Shown in pieces: positions 1-45,733 of a DNA stretch of 45,733 nt. The notes under the pieces are model-generated. The model was given only the letters and a program-made list of their open reading frames with translations, did no database searches and was not told the DNA's origin. Each line of letters opens with the position of its first letter. Position 1 is the stretch's first letter. This DNA comes from Desulfocapsaceae bacterium (GTDB taxonomy: Bacteria; Desulfobacterota; Desulfobulbia; Desulfobulbales; Desulfocapsaceae), in the NCBI GenBank assembly GCA_028697885.1, contig JAQVER010000020.1, positions 1-45,733 of the forward strand, written 5' to 3'. The position numbers and the translations under genes were made by a program.

Positions 1-2
1 TT

Positions 3-2735
3 CAACCCAACTGCGTCTATATTATCCCGCCCAATCGCGATCTGGCCTTCCTGAATGGGACACTGCAGTTGTTGGAGCCGGTCCTGCCGCGAGGTCAACA
101 TCTTCCCATTGATTTTTTCTTTCGTTCCCTGGCCCAGGATCAGCATGAACGGGCCATCTGCATCATCCTGTCCGGCACCGGCAGGGATGGCACTCTGGGG
201 GCCAGGGCGGTGAAGGGGGAGGGCGGGATGGTCATGGTTCAGAAGCCTGAATCTGCCGAGTTTGACGGAATGCCATGCAGTGTCATTGCCACCGGCTTGG
301 TGGACTATATCTTACCGGTGGCTGAGATGCCGGCCAAACTGCTTGCCTATGCCACCCAAGCCTATGGGAAAAAAGTCAGACCGATTTCTCGTCAGGTTTC
401 CAGCTCTGAAGATTCATTAAAGAAGATTTTTGTTCTGTTACGCAGCCAGACCGGGCACGACTTCTCTCAGTACAAACATAACACCATTCATCGCCGCATT
501 GAACGGCGTATGGCCGTCCATCAGATTCCTGATTTGGCTGATTATGTCCGTTTTCTCCAGCAGGCCCCGAGCGAGCTGAAGACCCTTTTTTATGAGCTCT
601 TAATCGGAGTCACCAGTTTCTTCCGTGACTCCGATGCCTTTACTGCACTCCAAACGAAGGTTGTCCCCCTCCTTTTTGCCGCTAAACCGTCAGGCTCAAC
701 TCTGCGAGTCTGGGTCTGCGGTTGTTCCACGGGTGAGGAAGCCTATTCCCTGGCCATCCTTTTTTATGAACAGCTGGAGGCGCTGAATTGTCATCTCAAG
801 GTGCAGTTGTTTGCCACTGATATTGATAGCCGGGCCATTGATGTCGCCCGCATCGGGATCTATCCTGCCAGCATCACCATTGATGTCTCGGCCAAACGGC
901 TGGCTCGCTTTTTCATCTTGCAAGCAGACGGCATCACCTATCGTATCAGTAAAACTATCAGGGATATGGTGATTTTTTCTGAACATGACCTGATTAAAGA
1001 CCCGCCATTTTCCAAACTTGACCTGATCACCTGCCGCAATCTGTTAATCTATATGAGTGGAGAGCTGCAGAAAAAACTGCTCCCTTTGTTCCACTATGCC
1101 TTGAATCCGGGGGGCATGCTCTTTCTGGGAACTTCCGAGACCGTGGGCGAGTTCGAAGAGATCTTTACACCGCTGGATCGTCAGTGGAAACTGTATCAAC
1201 GCAAAGATGATGTCCATAGTGTCTACCGTCCAATCCTGAGACGTCTTTTTCAGGCGCTGCCTGAGGCAGGAGGTGCCATGAAGCACTCTGCCCAGACAGT
1301 GGAACAGGGCAAATATCCCTTGCGCGAGCTGACTGAAAGGCTTTTGCTTCAGCGCTACGCGCCTGTGGGAGCATTGGTCAGCGAACGTGGTGAGATCCTC
1401 TATCTGCACGGCCGTACCGGTCGATTTCTGGAACCGCCTCCAGGTGAGGCCAGTTTGAATATCTTGAAGATGGCCCGCGAAGGATTACGCCATGATCTGG
1501 CAACTGCCCTCTACAAGGCCGTAACTCATCAACAGGAAGTCTGCCATCCTGGCCTGCGGGTGAAAACCAACGGTGATTTTACCACTGTCAGCCTGACAGT
1601 CATGCCGGTGGCGTTGGCGTCTTTTGATGATTCCAGAGGCGGCCCGATGGCCAGTGAGCAGACCCTCTATCTGGTTGTCCTCGAAGATGTGCGGGAAATA
1701 AAAGAGGAACTGCCTGAAACAAAAGGCCTTGCTGCTCCGGTCGAAGGCCATGCTCAGGACCTTGCTGATTTTGAAGGGCGAATCGATGCCTTGCGGCAGG
1801 AACTCCGGATCAAAGAGGAATATCTTCAGCGTAATATTGAGGAATTAGATAGTTCCAACGAAGAGATGCAGTCGGTGAATGAGGAACTGCAATCGACCAA
1901 CGAGGAGCTGGAAACCTCCCAGGAGGAGCTGCAATCGGTCAACGAAGAGTTGGCCACGGTCAACAGTGAGCTGCAGACTAAGGTGATTGATCTGTCACGC
2001 GCCAATAATGATATGAATAATCTGCTGGCGGGCACAGATATCGGGATGGTTTTTGTCGATCATCAACTTTATATCCAGCGTTTCACCCCGGCCGTGACCC
2101 AGGTGATTAATCTGATTCTCTCTGATGTGGGGCGACCTCTGGGACATATCGTTACCAATCTTTCCGGCTATGACCGCCTGGTGGCAGATGTGCAGGCGGT
2201 GCTTGACACCCTGGTTCCCAAAGAGATTGAAGTGAAGACTACCAATGACGACTGGTTTCTGCTGCGTATCCGCCCCTATCGCACCTTGGAGAATGTAATT
2301 GAGGGGGCGGTGATCACCTTTGTGAATATCATGGAAATCAAGCAAGCGCGTGAGCTAACCCAGCGCCTGGCCACAATTATCCAGGACTCTAGTGATGCTA
2401 TTTTGTTGCAGGATCTGGACGGACGTATCCTGGCCTGGAATCCGGCGGCACAGAGGATATATGGTTGGAGCGAGGCCGAAGTGCTGACCATGAATATCAG
2501 AGAGCTGGTTCCGGAAGGCTTACGAGAAGAGGAACTGGCCAGAGTACAGCAGTTGATGCGCTCTGAGATCCTGGAACCGTATTGCACTGAACGGATTGCC
2601 AAGAATGGCACTGTCGTCAAGGTAAGGTTGACTGCTACTGCTTTGCTGGATGGAACTGGACAGGTTTATGCCATTACTACGACGGAGCGAAAAATGGTGA
2701 CGGACGAAAGTGTTGGGGATGTCGCCATTTCTTGA
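3..2735 (+). CDS. CheB-CheR fusion protein with PAS domains (5' end outside window)
   Basis: The reading frame is open from base 3, so the N-terminus, including the CheB catalytic Ser and His region, lies outside the window. The first ~120 visible codons are the end of a CheB methylesterase domain (IIPPNRD, then SGTGRDG with its catalytic Asp). A CheR methyltransferase domain follows at about 710-1190 nt, with the SAM-binding motif GCSTGEEAYS, then DLITCRNLLIYM. A long Glu/Gln-rich coiled coil (repeats of NEELQS type, around 1800-1990) leads into two PAS domains. There is no kinase or receiver domain. Such fusions are known to modify or sense through chemoreceptor-like pathways; the actual target is unknown. 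A hairpin terminator follows the stop. Family assignment is firm, role is inferred. Confidence 0.93.
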   Translation, partial: QPNCVYIIPPNRDLAFLNGTLQLLEPVLPRGQHLPIDFFFRSLAQDQHERAICIILSGTGRDGTLGARAVKGEGGMVMVQKPESAEFDGMPCSVIATGLVDYILPVAEMPAKLLAYATQAYGKKVRPISRQVSSSEDSLKKIFVLLRSQTGHDFSQYKHNTIHRRIERRMAVHQIPDLADYVRFLQQAPSELKTLFYELLIGVTSFFRDSDAFTALQTKVVPLLFAAKPSGSTLRVWVCGCSTGEEAYSLAILFYEQLEALNCHLKVQLFATDIDSRAIDVARIGIYPASITIDVSAKRLARFFILQADGITYRISKTIRDMVIFSEHDLIKDPPFSKLDLITCRNLLIYMSGELQKKLLPLFHYALNPGGMLFLGTSETVGEFEEIFTPLDRQWKLYQRKDDVHSVYRPILRRLFQALPEAGGAMKHSAQTVEQGKYPLRELTERLLLQRYAPVGALVSERGEILYLHGRTGRFLEPPPGEASLNILKMAREGLRHDLATALYKAVTHQQEVCHPGLRVKTNGDFTTVSLTVMPVALASFDDSRGGPMASEQTLYLVVLEDVREIKEELPETKGLAAPVEGHAQDLADFEGRIDALRQELRIKEEYLQRNIEELDSSNEEMQSVNEELQSTNEELETSQEELQSVNEELATVNSELQTKVIDLSRANNDMNNLLAGTDIGMVFVDHQLYIQRFTPAVTQVINLILSDVGRPLGHIVTNLSGYDRLVADVQAVLDTLVPKEIEVKTTNDDWFLLRIRPYRTLENVIEGAVITFVNIMEIKQARELTQRLATIIQDSSDAILLQDLDGRILAWNPAAQRIYGWSEAEVLTMNIRELVPEGLREEELARVQQLMRSEILEPYCTERIAKNGTVVKVRLTATALLDGTGQVYAITTTERKMVTDESVGDVAIS

Positions 2736-2851
2736 CAGAGGAGTGTGGTGTGATAGGCTTATAAATAAGAAATAGTTTGCAGGGTTGATTGTAAATATCT
2801 ACCATAAATTCGCGTTCAAACAAAAAAGATATTATTGAACAAAAGGTTATG

Positions 2852-2890
2852 CAGGTAGGTCGGATTTCAACCCGACCTACCTGTTGTTTT
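2852..2890 (+). terminator. Likely intrinsic terminator after the CheB-CheR gene
   Basis: A perfect 12-bp stem (CAGGTAGGTCGG at 2852-2863, complement at 2872-2883) with an 8-nt loop is followed by TTGTTTT. It sits 117 bp after the stop codon. The stem also resembles the hairpin around 7571-7590, so it may be a dispersed palindromic repeat doing double duty. Confidence 0.55.
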
Positions 2891-2904
2891 GGAGAAAAAA
2901 TATT

Positions 2905-2955
2905 CCGCAGAGGCGCTGAGAAAACACTTTTCTCTTCCTCTCAGAGTCTCTGCGG
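2905..2955. repeat. Imperfect palindrome in intergenic region
   Basis: CCGCAGAG (2905-2912) pairs with CTCTGCGG (2948-2955), and CTGAGA (2916-2921) pairs with TCTCAG (2939-2944), giving an interrupted long hairpin. It has no T tract. It looks like a dispersed intergenic palindrome rather than a terminator. Confidence 0.45.
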
Positions 2956-3057
2956 GAGGTCAGCCTTTCATTTGTGAATAGCTGAATGGTTACGTGTGGT
3001 TTTGCTGTCATATCAGTGTGGCAGGGCTAAACTACCTGAACATTAAAAAACATTTTA

Positions 3058-3072
3058 GGGGGGGGGGGGGGG
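3058..3072 (+). repeat. Homopolymeric G15 tract directly upstream of a kinase start codon
   Basis: Fifteen consecutive G residues end 6 bp before the ATG at 3079 and occupy the position where the Shine-Dalgarno sequence should be. Poly-G tracts of this length are known to be unstable by slipped-strand mispairing. A length change here would alter ribosome binding or promoter spacing rather than the reading frame. A sequencing or assembly artefact cannot be excluded. Confidence 0.85.
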
Positions 3073-3078
3073 CAGAGC

Positions 3079-5145
3079 ATGGCGCAACAACCGGGTGAGT
3101 CAGCCCAGGAACTGCGTCAACGGGCAGAAGAAATGCTTCGCCAGTCCGAGGATACCCTCCAGAACGCGCAATCGCCGGAGGCGGCGCAGCAACTGCTCCA
3201 TGAGCTGCGGGTGCATCAAATCGAGCTGGAGATCCAGAATGAGGAGTTGCGTCGCAGCCAACATGATATGGATGTCTTGCGGGCACGTTATTTCGATCTC
3301 TACAATCTTGCTCCGGTGGGTTACATAACCCTTAATGAACAGGGTCGTATTGTAGAGGCCAATCTCACCAGCGCTAATCTCCTTGGCGTGGCAAGGAGCG
3401 AGCTTGTTAAATGGCCGCTCTCCCATTTTATCTTTTCCGAAGATCAGGATCGCTACTACCTCTATTGCAAGCAACTCACTGAGACGGCAGGGAGAACAGA
3501 TGTCTGTGAGTTGCGCATGGTGCGCGCGGACGGTTCCTTCTTCTGGGCAAACCTGCAGGCGATTGGGATTGACGAGGTGCCTGAGTACCGTATCGTGATA
3601 AGTGACTGCACCAGGCAGAAACTGGACGAGATTGAGGTGCGTGCCAGCAAGGAACTCTGGGAAAAAACTTTTAATGCTATGCCGGAAATTATCACCATCC
3701 AGGATAACAAGATGCACATTGTCCGAGCCAATGAGGCAGCTAATCAGTTTTTTCAGGTAGAGCCTGGAGAGCTCAATGGCAAATATTGCTATGAGGTTTT
3801 TAGCGGTACATCCTCTCCCTGCTCAGGCTGTCCTCAGCTGAAGACACTCAAGGATAGAGGGGAACATTTTGCTGTTATTACCCATGAAAATCGGGGTAAG
3901 ACTTTTTATATATCTTCCGCCCTAATCTCTACCGAGAATGGGGACATTCAGTATATCGTCCATGTTGCCAAAGATGTCACTGAGCAGAGAAAAATGGAGG
4001 AGGAGCTTTGTCAGGCTCATAAGATGGAGGCGATGGGCACCCTGGCCGGCGGCATTGCCCATGATTTTAATAATATCCTGGCGGCGATTCTTGGGTTCTC
4101 GGAGTTTGCTATACGTGACCTGCCCGAGGACAGTAAGGCCAGAGAGGATATTGAGCAAGTGATCAGCTCAGGCCAGCGGGCGGTAGAACTCGTCAAGCAG
4201 ATTCTCACCTTCAGCCGCAAGGCAGAGCAGCAACGCCATCCTTTTCAACCTCATGTGATTATCAAAGAGGCCTTGAAGATGTTGCGGTCAATACTTCCTA
4301 CCACCATTGCCATTGAGGAACATATTGATCCGGAAAGTGGTTCCATCTTTGCTGATCCGACCAGTATTCACCAGATTGTGGTGAACCTCTGCACCAATGC
4401 CTATCATGCTATGGACAATGAAAAGGGCACCTTGACGGTAAGCTTATCTCGAAAAGAAATACACAAAGAAGACAGTATTGAAAGTGATGTTGTTCCGGGC
4501 TCCTTTGTTAAGTTGTCCATCCAGGATACAGGCTCCGGCATGGACAAGAAAACAATGGCACGAATTTTTGAACCCTATTTCACGACCAAAGAGACTGGCA
4601 AGGGGAGTGGACTGGGGCTGGCGGTTGTCTACGGAATCGTTAAAACTCTGCATGGCTTTATCAAGGTGGAGAGCGAACCAGGTCAAGGGGCCACGTTTTC
4701 TGTTTATATCCCGGCCCTGGAAGAGGTTGCTGCCATTCCTCCGGAACAAACCGAGCTTAAAGATCTTCCCAGGGGCATAGAGCGGATTCTGGTTGTTGAT
4801 GACGAACCTATTATTGTCAGTCTGAATACAAAGATGTTGGAACGGTTCGGTTATAGGGTAACAGCGACGACAAGCAGTAAAGAGGCCCTTGAAAAGATTC
4901 ATGCTCAGGGAGATGATTTTGATCTGGTCATAACCGATCAAACCATGCCGAATCTGTCCGGTGTGGAGCTGGCTCGGGAAATTTTGAACATAAAGCCTGA
5001 TATGCCGATTATCCTCTGTTCAGGATACAGTTCGGTTGTGACAGAAGATGAGGCCTTGGCCTCAGGGATTAAAAGATATGTCATGAAACCTCTAGATATA
5101 AGAACGCTTGTCAAAATGATAAGGGAAGTACTCGATGAAAATTAG
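3079..5145 (+). CDS. Soluble hybrid histidine kinase (PAS-PAS-HisKA-HATPase-REC)
   Basis: 688 aa with no transmembrane segment, so probably cytoplasmic. The N-terminal ~60 residues form a helix containing HELRVHQIELEIQNEEL. PAS 1 spans about 65-190 and PAS 2 about 195-305; PAS 2 carries YCYEVFSG followed by PCSGCP, a CxxC pair that could bind metal or form a disulfide. HisKA has its phospho-acceptor His328 in GGIAHDFNNIL. HATPase motifs are NLCTNAYHAM, DTGSGM and GSGLGL. The C-terminal receiver domain starts at LVVDDE, with phospho-acceptor Asp620 and the conserved Lys in MKPLD. It is a close paralogue of the next gene, 167 bp downstream. The partner and signal are unknown. The start is fixed by the end of the G15 tract. 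Confidence 0.95.
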   Translation: MAQQPGESAQELRQRAEEMLRQSEDTLQNAQSPEAAQQLLHELRVHQIELEIQNEELRRSQHDMDVLRARYFDLYNLAPVGYITLNEQGRIVEANLTSANLLGVARSELVKWPLSHFIFSEDQDRYYLYCKQLTETAGRTDVCELRMVRADGSFFWANLQAIGIDEVPEYRIVISDCTRQKLDEIEVRASKELWEKTFNAMPEIITIQDNKMHIVRANEAANQFFQVEPGELNGKYCYEVFSGTSSPCSGCPQLKTLKDRGEHFAVITHENRGKTFYISSALISTENGDIQYIVHVAKDVTEQRKMEEELCQAHKMEAMGTLAGGIAHDFNNILAAILGFSEFAIRDLPEDSKAREDIEQVISSGQRAVELVKQILTFSRKAEQQRHPFQPHVIIKEALKMLRSILPTTIAIEEHIDPESGSIFADPTSIHQIVVNLCTNAYHAMDNEKGTLTVSLSRKEIHKEDSIESDVVPGSFVKLSIQDTGSGMDKKTMARIFEPYFTTKETGKGSGLGLAVVYGIVKTLHGFIKVESEPGQGATFSVYIPALEEVAAIPPEQTELKDLPRGIERILVVDDEPIIVSLNTKMLERFGYRVTATTSSKEALEKIHAQGDDFDLVITDQTMPNLSGVELAREILNIKPDMPIILCSGYSSVVTEDEALASGIKRYVMKPLDIRTLVKMIREVLDEN

Positions 5146-5312
5146 GCTCCTTGTTTCTGCAAGTTTGTTTGCCCTGCGGGGCAAGCAGGTGATGCCGGGT
5201 ATGATGTCGTGTATTTATGGTCCATGAGTGTTTTCAGAATGTTATAGAGACCTTTGTGGAAAACAGGCTAAGGCTTAGATTGCAGTGAAGTATACTATCG
5301 ACAGGGTGAATT

Positions 5313-7388
5313 ATGGCACATAAACCCAGTGATTCAGATAAGGAACTTCGTCAAAAGGCTGAAGCAAAGCTTCGAGAAAGCGGGAGGGCAATCGAGGAAA
5401 GAGTGTCAGCCGCAGAGGCGAAACTACTGCTCCATGAATTGCAGGTGCATCAGATTGAGCTGGAGATGCAGAACGAGGAGTTACGCCAAGCCCAGCATAA
5501 ATTGGAAACCTCGCGGACGTGTTACTTTGAACTTTATAATCTGGCCCCGGTGGGCTATCTGACCCTGAATAACAAGGGGCTTATTGTCCGGGCCAATCTT
5601 ACCAGCGCCAATCTGCTAGGCGTTGCCAGAGGCGACCTTATCAACCGGCCACTCTCCCACTTTATTGTCCCCGAAGATCAAGATATCTATTATCTCCATC
5701 GTAAGGAGATCGCTCAGTCGGCAGGACCTCATGTCTGTGAATTGAGAATGGTCCGTGCGGATGGTTCCCTGATCTGGGTGAATCTGCAGGCGATCTCGGC
5801 ACAGGACTTTGATGGTACGCTTGGATGCCGCCTGGTGATGAGTGATTGTACCAGCCAGAAGCTGGCCGAGATCGAAGTGCGCACCATTAAGGAACAATGG
5901 GAAAAAACCTTTGATGCCATTGAAGATGTTGTGACTCTTCATGACCAGAATATGCGGATTATCCGGGCCAATAAGGCGGCAGGTGCTCTGTTCCATCTGG
6001 CCCCGGATGAACTTGTCGGCAGATATTGCTATGAGCTTTTCCGGGGGGCAAACGAACCCTGCTCGGGGTGTCCGGAAATGAGTACTGGGGTGACCCTGAT
6101 GCATCAGCGGGCGAATATTCACCATGAAAATCTGGGAAAAACCTTTGATGTTGCATCGTATCCCCTGGTCGATGCCAGCGGACTGGTTGGTTTTGTCTCA
6201 GTTGCCAGGGATATAACTGATTATCTGCAGATGGAGGATCAACTTAAACAAGCCCGGAAGATGGAGGCCATTGGCACCCTGGCTGGGGGCATTGCCCATG
6301 ATTTCAACAACATTCTGGTTCCGATTCTTGGCTATGCCGAATTGGCTGCGGACAGAATTCCCCCGGATGACCCCATGGCCTCAGATCTGCGCCATATTGT
6401 CAAAGCGGCCCTGCGGGCCAAGGATATGATTGCGCGGATACTCTCCTTTAGTCGTCAGGGCCCCCAGACCAAATATCCATTCCCGCCGCATCTGGTGGTG
6501 CAGGAGGCCCTCAAACTTCTGCAAACCTCTCTGCCCTCTACCATTGAGGTCAAGACAGAGATTGATCCCGATTGCGGTACTATCCTGGCCGATCCAACCC
6601 AGCTCTATCAGATTGTCATGAATCTCTGTACCAATGCCTATCATGCCATGCTGGAGAAGGGAGGTGTACTGAGGGTGAGCCTGGCAGAGGCGAGTATTGA
6701 TGAAGAGAAGAGCAAGGTGCTCGGTTCAGAACTTGTTCCTGGTGAGTATATCGTTCTTGAGGTCAGTGACACCGGAGTCGGTATGGAGCGCAAGATCTTA
6801 GAACGGATTTTTGATCCCTATTTCAGTACCAAATCTGGAAAAGGGGCAGGCAGCGGCCTCGGACTTTCCGTGGTACAGGGAATTGTCAAAGGGTATCAGG
6901 GGCAGATTACCGTACAGAGCGAGCCGGGAAAAGGTACAAGCTTTCAGGTTTATATTCCCTGCGTTGGTGAAGAAGCATCTCCGGAAGGAGCGGTGTTGGC
7001 TTCGAAGCCCACGGGTACAGAAAGCATACTGGTGGTGGATGATGAAGAGGATAATACTGAAATGCTCCAGACGATGCTCACCGGTCTTGGGTATCAGGTC
7101 GTTGTGTTCAACAACAGTCTGGAGGCCCTGACCTTTTTTACTGAAAAATCTACCGCTTTTGATCTGTTGCTGACCGATATGACCATGCCCGGCATGACCG
7201 GCCTTGAACTGAGTGAAAAGGTGCTGGCCATTCGTCCGGACCTGCCGATTATCCTTTGCAGTGGCTTCAGTGAGCTGGTCAACAAGGCTCAGGCTCAGGC
7301 CCGGGCACTGGGCGTTAAGCAGTATCTGGAGAAGCCCGTTACCGTCCGGGATCTGGCCCTGGCAATACGCAAGGCACTGGATGGCTGA
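5313..7388 (+). CDS. Soluble hybrid histidine kinase, tandem paralogue
   Basis: 691 aa with the same architecture as the preceding kinase: N-terminal helix (LQVHQIELEMQNEEL), two PAS domains, HisKA with His329 in GGIAHDFNNIL, HATPase (NLCTNAYHAM, DTGVGM, GSGLGL) and a receiver with Asp622 in a DMTMPG context and Lys in LEKPVT. PAS 2 again has YCYELF followed by PCSGCP, so the Cys pair is conserved between the copies. The two genes are a tandem duplication that has diverged over its whole length. Here the start has an ordinary purine-rich site (AGGGTG) and no G tract. No output domain is encoded, so the receiver probably feeds a phosphorelay or autoregulates. Confidence 0.95.
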   Translation: MAHKPSDSDKELRQKAEAKLRESGRAIEERVSAAEAKLLLHELQVHQIELEMQNEELRQAQHKLETSRTCYFELYNLAPVGYLTLNNKGLIVRANLTSANLLGVARGDLINRPLSHFIVPEDQDIYYLHRKEIAQSAGPHVCELRMVRADGSLIWVNLQAISAQDFDGTLGCRLVMSDCTSQKLAEIEVRTIKEQWEKTFDAIEDVVTLHDQNMRIIRANKAAGALFHLAPDELVGRYCYELFRGANEPCSGCPEMSTGVTLMHQRANIHHENLGKTFDVASYPLVDASGLVGFVSVARDITDYLQMEDQLKQARKMEAIGTLAGGIAHDFNNILVPILGYAELAADRIPPDDPMASDLRHIVKAALRAKDMIARILSFSRQGPQTKYPFPPHLVVQEALKLLQTSLPSTIEVKTEIDPDCGTILADPTQLYQIVMNLCTNAYHAMLEKGGVLRVSLAEASIDEEKSKVLGSELVPGEYIVLEVSDTGVGMERKILERIFDPYFSTKSGKGAGSGLGLSVVQGIVKGYQGQITVQSEPGKGTSFQVYIPCVGEEASPEGAVLASKPTGTESILVVDDEEDNTEMLQTMLTGLGYQVVVFNNSLEALTFFTEKSTAFDLLLTDMTMPGMTGLELSEKVLAIRPDLPIILCSGFSELVNKAQAQARALGVKQYLEKPVTVRDLALAIRKALDG

Positions 7389-7405
7389 AAAAGGAAAGGC
7401 GGCTT

Positions 7406-7532
7406 GATGGCGTCGCAAAAAGTCGCCAACTGCTGCGTTGCCGCACATTGTCGCATCACTGCGGCGTGCTTAACTAGTTCTTATTCCGCGAAATATGCGC
7501 GCCTTGCATTTGACGGTTTTTGCTTAGCCATC
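7406..7532. repeat. MITE-like element with imperfect terminal inverted repeats
   Basis: About 127 bp beginning GATGGCGTCGCAAAAAGTCG and ending with an imperfect complement (TTTTTGCTTAGCCATC). It begins 17 bp after the kinase stop and has no coding capacity. The end sequences resemble a dispersed palindromic family that I associate with Desulfobacterota genomes, but this is recollection and not a search result. A second small palindrome lies at about 7571-7590. Confidence 0.5.
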
Positions 7533-7637
7533 CCCAAGACTTTTTACAAGACAGTCAATTATTGAGAAGAAGGTTGGGTTTCAAACCTGCCCTACTCATT
7601 GTTTGATGATCCTGTTTGTATTTGCAGACTTTTTTCC

Positions 7638-8390
7638 TTACCATTGGCTGCGTCCAATCACCTCACCCCGAGTGGAGAGGGTGATCTGTTCCACCGGAAC
7701 CGTCTTCCCTGCCTGTTCCATGGCCTGTTTGATGATACCGACCATGGAGGAGCAGCAAGGGACCTCCATGATCAGGATGGTCAGGCTGTTGAGATTGCAG
7801 GTGGCGATGATCTCGGCAAACCGCTGGACATAGCTCTGGGCATCGTCAAATTTGGGACAGCCCATCATCACTACCTTGCCGGTTAAAAAGTCTGTTTGAA
7901 AATTAGGCGCAGAAATCGCTGTGCAGTCGGCAGCAACGAGCAGATCAGCATGCTGCAGGAACGGGGCCGAAGGTGGAACCAGACGAATCTGGACCGGCCA
8001 GTGACTGAGGGCGGAAGTGCCGCCGGTAACGGCCAAGGTTGGTTTATTGGCTGATTGACAGGGTGTCTGGGGGGCAAAGGTCTGGAGTCTGGCCGATGGA
8101 CAGCCGGAGGGGGTGGGGCTGATCTTCGCGCTTTCCTGTTTCTTCTTATTGGCCAGGAATTCTTGCACGGCCTCTTCGCTGAAATCCTCGGCCTCACGTT
8201 CAATGATCTGCAGTGCGCCGGTGGGACAGGAACCAAGGCAGGCGCCCAGGCCGTCGCAGAGCTTGTCGGCCACCAGTCTGGCCTTGCCGTCAATGATCTG
8301 CAGTGATCCTTCCGCACAGTCCGGAACGCAGAGACCGCAGCCGTTGCAGAGCTCTTCGTCTATCAATATAATCTTGCGCATTATTTTCAT
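7638..8390 (-). CDS. Ferredoxin-domain protein with two N-terminal 4Fe-4S motifs
   Basis: 250 aa. The start (MKIMRK) is chosen because GAGG lies 9 nt upstream; a longer frame to 8498 would run through the promoter. Residues ~10-65 contain CNGCGLCVPDC and CDGLGACLGSCP, two ferredoxin-like clusters; the second has CDGLGAC instead of the usual CxxCxxC. The C-terminal ~110 residues (LLVAADCTAIS, VVMMGCPKFDD, VPCCSS) match the Cys-containing domain found behind such ferredoxins in many anaerobes. It is probably a cytoplasmic redox or metal-handling protein. It stands alone with its own FNR-type promoter, which suggests a response to redox or nitrogen-oxide stress. The precise reaction is unknown. 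Confidence 0.9.
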   Translation of the reverse strand: MKIMRKIILIDEELCNGCGLCVPDCAEGSLQIIDGKARLVADKLCDGLGACLGSCPTGALQIIEREAEDFSEEAVQEFLANKKKQESAKISPTPSGCPSARLQTFAPQTPCQSANKPTLAVTGGTSALSHWPVQIRLVPPSAPFLQHADLLVAADCTAISAPNFQTDFLTGKVVMMGCPKFDDAQSYVQRFAEIIATCNLNSLTILIMEVPCCSSMVGIIKQAMEQAGKTVPVEQITLSTRGEVIGRSQW

Positions 8391-8457
8391 TTTGATATCC
8401 TCATGGGAAAAGGTTGTAGAATAATCAGCTCTATGTGATCCTGCTTTATATGATCCC

Positions 8458-8498
8458 ATTATAGCAGAAATAATCACTGTCACCTTGACTTGGGTCAA
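8458..8498 (-). promoter_or_regulatory. FNR/HcpR-type operator and promoter for the ferredoxin gene
   Basis: On the minus strand, the perfect palindrome TTGACTTGGGTCAA (8485-8498, written as on the plus strand) is centred 31 bp upstream of a consensus TATAAT (-10, 8463-8458). A transcript starting near 8451 would place the palindrome at about -41, the class II activation position of CRP/FNR-family regulators. The half-sites TTGAC/GTCAA fit the FNR/DNR/HcpR group. Which regulator binds is inferred. Confidence 0.7.
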
Positions 8499-9029
8499 TC
8501 CCTATATAATAAATAACAGCAGTAAGCGGTGCCCAGTTTCAAGAAGAAGACGATAGTGCCCATGCCTGTCAAGGGAGAGGAGGAACCATCTCTTCCGCTC
8601 TTTAGGATTTGGCCTTTTGTGCTGTCTTCTGCCCGGAAGCTGGATCTTATCTGACATTTCTGTTCGTCGACTCACATCTCTGCCTATAGCTTCCTTCGGA
8701 CCCTGCCTTGCCGTAACTCCCTTGCCTTCGGTTGGTAATTCATGCTAAGTTATTTACCTAACATAGAAACACTTACAGGGGGTTCTAACCCCCAGCCCAT
8801 GCCGGGCTCTTCATGGCAGGTACCATCGCCATCGCGATGCAGGCGGTTAGTGGACAGCGTCTACGATTAAATCTACCGGTAGGACTTGACCTGAAATGAT
8901 GTTCCGCAGTTTCCTCGGTCATTGGCGTCCATCGACGTTTTTTTCCTCCACGATTTTTTTCTTTCTGAAAACCGGCGGACAACCGTATATTCTAGTCACT
9001 CCACGTATTTTGAATGCAGAGGTAGAAGA
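8499..9029. other. Non-coding stretch, probably degenerate
   Basis: No supported gene. It contains a perfect hairpin GGGGGTTCTAACCCCC (8778-8793). The surrounding sequence (about 8600-8800) has the look of decayed mobile-element or intron flanks, which I could not identify. The promoter of the downstream kinase operon should lie near the right end, but no clear box is visible. Confidence 0.4.
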
Positions 9030-10466
9030 TTGACAATTTTTTCGCGATTGATGCTAAGTTATATCGCCCTGCTGATCATGGCTACGGGGGTGAGTACGTA
9101 CTCTATTCTTCAACTCGGACAGATGAGGGGCGTTACCCACTCCATCATTCTGCTTGACACCAAACTGCTTGACCTCCACAAGAACATGACTGATGCTCTG
9201 CTGTCGGCGTCCCGCTATGAAAAAAACATTACTATTATGTGGGATCCTGATCTCTATAAAAGCTTTCTCTCCTCTAAAAGGGATTTCAAGAGATACCTTG
9301 ATGAGGCGATGTTTCTTGCAGAACCCGGCGAGATGCAAGAGGTGCTGTCCCGGCTGGAAAATACATACCAGGCCTATCAAGCGCTTGTTGCGGAAGAGGT
9401 TGCCTTGCTGGAGGCCGGCACTCCTCATCTTAAAAATCATAAGGGAGAAGAAAAGGAGAAGGTGTTCAATGAGGCCTTGGCGGAGCTGGCCCAGTTAAAA
9501 ACCTTGAACCAGCAGAGCATTTTTCGCAAGGTCAAGGAACTGGATGAGGCAGGGGTTAAGGCGCAGACGATGGCCGTGGTTATAACCACAGTGGCTTTTT
9601 TGCTGGGGTTGCTCCTCTCGATCAGCATTACCCGGAGCATAATCGTGCCGCTTTCCCGCATGAAGAAAAAGACGGTGGAGATTGCCGCGGGGGTTCTTGA
9701 TCCTGACCTGGACCTGCCCTCTCCTCCTGAGATAGGGGCGCTTGCCCAGGCCTTCAACAAAATGTGTGCCAAATTGAAGGAAGTGGATCGGATGAAGTCC
9801 GAGTTCTTTTCTCTCATGTCCCATGAGCTGCGGACACCCCTCACCTCGATTCGAGAAGGGACCAATCTGTTCCTGGAAGGAGTGGGAGGGGAGGTCACGG
9901 AAAAACAACGCAAATTGTTGACCATTATTTCCGAAGAGAGCAACCGGCTCATCGACCTTGTCAACTCTCTGCTGGACCTCTCCAAGCTGGAGGCGGGGAT
10001 GGTACCCTTTCATTTTACAGAAGCAGACCTGGAGCCCCTGATTGACCGATCACTCCATGAGCTGATGCCTCTGGCCGAGTCCTGCAATATCAAGCTCGAA
10101 AAGGAGATCGGAGAGGTCTCGCTTGTTCTGATGGATACCGAGAGAATCAGGCAGGTGCTGAGGAACCTTATCGGCAATGCCCTCAAATTTACCCCGCACG
10201 GCGGTTTGGTGCGGGTCGTGGTCCGACGAATGGATGAAGGGGTACATGTCTCGGTGATCGATACGGGGCCTGGTATTGCCCAGGAGCACATCCATGGCAT
10301 ATTCGAAAAATTTCGCCAGATTTCCCCTGCGAACTCCCGTCGGCTTCAGGGTACGGGTTTGGGATTGGCAATCGTGAAACAAATAGTGCATGCGCACAGA
10401 GGAAGGATATGGGTAGAGAGCAAAATGGGACAAGGCAGTTCCTTTACTTTTGTGTTGCCGGTCTGA
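9030..10466 (+). CDS. Membrane sensor histidine kinase, QseE/GlrK-like
   Basis: 478 aa from a TTG start at 9030, chosen because AGAGG precedes it by 7 nt and the protein then opens directly with a membrane anchor (MTIFSRLMLSY). A frame reaching back to 8922 lacks support. The layout is TM1 (~4-27), periplasmic helical sensor (~28-180), TM2 (~180-204), HAMP, HisKA with His265 in SLMSHELRTPLTS, and HATPase (NLIGNALKF, DTGPGI, GTGLGLAI). It is followed by an overlapping lipoprotein and an NtrC-type regulator, the gene order of qseE-qseG-qseF (glrK-yfhG-glrR) in enterobacteria, where the system responds to envelope signals. By analogy it phosphorylates the regulator two genes on. Confidence 0.92.
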   Translation: MTIFSRLMLSYIALLIMATGVSTYSILQLGQMRGVTHSIILLDTKLLDLHKNMTDALLSASRYEKNITIMWDPDLYKSFLSSKRDFKRYLDEAMFLAEPGEMQEVLSRLENTYQAYQALVAEEVALLEAGTPHLKNHKGEEKEKVFNEALAELAQLKTLNQQSIFRKVKELDEAGVKAQTMAVVITTVAFLLGLLLSISITRSIIVPLSRMKKKTVEIAAGVLDPDLDLPSPPEIGALAQAFNKMCAKLKEVDRMKSEFFSLMSHELRTPLTSIREGTNLFLEGVGGEVTEKQRKLLTIISEESNRLIDLVNSLLDLSKLEAGMVPFHFTEADLEPLIDRSLHELMPLAESCNIKLEKEIGEVSLVLMDTERIRQVLRNLIGNALKFTPHGGLVRVVVRRMDEGVHVSVIDTGPGIAQEHIHGIFEKFRQISPANSRRLQGTGLGLAIVKQIVHAHRGRIWVESKMGQGSSFTFVLPV

Positions 10467-11188
10467 TCATAACCCTGCTCGCCGCCTGCGCGCAGATCGA
10501 AATCAAACTGACGGAACAGGAAAATGCCCAGCTCCAGCGTGGGCAGCAGCTCCTTGTCCAGGGCGACTTTGAAGGTGCGTTGCGGGAAAACCGGGAAGTA
10601 CTCACCCGGTTTCCGCAAAAACCACCTGGTGACGAAGCCCTCTTCAACATGGGGATGATTTATGTTCATTATGCCAACCCGAAAAAAGACTACGGGCAGG
10701 CGCTGCATTATTTTTCCCGGCTCAAGAAGGAGTTTCCTGAAAGTCCCCGCACGGAACAAGCAAAGACCTGGGTAAGCATTCTTGAAACCATGGAAAAGCT
10801 AAGACTGAAAGATATCGAGATCGAAAAAAAAATGAAAGAGGTGTCAGCGGAACAGAAGAACGCCCACCTCCGACGCGGGAAGCGTCTTCTGCTTCAAGGT
10901 GATTTTGAAGGCGCGTTGCGGGAAAACCAGGAGGTCCTTGCCCGGTTTCCACAAAAAACGCCTGGCGATGTAGCGCTTTTCAATATGGGACTGATTCACC
11001 TCCATTATGCCAACCCGAAAAGGGACATCGGGTGGGCGCTGCATTTTTTTTCCCGGCTGGTGAAGGAGTTTCCCGAAAGTCCGCGTGCTGAAGAGGCCAA
11101 GATCTGGATCGGCATGCTTGAAACCATGGAAAAAACAAGACAGATCGACATCGAGATCGAAGAGAAAAAGAGAGAGCTGAGGAGGTAG
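10409..11188 (+). CDS. Lipoprotein with internally duplicated TPR-like unit, QseG position
   Basis: 259 aa. A lipoprotein signal (LLAAC, lipidated Cys27) is followed by two near-identical units of 112 residues (about 36-147 and 148-259). Each contains QGDFEGALREN, an RFPQK loop, YANPK and KEFPESPR, which looks like a TPR/BamD-type fold. The ATG overlaps the kinase end by 58 bp and has a strong site (GAGGAAGG). The gene holds the place of QseG/YfhG between sensor and regulator, and is probably an outer-membrane-anchored partner of the kinase. The high similarity of the two units points to a recent tandem duplication of about 336 bp. Confidence 0.88.
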   Translation: MGREQNGTRQFLYFCVAGLIITLLAACAQIEIKLTEQENAQLQRGQQLLVQGDFEGALRENREVLTRFPQKPPGDEALFNMGMIYVHYANPKKDYGQALHYFSRLKKEFPESPRTEQAKTWVSILETMEKLRLKDIEIEKKMKEVSAEQKNAHLRRGKRLLLQGDFEGALRENQEVLARFPQKTPGDVALFNMGLIHLHYANPKRDIGWALHFFSRLVKEFPESPRAEEAKIWIGMLETMEKTRQIDIEIEEKKRELRR

Positions 11189-11194
11189 GTGCGC

Positions 11195-12556
11195 ATGGCA
11201 CGGGCGAAGCTTTTGGTGGTGGACGACGACCGTAACCTGCTGGAAATCATCAGGATGAGGCTTGAGTCCCTGGAGTACGAGGTGACTGCGGTCAGGGAAG
11301 AAGAAGAGGCCAAACAGGCCGTAATGGCACAGGTCTTTGATCTTGCGGTCATTGATCTGCAACTGGCGAATCAGGACGGGATCTCCCTTATGGAGGAGAT
11401 TCACCTCATGAGTCCGGACTTGCCGGTCATCATCCTTACAGCCCATGGCAGCATTGAAAGCGCAGTGGAGGCGATGAGGCGGGGAGCCTATACCTACCTT
11501 ACCAAACCCTTTGACGCGCGTGAATTGACCTTCCACGTGAATCAAGCCCTGGAGAACCGGCGGCTTACCTCTGAAGTCAACAGGCTTAAGGGGCTGCTGG
11601 GGGAACGCTATGATTTCAAAAACATTGTGGCGCGAAGCGAGAAAATGCAGCGGGTGTTGGAGGCGGTATCCAGAATTGCCCAAATGGATTCGACGGTGCA
11701 CATCCAGGGGGAAAGCGGTACTGGCAAGGAACTTATCGCCCGGGCGATTCATCTTGCCAGCCCGCGAAAGGACAGATCCTTTGTGGCCATCAACTGTGCG
11801 GCGTTGCCTGAAACCCTGCTGGAGAGCGAGCTCTTCGGCCATGAAAAAGGCGCCTTTACCGGAGCGATCAAAAGTTCCAAGGGATTATTTGCCCAGGCGC
11901 ATGAAGGGACCATCTTCCTTGACGAAATCGGAGATATGCCGCCTTCTCTGCAGGTTAAGCTGCTCCGGGTTCTCCAGGAACAGCAGTTCTATCCCGTGGG
12001 CAGTGAACAGCCCGTCTCCGTCGACGTCAGGGTTCTCGTGGCCACCAATAAGAATCTTGCGGAGCTGGTCAAGCAGGATCTGTTCCGTGAAGACCTGTTC
12101 TACCGGATCCACGTCATTCCCATCGAGCTGCCCCCCTTGCGGGAACGGCGGGAGGACATTCCTCTTCTGGCCGAATATTTTTTGAAGAAATTCAGTGCGC
12201 AGATGGGCAAAGAGATAAAGGGTCTGGCACCCGCGGCCCTGCAGCGGCTCATGTTGCACGAGTGGCCAGGGAATGTGCGGGAGTTGGAGAATACTATTGA
12301 ATATGCGGTAGCCATGACCGTGCAGGATGTCATCAGCGAAGACCTGATCCTTCCGGGGAAAGTAGGGGCGGGCGAAGAGGCGTTAAAGCCGTTCAAGGAG
12401 GCCAGAGATGCTTTTGAAAAAGGTTATCTTGTGCACCTCCTGGAGCACACCCAGGGCAATGTCAGCAATGCCGCGACCATTGCCGGCCGTTATCGTGCCG
12501 ACTTGTACGCCCTTCTTAAGAAACATGGGTTAACTCCCGGTGATTTCAAGAAATAA
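11195..12556 (+). CDS. Sigma-54-dependent response regulator, QseF/GlrR-like
   Basis: 453 aa. The ATG at 11195 is preferred over GTG at 11189 because GGAGG (11181-11185) is 9 nt from it and only 3 nt from the GTG. The receiver domain (LVVDDDRN) has phospho-acceptor Asp54. The AAA+ domain has Walker A GESGTGKE (172-179), the sigma-54 contact loop GAFTGA (219-224) and Walker B TIFLDEIGD. The C-terminus is a Fis-type helix-turn-helix ending in RADLYALLKKHGL. It lies 6 bp after the lipoprotein stop and is co-transcribed with the kinase. Downstream direct repeats and a sigma-54 promoter at 12915 make the next gene a candidate target. Confidence 0.95.
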   Translation: MARAKLLVVDDDRNLLEIIRMRLESLEYEVTAVREEEEAKQAVMAQVFDLAVIDLQLANQDGISLMEEIHLMSPDLPVIILTAHGSIESAVEAMRRGAYTYLTKPFDARELTFHVNQALENRRLTSEVNRLKGLLGERYDFKNIVARSEKMQRVLEAVSRIAQMDSTVHIQGESGTGKELIARAIHLASPRKDRSFVAINCAALPETLLESELFGHEKGAFTGAIKSSKGLFAQAHEGTIFLDEIGDMPPSLQVKLLRVLQEQQFYPVGSEQPVSVDVRVLVATNKNLAELVKQDLFREDLFYRIHVIPIELPPLRERREDIPLLAEYFLKKFSAQMGKEIKGLAPAALQRLMLHEWPGNVRELENTIEYAVAMTVQDVISEDLILPGKVGAGEEALKPFKEARDAFEKGYLVHLLEHTQGNVSNAATIAGRYRADLYALLKKHGLTPGDFKK

Positions 12557-12581
12557 CCCTCCTCCGTCAGACAATTCCCTT

Positions 12582-12860
12582 GTAGGTGAAGGGTAATCCA
12601 TACACACTGCACGTCTTGCTTCATTACTGCAGTTGTCTCTCTGTTTATGAACTATGGGCAGGGCTTTTCCTGCAATGAAAACCTGCACGCACTGAGCATC
12701 CTGCAATCGCTTGCAGGGCGTTTTTGTAGTGAAGGAAAATCCATACACTGCTTAACCTGCTTATTTACCGCAATTGTCTGCCTGTATTGCGCCGCAGTCC
12801 GGGCTCTCCCTGAAGGGAAAAGCATACACTTCTCAATCTTTCCCAAACCTGCACTGCTTA
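12582..12860 (+). repeat. Three degenerate direct repeats upstream of a sigma-54 promoter
   Basis: Units begin near 12582, 12726 and 12808. Each contains TGAAGG, then an A-rich step, then CATACAC. Units 1 and 2 also share a later block ending TTGTCTSYCTGT (12633-12644 and 12774-12785). Unit 3 is shorter. They lie about 70-350 bp upstream of the -24/-12 promoter, where enhancer-binding regulators usually bind. The inference is that they are binding sites for the QseF-like regulator. They do not show the TGTC-N10-GACA motif that I recall for E. coli GlrR. Confidence 0.6.
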
Positions 12861-12914
12861 ATAAAGTTATTTTTTTCTTCATAAAATCAATATGTTGATA
12901 GTTTGATATGGATG

Positions 12915-12930
12915 TGGCATCCATCTTGCT
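12915..12930 (+). promoter_or_regulatory. Sigma-54 (-24/-12) promoter
   Basis: TGGCATCCATCTTGCT has GG and GC separated by exactly 10 nt and matches TGGCAC-N5-TTGCW except for one position. The predicted start is near 12942, about 70 bp before the GTG start at 13012. The regulator encoded just upstream carries an intact sigma-54 contact motif. Confidence 0.8.
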
Positions 12931-13011
12931 TGGTAGCTGGCATAACTGGTTATCCGCTAGGACAGCATCCGTGCCTGGATATCCGTTAACAAACGTAACA
13001 GGAGGCCTGAA

Positions 13012-13374
13012 GTGAAACATTTCATCCTTAGCATAATTTTAGCCTTTGTTGTCGGGCTCTGCGCTGTCGGTCAGGTATTCGCAGCCCCGCAGAAATATCG
13101 GCAATCCGCCAGTGGTGTTCAGGTGGCAGATGGTGTCGTGAAAAGTGGAGAAAAGAGGACCGTGAAGACCGACACCTTAAAGATTATGTCGGTTCTGGAA
13201 GACCGGATCGAGGATCCGGAGGTCCTGGCCAAGACCAAGGATAAATTACATACCTTGCGAGTTGAGGATATTCGGTTGGTTTCTTCGCTGTGCGACCAAA
13301 TATCTCCCGGCCAACGAACTGCGCGGGCCGATATCGTGTTTTCACTGGTCACGACATTGATTGTCCTTTCCTGA
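13012..13374 (+). CDS. Small exported protein of unknown function, sigma-54-driven
   Basis: 120 aa from a GTG start with AGGAGG about 9 nt upstream. A clear signal peptide (about residues 1-24, ending VFAAP) is followed by a charged region of about 80 residues rich in Lys, Asp and Glu, then a short hydrophobic C-terminus (FSLVTTLIVLS). No family is recognised. The gene sits directly behind the sigma-54 promoter and next to the QseEGF-like operon, so it may be an envelope-stress output of that system. The hydrophobic tail could anchor it in a membrane. Confidence 0.75.
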   Translation: MKHFILSIILAFVVGLCAVGQVFAAPQKYRQSASGVQVADGVVKSGEKRTVKTDTLKIMSVLEDRIEDPEVLAKTKDKLHTLRVEDIRLVSSLCDQISPGQRTARADIVFSLVTTLIVLS

Positions 13375-13429
13375 ACCTTGTAAACTTGATGCCAGCAACT
13401 TGTAAAAATAACAAAACGTAAAGGTAGCA

Positions 13430-14320
13430 ATGACGAAGAATTTAGCACATATTTCCGAGCACATCATCGTGCTCCTCATGAGTGCTGCCATCGCGCTCTT
13501 TATTCCGCACATGCTTAGCGCCTTGGCAAGAAACCTGCTCTCTTTCTGGACGGTTATTGAAAACGAGAAGATGTTTCTTGTCTCGTTGGAGATCTGCACG
13601 GCTGTCATGTTGATTATCTCGTTCAATTATATACGGCAGGGGTGGGAAGCGAGAAGCCTGGCACGTTTGGCGACGAGAGTCGGGCTGGTTCAGGAATCCT
13701 CGTTCCGGGCGCTTCTGGGGCGTAAACCAACCAGCAAACTGAAGATGGCACAAGGGGGCGCGGGAGACATTATGATCATCGGATCGACAGGACTCCACAC
13801 GTTCGCGGCTCCCGACGGGGAACTCCATCATGCCGTCCGGAATTGCCGGCAGGCAAAGATAATGCTGCTGAATCCGCGCGGAGAAGGGGCAGTCGCCCGC
13901 GCGAAGAGTATCCCTGACCCGGAAATTACGCCGGAAATCATCCGGGATCAGATCATGGAGAGCATCAACTTTCTCAAAGAGCTCAAGGCTGGTCAGAAAA
14001 ACATCAGATTGAAACTCTATCCTGATATGCCTCTGTTAAAATTAGCAATTCTAGGCGATTATGCCTTTCTCCGCCATTATCATGTGGGCCTTAATGTCCG
14101 GAAAATGCCGGAATATGTGTTCAGTAGCGATAGCATCCATGGAGGACTTTATCTTCCCTTGTATCGATATTTTCTTTCGCAGTGGAATGATCCGGATATT
14201 CCCGAATACGATTTAGATACGGATGAACTCGTGTTTCGTGACAAGGCGGGGCGGGAGATTAGGCGAGGGCAGGTAGAGTGGTCGGGACTCTCCGACAATA
14301 AAGAAGTTGTATCTTCATAA
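13430..14320 (+). CDS. Membrane protein with PLD-like cytoplasmic domain
   Basis: 296 aa. Two transmembrane helices (about 10-35 and 48-65) are followed by a soluble domain. The domain starts with DIMIIGSTG, continues with AKIMLLNPRGEGA and RLKLYPDMP, and later has FLRHYHVGLN. This pattern resembles the phospholipase-D-like fold used by several stress and nucleotide-signalling proteins, but the two canonical HxKxxxxD motifs are not evident, so catalysis is doubtful. It is 55 bp after the small exported protein and may share its sigma-54 promoter. Function is unknown. Confidence 0.8.
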   Translation: MTKNLAHISEHIIVLLMSAAIALFIPHMLSALARNLLSFWTVIENEKMFLVSLEICTAVMLIISFNYIRQGWEARSLARLATRVGLVQESSFRALLGRKPTSKLKMAQGGAGDIMIIGSTGLHTFAAPDGELHHAVRNCRQAKIMLLNPRGEGAVARAKSIPDPEITPEIIRDQIMESINFLKELKAGQKNIRLKLYPDMPLLKLAILGDYAFLRHYHVGLNVRKMPEYVFSSDSIHGGLYLPLYRYFLSQWNDPDIPEYDLDTDELVFRDKAGREIRRGQVEWSGLSDNKEVVSS

Positions 14321-14478
14321 GGGTACGGTTGAGATCGATCAGAAAAAATTCTTCCCATGCTCATGCCAGAATTGTTGAAGCCGGATAACACGTACAGGTG
14401 TGCGTGTTGAACAACAAATGGCGACTTTCCGAATTACTTTTCCATATCAATATTCCAGATAAAAGAAAGGAGGGAAAT

Positions 14479-14799
14479 ATGGCTTCTTACGATTTGGCCA
14501 TTTTGCAATTGGAACAGTTCCTGCCGGGTATTCTGACCAAGGTGGGAATAGCGGAAAATCTCATCATGATGTGTATGCAGCTAGTAGGTTCTGGAAAAGA
14601 GGATACCGGTCATGTCCATCCTTTTGACCAGTGCGGTGTTGTCCTGGAAGGTCAAATAGAAATTTTTGCAGGACAGAAGCGCCAATTGCTCAACGAGAAT
14701 GAATGCTATTTTATCCCAGCAGGCGAGTGCCATGGCTGGAAGACGTTTTCTGAACCGGTTAAGATTTTGGATATGTCTTTGCAACAGCCACCAGAATAA
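14479..14799 (+). CDS. Small single-domain cupin
   Basis: 106 aa. The ATG at 14479 is chosen because GGAGGG is 4-9 nt upstream; an upstream in-frame start at 14398 has no ribosome site. Cupin motif 1 is GHVHPFDQCGVVLEGQ and motif 2 is FIPAGECHGW, giving potential metal ligands at two His residues plus a later His. Such small cupins are often metal-binding sensors or enzymes with unknown substrates. A weak FNR-like sequence (TTGAGATCGATCAG, about 14327-14340) lies 140 bp upstream, with 8 of 10 half-site positions matching. Confidence 0.85.
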   Translation: MASYDLAILQLEQFLPGILTKVGIAENLIMMCMQLVGSGKEDTGHVHPFDQCGVVLEGQIEIFAGQKRQLLNENECYFIPAGECHGWKTFSEPVKILDMSLQQPPE

Positions 14800-15187
14800 G
14801 TTCATGTGACCAGCGGGAATTTCATGCACAGAGTACTGAATTGCGATCTGCAGGTCGCGCGGCTCATGATGGGGTGCCCAATGAAGGAGGGGCTGAAAAC
14901 GGTCATGTTTACTAAGTTCATGCTGCCGAGTCAGGTATGTAAGTGGACGCAGTTGAGCCTACGGTACTGACAGGGGAGTCTCTGGAAGATCTCTGTCGGT
15001 TTGCCTTTTTCAGGGAAGATTTTCCGGCACGGGCAAGTTGCCCGTGCCGGAAAAGTAAGTATGAAGGAGAGTTCTGGGAACCGTTAAGAAATGAGCAATG
15101 TTTTTTGCCTATCTCTTGTCGGCAGGCCGAAAATGGACCGGTGTCACGGGTGCCATCCAGAAGATGATATTCTTTTACTCCAACAAC
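14800..15187. other. Intergenic region between convergent genes, with long perfect hairpin
   Basis: No gene is supported. At 15020-15054 there is a near-continuous inverted repeat (TTTTCCGGCACGGGC pairs with 15040-15054) with a loop of only about 5 nt. The stem has T at its 5' edge and A at its 3' edge on both strands, so no U tail follows. It lies between convergent transcripts and could limit read-through or protect 3' ends. Confidence 0.6.
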
Positions 15188-16639
15188 CTATTTGGTCGGG
15201 AAGGGATCTTTCAATTCCTGATCCGGCCTGAACATGAGCTTCTTCACACCCCGGTTGTCTGTATATTTGGACAGCTCCAGATCGATATTGATCGGTACGG
15301 TAACTCCAGCGGCCGTCAAGGCCTGGCGAAGCAGGGCGTCCGCCTGACCGGCATGGAGAGCGGCATCGCCGAGTATCCGCATGGCCTCAGTTGGATTATG
15401 GAAACCAACGGAGTTCTCGGCCCCGAAGAAGAGGACCCGGTAAAAAGCCTCGAGGTATTGATCTTTGGCCTGATCGTAGAGTGCCTGATCAATAACCTTT
15501 CCTTCGGCCTGGGCCTTGTGGGTCATCTCCAGGAGTTTGGCCACCGTGGCCGTGGCATAGCCTGTGCGGATAAAGAGGGATGCGGCCCGATCCTGGATGG
15601 CGAAGACCTGTGCCTTCAGCCAATCCGGGGTCTCGGTGTGGCATTGCTGACATGCCTTCATGTCATTTTTCAGAGGACTCATGACCCGGTGATCCGAGGC
15701 CTTCTGGCTTCCCACCCGCGTATACGGCATATGGCAGTCGGCACAGGAAACACCTGCCTGCCAATGGACGCTGTTATTGGAGTACATCTCAAACTCAGGA
15801 TGGCGCATAAAGGCCAGCTTGAAGCCGGTAACGCTCTGTTTCCATTCACCGTAGGCCGGGTTGCTGCGGATCTTTTTGATGATATTCTCGACGGGGATAT
15901 GTCCCCACTGACTTTCGTCCCACGGGAAGAAAACATCCTGTGATTTCATGTCGGCGTCTTTGGGGATATTGTAGCTTACATGGCACTGGGCGCAGACCAA
16001 GGTTCGTTTGTCCTGGTTGGTCAGCTTGGACTCATCGACGCCCATTTTTTTCAGGGCGGTGCCCAGAGTGAATTCGCGGGAGATCTTGGGCGACATATCC
16101 TTGTTGTCATGACAATCGATGCAGGCCACTCCCAGTTCCTGATGCTCTTTGGGGATTTCAGCCAATACCTTCATGTATGGCTCGGAAAAATAATCTTTAC
16201 CCATCCTCTTGACGAGTTGCGGAACATAGGGGGTTTTGCAGGTCAGACAGACACCACCGGACTTGAGCCGCGAGGGATCAACCAGGGACTGATCCTTCAG
16301 CATGTTGAGGTGGCCGCGGGGTTCATTATACTCAACGCCAAATCCCCAGCCATTAAAGAGCAGGGCCAGGAAGGGATATTCTGAGAGCTTGTCATAGGTC
16401 ACCCCGCCGTCATTACCCTTCTTGTATTTGCTTTTTCCAACAGGCGTTGGATCGCCGGTCGATTTCCACATGTCATATTCCACGGGATAGGCCTTGCCCC
16501 ACAGGGCAGGATCGATCGTGCCATCGGGAATTTCCACAGTTTTCACCGGTGTCGGTTTCTCCGGCGAGCATCCTGTTCCAAGCGCCAGGGTCGTTAGTAA
16601 TGCCAGCGCCATGTACACCACTTTTTTTGTTTTATTCAT
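15188..16639 (-). CDS. nrfA: Cytochrome c nitrite reductase, catalytic subunit NrfA
   Basis: 483 aa. It reduces nitrite to ammonium with six electrons in the periplasm. The N-terminus has a lipoprotein-type signal (LGTGC), suggesting membrane attachment. Five heme motifs are visible: the catalytic CLTCK (Cys131, Cys134, Lys135 as the unusual Lys ligand), then CIDCH, CAQCH, CADCH and CQQCH. Length and motif order are normal for NrfA. The start has GGGAGG upstream. It follows nrfH by 24 bp, which gives the classical NrfHA quinol-dependent complex. Hcp and a siroheme protein lie upstream on the same strand. Confidence 0.98.
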   Translation of the reverse strand: MNKTKKVVYMALALLTTLALGTGCSPEKPTPVKTVEIPDGTIDPALWGKAYPVEYDMWKSTGDPTPVGKSKYKKGNDGGVTYDKLSEYPFLALLFNGWGFGVEYNEPRGHLNMLKDQSLVDPSRLKSGGVCLTCKTPYVPQLVKRMGKDYFSEPYMKVLAEIPKEHQELGVACIDCHDNKDMSPKISREFTLGTALKKMGVDESKLTNQDKRTLVCAQCHVSYNIPKDADMKSQDVFFPWDESQWGHIPVENIIKKIRSNPAYGEWKQSVTGFKLAFMRHPEFEMYSNNSVHWQAGVSCADCHMPYTRVGSQKASDHRVMSPLKNDMKACQQCHTETPDWLKAQVFAIQDRAASLFIRTGYATATVAKLLEMTHKAQAEGKVIDQALYDQAKDQYLEAFYRVLFFGAENSVGFHNPTEAMRILGDAALHAGQADALLRQALTAAGVTVPINIDLELSKYTDNRGVKKLMFRPDQELKDPFPTK

Positions 16640-16663
16640 TGTCTGTTTTTCCTCCCTTGATCG

Positions 16664-17131
16664 TTAAATGGTTCCGGTTAATCGGTGCTGGAGTTGGCGA
16701 TGACACTTCCAGCATTGCCGGGTGGTATCTATGCGGGACACGGTCTCTTCATGACAGCGGATACAGTTGGCCTGCACCACCTGGGTTCCATGACTGCTGA
16801 GGGTGATTCTTTCGGGGATATGATCTGTTTGAAAGAACAGAACATCTTTCATGCCATCAATGGACTTCCATAAGTAATGGCCGATGGGACCGCCGTTGGG
16901 TAGATGACAGTCCACGCACAAGATCCGCCGATGGGCGCCGGCGTGACTCCAGGCCGTGTACTGTTCCTCCATGACATGACAACTGGCACAAAATGCCGGG
17001 GATTCCGACTTGGCTAGAAGACGTGGCGGGCCGATCAGCAGGAAGACCAGAATCGCCAGTATCGCCACTCCTGCCGCCAGAAGCACAACGGGAGTGGTCA
17101 CTGATCCTTGTCTGGATTTCAGAAACTGCAT
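16664..17131 (-). CDS. nrfH: Tetraheme quinol dehydrogenase NrfH
   Basis: 155 aa of the NapC/NirT family. One N-terminal transmembrane helix (~13-35) anchors a periplasmic domain with four CxxCH motifs (CASCH, CVDCH, CIRCH, CWKCH). It oxidises menaquinol and passes electrons to NrfA, encoded immediately downstream. AAGGAGG precedes the ATG. There is an 82-bp gap to the upstream zinc-ribbon gene, without a recognisable promoter or FNR box, so the pair may depend on transcription from upstream. Confidence 0.97.
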   Translation of the reverse strand: MQFLKSRQGSVTTPVVLLAAGVAILAILVFLLIGPPRLLAKSESPAFCASCHVMEEQYTAWSHAGAHRRILCVDCHLPNGGPIGHYLWKSIDGMKDVLFFQTDHIPERITLSSHGTQVVQANCIRCHEETVSRIDTTRQCWKCHRQLQHRLTGTI

Positions 17132-17213
17132 GCATCCTCCTTGTTGCTTGGTTTAATTTTGCTGCACGTATCCCAATAGGACCAGCATTGAATCCATCAG
17201 GGGCTTCTTACGA

Positions 17214-17855
17214 TCAGATCTTGCTCTGCTTTTTTAACTTTTCTGCTTCCTGTATTCCCGTTGCGGTCAGACATGTTGCGGATAAGTCTGACTGCATACT
17301 CAGGCCCATGTCGCCCAGGAGACAGGCGTCATGGAAGATGGCGGCTGATTTAGCCTCTTCATCATTCATGGCAGGCTGCCGGGAGAAAAGCGCATTCACC
17401 TCCTTGATAAGGGGTTCTTCTGCCGCAAGCTCTGCCAGCAGAGCCAGAGGGAGATCGAGTTCGGTGAGCAAGGCGGCGGCGACAATGGCGGCCATGTTCC
17501 CGCCCTCTTCCTGGCAGAGTTTTTCGCCAAATTCCGCCCTTTTGGTGACCAGAAGATATTTTTGCTCATTATCCAGCAATCGTTTCCGCACTGCAATTGC
17601 CAGTCGATCCTTGAACAGGTCAGCCAGACCTTTCCGCAGATCGGAGGGCAGTGCGCCCATGCACTGTTCGGCATAAGGGCAGTAGGAGGCGCAGCCAAAA
17701 TCGATCTTGGGGTTCAGCACCCGGTGTCCGCATTTTTTGCAGGTACGTTGACTGTCGTCCTTGAAAAATTCCAGAACATTTCCGCAGTGGGGGCAGGGGA
17801 GTTCAAAGACGGCCTCTCCATTCCAGTATCGGTTATCCTGTCCAGGGCATTGCAT
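17214..17855 (-). CDS. Zinc-ribbon protein with possible degenerate HD-type domain
   Basis: 213 aa, soluble. Residues ~20-45 form a zinc ribbon (CPHCG, CKKCGHRV), followed by CASYCPYAEQC, an additional Cys-rich motif that could hold a cluster. The helical remainder (RAEFGEKLCQEEGGNMAAIV, IFHDACLLG) resembles HD-domain phosphohydrolase-like proteins, but I do not see a complete HD motif set. It is encoded between the siroheme protein (20-bp gap) and nrfH (82-bp gap), so it probably belongs to the same operon. A regulatory or maturation role in nitrite metabolism is a guess from position only. Confidence 0.8.
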   Translation of the reverse strand: MQCPGQDNRYWNGEAVFELPCPHCGNVLEFFKDDSQRTCKKCGHRVLNPKIDFGCASYCPYAEQCMGALPSDLRKGLADLFKDRLAIAVRKRLLDNEQKYLLVTKRAEFGEKLCQEEGGNMAAIVAAALLTELDLPLALLAELAAEEPLIKEVNALFSRQPAMNDEEAKSAAIFHDACLLGDMGLSMQSDLSATCLTATGIQEAEKLKKQSKI

Positions 17856-17875
17856 GATAGACCCTCCGGGCTGAA

Positions 17876-18502
17876 TTATTCGCTCAGGACTGCCTCTTTG
17901 AACGCCTCAATACCAAAACGCTCCATGAAGCGGGCACTTCGTGATTTATACTTGGCTTTCTGTTGATAGACAGTCAGGCATTTTTCCACCAGGTCAACAA
18001 CCTGATCATCGCTGAGCCCTTCTGCTATTTTATCGCCAATCCGTGGATTACCGCCGCCGTTGCCTCCAAAGACAAGGGTCCAGCCTTTTTTGGTGGCAAA
18101 GATCCCGACATCCCGGACATACGGTTCGGTACAGGACATGCGGCAACCGGAGATCCCGACCTTGACCTTGCCGGGTAGGGGTTCAGGAAAGGAGAGCTGT
18201 TCAATTCTGGCGCCGAGTGCCAGAGAGTCACTGGTGCCGAATTTGCACCACTGGGAGCCGGGGCAGGCCTGGACGTAATGGACGCCATTCGTGGCCACCG
18301 GCCGGATCAGGGGTTGCAGTTCCGTTTTGAGCTTCTTCTGTTCTTCCTCATCCATACCAAGCAGGGCCAGCCGTTGGGCCGAGGTGATCTTGGTCATGGG
18401 GACATTGTATTTATTGATGATGGTAACAATCTGTTCCAGATCTTTGGGGGAAAACAGACCCATGTTCAGGCCGGGGACCACGCTGTAGGTCTTTTGATTC
18501 AT
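17876..18502 (-). CDS. Small siroheme/4Fe-4S nitrite-sulfite reductase-type protein
   Basis: 208 aa, close to the size of the low-molecular-weight assimilatory-type sulfite reductases known from Desulfovibrio. It has the paired cluster and siroheme motif ACPGSQWCKFG and GCRMSCTEP, with four Cys for the coupled [4Fe-4S]-siroheme centre, and a Gly-rich loop FGGNGGGNPR. Cytoplasmic. Possible substrates are sulfite or nitrite; the nrfHA-hcp neighbourhood favours nitrite or a nitrogen-oxide role, but the sequence does not decide. It is first in the group after the hcp terminator. Confidence 0.92.
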   Translation of the reverse strand: MNQKTYSVVPGLNMGLFSPKDLEQIVTIINKYNVPMTKITSAQRLALLGMDEEEQKKLKTELQPLIRPVATNGVHYVQACPGSQWCKFGTSDSLALGARIEQLSFPEPLPGKVKVGISGCRMSCTEPYVRDVGIFATKKGWTLVFGGNGGGNPRIGDKIAEGLSDDQVVDLVEKCLTVYQQKAKYKSRSARFMERFGIEAFKEAVLSE

Positions 18503-18528
18503 TGTAGATTCTCTCTTGTGTCAACAGG

Positions 18529-18563
18529 AAAAGCAGGACACGCTGATCTGAGCCGTGTCCTGC
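18529..18563 (-). terminator. Intrinsic terminator after hcp
   Basis: A 10-bp perfect stem (GCAGGACACG at 18533-18542, complement at 18554-18563) with an 11-nt loop is followed on the minus strand by TTTTCCTGTT. It begins 24 bp after the hcp stop and precedes the siroheme gene start at 18502. It may give partial read-through into the nitrite genes. Confidence 0.75.
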
Positions 18564-18586
18564 CGGGGGGGATAATGGCCGGTAGC

Positions 18587-20215
18587 TTAGCCCAGGATGG
18601 CTTTCAGATCAGCCTCGGGAGTAGAAACCGGTTTGACGTTGAAATTTTCCACCAATACATTGAGGACATTGGGGGTGATGAAGGCCGGTAGTGAGGGTCC
18701 AAGATGGATGTTTTTGATTCCCAGACTGAACAAGGTCAAGAGGATAACTACCGCCTTCTGCTCGTACCAGGAAAGAATCATGGACAGGGGCAGGTCATTG
18801 ACCCCGCATTCAAAAGCGCCGGCCAGGGCCACCGCAATCTGGATGGCGGAGTAGGCGTCATTGCACTGCCCGACATCAAGGAGACGGGGGATGCCGCCGA
18901 TATCGCCCAGCTGCTTGTCAAAGAAGCGGAACTTGCCGCAGGCGAGCGTCAGGATCATACAGTCGCTGGGGATCTGCTCCACGATCTCGGTGTAGTAGTT
19001 ACGTCCGGGTTTGGCGCCGTCGCAGCCGCCAACGAGAAAGAAGTGACGGATGGCCTTGGATTTGACCGCCTCGATCACCTTGTCGGCAACGCCGAGTACG
19101 GTGTTGCGGGCAAAACCCACGAGTACGGAACCCTTGTCCACGGTGTCGGTGAATCCGGGCAGGGCCAGGGCACGGTTGATTACCGGACTGAAGTCTTTGT
19201 CGTTGCCGATATGGGCAACATCCGGCCAGCCAACCAGACCGGTGGTGAAGACATTGGCCTTATAGGAGTCTTTTGGTTTCTGAATGCAGGTGGTGGTAAA
19301 AAGGATGGCCCCTGGAAATTCAGGCATCTCTTTCTGCTGATTCTGCCAGGCTGTGCCGAAATGGCCATAGAAATGGCTGTACTTCTTCAGCTCAGGATAG
19401 CCGTGACAGGGCAGCATCTCGCCGTGGGTGTAGATGTTGATTCCCTTGTCTTTGGTTTGTTCCAGGAGCATGGCCAGATCTTTGAGGTCATGACCGGTGA
19501 CCAGGATACACTTGCCGGGGATATGACCAAGCGGCACGGGAGTGGGGACCGGGTGACCGTAGGTTCCGGTATTACCGGCATCCAACAGTTCCATGGCCCG
19601 CAGGTTAACCTCGCCACACTTGAGAGCCAGGGCCACCAGCTGGTTGAGGTCCAGGTCGCCGGTCAGTGCAGCCATGGCTTCATGGATGTAGGCGTAGACT
19701 GCGTCATCTTCCTGGCCGAGGATGGCAGCATGGTCAGCATAGGCGGCAAGGCCGCGCAGTCCGTACATTGTGATCTGCTTCAGGGATTGCAGATCAGGGT
19801 TGGCATCCAGGCTGTTGATGAAGTTCAGGGCGGCGCCTTGCTCTTCCAGTCCGGTTAGAGAGTCGGCCGGGGTAAAGGTGGCTGCGGCTGCGGTAAAATC
19901 AATCTTGCCGCCAGCAGCTTTTACTTCGGCTTTCAGGGTTTCACGCAGGGCGACCGTCTTATGGATCAGGACACCAAAACGGGCGGGGTCAAAATCGACA
20001 TTGGTAAGACAGGAAAAAATTGCTTCACAGGTGAAACGATCGACAGCGTTATCTATCACTCCGACCTTACGCCCTGTGTCAGCCACCAGACAAAGGCCCT
20101 GGACTGCATGAGTAAGAAGATCTTCAAGGCCGGCTACAGGCTCAGTCTTACCACAGACACCGATGGTGGTGCAGGCGATTCCTTTAGCGGTTTGTTCACA
20201 TTGATTGCAGTACAT
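18587..20215 (-). CDS. hcp: Hydroxylamine reductase / hybrid cluster protein
   Basis: 542 aa. It carries a [4Fe-4S] cluster and the hybrid Fe-S-O cluster; the family reduces hydroxylamine in vitro and is implicated in NO reduction and S-nitrosylation. The N-terminal motif is Cys3, Cys6, Cys15, Cys21 (C-x2-C-x8-C-x5-C), the arrangement of strict anaerobes. Hybrid-cluster regions are visible (HGEMLPCHGYP, TTCIQKP, GGCDGAKPGR, GQCNDAYSA). The start MYCNQCEQ is chosen from the family and AAGGAG 7 nt upstream; a 13-residue longer frame is not supported. A perfect FNR/HcpR-type palindrome precedes it. Confidence 0.98.
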   Translation of the reverse strand: MYCNQCEQTAKGIACTTIGVCGKTEPVAGLEDLLTHAVQGLCLVADTGRKVGVIDNAVDRFTCEAIFSCLTNVDFDPARFGVLIHKTVALRETLKAEVKAAGGKIDFTAAAATFTPADSLTGLEEQGAALNFINSLDANPDLQSLKQITMYGLRGLAAYADHAAILGQEDDAVYAYIHEAMAALTGDLDLNQLVALALKCGEVNLRAMELLDAGNTGTYGHPVPTPVPLGHIPGKCILVTGHDLKDLAMLLEQTKDKGINIYTHGEMLPCHGYPELKKYSHFYGHFGTAWQNQQKEMPEFPGAILFTTTCIQKPKDSYKANVFTTGLVGWPDVAHIGNDKDFSPVINRALALPGFTDTVDKGSVLVGFARNTVLGVADKVIEAVKSKAIRHFFLVGGCDGAKPGRNYYTEIVEQIPSDCMILTLACGKFRFFDKQLGDIGGIPRLLDVGQCNDAYSAIQIAVALAGAFECGVNDLPLSMILSWYEQKAVVILLTLFSLGIKNIHLGPSLPAFITPNVLNVLVENFNVKPVSTPEADLKAILG

Positions 20216-20319
20216 GGTTTGCTCCTTGGTTGGGGTGAATGAACAAGTTCTCAATAAAGTATATGTTACATTTTGGGCATTGTGAAATTCTTATTACAAA
20301 TATGTCGTTTATGTTTGAT

Positions 20320-20361
20320 ACTCTATCGTAGATCAGGGAAAGTTTGTTTGATCTAGATCAA
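20320..20361 (-). promoter_or_regulatory. FNR/HcpR-type operator and promoter of hcp
   Basis: TTGATCTAGATCAA (20348-20361) is a perfect 14-bp palindrome. On the minus strand a -10-like hexamer TAGAGT (20325-20320) follows at a distance that gives a start near 20313 and puts the palindrome at -41.5, the class II activator position. HcpR, a CRP/FNR-family regulator, is known to control hcp in Desulfobacterota. Whether HcpR or an FNR homologue acts here is not determined by the sequence. Confidence 0.8.
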
Positions 20362-20698
20362 GGAAAGGATTTTTTTTTTTGAGTGGAGTAATTTTTATTG
20401 ACCAAGAAAGGATGAAAGAAACTTTGCCGTATCTGGTAGCCAGTTTGGGTGTCGGTGAAGCTGCGAAATGCAGCGGTAGGATGTGGTCTGCCGTGCCGGT
20501 TCGTCTCTCTCCGCCCGGCCATCCAATGCCTAGATTCTTAAGTAGTATGTTGTCACCTGTGACATGCTGCCTAGTCAATCCAGACAATGTTCAAACTGTA
20601 GAAAATCCCATTTTCAATGGTTGACCACCGTTTGCAAATGCTTCGGGAAAAATACAAAATTCTCTATCTTTTTTTGACACTTTCAATAGGTGTCATGA
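20362..20698. other. Intergenic region upstream of hcp with an extra palindrome
   Basis: No convincing gene. The palindrome TGTCACCTGTGACA (20551-20564) lies about 340 bp upstream of the hcp start and could be a separate operator. A short hairpin (TGACAC/GTGTCA, about 20675-20694) lies at the 3' side of the efflux outer-membrane gene; it has no U tail on the relevant strand, so it is a poor terminator. Confidence 0.45.
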
Positions 20699-22153
20699 TC
20701 AAATATCCCCACCCATTGCCTGATACAATGCCGCACTATCTACAAGCCGTCGTGCCTGAGCCTCGATCAAGTTCATCCGGGTCTGTTGCGCCTGCTGTTG
20801 GGCGATGAGCAGCTGGACATAACTGGCTGCACCCAGTTCGTACCGACGCTGCACGGAATTAAAGGATCCCTGTGCGGCAACATCGGCGGCAGCCAGTGCC
20901 GCCAGCCTCTGGGCATTGTTTTCCAGGGCCCTGAGTACATCGGCCACATTGCGTAGGGCTTCGAGGACGACATTTTGGTAATTTGCTGCCGCTGCATCGA
21001 ATTCAGCTAAAGCTGCACGTTTTCCCGCTGGTAAGCCGGGTTTAAATAAAGGTTGGGTCAATTGCCCAACCAAGCCCCAAACCGTCGAACTGCCATTAAA
21101 CAATGTGTCAGTAGTTAGGGCCAGCAAACCAAGGTCGGCACTGAGGTTGACTTGCGGATAGAGCTTGGCGATTGCCACGCCGTATTCTGCATTAGCAACG
21201 TGCAGTAAGGCCTCGGCTGCCTGAATATCCGGGCGGCTGTGAACCAGCTCAGAGGGGACGATGAGCGGTAGAGCCGTTGGTAGAGTGAATTCTGCCAATG
21301 TGAAAGATGGCAATCCTCCCAAGCCTGGCGCCCGGCCGGCGAGCACGGCAAGAAGGTGTTCATTCTGCTGAAGCTGAGTATACAGGAGTGGAATAGTGGC
21401 ACGAGTCTGTTCCACCGGGGTTTGTATGGCCAGCACTTCATCGGGGGCTGACTGGCCAAGACGTACTTGCTCTTTAGTCAGTTTTAGTTGTTCTTCTTGC
21501 AGTTGGAGGATGTCCTTTGTAGCCTGTATTTGCCCGTAAATATTGGCCTGGGTGACGGCGGTGGTGACGATATTGGCCACCAAGGTCGATCGGGCACCTG
21601 CTAGCTGGTAGCGTTGATAATCGATGCGAGCGGCCAGTGCTTCCAAGGTGCGCCGATTGCCGCCAGCCAGATCAAGGGTGTAATTAATACCGACTCCAGC
21701 GTTGTAAAGACTGAATTCACGGGCATCGCCGGTCAGCCCTGATGAGCTGGGGCTGAATCGCTGTCGCTGCGCGCCGATGTTGGCATCAACTTGAGGATAC
21801 AGGCTTGAGCCGGCCTGCGCGGCATAAAGTTCCTGTGCCTGACGCAAAGTGGCCTGAGACTTAGCTAGTGTGGGGCTGGCTTGTAAGGCATCATTGATCA
21901 GGGTATCCAACTTGGGTGAGCAGAGTTCATGCCACCATTGCGAATTGACCCAGCCGCCCTTGATGAAACGCTGTGACTCACCTAACGCTGTGGGAGCGGA
22001 GACTGTTTGCGAAGGCAATGTGGTGGTGGTGTAGGCTGCCACATCGGGTGCTGCCGGGGGCTTAAAATCTGGACCAACCGCACATCCAGCCAGCAGGCCA
22101 ACAAGGATGAACATAAAGGAAATGTGACCATTGATTGTTTTAGCGTTGCTCAT
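20699..22153 (-). CDS. Outer-membrane efflux lipoprotein, NodT/TolC family
   Basis: 484 aa. A lipoprotein signal (LLAGCAVGPDF, the typical NodT-family start) is followed by two OEP repeats rich in long helices, forming the trans-envelope channel. The start MSNAKT is chosen because AGGAG is 8 nt upstream and the longer frame to 22222 lies inside the cytochrome gene. The start overlaps the cytochrome c' gene by 14 bp, so the two are translationally coupled. It is the last gene of the TetR-regulated operon and is expected to work with the HlyD-like, permease and ATPase subunits. Substrate is unknown. Confidence 0.94.
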   Translation of the reverse strand: MSNAKTINGHISFMFILVGLLAGCAVGPDFKPPAAPDVAAYTTTTLPSQTVSAPTALGESQRFIKGGWVNSQWWHELCSPKLDTLINDALQASPTLAKSQATLRQAQELYAAQAGSSLYPQVDANIGAQRQRFSPSSSGLTGDAREFSLYNAGVGINYTLDLAGGNRRTLEALAARIDYQRYQLAGARSTLVANIVTTAVTQANIYGQIQATKDILQLQEEQLKLTKEQVRLGQSAPDEVLAIQTPVEQTRATIPLLYTQLQQNEHLLAVLAGRAPGLGGLPSFTLAEFTLPTALPLIVPSELVHSRPDIQAAEALLHVANAEYGVAIAKLYPQVNLSADLGLLALTTDTLFNGSSTVWGLVGQLTQPLFKPGLPAGKRAALAEFDAAAANYQNVVLEALRNVADVLRALENNAQRLAALAAADVAAQGSFNSVQRRYELGAASYVQLLIAQQQAQQTRMNLIEAQARRLVDSAALYQAMGGDI

Positions 22154-22595
22154 AGAAATTCTCCTGGAACGATTTACGAAAACTCTGATGGCAGGTGACG
22201 CAACTCTCTTGCAACGTTGCAAACGCAGAAATTACCTCAGTCCTGTCCTCTTGCATAGCCGCTCGTCTCAGTTCTTGTCCAGCCTGGTGGGTTTTCTCAT
22301 CATAGTCTCTAAACTTGCCGGCATCAGAGCCGATGAAGGCGAGAATGCGTATTTTCTCCGTCAGTGGCGGCTTCGGATGGTCGGCGATGCGAAGCGCTAT
22401 CTTCGTGATCAGAGCCCAGTTTTCGCGCGCTATACTATCAGAGATTTGTTGCATGTTTTTGCCTAGTTCCCGCATGATCTTGCGCAGAACAAGAGGCTCG
22501 ACGGCTGTATCAGCCGTCTCGGTAAATGCCGGATGGGAGGTCATGGTTACCGTGAACCCGACTGTCAGGAGGGCTAACATACTGGATACGTTCAT
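22140..22595 (-). CDS. Cytochrome c' family protein
   Basis: 151 aa with a signal peptide (~1-24), so periplasmic. The four-helix-bundle cytochrome c' signature is at the C-terminus, CVTCH with Cys132, Cys135 and His136, followed by QSFRKSF. Cytochromes c' bind NO at a five-coordinate heme and protect against nitrosative stress. It lies 4 bp after the membrane gene and overlaps the outer-membrane efflux gene. A cytochrome c' inside an export operon is unusual; it may protect, sense for, or supply the exporter. Confidence 0.9.
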   Translation of the reverse strand: MNVSSMLALLTVGFTVTMTSHPAFTETADTAVEPLVLRKIMRELGKNMQQISDSIARENWALITKIALRIADHPKPPLTEKIRILAFIGSDAGKFRDYDEKTHQAGQELRRAAMQEDRTEVISAFATLQESCVTCHQSFRKSFQENFYEQR

Positions 22596-22599
22596 GGCC

Positions 22600-23013
22600 T
22601 CATGCCTTCCTCACCTTAATAAGCTGCCGGGCGATAGTTGCTATGGCTGCCCACACCAAGGTGCGCAGACTCATAGCTATCACCGTGCGCTGCATGTAGG
22701 CACCGCCGAAAGCCACGTGCATGCCAAAGGCGGCAAATGTGAGCGACGTGGCCCCGGCGATAGTAATGGCCAGCCACACCGCCCAGGGTTGGAGCATCCA
22801 CAGCCCGATCCCGGCGATGACATAGGCGAAACCTGCGAGAAAGTTAAACCAGAGCACGAACGGCACATAGTTTCCGGCTTCCGCTTGCACTGTTTCGCCA
22901 CCAAACAGAATCGTGCCACCTTCCTTGATGGTCAACAGGCCGAAGCTGATCGCGACCAGAGAAATTACCCAGATCCACCATCGCCGTTGCTGTTCAATTG
23001 GTGTTTTTATCAT
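22600..23013 (-). CDS. Four-helix inner-membrane protein of unknown function
   Basis: 137 aa with four predicted transmembrane helices (about 12-30, 48-70, 76-98 and 108-128) and short loops; a charged tail ends KVRKA. No family is recognised. Its ATG overlaps the stop of the preceding 41-codon ORF (ATGA), and the cytochrome c' gene starts 4 bp later, so expression is tightly coupled. It could be the membrane partner of the cytochrome, for example a quinol or heme-side anchor, but no His ligand pattern clearly supports that. Confidence 0.85.
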   Translation of the reverse strand: MIKTPIEQQRRWWIWVISLVAISFGLLTIKEGGTILFGGETVQAEAGNYVPFVLWFNFLAGFAYVIAGIGLWMLQPWAVWLAITIAGATSLTFAAFGMHVAFGGAYMQRTVIAMSLRTLVWAAIATIARQLIKVRKA

Positions 23014-23135
23014 TTCCTTTCCCCCTGCAACAGCAGTGAAATATCTGCTCTACCGAAAACATGGCGATACCTGTGAGTGCGGGCGTCAGCACGAACACTC
23101 CATCTTTGTTTATGTGTCTGCCAGTATCTGAACAT
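23010..23135 (-). CDS. 41-residue basic ORF coupled to the membrane protein
   Basis: A short frame with an excellent site (AAAGGAG, 6 nt before ATG) ends in a TGA that overlaps the next ATG. The product is rich in Arg, His and Trp (MFRYWQTHKQRWSVRADART at the N-terminus) and has no signal peptide or known motif. It lies in the 244-bp gap between the ATPase and the membrane gene. It may be a real micro-protein or simply a coupling leader that delivers ribosomes to the next gene. Confidence 0.5.
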   Translation of the reverse strand: MFRYWQTHKQRWSVRADARTHRYRHVFGRADISLLLQGERK

Positions 23136-23257
23136 GAAAAACTCCTTTATTTATCGAGTCGATCAACAAAACAATGAGTCGTAACCGACACACTGAACTG
23201 CTTGTAAATCATGCTTCACCAGCCAACATGTTTATTGAAACGGCTCGGATATACAAC

Positions 23258-23968
23258 TCAATCAAAACTCCGCCCCTCACCGGCCTCTTCGTAGGTCACG
23301 CCATCGCGGATGTGATAGATGCGCTTGAAGGTCGGGATAATCTTTTCGTCGTGGGTGACAACGATAATGGCGGTCTCAAATTTACGGGCCATATCGTTCA
23401 GCATCCGGATCACTGCCAGGGCGCGTTCGCTGTCAAGCGGCGCCGTAGGCTCATCGGCGAGAATGACCGGCGGGCGATTGACCAGTCCACGGGCGATGGC
23501 CACCCTTTGTTGTTCTCCACCGGAGAGCTGCGACGGCATGGCTTTGGCGCGCGGCTCAACATCGAGCGCTTTAAATAGCTCTACTGCCCGCTTGCGGGCC
23601 TCAGCGTTAGGTATTCCGGCCAGCATGGGGAGCAGAGCGACGTTGTCGGTAACATCGAGAAACGGGATGAGGTAAGGAGCCTGAAAGATAAAGCCGATTT
23701 TGTCGCGCCGGAGGGCGCGCAGGTCTTTCACCTTCCATCCGTTGTCATAAATCACCTCGCCACCAAGGGTCATGCGCCCTCCAGTGGGCTCGATCACCGC
23801 CCCCAGAGCTTTGAGTAGCGTACTTTTACCGGACCCTGAAGGCCCTACCAACCCGACCACCTCACCCGGGGCCACCTGCATGTTTACCCCTTTCAAGGCA
23901 TCGACAGCGGTGTCGCCACTACCATAGCGTTTTTTTAACCCTTCGATAAGAATACCTTTGCCCATCAT
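23258..23968 (-). CDS. ABC transporter ATPase, LolD/MacB type
   Basis: 236 aa. Walker A GPSGSGKST, Q-loop in FIFQAPYLIP, signature LSGGEQQRVAIARG, Walker B VILADEPTAPLD, and the H-loop VTHDE are all intact. It pairs with the FtsX-type permease encoded directly upstream (1-bp gap) and drives mechanotransmission-type export or lipoprotein transport rather than classical pumping. The operon also supplies a periplasmic adaptor and outer-membrane channel, as in MacAB-TolC. Confidence 0.96.
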   Translation of the reverse strand: MMGKGILIEGLKKRYGSGDTAVDALKGVNMQVAPGEVVGLVGPSGSGKSTLLKALGAVIEPTGGRMTLGGEVIYDNGWKVKDLRALRRDKIGFIFQAPYLIPFLDVTDNVALLPMLAGIPNAEARKRAVELFKALDVEPRAKAMPSQLSGGEQQRVAIARGLVNRPPVILADEPTAPLDSERALAVIRMLNDMARKFETAIIVVTHDEKIIPTFKRIYHIRDGVTYEEAGEGRSFD

Positions 23969-23969
23969 G

Positions 23970-25178
23970 TCAACCTCCTATTGCTTCGGCCGGATCGACC
24001 TTGAGAGCGGCACGAATGGCGATGATGCTCGCCAGTATGCAGATTACCATCACGGCAAAGAAGCCGATAATGGAGTCTAAGGGCTCGAGTAATACATATT
24101 TTGGAAAGATAGGTGCCATCAACAAGGTGGCGGTAATCTTGCCCACCACAAAGCCGATTACACCCAGAGCGATGGACTGTTGCATGATCAGGGCGACAAT
24201 GGTGCGGTTTTTGGTGCCGATCAGCTTGAGCACGGCAATCTCGCGGATCTTGCCGAGGGTCAGAGTGTAGATGATGAAGGCGACAATGGCTGAGCTGACA
24301 ACCGAAAGAATCACCAGAAACATGAATATCTGTTTTGCCGCAGTGGCGATCAGCTTACCGACGAGGATCTCCTCCATCTGGCTGCGCGTGTAGACCGTCA
24401 GCCGCTTCCAGCGGCGGATCGATTCCGCCACATCCTCAGCGCGATGGCCCGATTCTATCTGCACCAGTACCGCGTTGACGTAAGGATTAATGCTTTGCGA
24501 GGCGATGACGGCATCAAGTAACCCCGGGACTTGCGGCCGGTTGAATGCCGGATTGGCGGCGGTGCGGCGTTGCTGCTGATGGATGGCGTCATTGTCCTTG
24601 AGGAATTGGGCTTCCTGAGCATCCTTAAGGGGTATGAAGACCATGGGGTCGCCGCCGGAAGAGACCATCCGCCGAGTCAGACCGACCACGGTATAGTGAT
24701 TGCGGCGAATCTGGAGGCGGTCACCAAGCGCAAAACCTGAGGCGATATCAGCCACAGCCTCATAATGGCCACGGGTGATCTGGCGGCCGGCGACAAGATA
24801 GGGAGGCCAGCCGGGCGTGCCGGACTCGCCGGCTGTGACGCCGGTAACCATCGTCCGCACATCGCGCTCGCCTTGACGTACCTGCATGGTAAGATAGGTT
24901 ACGTTAGCCGTCCGGGCGACCCCTGGCATGCCGCGGATGGAACGCCAGGTATCGTCATAGATACTCGACGGTTCAGCATAGGGGCCGAGGGTGTCTTTTT
25001 GCACCACCCAGAGATCAGCGCTGCTGTTGTCGAGCAGCACCTTGGCGTCATCCACCATGCCGCGGTAAATACCGGCCATTGAAAGGGTTATACCAATCAG
25101 CAGCCCAAGGCCCATGCCGGTAAAGACGAACTTGCCCCAGGCATGCATGATATCGCGTCCGGCCAGGCTGATCATCAC
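23970..25178 (-). CDS. FtsX/MacB-type ABC permease
   Basis: 402 aa. One N-terminal helix (~16-40), a large periplasmic domain (~45-270), and three C-terminal helices (about 275-305, 325-350 and 365-390), the MacB/LolC fold. The C-terminus ends in LKVDPAEAIGG, a conserved family ending. Its ATG overlaps the stop of the adaptor gene by 4 bp. It forms the membrane half of the exporter with the following ATPase. Confidence 0.94.
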   Translation of the reverse strand: MMISLAGRDIMHAWGKFVFTGMGLGLLIGITLSMAGIYRGMVDDAKVLLDNSSADLWVVQKDTLGPYAEPSSIYDDTWRSIRGMPGVARTANVTYLTMQVRQGERDVRTMVTGVTAGESGTPGWPPYLVAGRQITRGHYEAVADIASGFALGDRLQIRRNHYTVVGLTRRMVSSGGDPMVFIPLKDAQEAQFLKDNDAIHQQQRRTAANPAFNRPQVPGLLDAVIASQSINPYVNAVLVQIESGHRAEDVAESIRRWKRLTVYTRSQMEEILVGKLIATAAKQIFMFLVILSVVSSAIVAFIIYTLTLGKIREIAVLKLIGTKNRTIVALIMQQSIALGVIGFVVGKITATLLMAPIFPKYVLLEPLDSIIGFFAVMVICILASIIAIRAALKVDPAEAIGG

Positions 25179-26323
25179 TTCACTCCCGGCAAATGTTCAA
25201 CCACGTTAATGCGGGTACGCGCTTTCAAGGCTTTTGCGCTATAGACCACCACCCGGTCGCCGGCCTTGAGCCCTTCGCGGATCTGCACATGACCATCCAG
25301 GTCGGCGGCACCCAACAAGACCGGTGTGAAATGCAGATCGCCATCCATGACCTGCCACACGCCCAATTTGCTATTGATGCGCTGGATCGCGGCATTAAGG
25401 ATGACTGGCGCAGCCGGTAGCGTCGGCAAGGTGACGGTGACTTCAGCCAGTTCGCCGACTGGCGGCAACGGCTCGGGAAGGTGATCAAACTCCACCTTGG
25501 CCAGCGTTTCCTCGGTCACTGCGTCGGCCAAGGGATCTACCCGCAACACTCGACCCGTCCGTAACTCGACTGCCTGCGAGCGCAATACGATATTGGCCGG
25601 TAAGTTGGCAGCAAGCCCGCGCGTATGAATCTGATCGAAGCGCACATTGATCCACAGACTCTTCGGATCGATCAACTCCACCACCGCCTGACCAGCCACA
25701 ACCGTGGTACCGGGGTCTGCATCGCGCACGGTAACTAGGCCGTCGACCGGAGCGACAAGCTTCAGGTTGCTGCGCTGCGCGACTAATGCCTCGCGGTCGG
25801 CTTGGTTTCGAGCGAATTCCTCACGCGCCGCGTTCAGGCCTGCCTCGGTCACCTGCAGTTCATGCTTTTTGGTGGCAACGATCTCTTCACTTGTCGAGCG
25901 AACTGCCAGTAATTGTTTATAACGCCGGGCTTGCGTTTGCGCATAAGCCTGACGCGACTGGGCTTCACTTAGCAGCGCCTTGGCGCGTTTAAGCGCGGCC
26001 TCCTGGGCCCGGATTCGCTCGTCAAGATCAACCGGGTCCATTTCGCCGAGCACCTGCCCGATCCTGACCAGATCTCCCACATGCACATCCAGGCGTTTGA
26101 CCCGGCCTGCAAAAGTGGGGCCGATCTTGAAGGTGTATTGTGCCTCGACGGTGCCAATTCCAAAGAGAGCAGGAGCAATGGAGCGGTTCTCTACGGTGGT
26201 CACCGTTACGGGTACCGGCGCAAGCGGCCCTGAACGGAGGGCGACATAGATAAAGAGAGCGAAGAGGGGCAGAAGTACCACCAATAGCATCAGGGTGCGT
26301 CTTTGTAGAGGTAGACTTTTCAT
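25175..26323 (-). CDS. Periplasmic adaptor (HlyD/MacA family)
   Basis: 382 aa. An N-terminal membrane anchor (~10-28) is followed by a lipoyl half-motif, a long coiled-coil hairpin (about 95-165, with EALVAQRSNL near its end), the second lipoyl half (LVAPVDGLVTVRDADPG) and beta-barrel domains. It connects the permease to the outer-membrane channel. It overlaps the TetR gene stop and the permease start, each by 4 bp, so the first three genes form a strictly coupled unit. Confidence 0.94.
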   Translation of the reverse strand: MKSLPLQRRTLMLLVVLLPLFALFIYVALRSGPLAPVPVTVTTVENRSIAPALFGIGTVEAQYTFKIGPTFAGRVKRLDVHVGDLVRIGQVLGEMDPVDLDERIRAQEAALKRAKALLSEAQSRQAYAQTQARRYKQLLAVRSTSEEIVATKKHELQVTEAGLNAAREEFARNQADREALVAQRSNLKLVAPVDGLVTVRDADPGTTVVAGQAVVELIDPKSLWINVRFDQIHTRGLAANLPANIVLRSQAVELRTGRVLRVDPLADAVTEETLAKVEFDHLPEPLPPVGELAEVTVTLPTLPAAPVILNAAIQRINSKLGVWQVMDGDLHFTPVLLGAADLDGHVQIREGLKAGDRVVVYSAKALKARTRINVVEHLPGVK

Positions 26324-26928
26324 TGCGTGCTCCTTATACCTCGATGGTAGATGGCAAAAACCCGCGCCGCATTATGGCGGATGTGGCCCACATCGCCAGA
26401 CAAGAGCGATTGCATCACCAAGCCTTGGATCGTGCCAATAAAGAGAGTGGCAGCAGCTTCCGTATCGAGGTGGTCGTCAAGTTCTTTGCGAGCCTTTCCT
26501 GCTTCGATCAACCGAGACAATCGCTCGCTATAACGTTTTATGAGCGCCTGCACTATGCTCTTGGATGCCGTTTTTTCAGCACGCTGGAGCTCACCAAAAA
26601 GTAAACGAGGAACACCCGGGTGCATGGCGACAAACTCTACATGGGCCATAAACATGGCTTCAAGAGCAGCGAGGGGTGATGTTGCCCCTTGTGCAGCTTT
26701 GTCCAACTTGGCCATTAGCCTGGTGGATACCCAGGTCATTACAGCCTGGAGTATCGCAGTCTTGTTGGGGAAATGTCGAAACAGGGCGCCCTGGGTCAAG
26801 CCCATCCGGGTGGCAATAGCAGCTGTAGTAATATCAGTCGGATTTTGTTCTGCTGCTAACTCGATCACAGCTGCAATTGTTACCTCGCGACGCTTATCGG
26901 CCGGAAGATGTTTAACAATGGTACTCAT
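26320..26928 (-). CDS. TetR-family repressor of the efflux operon
   Basis: 202 aa. The N-terminal helix-turn-helix (ITTAAIATRMGLTQGALFRH, about 33-52) is typical TetR; the C-terminal helical ligand-binding domain contains FIGTIQGLVMQSLL. GGAGG precedes the ATG by 5 nt. A 32-bp perfect-arm palindrome overlaps the promoter 10 bp upstream, so autorepression and control of the whole downstream operon is likely. The ligand is unknown; if the cytochrome c' is part of the same response, a nitrosative or redox signal is possible. Confidence 0.95.
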   Translation of the reverse strand: MSTIVKHLPADKRREVTIAAVIELAAEQNPTDITTAAIATRMGLTQGALFRHFPNKTAILQAVMTWVSTRLMAKLDKAAQGATSPLAALEAMFMAHVEFVAMHPGVPRLLFGELQRAEKTASKSIVQALIKRYSERLSRLIEAGKARKELDDHLDTEAAATLFIGTIQGLVMQSLLSGDVGHIRHNAARVFAIYHRGIRSTQ

Positions 26929-26937
26929 ATAACCTCC

Positions 26938-26994
26938 ATTAAAGATAGTAATTGATTACTATCTTTAATGTATGGCGATTAGCGATTTTGTCAA
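26938..26994 (-). promoter_or_regulatory. TetR operator overlapping the efflux operon promoter
   Basis: ATTAAAGATAGTAAT (26938-26952) and its exact complement (26955-26969) are separated by 2 bp. On the minus strand TTGACA (-35, 26994-26989) and TACATT (-10, 26972-26967) are spaced by 16 bp, and the -10 overlaps the palindrome. Binding would block RNA polymerase directly. Confidence 0.88.
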
Positions 26995-27522
26995 GATTAT
27001 TATTCTGAGCAAATGGATATGTCAAAACTGCTGGTAAGCGAAAAAAGACAAGGCTGTTACTTTTTACTCCGCATTGTTATTGCCAGTTCCTTAATCGCAA
27101 TTTATTTACTGTGACAGTATGCAGTTTCCTCCTGAAGTCGGATGTCTTTTCATTCATCATTTTGATCACATGAAAATGATCAAAAGCTATTACCGCCTTC
27201 TTCAAATTTTCACTTACAGTTCTGTTAGGAAATACAGAATCTTTAGATTAGGAAAAAGCATCGAGATTAAGATTGCCAGATCGAACATGAACTAGGCTGA
27301 GCCCTTCACTGGTTTAAGGTTTCTACATTTTCCTCTAAATTTTGGCCCAAATTCTATGGGCTGCTAATCTGCTCGCTCGGAGTGAAATCCTGTCAGGAAT
27401 AAGGTTCACCCTGCAGTTGTACTTAAAAGGTTAAGTTTGCCACTGGTATCCTCTTAATTCTTTCCCCAAAATTTCTGTTAAAAATATTTCACCTGTGATT
27501 AAATGAATCAACTTTCGTTTTT
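26995..27522. other. Intergenic region without a supported gene
   Basis: AT-rich sequence with stop codons in all frames. It holds one notable inverted repeat, TTTTGATCA (27160-27168) and TGATCAAAA (27177-27185), separated by 8 bp. The half-sites recall FNR/CRP recognition (TTGAT/ATCAA), but the spacing is wrong for one site. It could serve the downstream relic and norB unit. Confidence 0.4.
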
Positions 27523-27589
27523 ATGATGATGAGGAGAATTAAGAAAAACCAAAGGAACTTCTTTCACTCTCACTTTGCAGGAGGAACTG

Positions 27590-28004
27590 TCCCTTGTCAT
27601 TTAAGCCGTTTCCCAAAGCGGATAGTGCAGAAGAAGATCGGTTGGTTTCCGGTAAAACAAGGACCAATGCCATCCCTGAAGGATTTATGGGTATTCTTCC
27701 GGAAAATCAGCCAGTTTTTCACTGGCATGGTGACACCTTCGAGCTTCCCGGCAATGCGGTTCATCTGTATTTCAGCAATGCCTGCCGCAATCAGGCCTTC
27801 CTCTATAAAGACAGGGTCCTAGGGTTGCAATTCCATCTTGAGACAACCTTCGAGAGTGCGATGCCATTGATACAAAATTGCCGGAATGAACGTGTGCAGG
27901 GACCCTCGATCCAGACGGAGCATGAGATTATTGAAGGTATCGAGAAACTTGCCGGGATCAACGGGAATATGGATCGATTCCTTGAGTATATGTCATCTTT
28001 CTAA
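27590..28004 (+). pseudogene. Class I glutamine amidotransferase relic
   Basis: The frame from 27594 encodes the C-terminal half of a GMP-synthase-like amidotransferase: FHWHGDTFELPGNAVHL, ACRNQAF, and GLQFHLET with the catalytic His and Glu. The N-terminal half with the nucleophilic Cys is gone. In the +1-shifted frame around 27636-27660 the family motif KKIGWFPV is visible, so a frameshift separates the two pieces. AGGAGG precedes the TTG at 27594 by chance or as a relic. It cannot be an active amidotransferase. Confidence 0.75.
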
Positions 28005-28007
28005 TAG

Positions 28008-28224
28008 AACGGCCACATTTCCAATATCAAGAAGAATACCGGACAGATTACGGCATATGCCCTTAATATTGCCGAGGTCCATGGCTCTCATTATCCTGAG
28101 TTAATCCAGATCGCCGCCATTTTTGATAAGATGGCAGCCGATCTGGGGGTTCACCTGAAAAGTTTGGCCCTATCACACGGAGAAGGCTATTGAAGCCTAT
28201 TTGCGGGAAACTGGTAGGGAATAA
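28008..28224 (+). pseudogene. Probable relic of a Ric/YtfE-type di-iron repair protein
   Basis: Conceptual translation gives IAEVHGSHYPELIQIAAIF and ADLGVHLK, which resembles the hemerythrin-like part of RIC proteins (VHG..HPEL...F..L...L..H). The start is missing, the frame shifts near 28160, and the remainder ends at a stop before norB. RIC proteins repair Fe-S clusters damaged by NO, which fits the neighbouring norB. Short length keeps this tentative. Confidence 0.5.
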
Positions 28225-28258
28225 ACTGATGTCGTAGATTGCTCAAGGAGGAATTCAA

Positions 28259-30547
28259 ATGGCACAGATCTCACAGAAAAGTATCTTATCCCACTGGTGG
28301 CGGCATGCGACCATCATCGTCATGATTTTCGGGTTTTCTACCCTCAGTGTCCTGACCGTAATTACCTATACAAACGCGCCACCCATTCCCAAAAAAGTTG
28401 TCGATGAGAAAGGCGATGTCTTATTTACCAAACAGAACATTGATGCAGGGCAGGATGTATTTTTAAAATACGCCCTCATGGAACACGGCACTCTCTGGGG
28501 ACACGGGGCATATCTGGGACCAGATTACACAGCTGAATATCTGCACAGGGAAGCCGAGATTGTCCAAGGAGTCATAGCGCGAAACAAATTCAGCAATTCT
28601 TATAACGATCTTACCCCTGAACAAAAGGCGTTTGTCTCACAGGAATTGAAAACGGAGCTGAAGACCAATCGCTACGATGCTGTCACTGGCCAGTTGACCT
28701 TCTTTCCCGGCGAAGCGACTGCCTACCAGGAGCTGTTTTCTTATTGGACGGAATTCTTCACCAAAGAGAACAGGGCGCCGGGGCTTCCTGCTAATTATAT
28801 CAACAACCTTGAAGAATTAAAGAATTTGACCGCTTATTTTGCCTGGGCAACCTGGGCTACCGTGACAAATCGTCCCAATAAGGACTACACCTACACCAAT
28901 AACTGGCCCTACGAGCCGCTCGTGGGCAACCATCCATCGAGCCAGGCATACATCTGGAGTGCCATCAGTCTTGTTACGCTGCTCAGTGGGCTTGGCCTGG
29001 TATTGCTCATCTTTGGAAAATTTCACTTTCTGGGATGGGAAGGTGATAAAGACGATTTCAAACTATTGCCATCACCCCCTCGTTCGTGGACACTCACTCC
29101 CAGTCAGTGGGGAACAGGCAAGTACTTCCTCATTGTGGCTCTCTTATTCCTGCTGCAGACCTTGGTTGGCGGTGGTCTGGCCCATTACCGGGTGGAACCG
29201 TACGGCTTCTATGGCTTGCATTTCATTCTCAATTTATTCCCATATAATCTGCTGAGAACCTTTCACCTTCAACTGGTCATATTCTGGATAGCTACCGCGT
29301 GGGTTGCCGGAGGGTTGTTCCTCGCCCCATGGGTAGGAGGGCAAGAGCCAAAAGGGCAGAAGCTTGGTGTTGACCTGCTCTTTATCGCCCTTCTCGTAGT
29401 GGTGCTCGGCAGCCTTGGAGGCGAGTGTCTTGGTATCAATGACAAGCTGGGCCCGCTATGGTTCTGGTTGGGTAGCCAAGGTTCCGAGTACCTTGACCTA
29501 GGGCGTTTCTGGCAAATTCTTCTTGCGGCTGCGCTGATCTTCTGGCTCTTTCTCATGTTCAGAGCTCTTCGCCCGGCCATTGCCACGGAGGGCAAATCGG
29601 ACCTGTCTGCTCTTTTTCTATACGCAGCAGCAGCCATTCCTCTTTTCTACGTTCCCGCCATGTTCTATGGGCCACACAGCAACTTTGCCATTATCGATAA
29701 CTGGCGTTTCTGGATTATCCATCTCTGGGTAGAAGGGTTCTTTGAACTTTTCGCCACGGTACTTGTGGCTATTATGTTCCGTTATATGGGTATTGTAAGT
29801 GCCCGCTCCGCTACTCGTCTTGTCTACCTGGATGCCATTCTTTTTCTCATTGGCGGAATTGTCGGCACGGGGCACCACTGGTATTTCACTGGCCAGGGCG
29901 TTTTGAACATGGGGCTTGCTTCGTGTTTCTCTGCTCTTGAGGTCGTGCCTCTTACCCTGCTCACACTGGATGCTTCAGGATTCATAAAGCTTCGCAAGAG
30001 AAATCAACTGGCTGACGGCGCCGATATGGCCTCTAAGCAGAAATGGGCCATCTACTTCTTCATCGCCGTCGGTGTCTGGAACTTTGTGGGAGCCGGGATT
30101 TTCGGGTTCCTTATCAATACCCCCATAGTGTCGTACTTTGAAATGGGAACAACACTGACAGCAAATCATGGCCATGCGGCCATGTTCGGAGTATTTGGTA
30201 TGCTGGCTCTCGGGGTGCTGGTCTTCTGCATGCGATCTATGCAGAGCGATAAGGTGTGGGCCAACACCGAGAAGTTCGTAAAAATTGGCTACTGGGGACT
30301 CAATATCGGTCTTGCTTTGATGGTGGTACTTGATCTATTCCCAGCCGGTGTCCTCCAACTTTGGGATGTACTCACAAACGGTTACTGGCATGCCCGGAGT
30401 TTTTCTTTCATCATGTCTGGCACTTTCCATACCATGGAGTGGATTCGGATTGTGGGCGATCTTGTTTTTCTCCTCTGTGGGGTTTTCCCCATTGTACTGG
30501 CTGCGATATTGTCCTTTCTGAAGCGTGATCTCAATCCATTGGCCTAA
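28259..30547 (+). CDS. norB: Quinol-dependent nitric oxide reductase (qNor)
   Basis: 762 aa, the usual length of single-subunit qNor. It reduces two NO to N2O using quinol in the cytoplasmic membrane. The N-terminal helix and extra periplasmic domain (AGQDVFLKYALMEHGTLWG) distinguish qNor from cNor. Candidate ligands by motif: His336 (RTFHLQL, heme b), His488 (IIHLWVEG, FeB), His539 and His540 (GTGHHWYF, FeB), His637 and His639 (NHGHAAMFG, hemes b3 and b). The FeB-site Glu is present in VEGFFE. AAGGAGG precedes the ATG. It is followed by a cupin, a ferredoxin and a QmoC-like gene on the same strand. Confidence 0.97.
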   Translation: MAQISQKSILSHWWRHATIIVMIFGFSTLSVLTVITYTNAPPIPKKVVDEKGDVLFTKQNIDAGQDVFLKYALMEHGTLWGHGAYLGPDYTAEYLHREAEIVQGVIARNKFSNSYNDLTPEQKAFVSQELKTELKTNRYDAVTGQLTFFPGEATAYQELFSYWTEFFTKENRAPGLPANYINNLEELKNLTAYFAWATWATVTNRPNKDYTYTNNWPYEPLVGNHPSSQAYIWSAISLVTLLSGLGLVLLIFGKFHFLGWEGDKDDFKLLPSPPRSWTLTPSQWGTGKYFLIVALLFLLQTLVGGGLAHYRVEPYGFYGLHFILNLFPYNLLRTFHLQLVIFWIATAWVAGGLFLAPWVGGQEPKGQKLGVDLLFIALLVVVLGSLGGECLGINDKLGPLWFWLGSQGSEYLDLGRFWQILLAAALIFWLFLMFRALRPAIATEGKSDLSALFLYAAAAIPLFYVPAMFYGPHSNFAIIDNWRFWIIHLWVEGFFELFATVLVAIMFRYMGIVSARSATRLVYLDAILFLIGGIVGTGHHWYFTGQGVLNMGLASCFSALEVVPLTLLTLDASGFIKLRKRNQLADGADMASKQKWAIYFFIAVGVWNFVGAGIFGFLINTPIVSYFEMGTTLTANHGHAAMFGVFGMLALGVLVFCMRSMQSDKVWANTEKFVKIGYWGLNIGLALMVVLDLFPAGVLQLWDVLTNGYWHARSFSFIMSGTFHTMEWIRIVGDLVFLLCGVFPIVLAAILSFLKRDLNPLA

Positions 30548-30645
30548 AAGATAGCGTTCCGGTAGTGTAAAAGGGTCTATTGTTGGGATGGATAAGCAAT
30601 AGTCAAAATTGAAATTGATTAATATAAACAACTTAAGGAGGATCA

Positions 30646-30966
30646 ATGAAGGTTTTGAAACTACAAGACACTAAAGAATTCACTCCCGGAGCTATGAAAA
30701 GATACTTCTTGGTAGAAGACTCAACAAGCTTTAAAATTGTCAATTTTAACCTCGATGAAGGAGTTACCTTTCCAGTTCACTCACATGATCTGGATGGAGA
30801 GCTGTCAATTCAAGTGTTAGAAGGAGAGGGGTTTTTTCTGGGCGATGGCGACACTAAAATAGCTGCCAAACAGGGAGATATTCTCATCTCGCAGATCCGA
30901 GAACCCCACGGAGTAAGAGCAAAAACTCAAATGAGAATCCTGGTGACGATAGCACCACCAATCTGA
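30646..30966 (+). CDS. Small cupin downstream of norB
   Basis: 106 aa. It is a single cupin barrel with HSHDLDGELSIQVLEGEG as motif 1 and a second motif around GDILISQIREPHGVRA. AAGGAGG lies 6 nt before the ATG. It has the same length as the cupin at 14479 but is clearly divergent. The position behind norB suggests a stress-related metal or small-molecule sensor; the substrate is unknown. Confidence 0.85.
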   Translation: MKVLKLQDTKEFTPGAMKRYFLVEDSTSFKIVNFNLDEGVTFPVHSHDLDGELSIQVLEGEGFFLGDGDTKIAAKQGDILISQIREPHGVRAKTQMRILVTIAPPI

Positions 30967-31048
30967 TGAATAGATAAAGAGGTAGTACAACCCATTTGAA
31001 TTGAACCATGTGACGGAATAATTATTAAAACACCATAAGGAAAATACC

Positions 31049-31240
31049 ATGTCTGAGAAAGTTGAAATTGATCAAGAAGAATGTATCGGCTGTGAGACTT
31101 GTGTAGAATGTTGTCCCGCAGTATTTGCCTTTGATGACGATGCAGGAAAAGCTTATGTACTTGACGATGCAGATGCTGGAGAAGATTGTGTCGATGAGGC
31201 AATAGCTTCATGTCCAGCTCAGTGTATTTCTAAAGAATGA
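31049..31240 (+). CDS. Single-cluster [4Fe-4S] ferredoxin
   Basis: 63 aa and very acidic. Cluster ligands are Cys12, Cys15, Cys18 and Cys55; Cys22 and Cys47 are placed to form the disulfide found in Desulfovibrio-type one-cluster ferredoxins. Cytoplasmic electron carrier. It lies between the cupin and the QmoC-like gene with 82- and 132-bp gaps, so it may have its own promoter, although none is obvious. Confidence 0.95.
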   Translation: MSEKVEIDQEECIGCETCVECCPAVFAFDDDAGKAYVLDDADAGEDCVDEAIASCPAQCISKE

Positions 31241-31372
31241 GGTGTGAAAAGGGTCGGGAAATAGAGTGATGGAAGACAGTGACAGCACCCTGTTTTTCTT
31301 CTTCATTGACTGCGGAATCAACAAATGATTGCATGACAACAATTATCATAGATGATTTTATTGGAGGCTATC

Positions 31373-32569
31373 ATGAGTATTGACCCAGATATGAAATTAA
31401 TAAAATTTCTGAAAGAGACAGGGGGAGACACTTTGAAGAAGTGTTATCAATGTGGCTCCTGTTCTGTTGCCTGTCCTCTGTCATCAGATCAGCATCCTTT
31501 CCCAAGAAAAGAAATGATTTGGGCACAGTGGGGAATGAAAGAGCGCTTGTTTGATGATCCAGAAGTTTTTTTATGTCATCAATGCGGGGATTGCACAGAG
31601 ATTTGTCCGCGCGGCGCAAAACCCTCTGAAGTTCTCGGTGCGATTCGCGCTTATTTGTACACGTCTTATGGCTGGCCCGCTGGGCTTGCACGGCTGGCAA
31701 CGTGCGTAAAGAATTTGCCGGTTTTGATTGGTGCCCCTGCAGTCATCATTTTGGTCCTTTGGCTGCTGTCAGGTGGAATGCATATTCCATCTGTTGATGT
31801 CTTTGCTCGTAACGGCTATACCCAGTTTTTTGGGCACTGGGATTTTAAGTGGTACCCCAAGAATACCTTTTTTATTGTGTCTATTATGGTGCCCGCTGCA
31901 GGCTTAGCTGTATATTCAGTTTATAAAGGCATTCATGCAATGTGGCGGCGAATGAGCAAAAGGGCCAATATGAAAACTGAATACAGGCCCTCTGTTTTCA
32001 TGTTTTTCAATGAATTTATCTGGCCTTCACTCGTTGAAATAATGAAGCATACTCGGTTCCGTGAGTGCACTGCTAACACAGACAGAGTTAATGGACATCT
32101 GCCACTGGTCCTGGGTTTTATCGGTGCTTTTATCCTCACTTGTTGGTCGGCGTTCAGGCAGGATCTTATGGGCCTTATTTGGCCTTCCTTTCATGGCCCG
32201 TTGCCGTTGACGGATCCTTTCAAAACTCTGGCAAATATTTCCGCAATTGCTTTACTTTATGGTGTCTGGGTTCTCTGGAGTAATCGCCTAAAACTTGAGC
32301 AAAGAGGGAAGGCGAGCTGGACATTTTATGATTGGTTTCTTATTTGGGAAATAACTGCCGTTGGAGTTACAGGTCTCGGTGCAGAATTGCTGCGCTGGGT
32401 TGGAATGCCGACTTTAGGGTACTTTGTTTATTTCTTGCATCTTGTCTCGGTTCTGATGCTTTTCCTCTACATGCCATATACCAAGTTTGCCCATATCGTT
32501 TACAGGACTACGGCAATGTGTTTCGAAAAGTACCGGGTAAGTGGCTTTGCAAAAAATACTACTGATTGA
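31373..32569 (+). CDS. QmoC-like quinone-interacting membrane oxidoreductase subunit
   Basis: 398 aa from the ATG at 31373 (GGAGG 7 nt upstream). The N-terminal HdrC-like domain has two cluster motifs: Cys24, 27, 30, 34 and Cys68, 71, 74, 78. The C-terminal part has six transmembrane helices (first about 110-130, last about 345-375) of the HdrE/NarI-like cytochrome b type. In sulfate reducers QmoC links the quinone pool to APS reductase together with QmoA and QmoB. Neither qmoAB nor aprAB is present here, so this is an orphan copy; with the neighbouring ferredoxin it may couple quinol to a different acceptor. Confidence 0.9.
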   Translation: MSIDPDMKLIKFLKETGGDTLKKCYQCGSCSVACPLSSDQHPFPRKEMIWAQWGMKERLFDDPEVFLCHQCGDCTEICPRGAKPSEVLGAIRAYLYTSYGWPAGLARLATCVKNLPVLIGAPAVIILVLWLLSGGMHIPSVDVFARNGYTQFFGHWDFKWYPKNTFFIVSIMVPAAGLAVYSVYKGIHAMWRRMSKRANMKTEYRPSVFMFFNEFIWPSLVEIMKHTRFRECTANTDRVNGHLPLVLGFIGAFILTCWSAFRQDLMGLIWPSFHGPLPLTDPFKTLANISAIALLYGVWVLWSNRLKLEQRGKASWTFYDWFLIWEITAVGVTGLGAELLRWVGMPTLGYFVYFLHLVSVLMLFLYMPYTKFAHIVYRTTAMCFEKYRVSGFAKNTTD

Positions 32570-32592
32570 AATAAAAACAGTAACCCACGTTC

Positions 32593-32703
32593 TGGGTGGC
32601 GATCGGCGGCACGGGGCTGGTTGTTCCGGTATTGCGGCGGGCCGATCGCATGGGATTTGTCGAGATTGAGAAAAAGATCGCTGAATTCGTAAAAAATGCC
32701 AAA
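32593..32703 (+). pseudogene. Fragment of a 2-oxoacid dehydrogenase E2 acyltransferase
   Basis: In-frame translation gives GTGLVVPVLRRADRMGF and IEKKIAEF, which matches the inner part of the E2 catalytic domain. Both ends are missing and there is no start or stop of its own. It is joined at about 32703 directly to an HU-gene fragment, so this is a recombination scar. GC is higher than in the surrounding sequence. Confidence 0.6.
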
Positions 32704-32769
32704 GAAACTTCCATTCTTCAAGGTCGGGAAGGATTTAAGAGAAGCTGTGAATGCTGGAAAAAATAAATG
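32704..32769 (+). pseudogene. 3' fragment of an HU/IHF gene
   Basis: The sequence encodes KLPFFKVGKDLREAVNAG, nearly identical to the end of the intact gene at 34862-35146, but a 1-nt deletion moves the stop. Only the last ~20 codons survive. The similarity continues past the stop into the next small ORF, showing that this is a duplicated segment. Confidence 0.75.
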
Positions 32770-32847
32770 ACCATCATAAAATTTCCCTCCAGAAAGAATA
32801 ATCCAGCCTTTCTAAATGATATCAAAGAAGACGTTTATCATATCTAA
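32767..32847 (+). CDS. 26-residue ORF, first of two related copies
   Basis: It encodes MTIIKFPSRKNNPAF followed by LNDIKED. A close copy of 32 codons follows the intact HU gene at 35147. Reading frame and sequence are kept in both, with mostly synonymous or conservative changes, which hints at a real peptide or the start of a larger gene. The frame here breaks off near 32838 and may once have continued into the frame of the next gene. Confidence 0.4.
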   Translation: MTIIKFPSRKNNPAFLNDIKEDVYHI

Positions 32848-32888
32848 GTCTCAATAATGCCAAAATTACAGGTTATTATCCCCCAGAG

Positions 32889-33152
32889 TTGCCAGAGTAT
32901 CCTGGTGTAAATATTAAAGACATTCAAGTTGACGATGTTATTACTATTCGTGTCTTTTTTGGGATAGGGAAAGGCAAGAATATGCGTATTGATGGTGGGC
33001 ATATTAATGTGAAAATTGAGCATATTGATGATGGTGAGATTTTTGCTATCGTAATGACAAAATCACCGAAAGAATTCTCCTTAGAAACAGGTTCATCAAT
33101 AGAAATTTATAAAGAAGGGATGTTATACAAAGCTGAGCTAACGGAGCATTAA
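32889..33152 (+). CDS. Small hypothetical protein, start uncertain
   Basis: At least 87 aa from a TTG at 32889; the frame is open further upstream (YYPPE before it) without ATG, GTG or a ribosome site. The product is beta-rich and charged, with VFFGIGKGKNM and VKIEHIDDGEIFA. No family is recognised. It may be the C-terminal part of a protein whose start was lost at the duplication junction near 32840. The following ORF starts 3 nt after its stop. Confidence 0.5.
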   Translation: MPEYPGVNIKDIQVDDVITIRVFFGIGKGKNMRIDGGHINVKIEHIDDGEIFAIVMTKSPKEFSLETGSSIEIYKEGMLYKAELTEH

Positions 33153-33155
33153 ACG

Positions 33156-33355
33156 ATGGAACTAAAAGATAATCAGGCGGCATTAATCATGGAATCTTCA
33201 AAGGATGGTGAAATTAAGGTAAACGTGGCTTTTGGTAATGTTGATGACTTGCTGGTGAAATATGCCAAGCCATTGCATTAAAGCTTATTCAGGAGGGAAC
33301 GTTTCAGGCCGAAATAATGGAGATGATTGACGTGGAAGAGAGGGATGTAGAATAA
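33156..33355 (+). pseudogene. Small hypothetical gene interrupted by a frameshift
   Basis: The first 41 codons (MELKDNQAALIMESSKDGEI onwards) stop at 33279-33281. A +1 frame continues the protein-like character with ALKLIQEGTFQAEIMEMI and ends at 33355. Joining the frames near 33270 gives about 65 aa. No family is recognised. The second part ends 10 bp before the solo element end at 33365. Confidence 0.5.
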
Positions 33356-33360
33356 TCCTA

Positions 33361-33430
33361 TTCCTTTGTAGAAAAAACAGGATGTTGATGACCAAATTAT
33401 AACATACTTTCGGTTTCGTTTTTGTTACGA
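33361..33430 (-). repeat. Solo left end of the tyrosine-recombinase element family
   Basis: On the minus strand this matches the left ends at 35225 and 37395: CGTAACAAAAAC at the outer edge, then the extended -10-like TGTTATAAT, GGTCATCAA, and CCTGTTTTTTCTA. No recombinase gene follows; the interior is the broken small gene. Sequence outside it (TCAGGAAACATCACAACTTC, 33435-33454) resembles the flank at 35521. Confidence 0.75.
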
Positions 33431-33444
33431 ATAATCAGGAAACA

Positions 33445-33609
33445 TCACAACTTCTGAAAATGTTCTTCAGCATAGCATTGCCAGTAGGTATGTTCTCCTT
33501 TGATAGTTCGATCTTGGTCCAAGATAGCCAAAATTTGTTTATTGTCCCAAAGTAAACCCGTGGTCTGTCACCGATTAGCCCAAATCACCCCGTAGATTTC
33601 CTTTGTCAG
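33445..33609 (-). pseudogene. Unidentified coding relic with in-frame stop
   Basis: Minus-strand translation gives LTKEIYGVIWANR, a stop, then NKQILAILDQDRTIKGEHTY and AEEHFQKL before a terminal stop. The composition is protein-like across the internal stop, but no family is recognised. Its 3' end overlaps the flank that is shared with the region at 35521. Confidence 0.3.
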
Positions 33610-33673
33610 GTTACACGGCCGATAAGACGTTCAGATCTTCACATAAAAGTAAAAGGGTAGCACCTTACAGTTA

Positions 33674-34180
33674 TTAGTTCTCTAAGATTGCCCAATTATC
33701 CTCAAAGTCAATTAGGTCTATAATTGTCAACATGGCCTGTGTAGTCTTATAGTTCCTTGGCCGGATGCCATCGTGCTGATCAAGCCACCGTTGATAGTGC
33801 TTAATCAGGACTTCCTGAATCTCTTTCTCCGTGGCAATAAAGAACTGGGCCGTTTTGATATCCCCGTTTTTAATCAGTACAGCAACCCAGATCAAATCAG
33901 GGTGATCCAGCGGTAATGGTTCACCGAGGATTTGACGATTATTTTTGTCGATAGAAAACTCTACCCACTTATCAATATGGGTCCTAATGACTGATCCGCC
34001 ATTACTTGCTTTGACCTGAATCGGGAAAGATTTAAGAGTCTCAGCATTTACAGCTGTTATATCAAAACCTGGCACATTCCCTGAATATGGGGACGCATAG
34101 AATCCCTTGGTCCCCAGGATAGCGGCGACTAAATGCTCACCTATTTGTCCAGTAAGTTTATTTGATGATCCGGATGCCAT
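33674..34180 (-). CDS. PD-(D/E)XK-like nuclease-fold protein
   Basis: 168 aa, soluble. The N-terminus TGQIGEHLVAAILG, then PGFDITAVN, then FPIQVKAS fits the E...D...(Q/E)xK core of restriction-endonuclease-like proteins, including the DUF4365-like group. A purine-rich site (AAGGAG) precedes the ATG. It is not accompanied by a methyltransferase. Its position in the accessory zone suggests a defence or mobile-element role, but activity is unproven. Confidence 0.7.
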   Translation of the reverse strand: MASGSSNKLTGQIGEHLVAAILGTKGFYASPYSGNVPGFDITAVNAETLKSFPIQVKASNGGSVIRTHIDKWVEFSIDKNNRQILGEPLPLDHPDLIWVAVLIKNGDIKTAQFFIATEKEIQEVLIKHYQRWLDQHDGIRPRNYKTTQAMLTIIDLIDFEDNWAILEN

Positions 34181-34563
34181 ATTAATTATCTCCTTGCCCC
34201 AGCCTAACCCTTCGGTTCTCCTGACATTCAGCGTAAGGTATCACACCACGTCCTTCAAATTGCCAAGGCTGAATCTTCAACCCAGCTTTTTCACTATTTC
34301 TTGTTTGGTGCCTGAACCCTTCATACCAGAAGAAAAAGAAGAACTTATCGTTTCTACTTCATTCTGATTTGTTCATGTGATACAAGATTAAAGCTGTTTT
34401 TAATTATTATCAAATATTTACTACATATCCTATATTTAAAATAAGAAACATCCCCCAGAACACGCTACACAATAATTCAATGAAAGTAGCTGTCATCTTG
34501 ATGGAAGGATATTTTATTGAACAATTCAAGAAACTTATTTTTTTATTATTAACGGAGAACACC

Positions 34564-34848
34564 ATGACACTTACAAAGGCAGAATTAGTTCAACAGGTCT
34601 ATAAAACCCATACCACTCTCAGTAAGACCCAAGCGACAGATTCAGTCGAAGCTTTTCTGCGGATCTCAAAAAATGCCCTAATCAATGGCTCCGATCTACT
34701 CCTGAGCGGATTTGGAAAGTTTAACGTAAAAGACAAAAACTCAAGAAAAGGTCGCAATCCCAAAACCGGTGATGAATTGATTCTTGATGCGCGAAGAGTA
34801 ATTACCTTTAAACCCTCTGGAATCCTGCGTGATAAAATAAATAATTGA
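34564..34848 (+). CDS. HU/IHF-family DNA-bending protein, first of a pair
   Basis: 94 aa. It has the conserved beta-arm sequence GRNPKTG and the core LLLSGFGKFNVKDK. The ATG at 34564 has GGAG 8 nt upstream; an in-frame start at 34480 adds an unrelated hydrophobic leader and is rejected. The stop is 13 bp before the next HU/IHF gene. The two may form a heterodimer, as IHF alpha and beta do. Such proteins often assist tyrosine recombinases, which are encoded 3 kb away. Confidence 0.93.
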   Translation: MTLTKAELVQQVYKTHTTLSKTQATDSVEAFLRISKNALINGSDLLLSGFGKFNVKDKNSRKGRNPKTGDELILDARRVITFKPSGILRDKINN

Positions 34849-34861
34849 TGGAGTGAAAAGC

Positions 34862-35146
34862 ATGACAAAAGTAGAATTAACAGAGGCATTGTCCAAAGAG
34901 CTGAATCTCTCGCTCAGTGCAACAAGGGGCATTATCTGCACGATACTTGATTCTATGACTGATGCACTGGTCAACGGTGATAATGTCGAGATCAGAGGCT
35001 TTGGTAGCTTCACTGTCAAGCATTACGAGCCCTATACTGGCAGAAATCCCAAAACAGGCAAAGAAACTGAGGTGAAGGCTAAGAAGTTGCCAATTTTCAA
35101 GGTCGGGAAGGATTTAAGAGAGGCTGTGAATGCTGGAAGAAAATAA
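34862..35146 (+). CDS. HU/IHF-family DNA-bending protein, second of a pair
   Basis: 94 aa. The ATG at 34862 follows GGAG by 8 nt. Motifs are VEIRGFGSFTVKHY and GRNPKTGKE, with the C-terminal DLREAVNAGRK. It is clearly distinct from the first partner gene. Its 3' end and the small ORF behind it were duplicated at 32704-32847. A small ORF starts immediately at its stop (TAAATG). Confidence 0.93.
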   Translation: MTKVELTEALSKELNLSLSATRGIICTILDSMTDALVNGDNVEIRGFGSFTVKHYEPYTGRNPKTGKETEVKAKKLPIFKVGKDLREAVNAGRK

Positions 35147-35245
35147 ATGACTATTTTAAAATTTCCATCCAGAAAGAATGAGCCAGCTTTCCTGAGCGAT
35201 ATTAAGGAAAACGGTTATCAGGAAGTATACGTAACAAAAACATAG
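35147..35245 (+). CDS. 32-residue ORF adjoining the HU gene, second copy
   Basis: It encodes MTILKFPSRKNEPAF, LSDIKENGY and a short tail that runs into the left end of the 296-bp element. It is a homologue of the ORF at 32767. Start and stop of neighbouring genes abut (TAAATG), implying translational coupling. The true C-terminus may have been replaced by the element insertion at 35225. Confidence 0.4.
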   Translation: MTILKFPSRKNEPAFLSDIKENGYQEVYVTKT

Positions 35246-35520
35246 CCAAGGCTATGGTATAATAAGGTCATCAAGACCCTGTTTTTTCTACAAAAGAAAA
35301 AGGAGACTTTATGACCGTGCAGCTCTGTTCACTTAATAGTTACTACCATGATTACTGGGCCGATGATATTCAGCAGGAACACTTGCCTGTATCTTTTCAG
35401 CCATCTGAACGCCTCAACGCTGGTAAAAATCCATCCCACCCTGAAATAATATTCTCTCCTCTCCATGGTGTAATACAACTGACTAATTTAATAAGAAAAA
35501 ACAGGTTTTGTTACGTATAC
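35225..35520 (+). mobile_element. 296-bp non-autonomous element (deletion derivative of the recombinase element)
   Basis: Perfect 15-bp terminal inverted repeats: GTATACGTAACAAAA (35225-35239) and its complement (35506-35520). The left end also has TGGTATAAT, GGTCATCAA and CCTGTTTTTTCTA as in the full element at 37395; the right end has AGAAAAAACAGG next to the terminal repeat, as at 39648. The interior retains the first part of the recombinase reading frame. This is the pattern expected of a MITE derived from a relative of the 2.3-kb element. Confidence 0.8.
35311..35499 (+). pseudogene. N-terminal remnant of a tyrosine recombinase
   Basis: With a good ribosome site (AAGGAG), the frame starts MTVQLCSLNSYYHDYWADD and contains RLNAGKNPSHPEIIFSPLHG. 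This aligns with the first ~55 residues of the recombinase at 37483 (MTIQNSIFESFYPTDWSD, RQNAGLMDKLFLPSAG). Everything from the core-binding domain onward is absent, replaced by the right terminal sequence. The stop of the frame lies outside the element at 35562. Confidence 0.65.
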
Positions 35521-35687
35521 TCAGGAAGCACCTCAACTTCTGTTTTGGTGCCATCCGCTTGATCTTGCCATTGCCAACCTTTTCCAGCCAACTCTTGGAT
35601 ACTTTATAAAAAAATAGTCTGGTTTCGACAAGGAGGTTGGTTAGCTTGGTCCGACCGCCTCCACCACAGACTCTGCGAGGAACGGAT

Positions 35688-35727
35688 AAAAAAGGCGGTT
35701 GCTTCTTTCTCCGCAACCGCCTTTTTT
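35688..35727. terminator. Strong bidirectional intrinsic terminator
   Basis: Stem GGCGGTTGC (35694-35702) and GCAACCGCC (35713-35721) with a 10-nt loop, flanked by six A on the left and six T on the right, so it works in both directions. It ends the octaheme cytochrome transcript from the right and shields it from the accessory region on the left. Confidence 0.92.
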
Positions 35728-35753
35728 ATTCCCATCGACCGAAATCTTTCGGG

Positions 35754-37061
35754 TTATTTTTTCACGGGTATCTTGGTTTTCTTATGCGTGGCGCGCATGG
35801 TCTTGGCCAGTTCCTTGATCTCGCCCAGATCTTTGGTCATCTCGTTCCAGCCGTACCAGTAAGCGTAGTCAGGGTTAACATGGAAAAAACCCTGGTATGT
35901 GCGCATCCGGTGTTTCATGTACATCTGCAATAATACCTGGTCGATATAGGAGAGCTTGTCTAGATCCTTGTCCCATTTCTCGCCGTTGGTATGCATGAAG
36001 GTTAGCAGGAATGGATAGTTGGCGGGATAATTGGCCGGTTTTTCGATGAGGCCTTCTTCATACAAGGCCGCAACGGTAGTGATGGCCTCGGCCATGAGGC
36101 GGTCCGCCTTCATCATGACAGAGTCACCCATGTCAAGCTGTTCCTTGACATAACTTGGGGAGTGACACTGCTGACAGATTTTGAGCATCTTGTCCCGTTC
36201 CTTCTGCCAGGATTCCTGGTCGAGCTTGGCCATCCGTACGGCCTTGACCGCATCCAGGATCGGGGTGGGATTGCCGGTCTTCGGATCGAGGACACCAAGG
36301 GCCTTCAAAATGGTGACTCGGTCGTCGGCCGCCTGTTTGTTGTCCGGCAACGGCAGGCGTACGCCAAGAAAACCCCAGGCAGTTTCATTGTGATGGGTGC
36401 CGTCAGGGAGATGACAGATCTGGCAGGTGGGGGCGGCAGCGCCTTCAGGCAGGTCTCCATTTTTCTTGGCAAACCAGCGTTCACCGTGTTTGGAGCTGGA
36501 CCACATTTCCCACTGGGGATGATCGTAGCCCATGTGGCACTGCTGACAGGCGTAGGGGCTCTGTGCCTCTTTTTTTGAGAAGGCATGGCGGGTATGGCAT
36601 TCATCGCAAGAGTTGTTCTGGTAGCGGTATCCTTTTGCTGTCTGCTCTTTTTTCTGTTCTTCAGTCTTGATCCCCATGTTGTGGCAGCCGCCGCATCCGC
36701 GTCCGCCTTCAATCATCTCGTCGGGGGCCAAATGGGTGGCCGGGATGGCATTGAGGGAGGTCCAGCCGAAGTTATGCTTGCCGGAGGAAAATTCGTTGAA
36801 CTGCTGTTCGTGACATTCCTTGCACACGTGTTCATCGGGAAGCTTGGCCTTTTTGTAATCATCGGCATTCTGATGCTCGGTGCCGTGACAGGTGGAACAG
36901 GTGACATCGTTCTCCGAGTGTTTGCTGACCTTCCAGTCCTGGACCTGTCCGGGGGAGATCTTGCTGTGACAATCGATACAGGCGTCTTCGGCCATCGCCG
37001 CTCCGCTCAGCAGCAGGAATGAAATGGCGCCACTGCATAATGCGATCCTGATTTTTTTCAT
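35754..37061 (-). CDS. Octaheme c-type cytochrome, hydroxylamine oxidoreductase-like
   Basis: 435 aa. The start MKKIRI follows GAGGAGG. It has a signal peptide (~1-24, ending AMAED), then eight CxxCH motifs at Cys28, 55, 80, 123, 152, 172, 213 and 296. Length, spacing and the C-terminal helical domain (YIDQVLLQMYMKHRM, DYAYWYGW) fit the HAO/epsilon-Hao group. These enzymes oxidise hydroxylamine or, in anaerobes, reduce nitrite or hydroxylamine. Whether the P460-type Tyr crosslink forms cannot be judged by eye. No NapC/NrfH-type partner is adjacent. It lies between two members of the same mobile-element family. Confidence 0.93.
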   Translation of the reverse strand: MKKIRIALCSGAISFLLLSGAAMAEDACIDCHSKISPGQVQDWKVSKHSENDVTCSTCHGTEHQNADDYKKAKLPDEHVCKECHEQQFNEFSSGKHNFGWTSLNAIPATHLAPDEMIEGGRGCGGCHNMGIKTEEQKKEQTAKGYRYQNNSCDECHTRHAFSKKEAQSPYACQQCHMGYDHPQWEMWSSSKHGERWFAKKNGDLPEGAAAPTCQICHLPDGTHHNETAWGFLGVRLPLPDNKQAADDRVTILKALGVLDPKTGNPTPILDAVKAVRMAKLDQESWQKERDKMLKICQQCHSPSYVKEQLDMGDSVMMKADRLMAEAITTVAALYEEGLIEKPANYPANYPFLLTFMHTNGEKWDKDLDKLSYIDQVLLQMYMKHRMRTYQGFFHVNPDYAYWYGWNEMTKDLGEIKELAKTMRATHKKTKIPVKK

Positions 37062-37394
37062 TCTACCCCTCCTCAAGAGTTGAATAAAATTGATTTATGG
37101 GATGGACAGAAATGTCCTCCCTGCCAATTTTCAATCATTCTAAATTGAACGATATCACAAAAAAAAATGAAATAAAAAGAAAAAAAGACGACAGGGTTGG
37201 ATGTTATTGGATTGTGAGAGGAGCAAGTGCCAACCATTGATTAATTTCACCGAGTTATTGCATTCACCAGACGGCGAGAAGTGCAGCGGCGCTGACGCGT
37301 CAAAGTCATGGCGGCGCAAGTGACTTTGGTCGTTAATATTGCCACATCGAATATCTGATTACATCCAACTGTTCTCAGTTTGAGATGTCTACTG
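37062..37394. other. Upstream region of the octaheme gene
   Basis: No gene. The stretch 37155-37192 is a long purine-rich A tract on the plus strand, possibly intrinsically bent DNA upstream of the minus-strand gene. No FNR-type palindrome or clear -35/-10 pair is visible. Confidence 0.4.
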
Positions 37395-37425
37395 TATATA
37401 CGTAATAAAATAACGATCGAGCTTA

Positions 37426-37434
37426 TGGTATAAT
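37426..37434 (+). promoter_or_regulatory. Extended -10 promoter in the element's left end
   Basis: TGGTATAAT is a perfect extended -10 (TGnTATAAT), 49 bp before the recombinase ATG. The same element is TGGTATAAT at 35255-35263 and TGTTATAAT on the minus strand of the solo end near 33400. No good -35 box is present, as expected for extended -10 promoters. Confidence 0.7.
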
Positions 37435-37482
37435 AAGGTCATCAACATCCTGTTTTTTCTATAAAAGAAGAAGGGGGACAGC

Positions 37483-38664
37483 ATGACCATACAGAATAGT
37501 ATATTCGAGAGTTTTTATCCTACCGATTGGAGTGACCCCACCCAATCGTCTCAATCCTATCTCATTTTATCACTTCAACATCCTGCCAGGCAAAATGCCG
37601 GGTTGATGGATAAGTTATTCCTTCCCTCTGCCGGAGCGTTGTACGTCTATCGTCCCAGCAAACGGCGTCGTGTTCTTAATCGGGTTATAGACAAACTGGA
37701 GCACAGTAATCTTCCCGGCTATGAATACGTCATAGCTCATTTGTACGACAAGTATCGTCGTAATCTTACGATCAGTACCCTTGGTCAAACCGGTCAAACC
37801 CTGAGCGGTTTTCTGACTTTTTTGCAAGAAACAGGAAGGTCGGGCATAGAGGAAATCAGCCGTAAGGCTATTGCTGATTACCTCGAGCATGAGCAGGAGA
37901 GAGGGCTGAAGATTAACTCTGTCAGGAACCACCTGCAGACACTATATGCTTTTATTCAGTACCTGATTGATAAGGATATTCTTCCCCTGGAACTCCTTCG
38001 TAAAAAGATCAGAGTCAAGTTGCCTGAAGTGTTGCCAAGGGCCATCCCCACTGAAGATCTGAGGGAAATTCTTGCTGTAATTACATCTGTGCGAGATCGT
38101 GCCCTTATCCTGCTGTTACTCCATACCGGCATGCGTATTGGAGAGCTTCTGCAGGTAAAAATGACTGATATTATTCTGCCAGAACGAAAGATCCTGTTGT
38201 TTATCGGAGAGAAGAATCTCCATGGTCGGGTTGTTTATTACAATCAAGAAGCGGAAGAAGCATTGAAGAAGTGGCTTGGTGTCAGAGATCGGGATAGTAA
38301 GTATCTGTTTTACGGGAACGGAGGTAGGGATCTCTCCTATGTCGGTGCATGGATGATAATGAAGAAGGCTATTCAGCAGGCAGGGCTAGAGCAAAAAGGG
38401 TACAGCCTCCATTCACTGCGACACACATTCGCCACCAATATGCTCAACGCCGGATTGCGTCTGGAGGTACTGCAAAAGCTTCTGGGACATCTCAATATCG
38501 ATATCACCCTTCGATATGCAAAGATCGCAGATGGTACACGGGAAGAGGCATATTTCAAAGCAATGGCAGTCATCGAGAGAGGAGATGATCATGAATATGA
38601 CCGAGTCAATCCTGAACTACAGGCAGTATTTGAAGAGAAAGAATTACTCGGAGTTGACGGTTAA
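37483..38664 (+). CDS. Tyrosine recombinase 1 of the element
   Basis: 393 aa, XerC/D-like. An N-terminal extension of ~65 residues not typical of Xer proteins is followed by a SAM-like core-binding domain (~75-170) and the catalytic domain. Catalytic residues are Arg218 (TGMRIGE), His310 and Arg313 (HSLRHTF), His336 (LGHLNID) and nucleophile Tyr345 (LRYAKI), so it looks active. GGGGGA precedes the ATG. The end overlaps recombinase 2 by 74 bp, suggesting coupled production of two partners that may act as a heteromer on the two ends. Confidence 0.95.
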   Translation: MTIQNSIFESFYPTDWSDPTQSSQSYLILSLQHPARQNAGLMDKLFLPSAGALYVYRPSKRRRVLNRVIDKLEHSNLPGYEYVIAHLYDKYRRNLTISTLGQTGQTLSGFLTFLQETGRSGIEEISRKAIADYLEHEQERGLKINSVRNHLQTLYAFIQYLIDKDILPLELLRKKIRVKLPEVLPRAIPTEDLREILAVITSVRDRALILLLLHTGMRIGELLQVKMTDIILPERKILLFIGEKNLHGRVVYYNQEAEEALKKWLGVRDRDSKYLFYGNGGRDLSYVGAWMIMKKAIQQAGLEQKGYSLHSLRHTFATNMLNAGLRLEVLQKLLGHLNIDITLRYAKIADGTREEAYFKAMAVIERGDDHEYDRVNPELQAVFEEKELLGVDG

Positions 38665-39481
38665 GAACTACCTGCATAGACTGAAACTGTTCTTCAGCTG
38701 GCTACCGGTAACGGTTGAGGCCGCATCGGCAACAGAGGTGAATCACTACATCGATTACTTGCTGGAAAAGAGGATGGCTCCACGCAGTATTAACTGCCAT
38801 CTTTCAGCCGTGCGTGGATTCTATGATTACCTCACCTATGAGGAAGGCGTACGATTGGACAATCCGGTTACGAGAGGACAGATGCTCCGTGAGCCCCATC
38901 CTCTTCCGAGATACCTTCATGACAACGAGCTCCAGCTGTTTCTAGAAAGTGTATCAAGTCGCAGAGACCTTGCCATCTTTATGTTGATGCTGCGCTGTGG
39001 TTTACGTGTCCAGGAGGTGATTAACTTGACCCTTGACGTTATTGATTACAGACGCAGCCGGATTCTGGTCAAGGCCGGCAAAGGTGCCAGGGATCGAATT
39101 GTGTATATCAGCAATGATGCAGCAGTGGCACTGGCAAAATACTTGAGGAAGAGACCAAAAACTAATGAGAAGCAGATCTTCCTGGCTGAGAAGGGACGCT
39201 GCAGAGGAAAACCGATCTCTTTCCGTGCAGTACAGAAACGGTTAGAGCATTATGCTCAGGAAAGTGGTGTGGCCGTAACTTGCCACAGATTCCGGCATAC
39301 GATGGCCACCCAATTACTGAATGCTGATGCTGATATCGTTTCGATTCAGGAACTGCTTGGCCATTCAAAAATCAAAACTACCCAACGTTACAGTAAGTTG
39401 CTGAACCTGAAAGCTCAGCGTGATTATTTCAAAGCTATGGAGGTTGTGATGAGACAGACATCGACAAATCAATTGGAATGA
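38591..39481 (+). CDS. Tyrosine recombinase 2 of the element
   Basis: 296 aa, the usual XerC/D length. The start MNMTES is chosen for the GAGAGGAG site; a longer frame to 38516 lies inside recombinase 1. Catalytic residues are Arg139 (GLRVQEV), His232 and Arg235 (CHRFRHTMA), the His of LGHSKI, and Tyr267 (QRYSKL). All are present. It differs clearly from recombinase 1, especially in lacking its N-terminal extension. Two unequal recombinases in overlapping frames recall Tn554-like and RIT-type elements, which carry three genes; here only two are found. Confidence 0.95.
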   Translation: MNMTESILNYRQYLKRKNYSELTVKNYLHRLKLFFSWLPVTVEAASATEVNHYIDYLLEKRMAPRSINCHLSAVRGFYDYLTYEEGVRLDNPVTRGQMLREPHPLPRYLHDNELQLFLESVSSRRDLAIFMLMLRCGLRVQEVINLTLDVIDYRRSRILVKAGKGARDRIVYISNDAAVALAKYLRKRPKTNEKQIFLAEKGRCRGKPISFRAVQKRLEHYAQESGVAVTCHRFRHTMATQLLNADADIVSIQELLGHSKIKTTQRYSKLLNLKAQRDYFKAMEVVMRQTSTNQLE

Positions 39482-39503
39482 AAGACTGAGGTGAAAATCC
39501 GCC

Positions 39504-39568
39504 CCGTTAAGGGCCAATCCCTCCGACGAGCGTTTGTTGGGCCCATTCTCGGAACTGGCCCTTAACGG
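39504..39568 (+). repeat. Long hairpin at the element's 3' side, structured motif copy A
   Basis: CCGTTAAGGGCCA (39504-39516) pairs perfectly with 39556-39568 around a 39-nt loop. The loop contains TCCGACGAGC (39522-39531) and GGCCCATTCTC (39540-39550), which recur together in inverted orientation at 39880-39910. No U tract follows, so it is not a standard terminator. It lies between the recombinase 2 stop and the right terminal repeat. Confidence 0.75.
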
Positions 39569-39870
39569 AGCTACCATCGGAGGAAAAACTTGACATCTGG
39601 GTACTAAATGACCAAAAATAGAGACAGGTAACACTACAATTTAAAAGAAAAAATAGGATCTATTACGTATATAGACTGTATCTCTGAGACCGGGAGTCAA
39701 AATATCATATTGATTCAATCTGTCCATGCATCTTGGGAAGTTTGCCCACCGCCTACCTGTCAGGTTGCAGCAAAAAGGAGTGCGCGACAAAGCTCATTGT
39801 CAGTATTAAATAATATTAAAAAATAATTAAAACAATCTGTTATTACCCGCCGAAGCCTCAATGAAGATCA

Positions 39871-39919
39871 ACGGCAATTGAGAATGGGCCTCTCAAAAAG
39901 GCTCGTCGGAAAGGGCCGT
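39871..39919 (-). repeat. Structured motif copy B, opposite strand
   Basis: On the minus strand TCCGACGAGC (39910-39901), a 10-nt spacer and GGCCCATTCTC (39890-39880) repeat the loop of copy A, where the spacer is 8 nt. The enclosing stem is different and shorter (ACGGC/GCCGT). It lies just downstream of the HU relic on the same strand. Confidence 0.6.
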
Positions 39920-39955
39920 CCTTCTTGGCAGTCAGCTATTTAATCTTTTCTGACA

Positions 39956-40213
39956 CAAGGCAGTCCCACCACGAAATTTGACTACTTTTTTCCCTTTGGA
40001 CTTTTGGGATTCTCCACTGTGAATATCCGGATACACCCCTGGCAGGGGTTTTGACAGGTGAAAATGTCCCGAGCCCGATCAGTCTCACATCCTCTCTTTT
40101 CTTGAGTGCCTTGGTAATTGTGAAGACATGAAAGCCTGAATGATTTTTTGAGCATCAACCTTGGTGATTCCAGGTGTTTGTGCAATGATGTTGACAAGTT
40201 CAATTTTAGTCAT
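39956..40213 (-). pseudogene. HU/IHF-family pseudogene
   Basis: Translation begins MTKIELVNIIAQTPGITKVD and AQKIIQAF, then the family sequence jumps frame near 40090 (KREDVRLIGLGTFSPVK) and again near 40020 (KKVVKFRGGTAL). At least two frameshifts destroy it. It is the third HU/IHF-type sequence of the accessory zone and most resembles canonical HU. Confidence 0.8.
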
Positions 40214-40428
40214 AATTTTGTGCCATAGGAAAGGGCTTTGATGTTGTTGTTGGTTTATGATAACAGATTTTTAGAGGGACATATTATCAAGGTGCCAAGA
40301 GGATAGAAAGAGATAACAGAAGGGCGACAACCTCCGGCGAGCTTTTTTGGAGACCCATTTCCGGTGACCGTTGTTCTTCGTTGATAGTATGCCGGAAGTA
40401 ATGTCGAAAATTGTGGGGAGTATAAATC

Positions 40429-40626
40429 ATGAGTCTTTTGGATGCGATTGATAAATTGCTTGAGCCGATTACCAAACGGATATTTGCCACTTCTTTGGGG
40501 AAGAGCATTAAACCTCTGAGTGCTGAGGAGCTTTATGCTAAGAACAGCCCAGATTTTAATAACGATCCTGCCTATGCCGATATACCTGGAAATTCTTTTA
40601 ATCACTCATGGATGGAAAATGATTAA
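40429..40626 (+). CDS. 65-residue hypothetical protein
   Basis: It encodes MSLLDAIDKLLEPITKRIFA, then SLGKSIKPLSAEELY and an Asn-rich acidic tail. GGGGAG lies 8 nt before the ATG. No signal peptide or known motif. It is convergent with the TraG-like gene and may be a cargo or regulatory micro-protein of the conjugative element. Confidence 0.5.
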   Translation: MSLLDAIDKLLEPITKRIFATSLGKSIKPLSAEELYAKNSPDFNNDPAYADIPGNSFNHSWMEND

Positions 40627-40682
40627 GATGTCTTGGAATGTTCAAGACTTTACGGGCAACTGAATACATTCTCTCTATCTGC

Positions 40683-43600
40683 TCAATCTCCTTCTAAAGG
40701 CGGCTTACCTGCGGCTGTTCTTGCTTCGTCTCTATCCCTGCTCATTTGATCTGCGTCTTTGATTGCTGCTGGGATATTGTACCCTGTTAAATTATCGACC
40801 AATGCTTCATTAGGCCCCATCAACTTGGCATCTTGGTGTTCATGGAGCCTTTGATGTGCTGTAGCATTAACATGGCCTGTAACTTCTCCTGGCCCGACCA
40901 ATGGAGGATGATTGGCACCAGGATTGCCGCTGAAATCACCAGGGGTAATCCTGGATGTATGACTTGCTGATTCTCCTACTGCTGGCCCTACTTGTCCCTG
41001 GATGTTTGAGACTTGACCTCCAACCTGCCCACCGGCTGCACCAATGGCTTCACCTACCTGAGCTTTTCCATCACCCCAACTGTAATTACCATTTTTAAGA
41101 AACGAATTGATATGCCCATTCAATTGGTCGATACCAGCAGATCCACCTGTTGCCATGTGGTTAAGAGCATCAGTCGCCTTACGGACATGCTCAGGACTAT
41201 CTGAACCGTAGCGTTGTGTCGCATAGTGTCCGACGAAGGCGGTACTCAGATCAGCACCCGTTGTTTCTGTCGAACGCTGCATATCCCTGGCATCATTCAT
41301 CAATGAAGTTGCTTTGGTTGCGCCAATATTGTGTGCCATGTTATTGGCAAAAGCAAGACCCTGGCTACTCCCCATACTTTCTTGTAGAGCTTCAGATCGT
41401 GCCTTGGTTATTTCATTGCCAATAGCCTCCGATGTTTTCTGGTCCACATCAAAGCTCACTGTTTTACCATCTTTACCTGTGGCTATTACGTCATACCTGC
41501 CACCACCTTTAGCACCTGTCCCTAAAATTTGTAATCCACCGCTTATTTCAGCAAAACCGGATAGTCTGGCTGCTGTCTCTTCGCCAACACTATCCTTAAA
41601 GCTGGATCCACTATTAATAGCCTTGTTCAGTTTCGCAGACACAGAATTATTAAGGTTTTCTCCATAAGTGCGAGCCTCGCTGCTGGTCAGGGCTGCATTC
41701 TTTATGTAACTCTGACCATTGGCCCAATTCTCATTGGTAGCAAGACTATCTCCAGCCCCCTTTGTTTTTATGTATGCGGCTTGATGTGCCATTGCAATTG
41801 GACTCATCCCGTTGACGCTGGCCTTTGTCAGTGTTGTGCCACCATGACCGTTTGTTGCATAGCTGGCTTGACCTGATGCCATACTATCCGTTTGAACACC
41901 AACTCCACCCGCCCCGCTGGTAGTGGTCAAACTGGTTGAGCCGTCTGCATTGACGGACTTGGTTTGTCCCTGGGTAGCTTGCCCATTCGGGCCAAGAGAA
42001 ACCGATGATTGACCTGCTGCAGTTCCTGCCTGTTGGTTGAAGTTCTTTTGCATCTCTGCATAGCCGGCATCCGAAGTTCCTTTTGGGATTTGCCCTGATT
42101 GTTCCAATGCTCTCCTGGCGTTCATCGAGGAATTGTACCCACCAACCGGACTATGGACACTATTGAAAGCCTCAGCCGAAGCTTGATTGGAAAACCTATG
42201 CTGGGGCATGCCTTCCAAACCCCCTGATGCTTTAAGCTGCTGGCTCATGGCCGATGCTGTCCCTTCCGGGGTTAACAAGGCTCCGGCGGCTCCACCTGCA
42301 CTACTTACCGCACCGCTCAAGCTTCCTGCCATCATAGCCAGGGCATGACCACCGAATTTAATCAGCATCATGGTGAAGAGACTTGCAAGCATGATACCCG
42401 AAGAGCGGATAATGCCGAACATGCCCAGCATCTTTTCCGATAATGATGGAAAAGCGGCCATTGAATAAACACCTAAAGATGACTGGCGCATCTCTTCAAA
42501 GGCGTAGGCCGCATAATCCATGGCCGCAGTATGAACTACGGCATCAGTGATGCCCCAGATGGTCAGGAAACAGAAAAAACCGAACATGGCTGAAAGTGTC
42601 TTGCCGACTACAGGGGTTGGCAAGAATAAGGCCAGGAAAGGAATCATGCCAATGGCAATGGCAGTCATGATCGCCTTGATAATCGGTATCCATTCGTTCA
42701 TGGAAATACCAACACCAACACCTTGCGAGGTGATCTTCCGGTTTGCCTCCATGAGCATTGCAGTTTCTACATCTTCCTGATAGTAGAAAGTATAAAGAAT
42801 TTCTGAGATTTGTCGTTGCTGGACGAGCTTCTCTGGTGCGACAGTATTACCCGTTGTGAATCTCAGGGTGCTGGTTAAGAGGTCTTTGCAGGTATTATAT
42901 TCAAGAGCATTGCTGGAATCAAAAGAAGCCTTGCCGCAGGTTTTCCTGAGTGCCTCATTATAATTATTGGGATTTTGATAAATTGGCCGGAGAAGATTCC
43001 ATGCTTCTGTACAGGTTTTAGTAACACCTGCCGGATTAGCAGAATCATAATAGACTGTATAGATAGCAGGATTTGCTGCTTTGCCAAGTTCGGTCAAGAA
43101 ATCAGTGGTGTCATTGCGGAGAGTATCAAGGGACAAAGTAGTTCCAGGCCGCATCAGCTCAAAAGTAACGCAATCCTTGGTGTAGCGGATTGTGCTTGTT
43201 CTGAGATGATTGTCTTTGATGTATGAGTTTCTAACTGACTCCAAGGTTTTGAAACCTATGCCACCGGCACCTCTGGAGTATTCGGAATCGGGAGCGGAGG
43301 CTGTATCAATAATCTCAACCAGCCCTCTTTCGACCTTGTTGAGTACACCGGCAGTAAAGACAACTGCATCAGGGATTCCTCCAATAGTCTGAAATCTGTT
43401 AAGCGTTGGGTCGTAAACCGTGATATTCCCCTTGGGAACAAACAGGCCCAGATAGAGAACTACCCCGAAGATCACAGGTACGGCCCAGATTAAAGGCGTG
43501 GCTTTCCCGCCATTGGCTGCCTGGACAAGCCAAGATATGGCCCCTGCAAGAAAACCCAAAACCGTAACCACTGTAAACAAACCTATATAGCCAGCATCAC

Positions 43601-43751
43601 TGAAGATCAGTGCCAACCGTGTAAAGGCTTGCGTAATCGGGCCAAAACCGCCATAGGTATAGTATTCCATGTCCATAGCATAGGCCGGGGTAGCTACAAA
43701 CAGGAATGCCAGGAACAGAATGGCCGGGAATGTGACAGCGGTTTTTTTCAT
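40683..43751 (-). CDS. traG: TraG-like mating-pair stabilisation protein (F-type conjugation)
   Basis: 1022 aa. Signal or first helix at ~1-25, then inner-membrane helices near 45-75, 88-108, and further helices at about 360-480, the TraG-N layout. The C-terminal ~500 residues are Gly/Ser/Gln/Ala-rich and hydrophilic, as in F TraG, whose tail acts in mating-pair stabilisation and entry exclusion. It is shorter than F TraG in places but follows the same plan. It is downstream of a Gln-rich exported protein and a TraH gene on the same strand, the F-type T4SS order. Confidence 0.85.
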   Translation of the reverse strand: MKKTAVTFPAILFLAFLFVATPAYAMDMEYYTYGGFGPITQAFTRLALIFSDAGYIGLFTVVTVLGFLAGAISWLVQAANGGKATPLIWAVPVIFGVVLYLGLFVPKGNITVYDPTLNRFQTIGGIPDAVVFTAGVLNKVERGLVEIIDTASAPDSEYSRGAGGIGFKTLESVRNSYIKDNHLRTSTIRYTKDCVTFELMRPGTTLSLDTLRNDTTDFLTELGKAANPAIYTVYYDSANPAGVTKTCTEAWNLLRPIYQNPNNYNEALRKTCGKASFDSSNALEYNTCKDLLTSTLRFTTGNTVAPEKLVQQRQISEILYTFYYQEDVETAMLMEANRKITSQGVGVGISMNEWIPIIKAIMTAIAIGMIPFLALFLPTPVVGKTLSAMFGFFCFLTIWGITDAVVHTAAMDYAAYAFEEMRQSSLGVYSMAAFPSLSEKMLGMFGIIRSSGIMLASLFTMMLIKFGGHALAMMAGSLSGAVSSAGGAAGALLTPEGTASAMSQQLKASGGLEGMPQHRFSNQASAEAFNSVHSPVGGYNSSMNARRALEQSGQIPKGTSDAGYAEMQKNFNQQAGTAAGQSSVSLGPNGQATQGQTKSVNADGSTSLTTTSGAGGVGVQTDSMASGQASYATNGHGGTTLTKASVNGMSPIAMAHQAAYIKTKGAGDSLATNENWANGQSYIKNAALTSSEARTYGENLNNSVSAKLNKAINSGSSFKDSVGEETAARLSGFAEISGGLQILGTGAKGGGRYDVIATGKDGKTVSFDVDQKTSEAIGNEITKARSEALQESMGSSQGLAFANNMAHNIGATKATSLMNDARDMQRSTETTGADLSTAFVGHYATQRYGSDSPEHVRKATDALNHMATGGSAGIDQLNGHINSFLKNGNYSWGDGKAQVGEAIGAAGGQVGGQVSNIQGQVGPAVGESASHTSRITPGDFSGNPGANHPPLVGPGEVTGHVNATAHQRLHEHQDAKLMGPNEALVDNLTGYNIPAAIKDADQMSRDRDEARTAAGKPPLEGD

Positions 43752-43823
43752 ATTTTATAATGGACGACGTGAGGGGCTATTTGACTTGATAGTGTTTCAT
43801 CCTCGGATTTTCCCAGATGATCT

Positions 43824-44465
43824 TTACATCTCACCAACTTCTTGCCCGTAATCGTAATGACCGTGGTAGTAATCTTGAATATCTTCCTCGTTGTTAATCG
43901 TTCTGCCGGTATATGAATCTTTCATATTTCTTTCACCAACGATATTAACCTTCTCTTCCAACACCTGATTTCCATCAAAAATGTACGCCTTGTCGAGTTC
44001 TGCGGTATTATCATGGAAAGTTGGTTGCTGCCCCACAACTGGCCTTGTCCCATCCTGGGCTTGTCGGTAGGCTGCATAGTCTGCGGCTTGTTCGAACATC
44101 TGGGTTTGCATGTCTGTCACTGTTTGCTGACATGCCTGTTGCTCTGCTGGGTCTTGGTATTGGGAGCATTCCTGGGATTTTTGATCAATAGCTGCTTGCA
44201 GGCTTGCCTGGGTTTGTTGTTGGGCCTGATCTTCTTGATTTTTTTGGATGTCCCATGCTTGTTGGTCTGCGATAGCTTGATTGTATGCCGCTAAGTCAGC
44301 CAGGTATTGATTATATTCAGCCTTTCGACCTTCAAAATACTGCCGCATCTGGGGGACTGTAGTTTGCCCTTCCTGAAAATTCGGGGCTGGTGCAGAAGTT
44401 GCCGCAAAACTAAGGATGGGAACTGTGGATGCTAAAGTTAAAAAAAGACAAATTTTTCGATACAT
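43824..44465 (-). CDS. Gln-rich exported coiled-coil protein between traH and traG
   Basis: 213 aa. A signal peptide (~1-21, ending SFAAT) precedes a long helical region (~30-145) rich in Gln, Ala and Asp, including QAIADQQAWDIQKNQEDQAQ. Two Cys pairs (about residue 100-115) could form disulfides. No family is recognised. Its place between traH and traG suggests a periplasmic component of the mating apparatus. Confidence 0.75.
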   Translation of the reverse strand: MYRKICLFLTLASTVPILSFAATSAPAPNFQEGQTTVPQMRQYFEGRKAEYNQYLADLAAYNQAIADQQAWDIQKNQEDQAQQQTQASLQAAIDQKSQECSQYQDPAEQQACQQTVTDMQTQMFEQAADYAAYRQAQDGTRPVVGQQPTFHDNTAELDKAYIFDGNQVLEEKVNIVGERNMKDSYTGRTINNEEDIQDYYHGHYDYGQEVGEM

Positions 44466-44499
44466 AATTCCATTCTCCTTTGATTACATTTTCCATATT

Positions 44500-45732
44500 C
44501 TATTGAATCCTTGCGACTACATCTTTCCCGAACCTGCGGGTAAGTTCCTGGTTCATCTTGCTTTCAAGGGTCTGCATGTGTTCCAGATAGCTTAAAATTG
44601 CGTTCATTTCTGATGTCGAGGCGATATAACTGGCCTTGGCCCCTTCTTTTAACTCTTGGATTTTCTCCAACATGAGGGAAATGTCCTGACTTGCATTATC
44701 CGCAAAAATAACAGCGGCACATTTTTCTGGCCCACCATTTGACCCTGAAGCCTTTTTCTCCAACACTTCTCTGGCTTTTCTGGCAATCATTTCAGCCCGA
44801 ACATACAAATCCGAGATCATTTGCAGGCTGTAAGCAGTGGCGGTTATGTCGGCCAGACCGCTTATGGTTGCACCGTCCGTATTGGTGCCAACAGCACTTT
44901 TGAGAATAGGCAATGGAGATAAGGGGTTTGAGTCCATAAAAGCCTTTTCTGTTGCTGTATATGTGCCTTTAGTGCGTATTTTGTCGGCTATACTGGTCAA
45001 CTGAGTTCTCACGTAAGCTCCCATGTCCCGATTGCCATCAGTCACCTGCGAACATTGACCTGTAGAGCTTTTGATATAAATATCACCATTGGCAATGGAT
45101 TTGATTGAATCAGCATTATTCTCCGAACATGGCGGCATGTAAGAAATCTTATAGGCATCAGCTGCTCCCGACAATTTGAGATCACCAACCAGCCCACGGA
45201 TGAGATCAATATGAGATCCCGGTATAGACATTTTTGCTCCGACATTAGCGAGCATCGAATCGCCGGTTAAAAACATATCTCGTACATCTGCGTTACATCC
45301 TGAAGTGACACCTCCAACATCACCAGAGGTTACAGCACCACCGTTTGCCTGTTCTTCTGCTGTTAAGTCTGTCCACATTTCCGATACACCGCTGACCAAT
45401 TTGTTTTCTTTGACCGCTGTACCGAGTCTTTCCTTCATTTCTTCACCGGAATGAAAACCATCCTTGTCAGCTACTATGCCAACCATGGTCTTAGCTGCTG
45501 CACATTCGTCAATCTGCATCTGGTTGAGTGCGTCAGAGAGAGCTTCAAAGTTTTTAATCGTGTTGGAGCATTGCTCACAGAGAGTTTTAAGTCCCAGGTC
45601 GAAGGCCACCCCTGCGGCATTTGACAAGATGGCTTGGAGCTTATCCACCAGATAATCAGAATCCATAAAGGAGAAACCGCCCATAAACACATCAATACCA
45701 CCGCAGCCACTCTTTACTTTTGGCATTTCAAG
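44500..45732 (-). CDS. traH: Conjugal transfer protein TraH (5' end outside window)
   Basis: At least 410 aa; the frame stays open to the window edge, upstream of the Met at 45726. The visible start region KSGCGGIDVFMGGFSFM is the conserved TraH signature, which normally lies ~70 residues into the protein. C-terminal coiled coil (~340-405) with SYLEHMQTLESKMNQEL. Periplasmic F-pilus assembly factor. Together with the following genes it marks an F-type type IV secretion system. Confidence 0.9.
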   Translation of the reverse strand, partial: LEMPKVKSGCGGIDVFMGGFSFMDSDYLVDKLQAILSNAAGVAFDLGLKTLCEQCSNTIKNFEALSDALNQMQIDECAAAKTMVGIVADKDGFHSGEEMKERLGTAVKENKLVSGVSEMWTDLTAEEQANGGAVTSGDVGGVTSGCNADVRDMFLTGDSMLANVGAKMSIPGSHIDLIRGLVGDLKLSGAADAYKISYMPPCSENNADSIKSIANGDIYIKSSTGQCSQVTDGNRDMGAYVRTQLTSIADKIRTKGTYTATEKAFMDSNPLSPLPILKSAVGTNTDGATISGLADITATAYSLQMISDLYVRAEMIARKAREVLEKKASGSNGGPEKCAAVIFADNASQDISLMLEKIQELKEGAKASYIASTSEMNAILSYLEHMQTLESKMNQELTRRFGKDVVARIQ

Positions 45733-45733
45733 A

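Follow-up and report, generated by a model that had tools for sequence, protein, structure and literature searches.

A 2.3-kb mobile element with two overlapping tyrosine recombinase genes in a Desulfocapsaceae bacterium

Two tyrosine recombinase genes lie between short inverted repeats in a stretch of DNA from a Desulfocapsaceae bacterium (assembly GCA_028697885.1, contig JAQVER010000020.1, positions 1 to 45,733), and the locus raises the question of whether these genes and ends form a transposon, how such a transposon would move and whether it is of a known kind. We analyzed the whole 45,733-nucleotide stretch, hereafter the window. A preliminary description had proposed a compact mobile element at 37395-39673. 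The 13-bp terminal inverted repeats that it reported are present and match exactly (TATATACGTAATA at 37395-37407 and TATTACGTATATA at 39661-39673), and the unit is real, although comparison of copies shifts each terminus by one base, to 37396 and 39672 (Table 1). Near-identical copies (94% nucleotide identity) in two congeneric genomes, G015 and G016, start at window positions 37389-37392 and stop at 39680-39682. In addition, a 69% copy in Desulfopila aestuarii (G041) has the same limits as the window element and different flanking DNA. The boundaries agreed across four genomes, and homology to other genomes stopped a few bases from the ends first proposed, with no conserved unit running past them. 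Because copies share these limits while their flanks differ, we define the element as 37396-39672 plus a 7-bp spacer on each side. As judged by sequence comparison, the interval is a discrete mobile element with the features that define a tyrosine-recombinase transposon in general, namely a self-encoded tyrosine recombinase, ends of its own and presence at several loci.

Table 1. Coordinates of the element, its parts and related features in the window.
Feature	Position	Strand	Length, basis or remark
Mobile element proper	37396..39672	+	2,277 bp; limits from copies in G015, G016 (94% nt) and G041 (69%); arms, spacers
Left 7-bp spacer CTACTGT, core of target site	37389..37395	+	occupied/empty pair L101 vs L109; C15 empty site
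Left core arm ATATACGTAATAAAA	37396..37410	+	matches family consensus, 46 copies
Extended -10 promoter TGGTATAAT	37426..37434	+	same element in 14/47 copies, the close clade
Left subterminal box CCTGTTTTTTCT	37449..37460	+	offset 53-56 in most copies
Recombinase 1, XerA/XerD-like tyrosine recombinase with N-terminal extension	37483..38664	+	393 aa
Recombinase 2, XerC-like tyrosine recombinase	38591..39481	+	296 aa; start overlaps recombinase 1
3' hairpin	39501..39571	+	invariant motif CCGACGAGC-N-GGCCCATTCTC at 39523-39550
TTGACA, possible -35	39590..39595	+	about 83 nt from right end, conserved; putative function
Right subterminal box AGAAAAAATAGG, inverted	39646..39657	-	box comparison among copies
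Right core arm CTATTACGTATAT, inverted	39660..39672	-	arm alignment of copies
Right 7-bp spacer AGACTGT	39673..39679	+	5/7 equal to left spacer
Non-autonomous derivative	35225..35520	+	296 bp; left end by own-genome search; arms, boxes, flanks read directly
Left TCAGGAA repeat of derivative	35218..35224	+	read directly
Right TCAGGAA repeat of derivative	35521..35527	+	7/7 identical to left
Lone left-end fragment of related element	33361..33450	-	own-genome search; beside TTCCTGA spacer

The element consists of inverted arms and two overlapping intact recombinase genes, and holds no other gene. The two reading frames overlap by 74 nt, and the GAGGAG Shine-Dalgarno sequence of recombinase 2 sits within the first gene. 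Both products match the Pfam family Phage_integrase (E = 4e-34 for recombinase 1 and 2e-35 for recombinase 2), and alignments showed that each retains the catalytic R, K, HxxR, H and Y residues, in agreement with the earlier reading of two intact but dissimilar enzymes. Both are closest to the XerA, XerC and XerD models, yet fall under the equivalog cut-offs. Phage_integrase and its SAM-like domains were the only Pfam domains inside the element, and the same search found no DDE, DEDD or HUH transposase between the ends. An AlphaFold model of recombinase 1 (mean pLDDT 73) has residues 1-54 disordered and one helix ahead of the usual core-binding domain. The doubled core-binding domain that has been described for RitA is absent from this model. 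The folds of both recombinases are taken from sequence profiles and this one moderate model.

With recombinase 2 as the query, about 85,000 species yielded 133 relatives, and we kept the best 80 of the 133 loci. In nearly all of these best 80, recombinase 1 overlaps just upstream of recombinase 2. Most of the loci come from Desulfobacterota and a few from Nitrospirota and other groups; the other groups include single MAG contigs with archaeal, Chlorobi or Bacteroidales labels, for which misbinning is possible. Both ends were located in about 46 of the 80 kept loci, with contig breaks or decay leaving some loci without two clear ends; at the 46 or so the ends recur with the recombinase pair over a span of 1.9-2.6 kb, and no further gene is present. 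Carriers available in culture include Desulfopila aestuarii DSM 18488, Desulfoprunum benzoelyticum DSM 28570 and Desulfosediminicola flagellatus. The copy in Desulfoprunum benzoelyticum (L146) has about 220 extra bases with short tandem repeats in the 3' non-coding region. In plasmid and phage collections, only distant general integrases were matched. The window also carries a derivative that keeps both arms and both subterminal boxes (see below) and has lost the recombinase genes. Two adjacent genes for HU-family DNA-binding proteins lie just ahead of it (34480-35146, plus strand).

An immobile remnant, with copies that spread by vertical descent or were moved by the host XerCD or a resident conjugative element, could also leave related units in several genomes. 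Such a history is consistent with the single full copy in the host genome, and with traG- and traH-type conjugation genes that adjoin the element (40683-45726, minus strand) and may stem from an integrated conjugative element or a plasmid remnant. However, insertion sites differ among close copies and inside one genome, with several insertions in each of two genomes (contigs 4 and 31 of G015; contigs 42 and 57 of G016). Moreover, the catalytic residues are conserved and the ends are exact across divergent copies, and we regard immobility as highly improbable.

We found that the copies share an end plan of core arm, 7-bp spacer and subterminal inverted box. The core-arm consensus of the family is NTRTACGTAAYAAAA at either end (46 copies). 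A second inverted pair is formed by CCTGTTTTTTCT, some 54 nt from the left terminus, and AGAAAAAACAGG, which ends 16 nt from the right end; 30 of 46 copies had subterminal boxes at both ends, compared with 0.13% of shuffles. Unlike the core arms, which are the same at both ends, the asymmetrically placed boxes distinguish the left end from the right. The preliminary description had suggested that each recombinase serves a different end or strand, a division of labor that is not favored by the presence of the same core arms at both ends and that the asymmetric boxes would allow. The internal extended -10 promoter reported earlier was found again and is unchanged in close copies. Near the other end, TTGAC lies 82-87 nt from the terminus in 34 of 46 copies, and a promoter scan of the window matched TTGACA-18-AAAAAT at 39590-39619. 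This match could be an outward junction promoter that reads recombinase 1 in a circular form of the element.

The 7-bp spacers bear directly on how the element integrates. Among 42 distinct insertions, the heptamers at both ends were identical in 25 (permutation mean 0.94, maximum 5 in 2000), and 254 of 294 core positions matched between ends (permutation mean 98, maximum 135). The core is flanked by inverted hexamers, giving AGATTT-N7-AAATCT. Perfect 7-bp direct repeats of many different sequences are also what ordinary target-site duplications would look like, if the DNA were cut in a staggered way and the gaps then filled, in the manner of DDE transposases, with no core match required. However, one and the same heptamer is found in related copies that occupy different loci (L149/L150, L158/L164 and L190/L205/L218). 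Core likeness followed kinship, with 4.65 of 7 matches above 75% recombinase 2 identity and 2.2 at 45-55%, and the flanks mostly differ. Several copies have imperfect repeats, and the mismatches in the window clade are limited to the first three bases, which fill-in would not produce. Further, both element proteins are tyrosine recombinases, and enzymes of this class do not make gapped duplications. We dropped DDE-type duplication, which we consider quite unlikely, because the same heptamer occurs between different flanks, as homology-dependent strand exchange predicts and fill-in does not. The identical end cores, which relatives retain at other loci, are evidence for site-specific integration that depends on homology, with AGATTT-N7-AAATCT as the target.

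The imperfect repeat of the window copy belongs to a pattern in its subfamily, where the right core consists of a fixed AGA and the last four target bases (right/left pairs AGACTGT/CTACTGT, AGACTGA/TTCCTGA and AGACACT/AGCCACT). One reading of such pairs, in which AGA is constant at the recombinase 2 end and the last four core bases vary with the target, is that this end retains core sequence from the donor, a behavior reported for strand-biased circularizing integrative elements (SEs; PMC9345347). Occupied and empty sites were compared at G015 contig 31 (L101), which has the element after CTACTGT, and G016 contig 41 (L109), which is without it. The two have 87 bp of left flank in common at 97% identity and diverge exactly after CTACTGT. 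On the other side, the window right flank (39675-40100) recurs at 94.6% identity on host contig 15 beside an unoccupied CTACTGT. Interrupted reading frames were seen at three empty-site joins (L178, L180 and L183), of which only L180 was longer than chance by estimate.

The window copy is inserted in a dispersed repeat with an exact spacing of TTGCCA to CTACTGT in 57 nt. The repeat, of about 110 bp, occurs at window positions 37337-37395 and 27267-27326 and at about a dozen further genome loci, and is dispersed at the level of the genus. It has two direct subsites, CCACATC-GAATATCTGATTT and CTACTGT-GAATCTCTGATTT, and element copies use both. These properties raise the alternative of a cassette-like system, in which the 57-nt-spaced TTGCCA...CTACTGT sequences would be attachment sites at which flanking DNA is rearranged by the recombinases, in much the way that integron integrases rearrange cassettes. 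Exact 57-nt-spaced sites number 10 in the host genome, or 14 by model, and are fewer in relatives. Neighbors are reassorted at CTACTGT between loci and genomes, L108 and L106 having only the left side in common and L108 and L109 only the right, and many sites come just after attC-like sequence (by eye only). However, the repeat is also present in two genus genomes where recombinase 1 was not found (G009 and G010), and copies in other families insert outside it. In addition, the element ends are plain inverted arms rather than the 57-nt site. A folded attC-like hairpin was rejected for the 57-nt stretch, which has no common fold. We consider cassette-like shuffling by these recombinases unlikely.

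A few sites have a composite structure. Junctions of the form CTACTGT-GCGGTTACGTATA-TCAGGAA on G000 contigs 90 and 150 (L062 and L063) and G016 contig 41 (L061) place two sites head to head around right-arm-like sequence, and may be excision scars or minimal derivatives. On G015 contig 20 (L048), CTACTGT-ATATACGTA-GTGAATCTC resembles a nine-base arm remnant at an otherwise empty site.

Taken together, we consider it very likely that the element, which belongs to sulfate-reducing bacteria, is a minimal transposon mobilized by its own pair of tyrosine recombinases. In the mechanism that we propose, both recombinases would act jointly and bind the inverted core arms at both ends, and the element would be excised as a circle with an arm-7 bp-arm junction. 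The circle would then be reinserted by site-specific recombination into AGATTT-N7-AAATCT sites whose 7-bp core matches its own.

The preliminary description had also set a two-gene form that it did not recognize beside the three-gene Tn554-like and RIT elements, and both gene content and phylogeny support a two-gene form distinct from RIT and Tn554. In a tree with the RIT trios of pHG1, Tn554-type and IS91-associated enzymes and E. coli XerC and XerD, in which deep branches were not resolved, each recombinase formed its own clade (support 100 and 99). The pHG1 trio proteins are only about 23-33% identical to the two recombinases, and the nearest outside enzyme compared with recombinase 1 was a TnpA (34% over 206 aa). 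The Tn554 family has TnpA and a long TnpB of 600-800 aa, often with TnpC. Adjacent tyrosine recombinases, and the proximity of recombinase 1 to a TnpA, are points of likeness to Tn554 and to two-gene Tn554-type elements, in which TnpB is 600-700 aa long, whereas the second enzyme here is XerC-like with 296 aa and there is no TnpC or other third gene. RIT elements are likewise multicopy and have overlapping tyrosine recombinase genes without cargo, but they have three such genes, are about 3.5 kb long and have ill-defined ends (PMC3414803). In the family studied here only two genes lie between the ends in about 46 copies, and RitA, RitB and RitC form clades separate from both recombinases (support 99-100). 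BIM bipartite modules are also two-gene modules with a tyrosine recombinase, but their second protein, of unknown function, is not a recombinase (PMC3414803). SEs resemble the element in having two catalytic tyrosine recombinases, inverted repeats (13-19 bp, imperfect) and a short spacer; the donor copy of the SE spacer travels to one end. However, their spacer is 6 bp rather than 7 bp, and they need tfp and srap, are about 7-16 kb long and were found in Gammaproteobacteria (PMC10214605, PMC9345347). The element has neither tfp nor srap, with no space and no ORF for either inside its ends. Membership in the RIT, Tn554, SE and BIM groups was dropped on gene content, the tree and the published descriptions (PMC3414803, PMC10214605).

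In its proposed mode of action the element comes closest to the Xer-type transposon TnPZ, of which it would be a version reduced to a pair of enzymes and a pair of ends. The TnPZ or XerT transposons of Helicobacter pylori have 13-bp terminal inverted repeats and 7-bp direct repeats (AAGAATG) that are single at empty sites, and at 39-55 kb they carry xerT as their single recombinase gene along with genes for type IV secretion, and occupy many insertion sites (PMC2731543). A Xer-type recombinase, short terminal inverted repeats, 7-bp direct repeats and many insertion sites are common to both. In contrast, the window element is 2.3 kb long with two recombinases, its family uses many different heptamers, and no type IV secretion or relaxase cargo lies between its ends. 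The literature search turned up no account of an element with two recombinases and these ends; subscription journals and ISfinder were outside the search, and novelty is provisional.

The 3' hairpin of the preliminary description is real and conserved in copies. Between copies of the element, 12 of 18 stem pairs show compensatory change around the invariant motif. Beyond the element, the motif had 39 occurrences, spread over 22 of 97 related genomes, and a reversed control had none. Across 22 different hairpin sequences, 83% of cells pair compared with 50% when shuffled, and double-change cells numbered 131 compared with 42.5 (SD 5). Because about 11 of 304 paired cells are G-U (counted from the covariation table), a hairpin at the DNA level is as possible as one in RNA. 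A hairpin model matched in 27 of 297 genomes of the phylum, with up to 16 matches per genome, and viral contigs gave only three matches. The hairpin follows, on the 3' side, transposase genes whose Pfam domains are of the IS110, IS21 (IstB), IS3 and IS256 types, another tyrosine recombinase gene, and HU genes (assigned by resemblance to the HU proteins of the window); where an IS3-type unit is repeated, the hairpin is part of that unit. A strict pattern matched 11 of 47 copies of the element family, chiefly those close to the window copy, so the family as a whole does not need the hairpin. A second hairpin copy lies outside the element in the right flank (39863-39928, minus strand) and also on G000 contig 15, where it directly follows an HU-like gene; the corresponding window gene seems frameshifted.

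An intrinsic terminator was rejected for the element hairpin, which has no T-run, as was a known RNA family. Rfam has no family for it, the window search was empty, and only chance-level microRNA matches were returned at the hairpin in another locus. Our tentative interpretation, which we hold as possible rather than probable, is that the hairpin forms a module, of structured RNA or single-strand DNA, that occurs in unrelated elements (the recombinase pair, IS110, IS21, IS3 and IS256) and is recognized by a single shared factor governing transposase expression or transposition. If this is true, the hairpin would be a cross-family transposon control element, of which we found no description in the literature within the same limits of search (subscription journals and ISfinder outside).

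With two enzymes, two ends, the size of an insertion sequence and a relaxed heptamer core, the element would rank among the smallest self-mobile tyrosine-recombinase elements. Such an element would also explain recombinase pairs that automatic annotation would call XerC or XerD. It would provide a clean system for asking why mobile elements keep pairs or trios of tyrosine recombinases, and how a site-specific recombinase becomes a transposase with many targets. The hairpin poses a separate question, as the same covarying motif is found behind transposases of unrelated chemistry.
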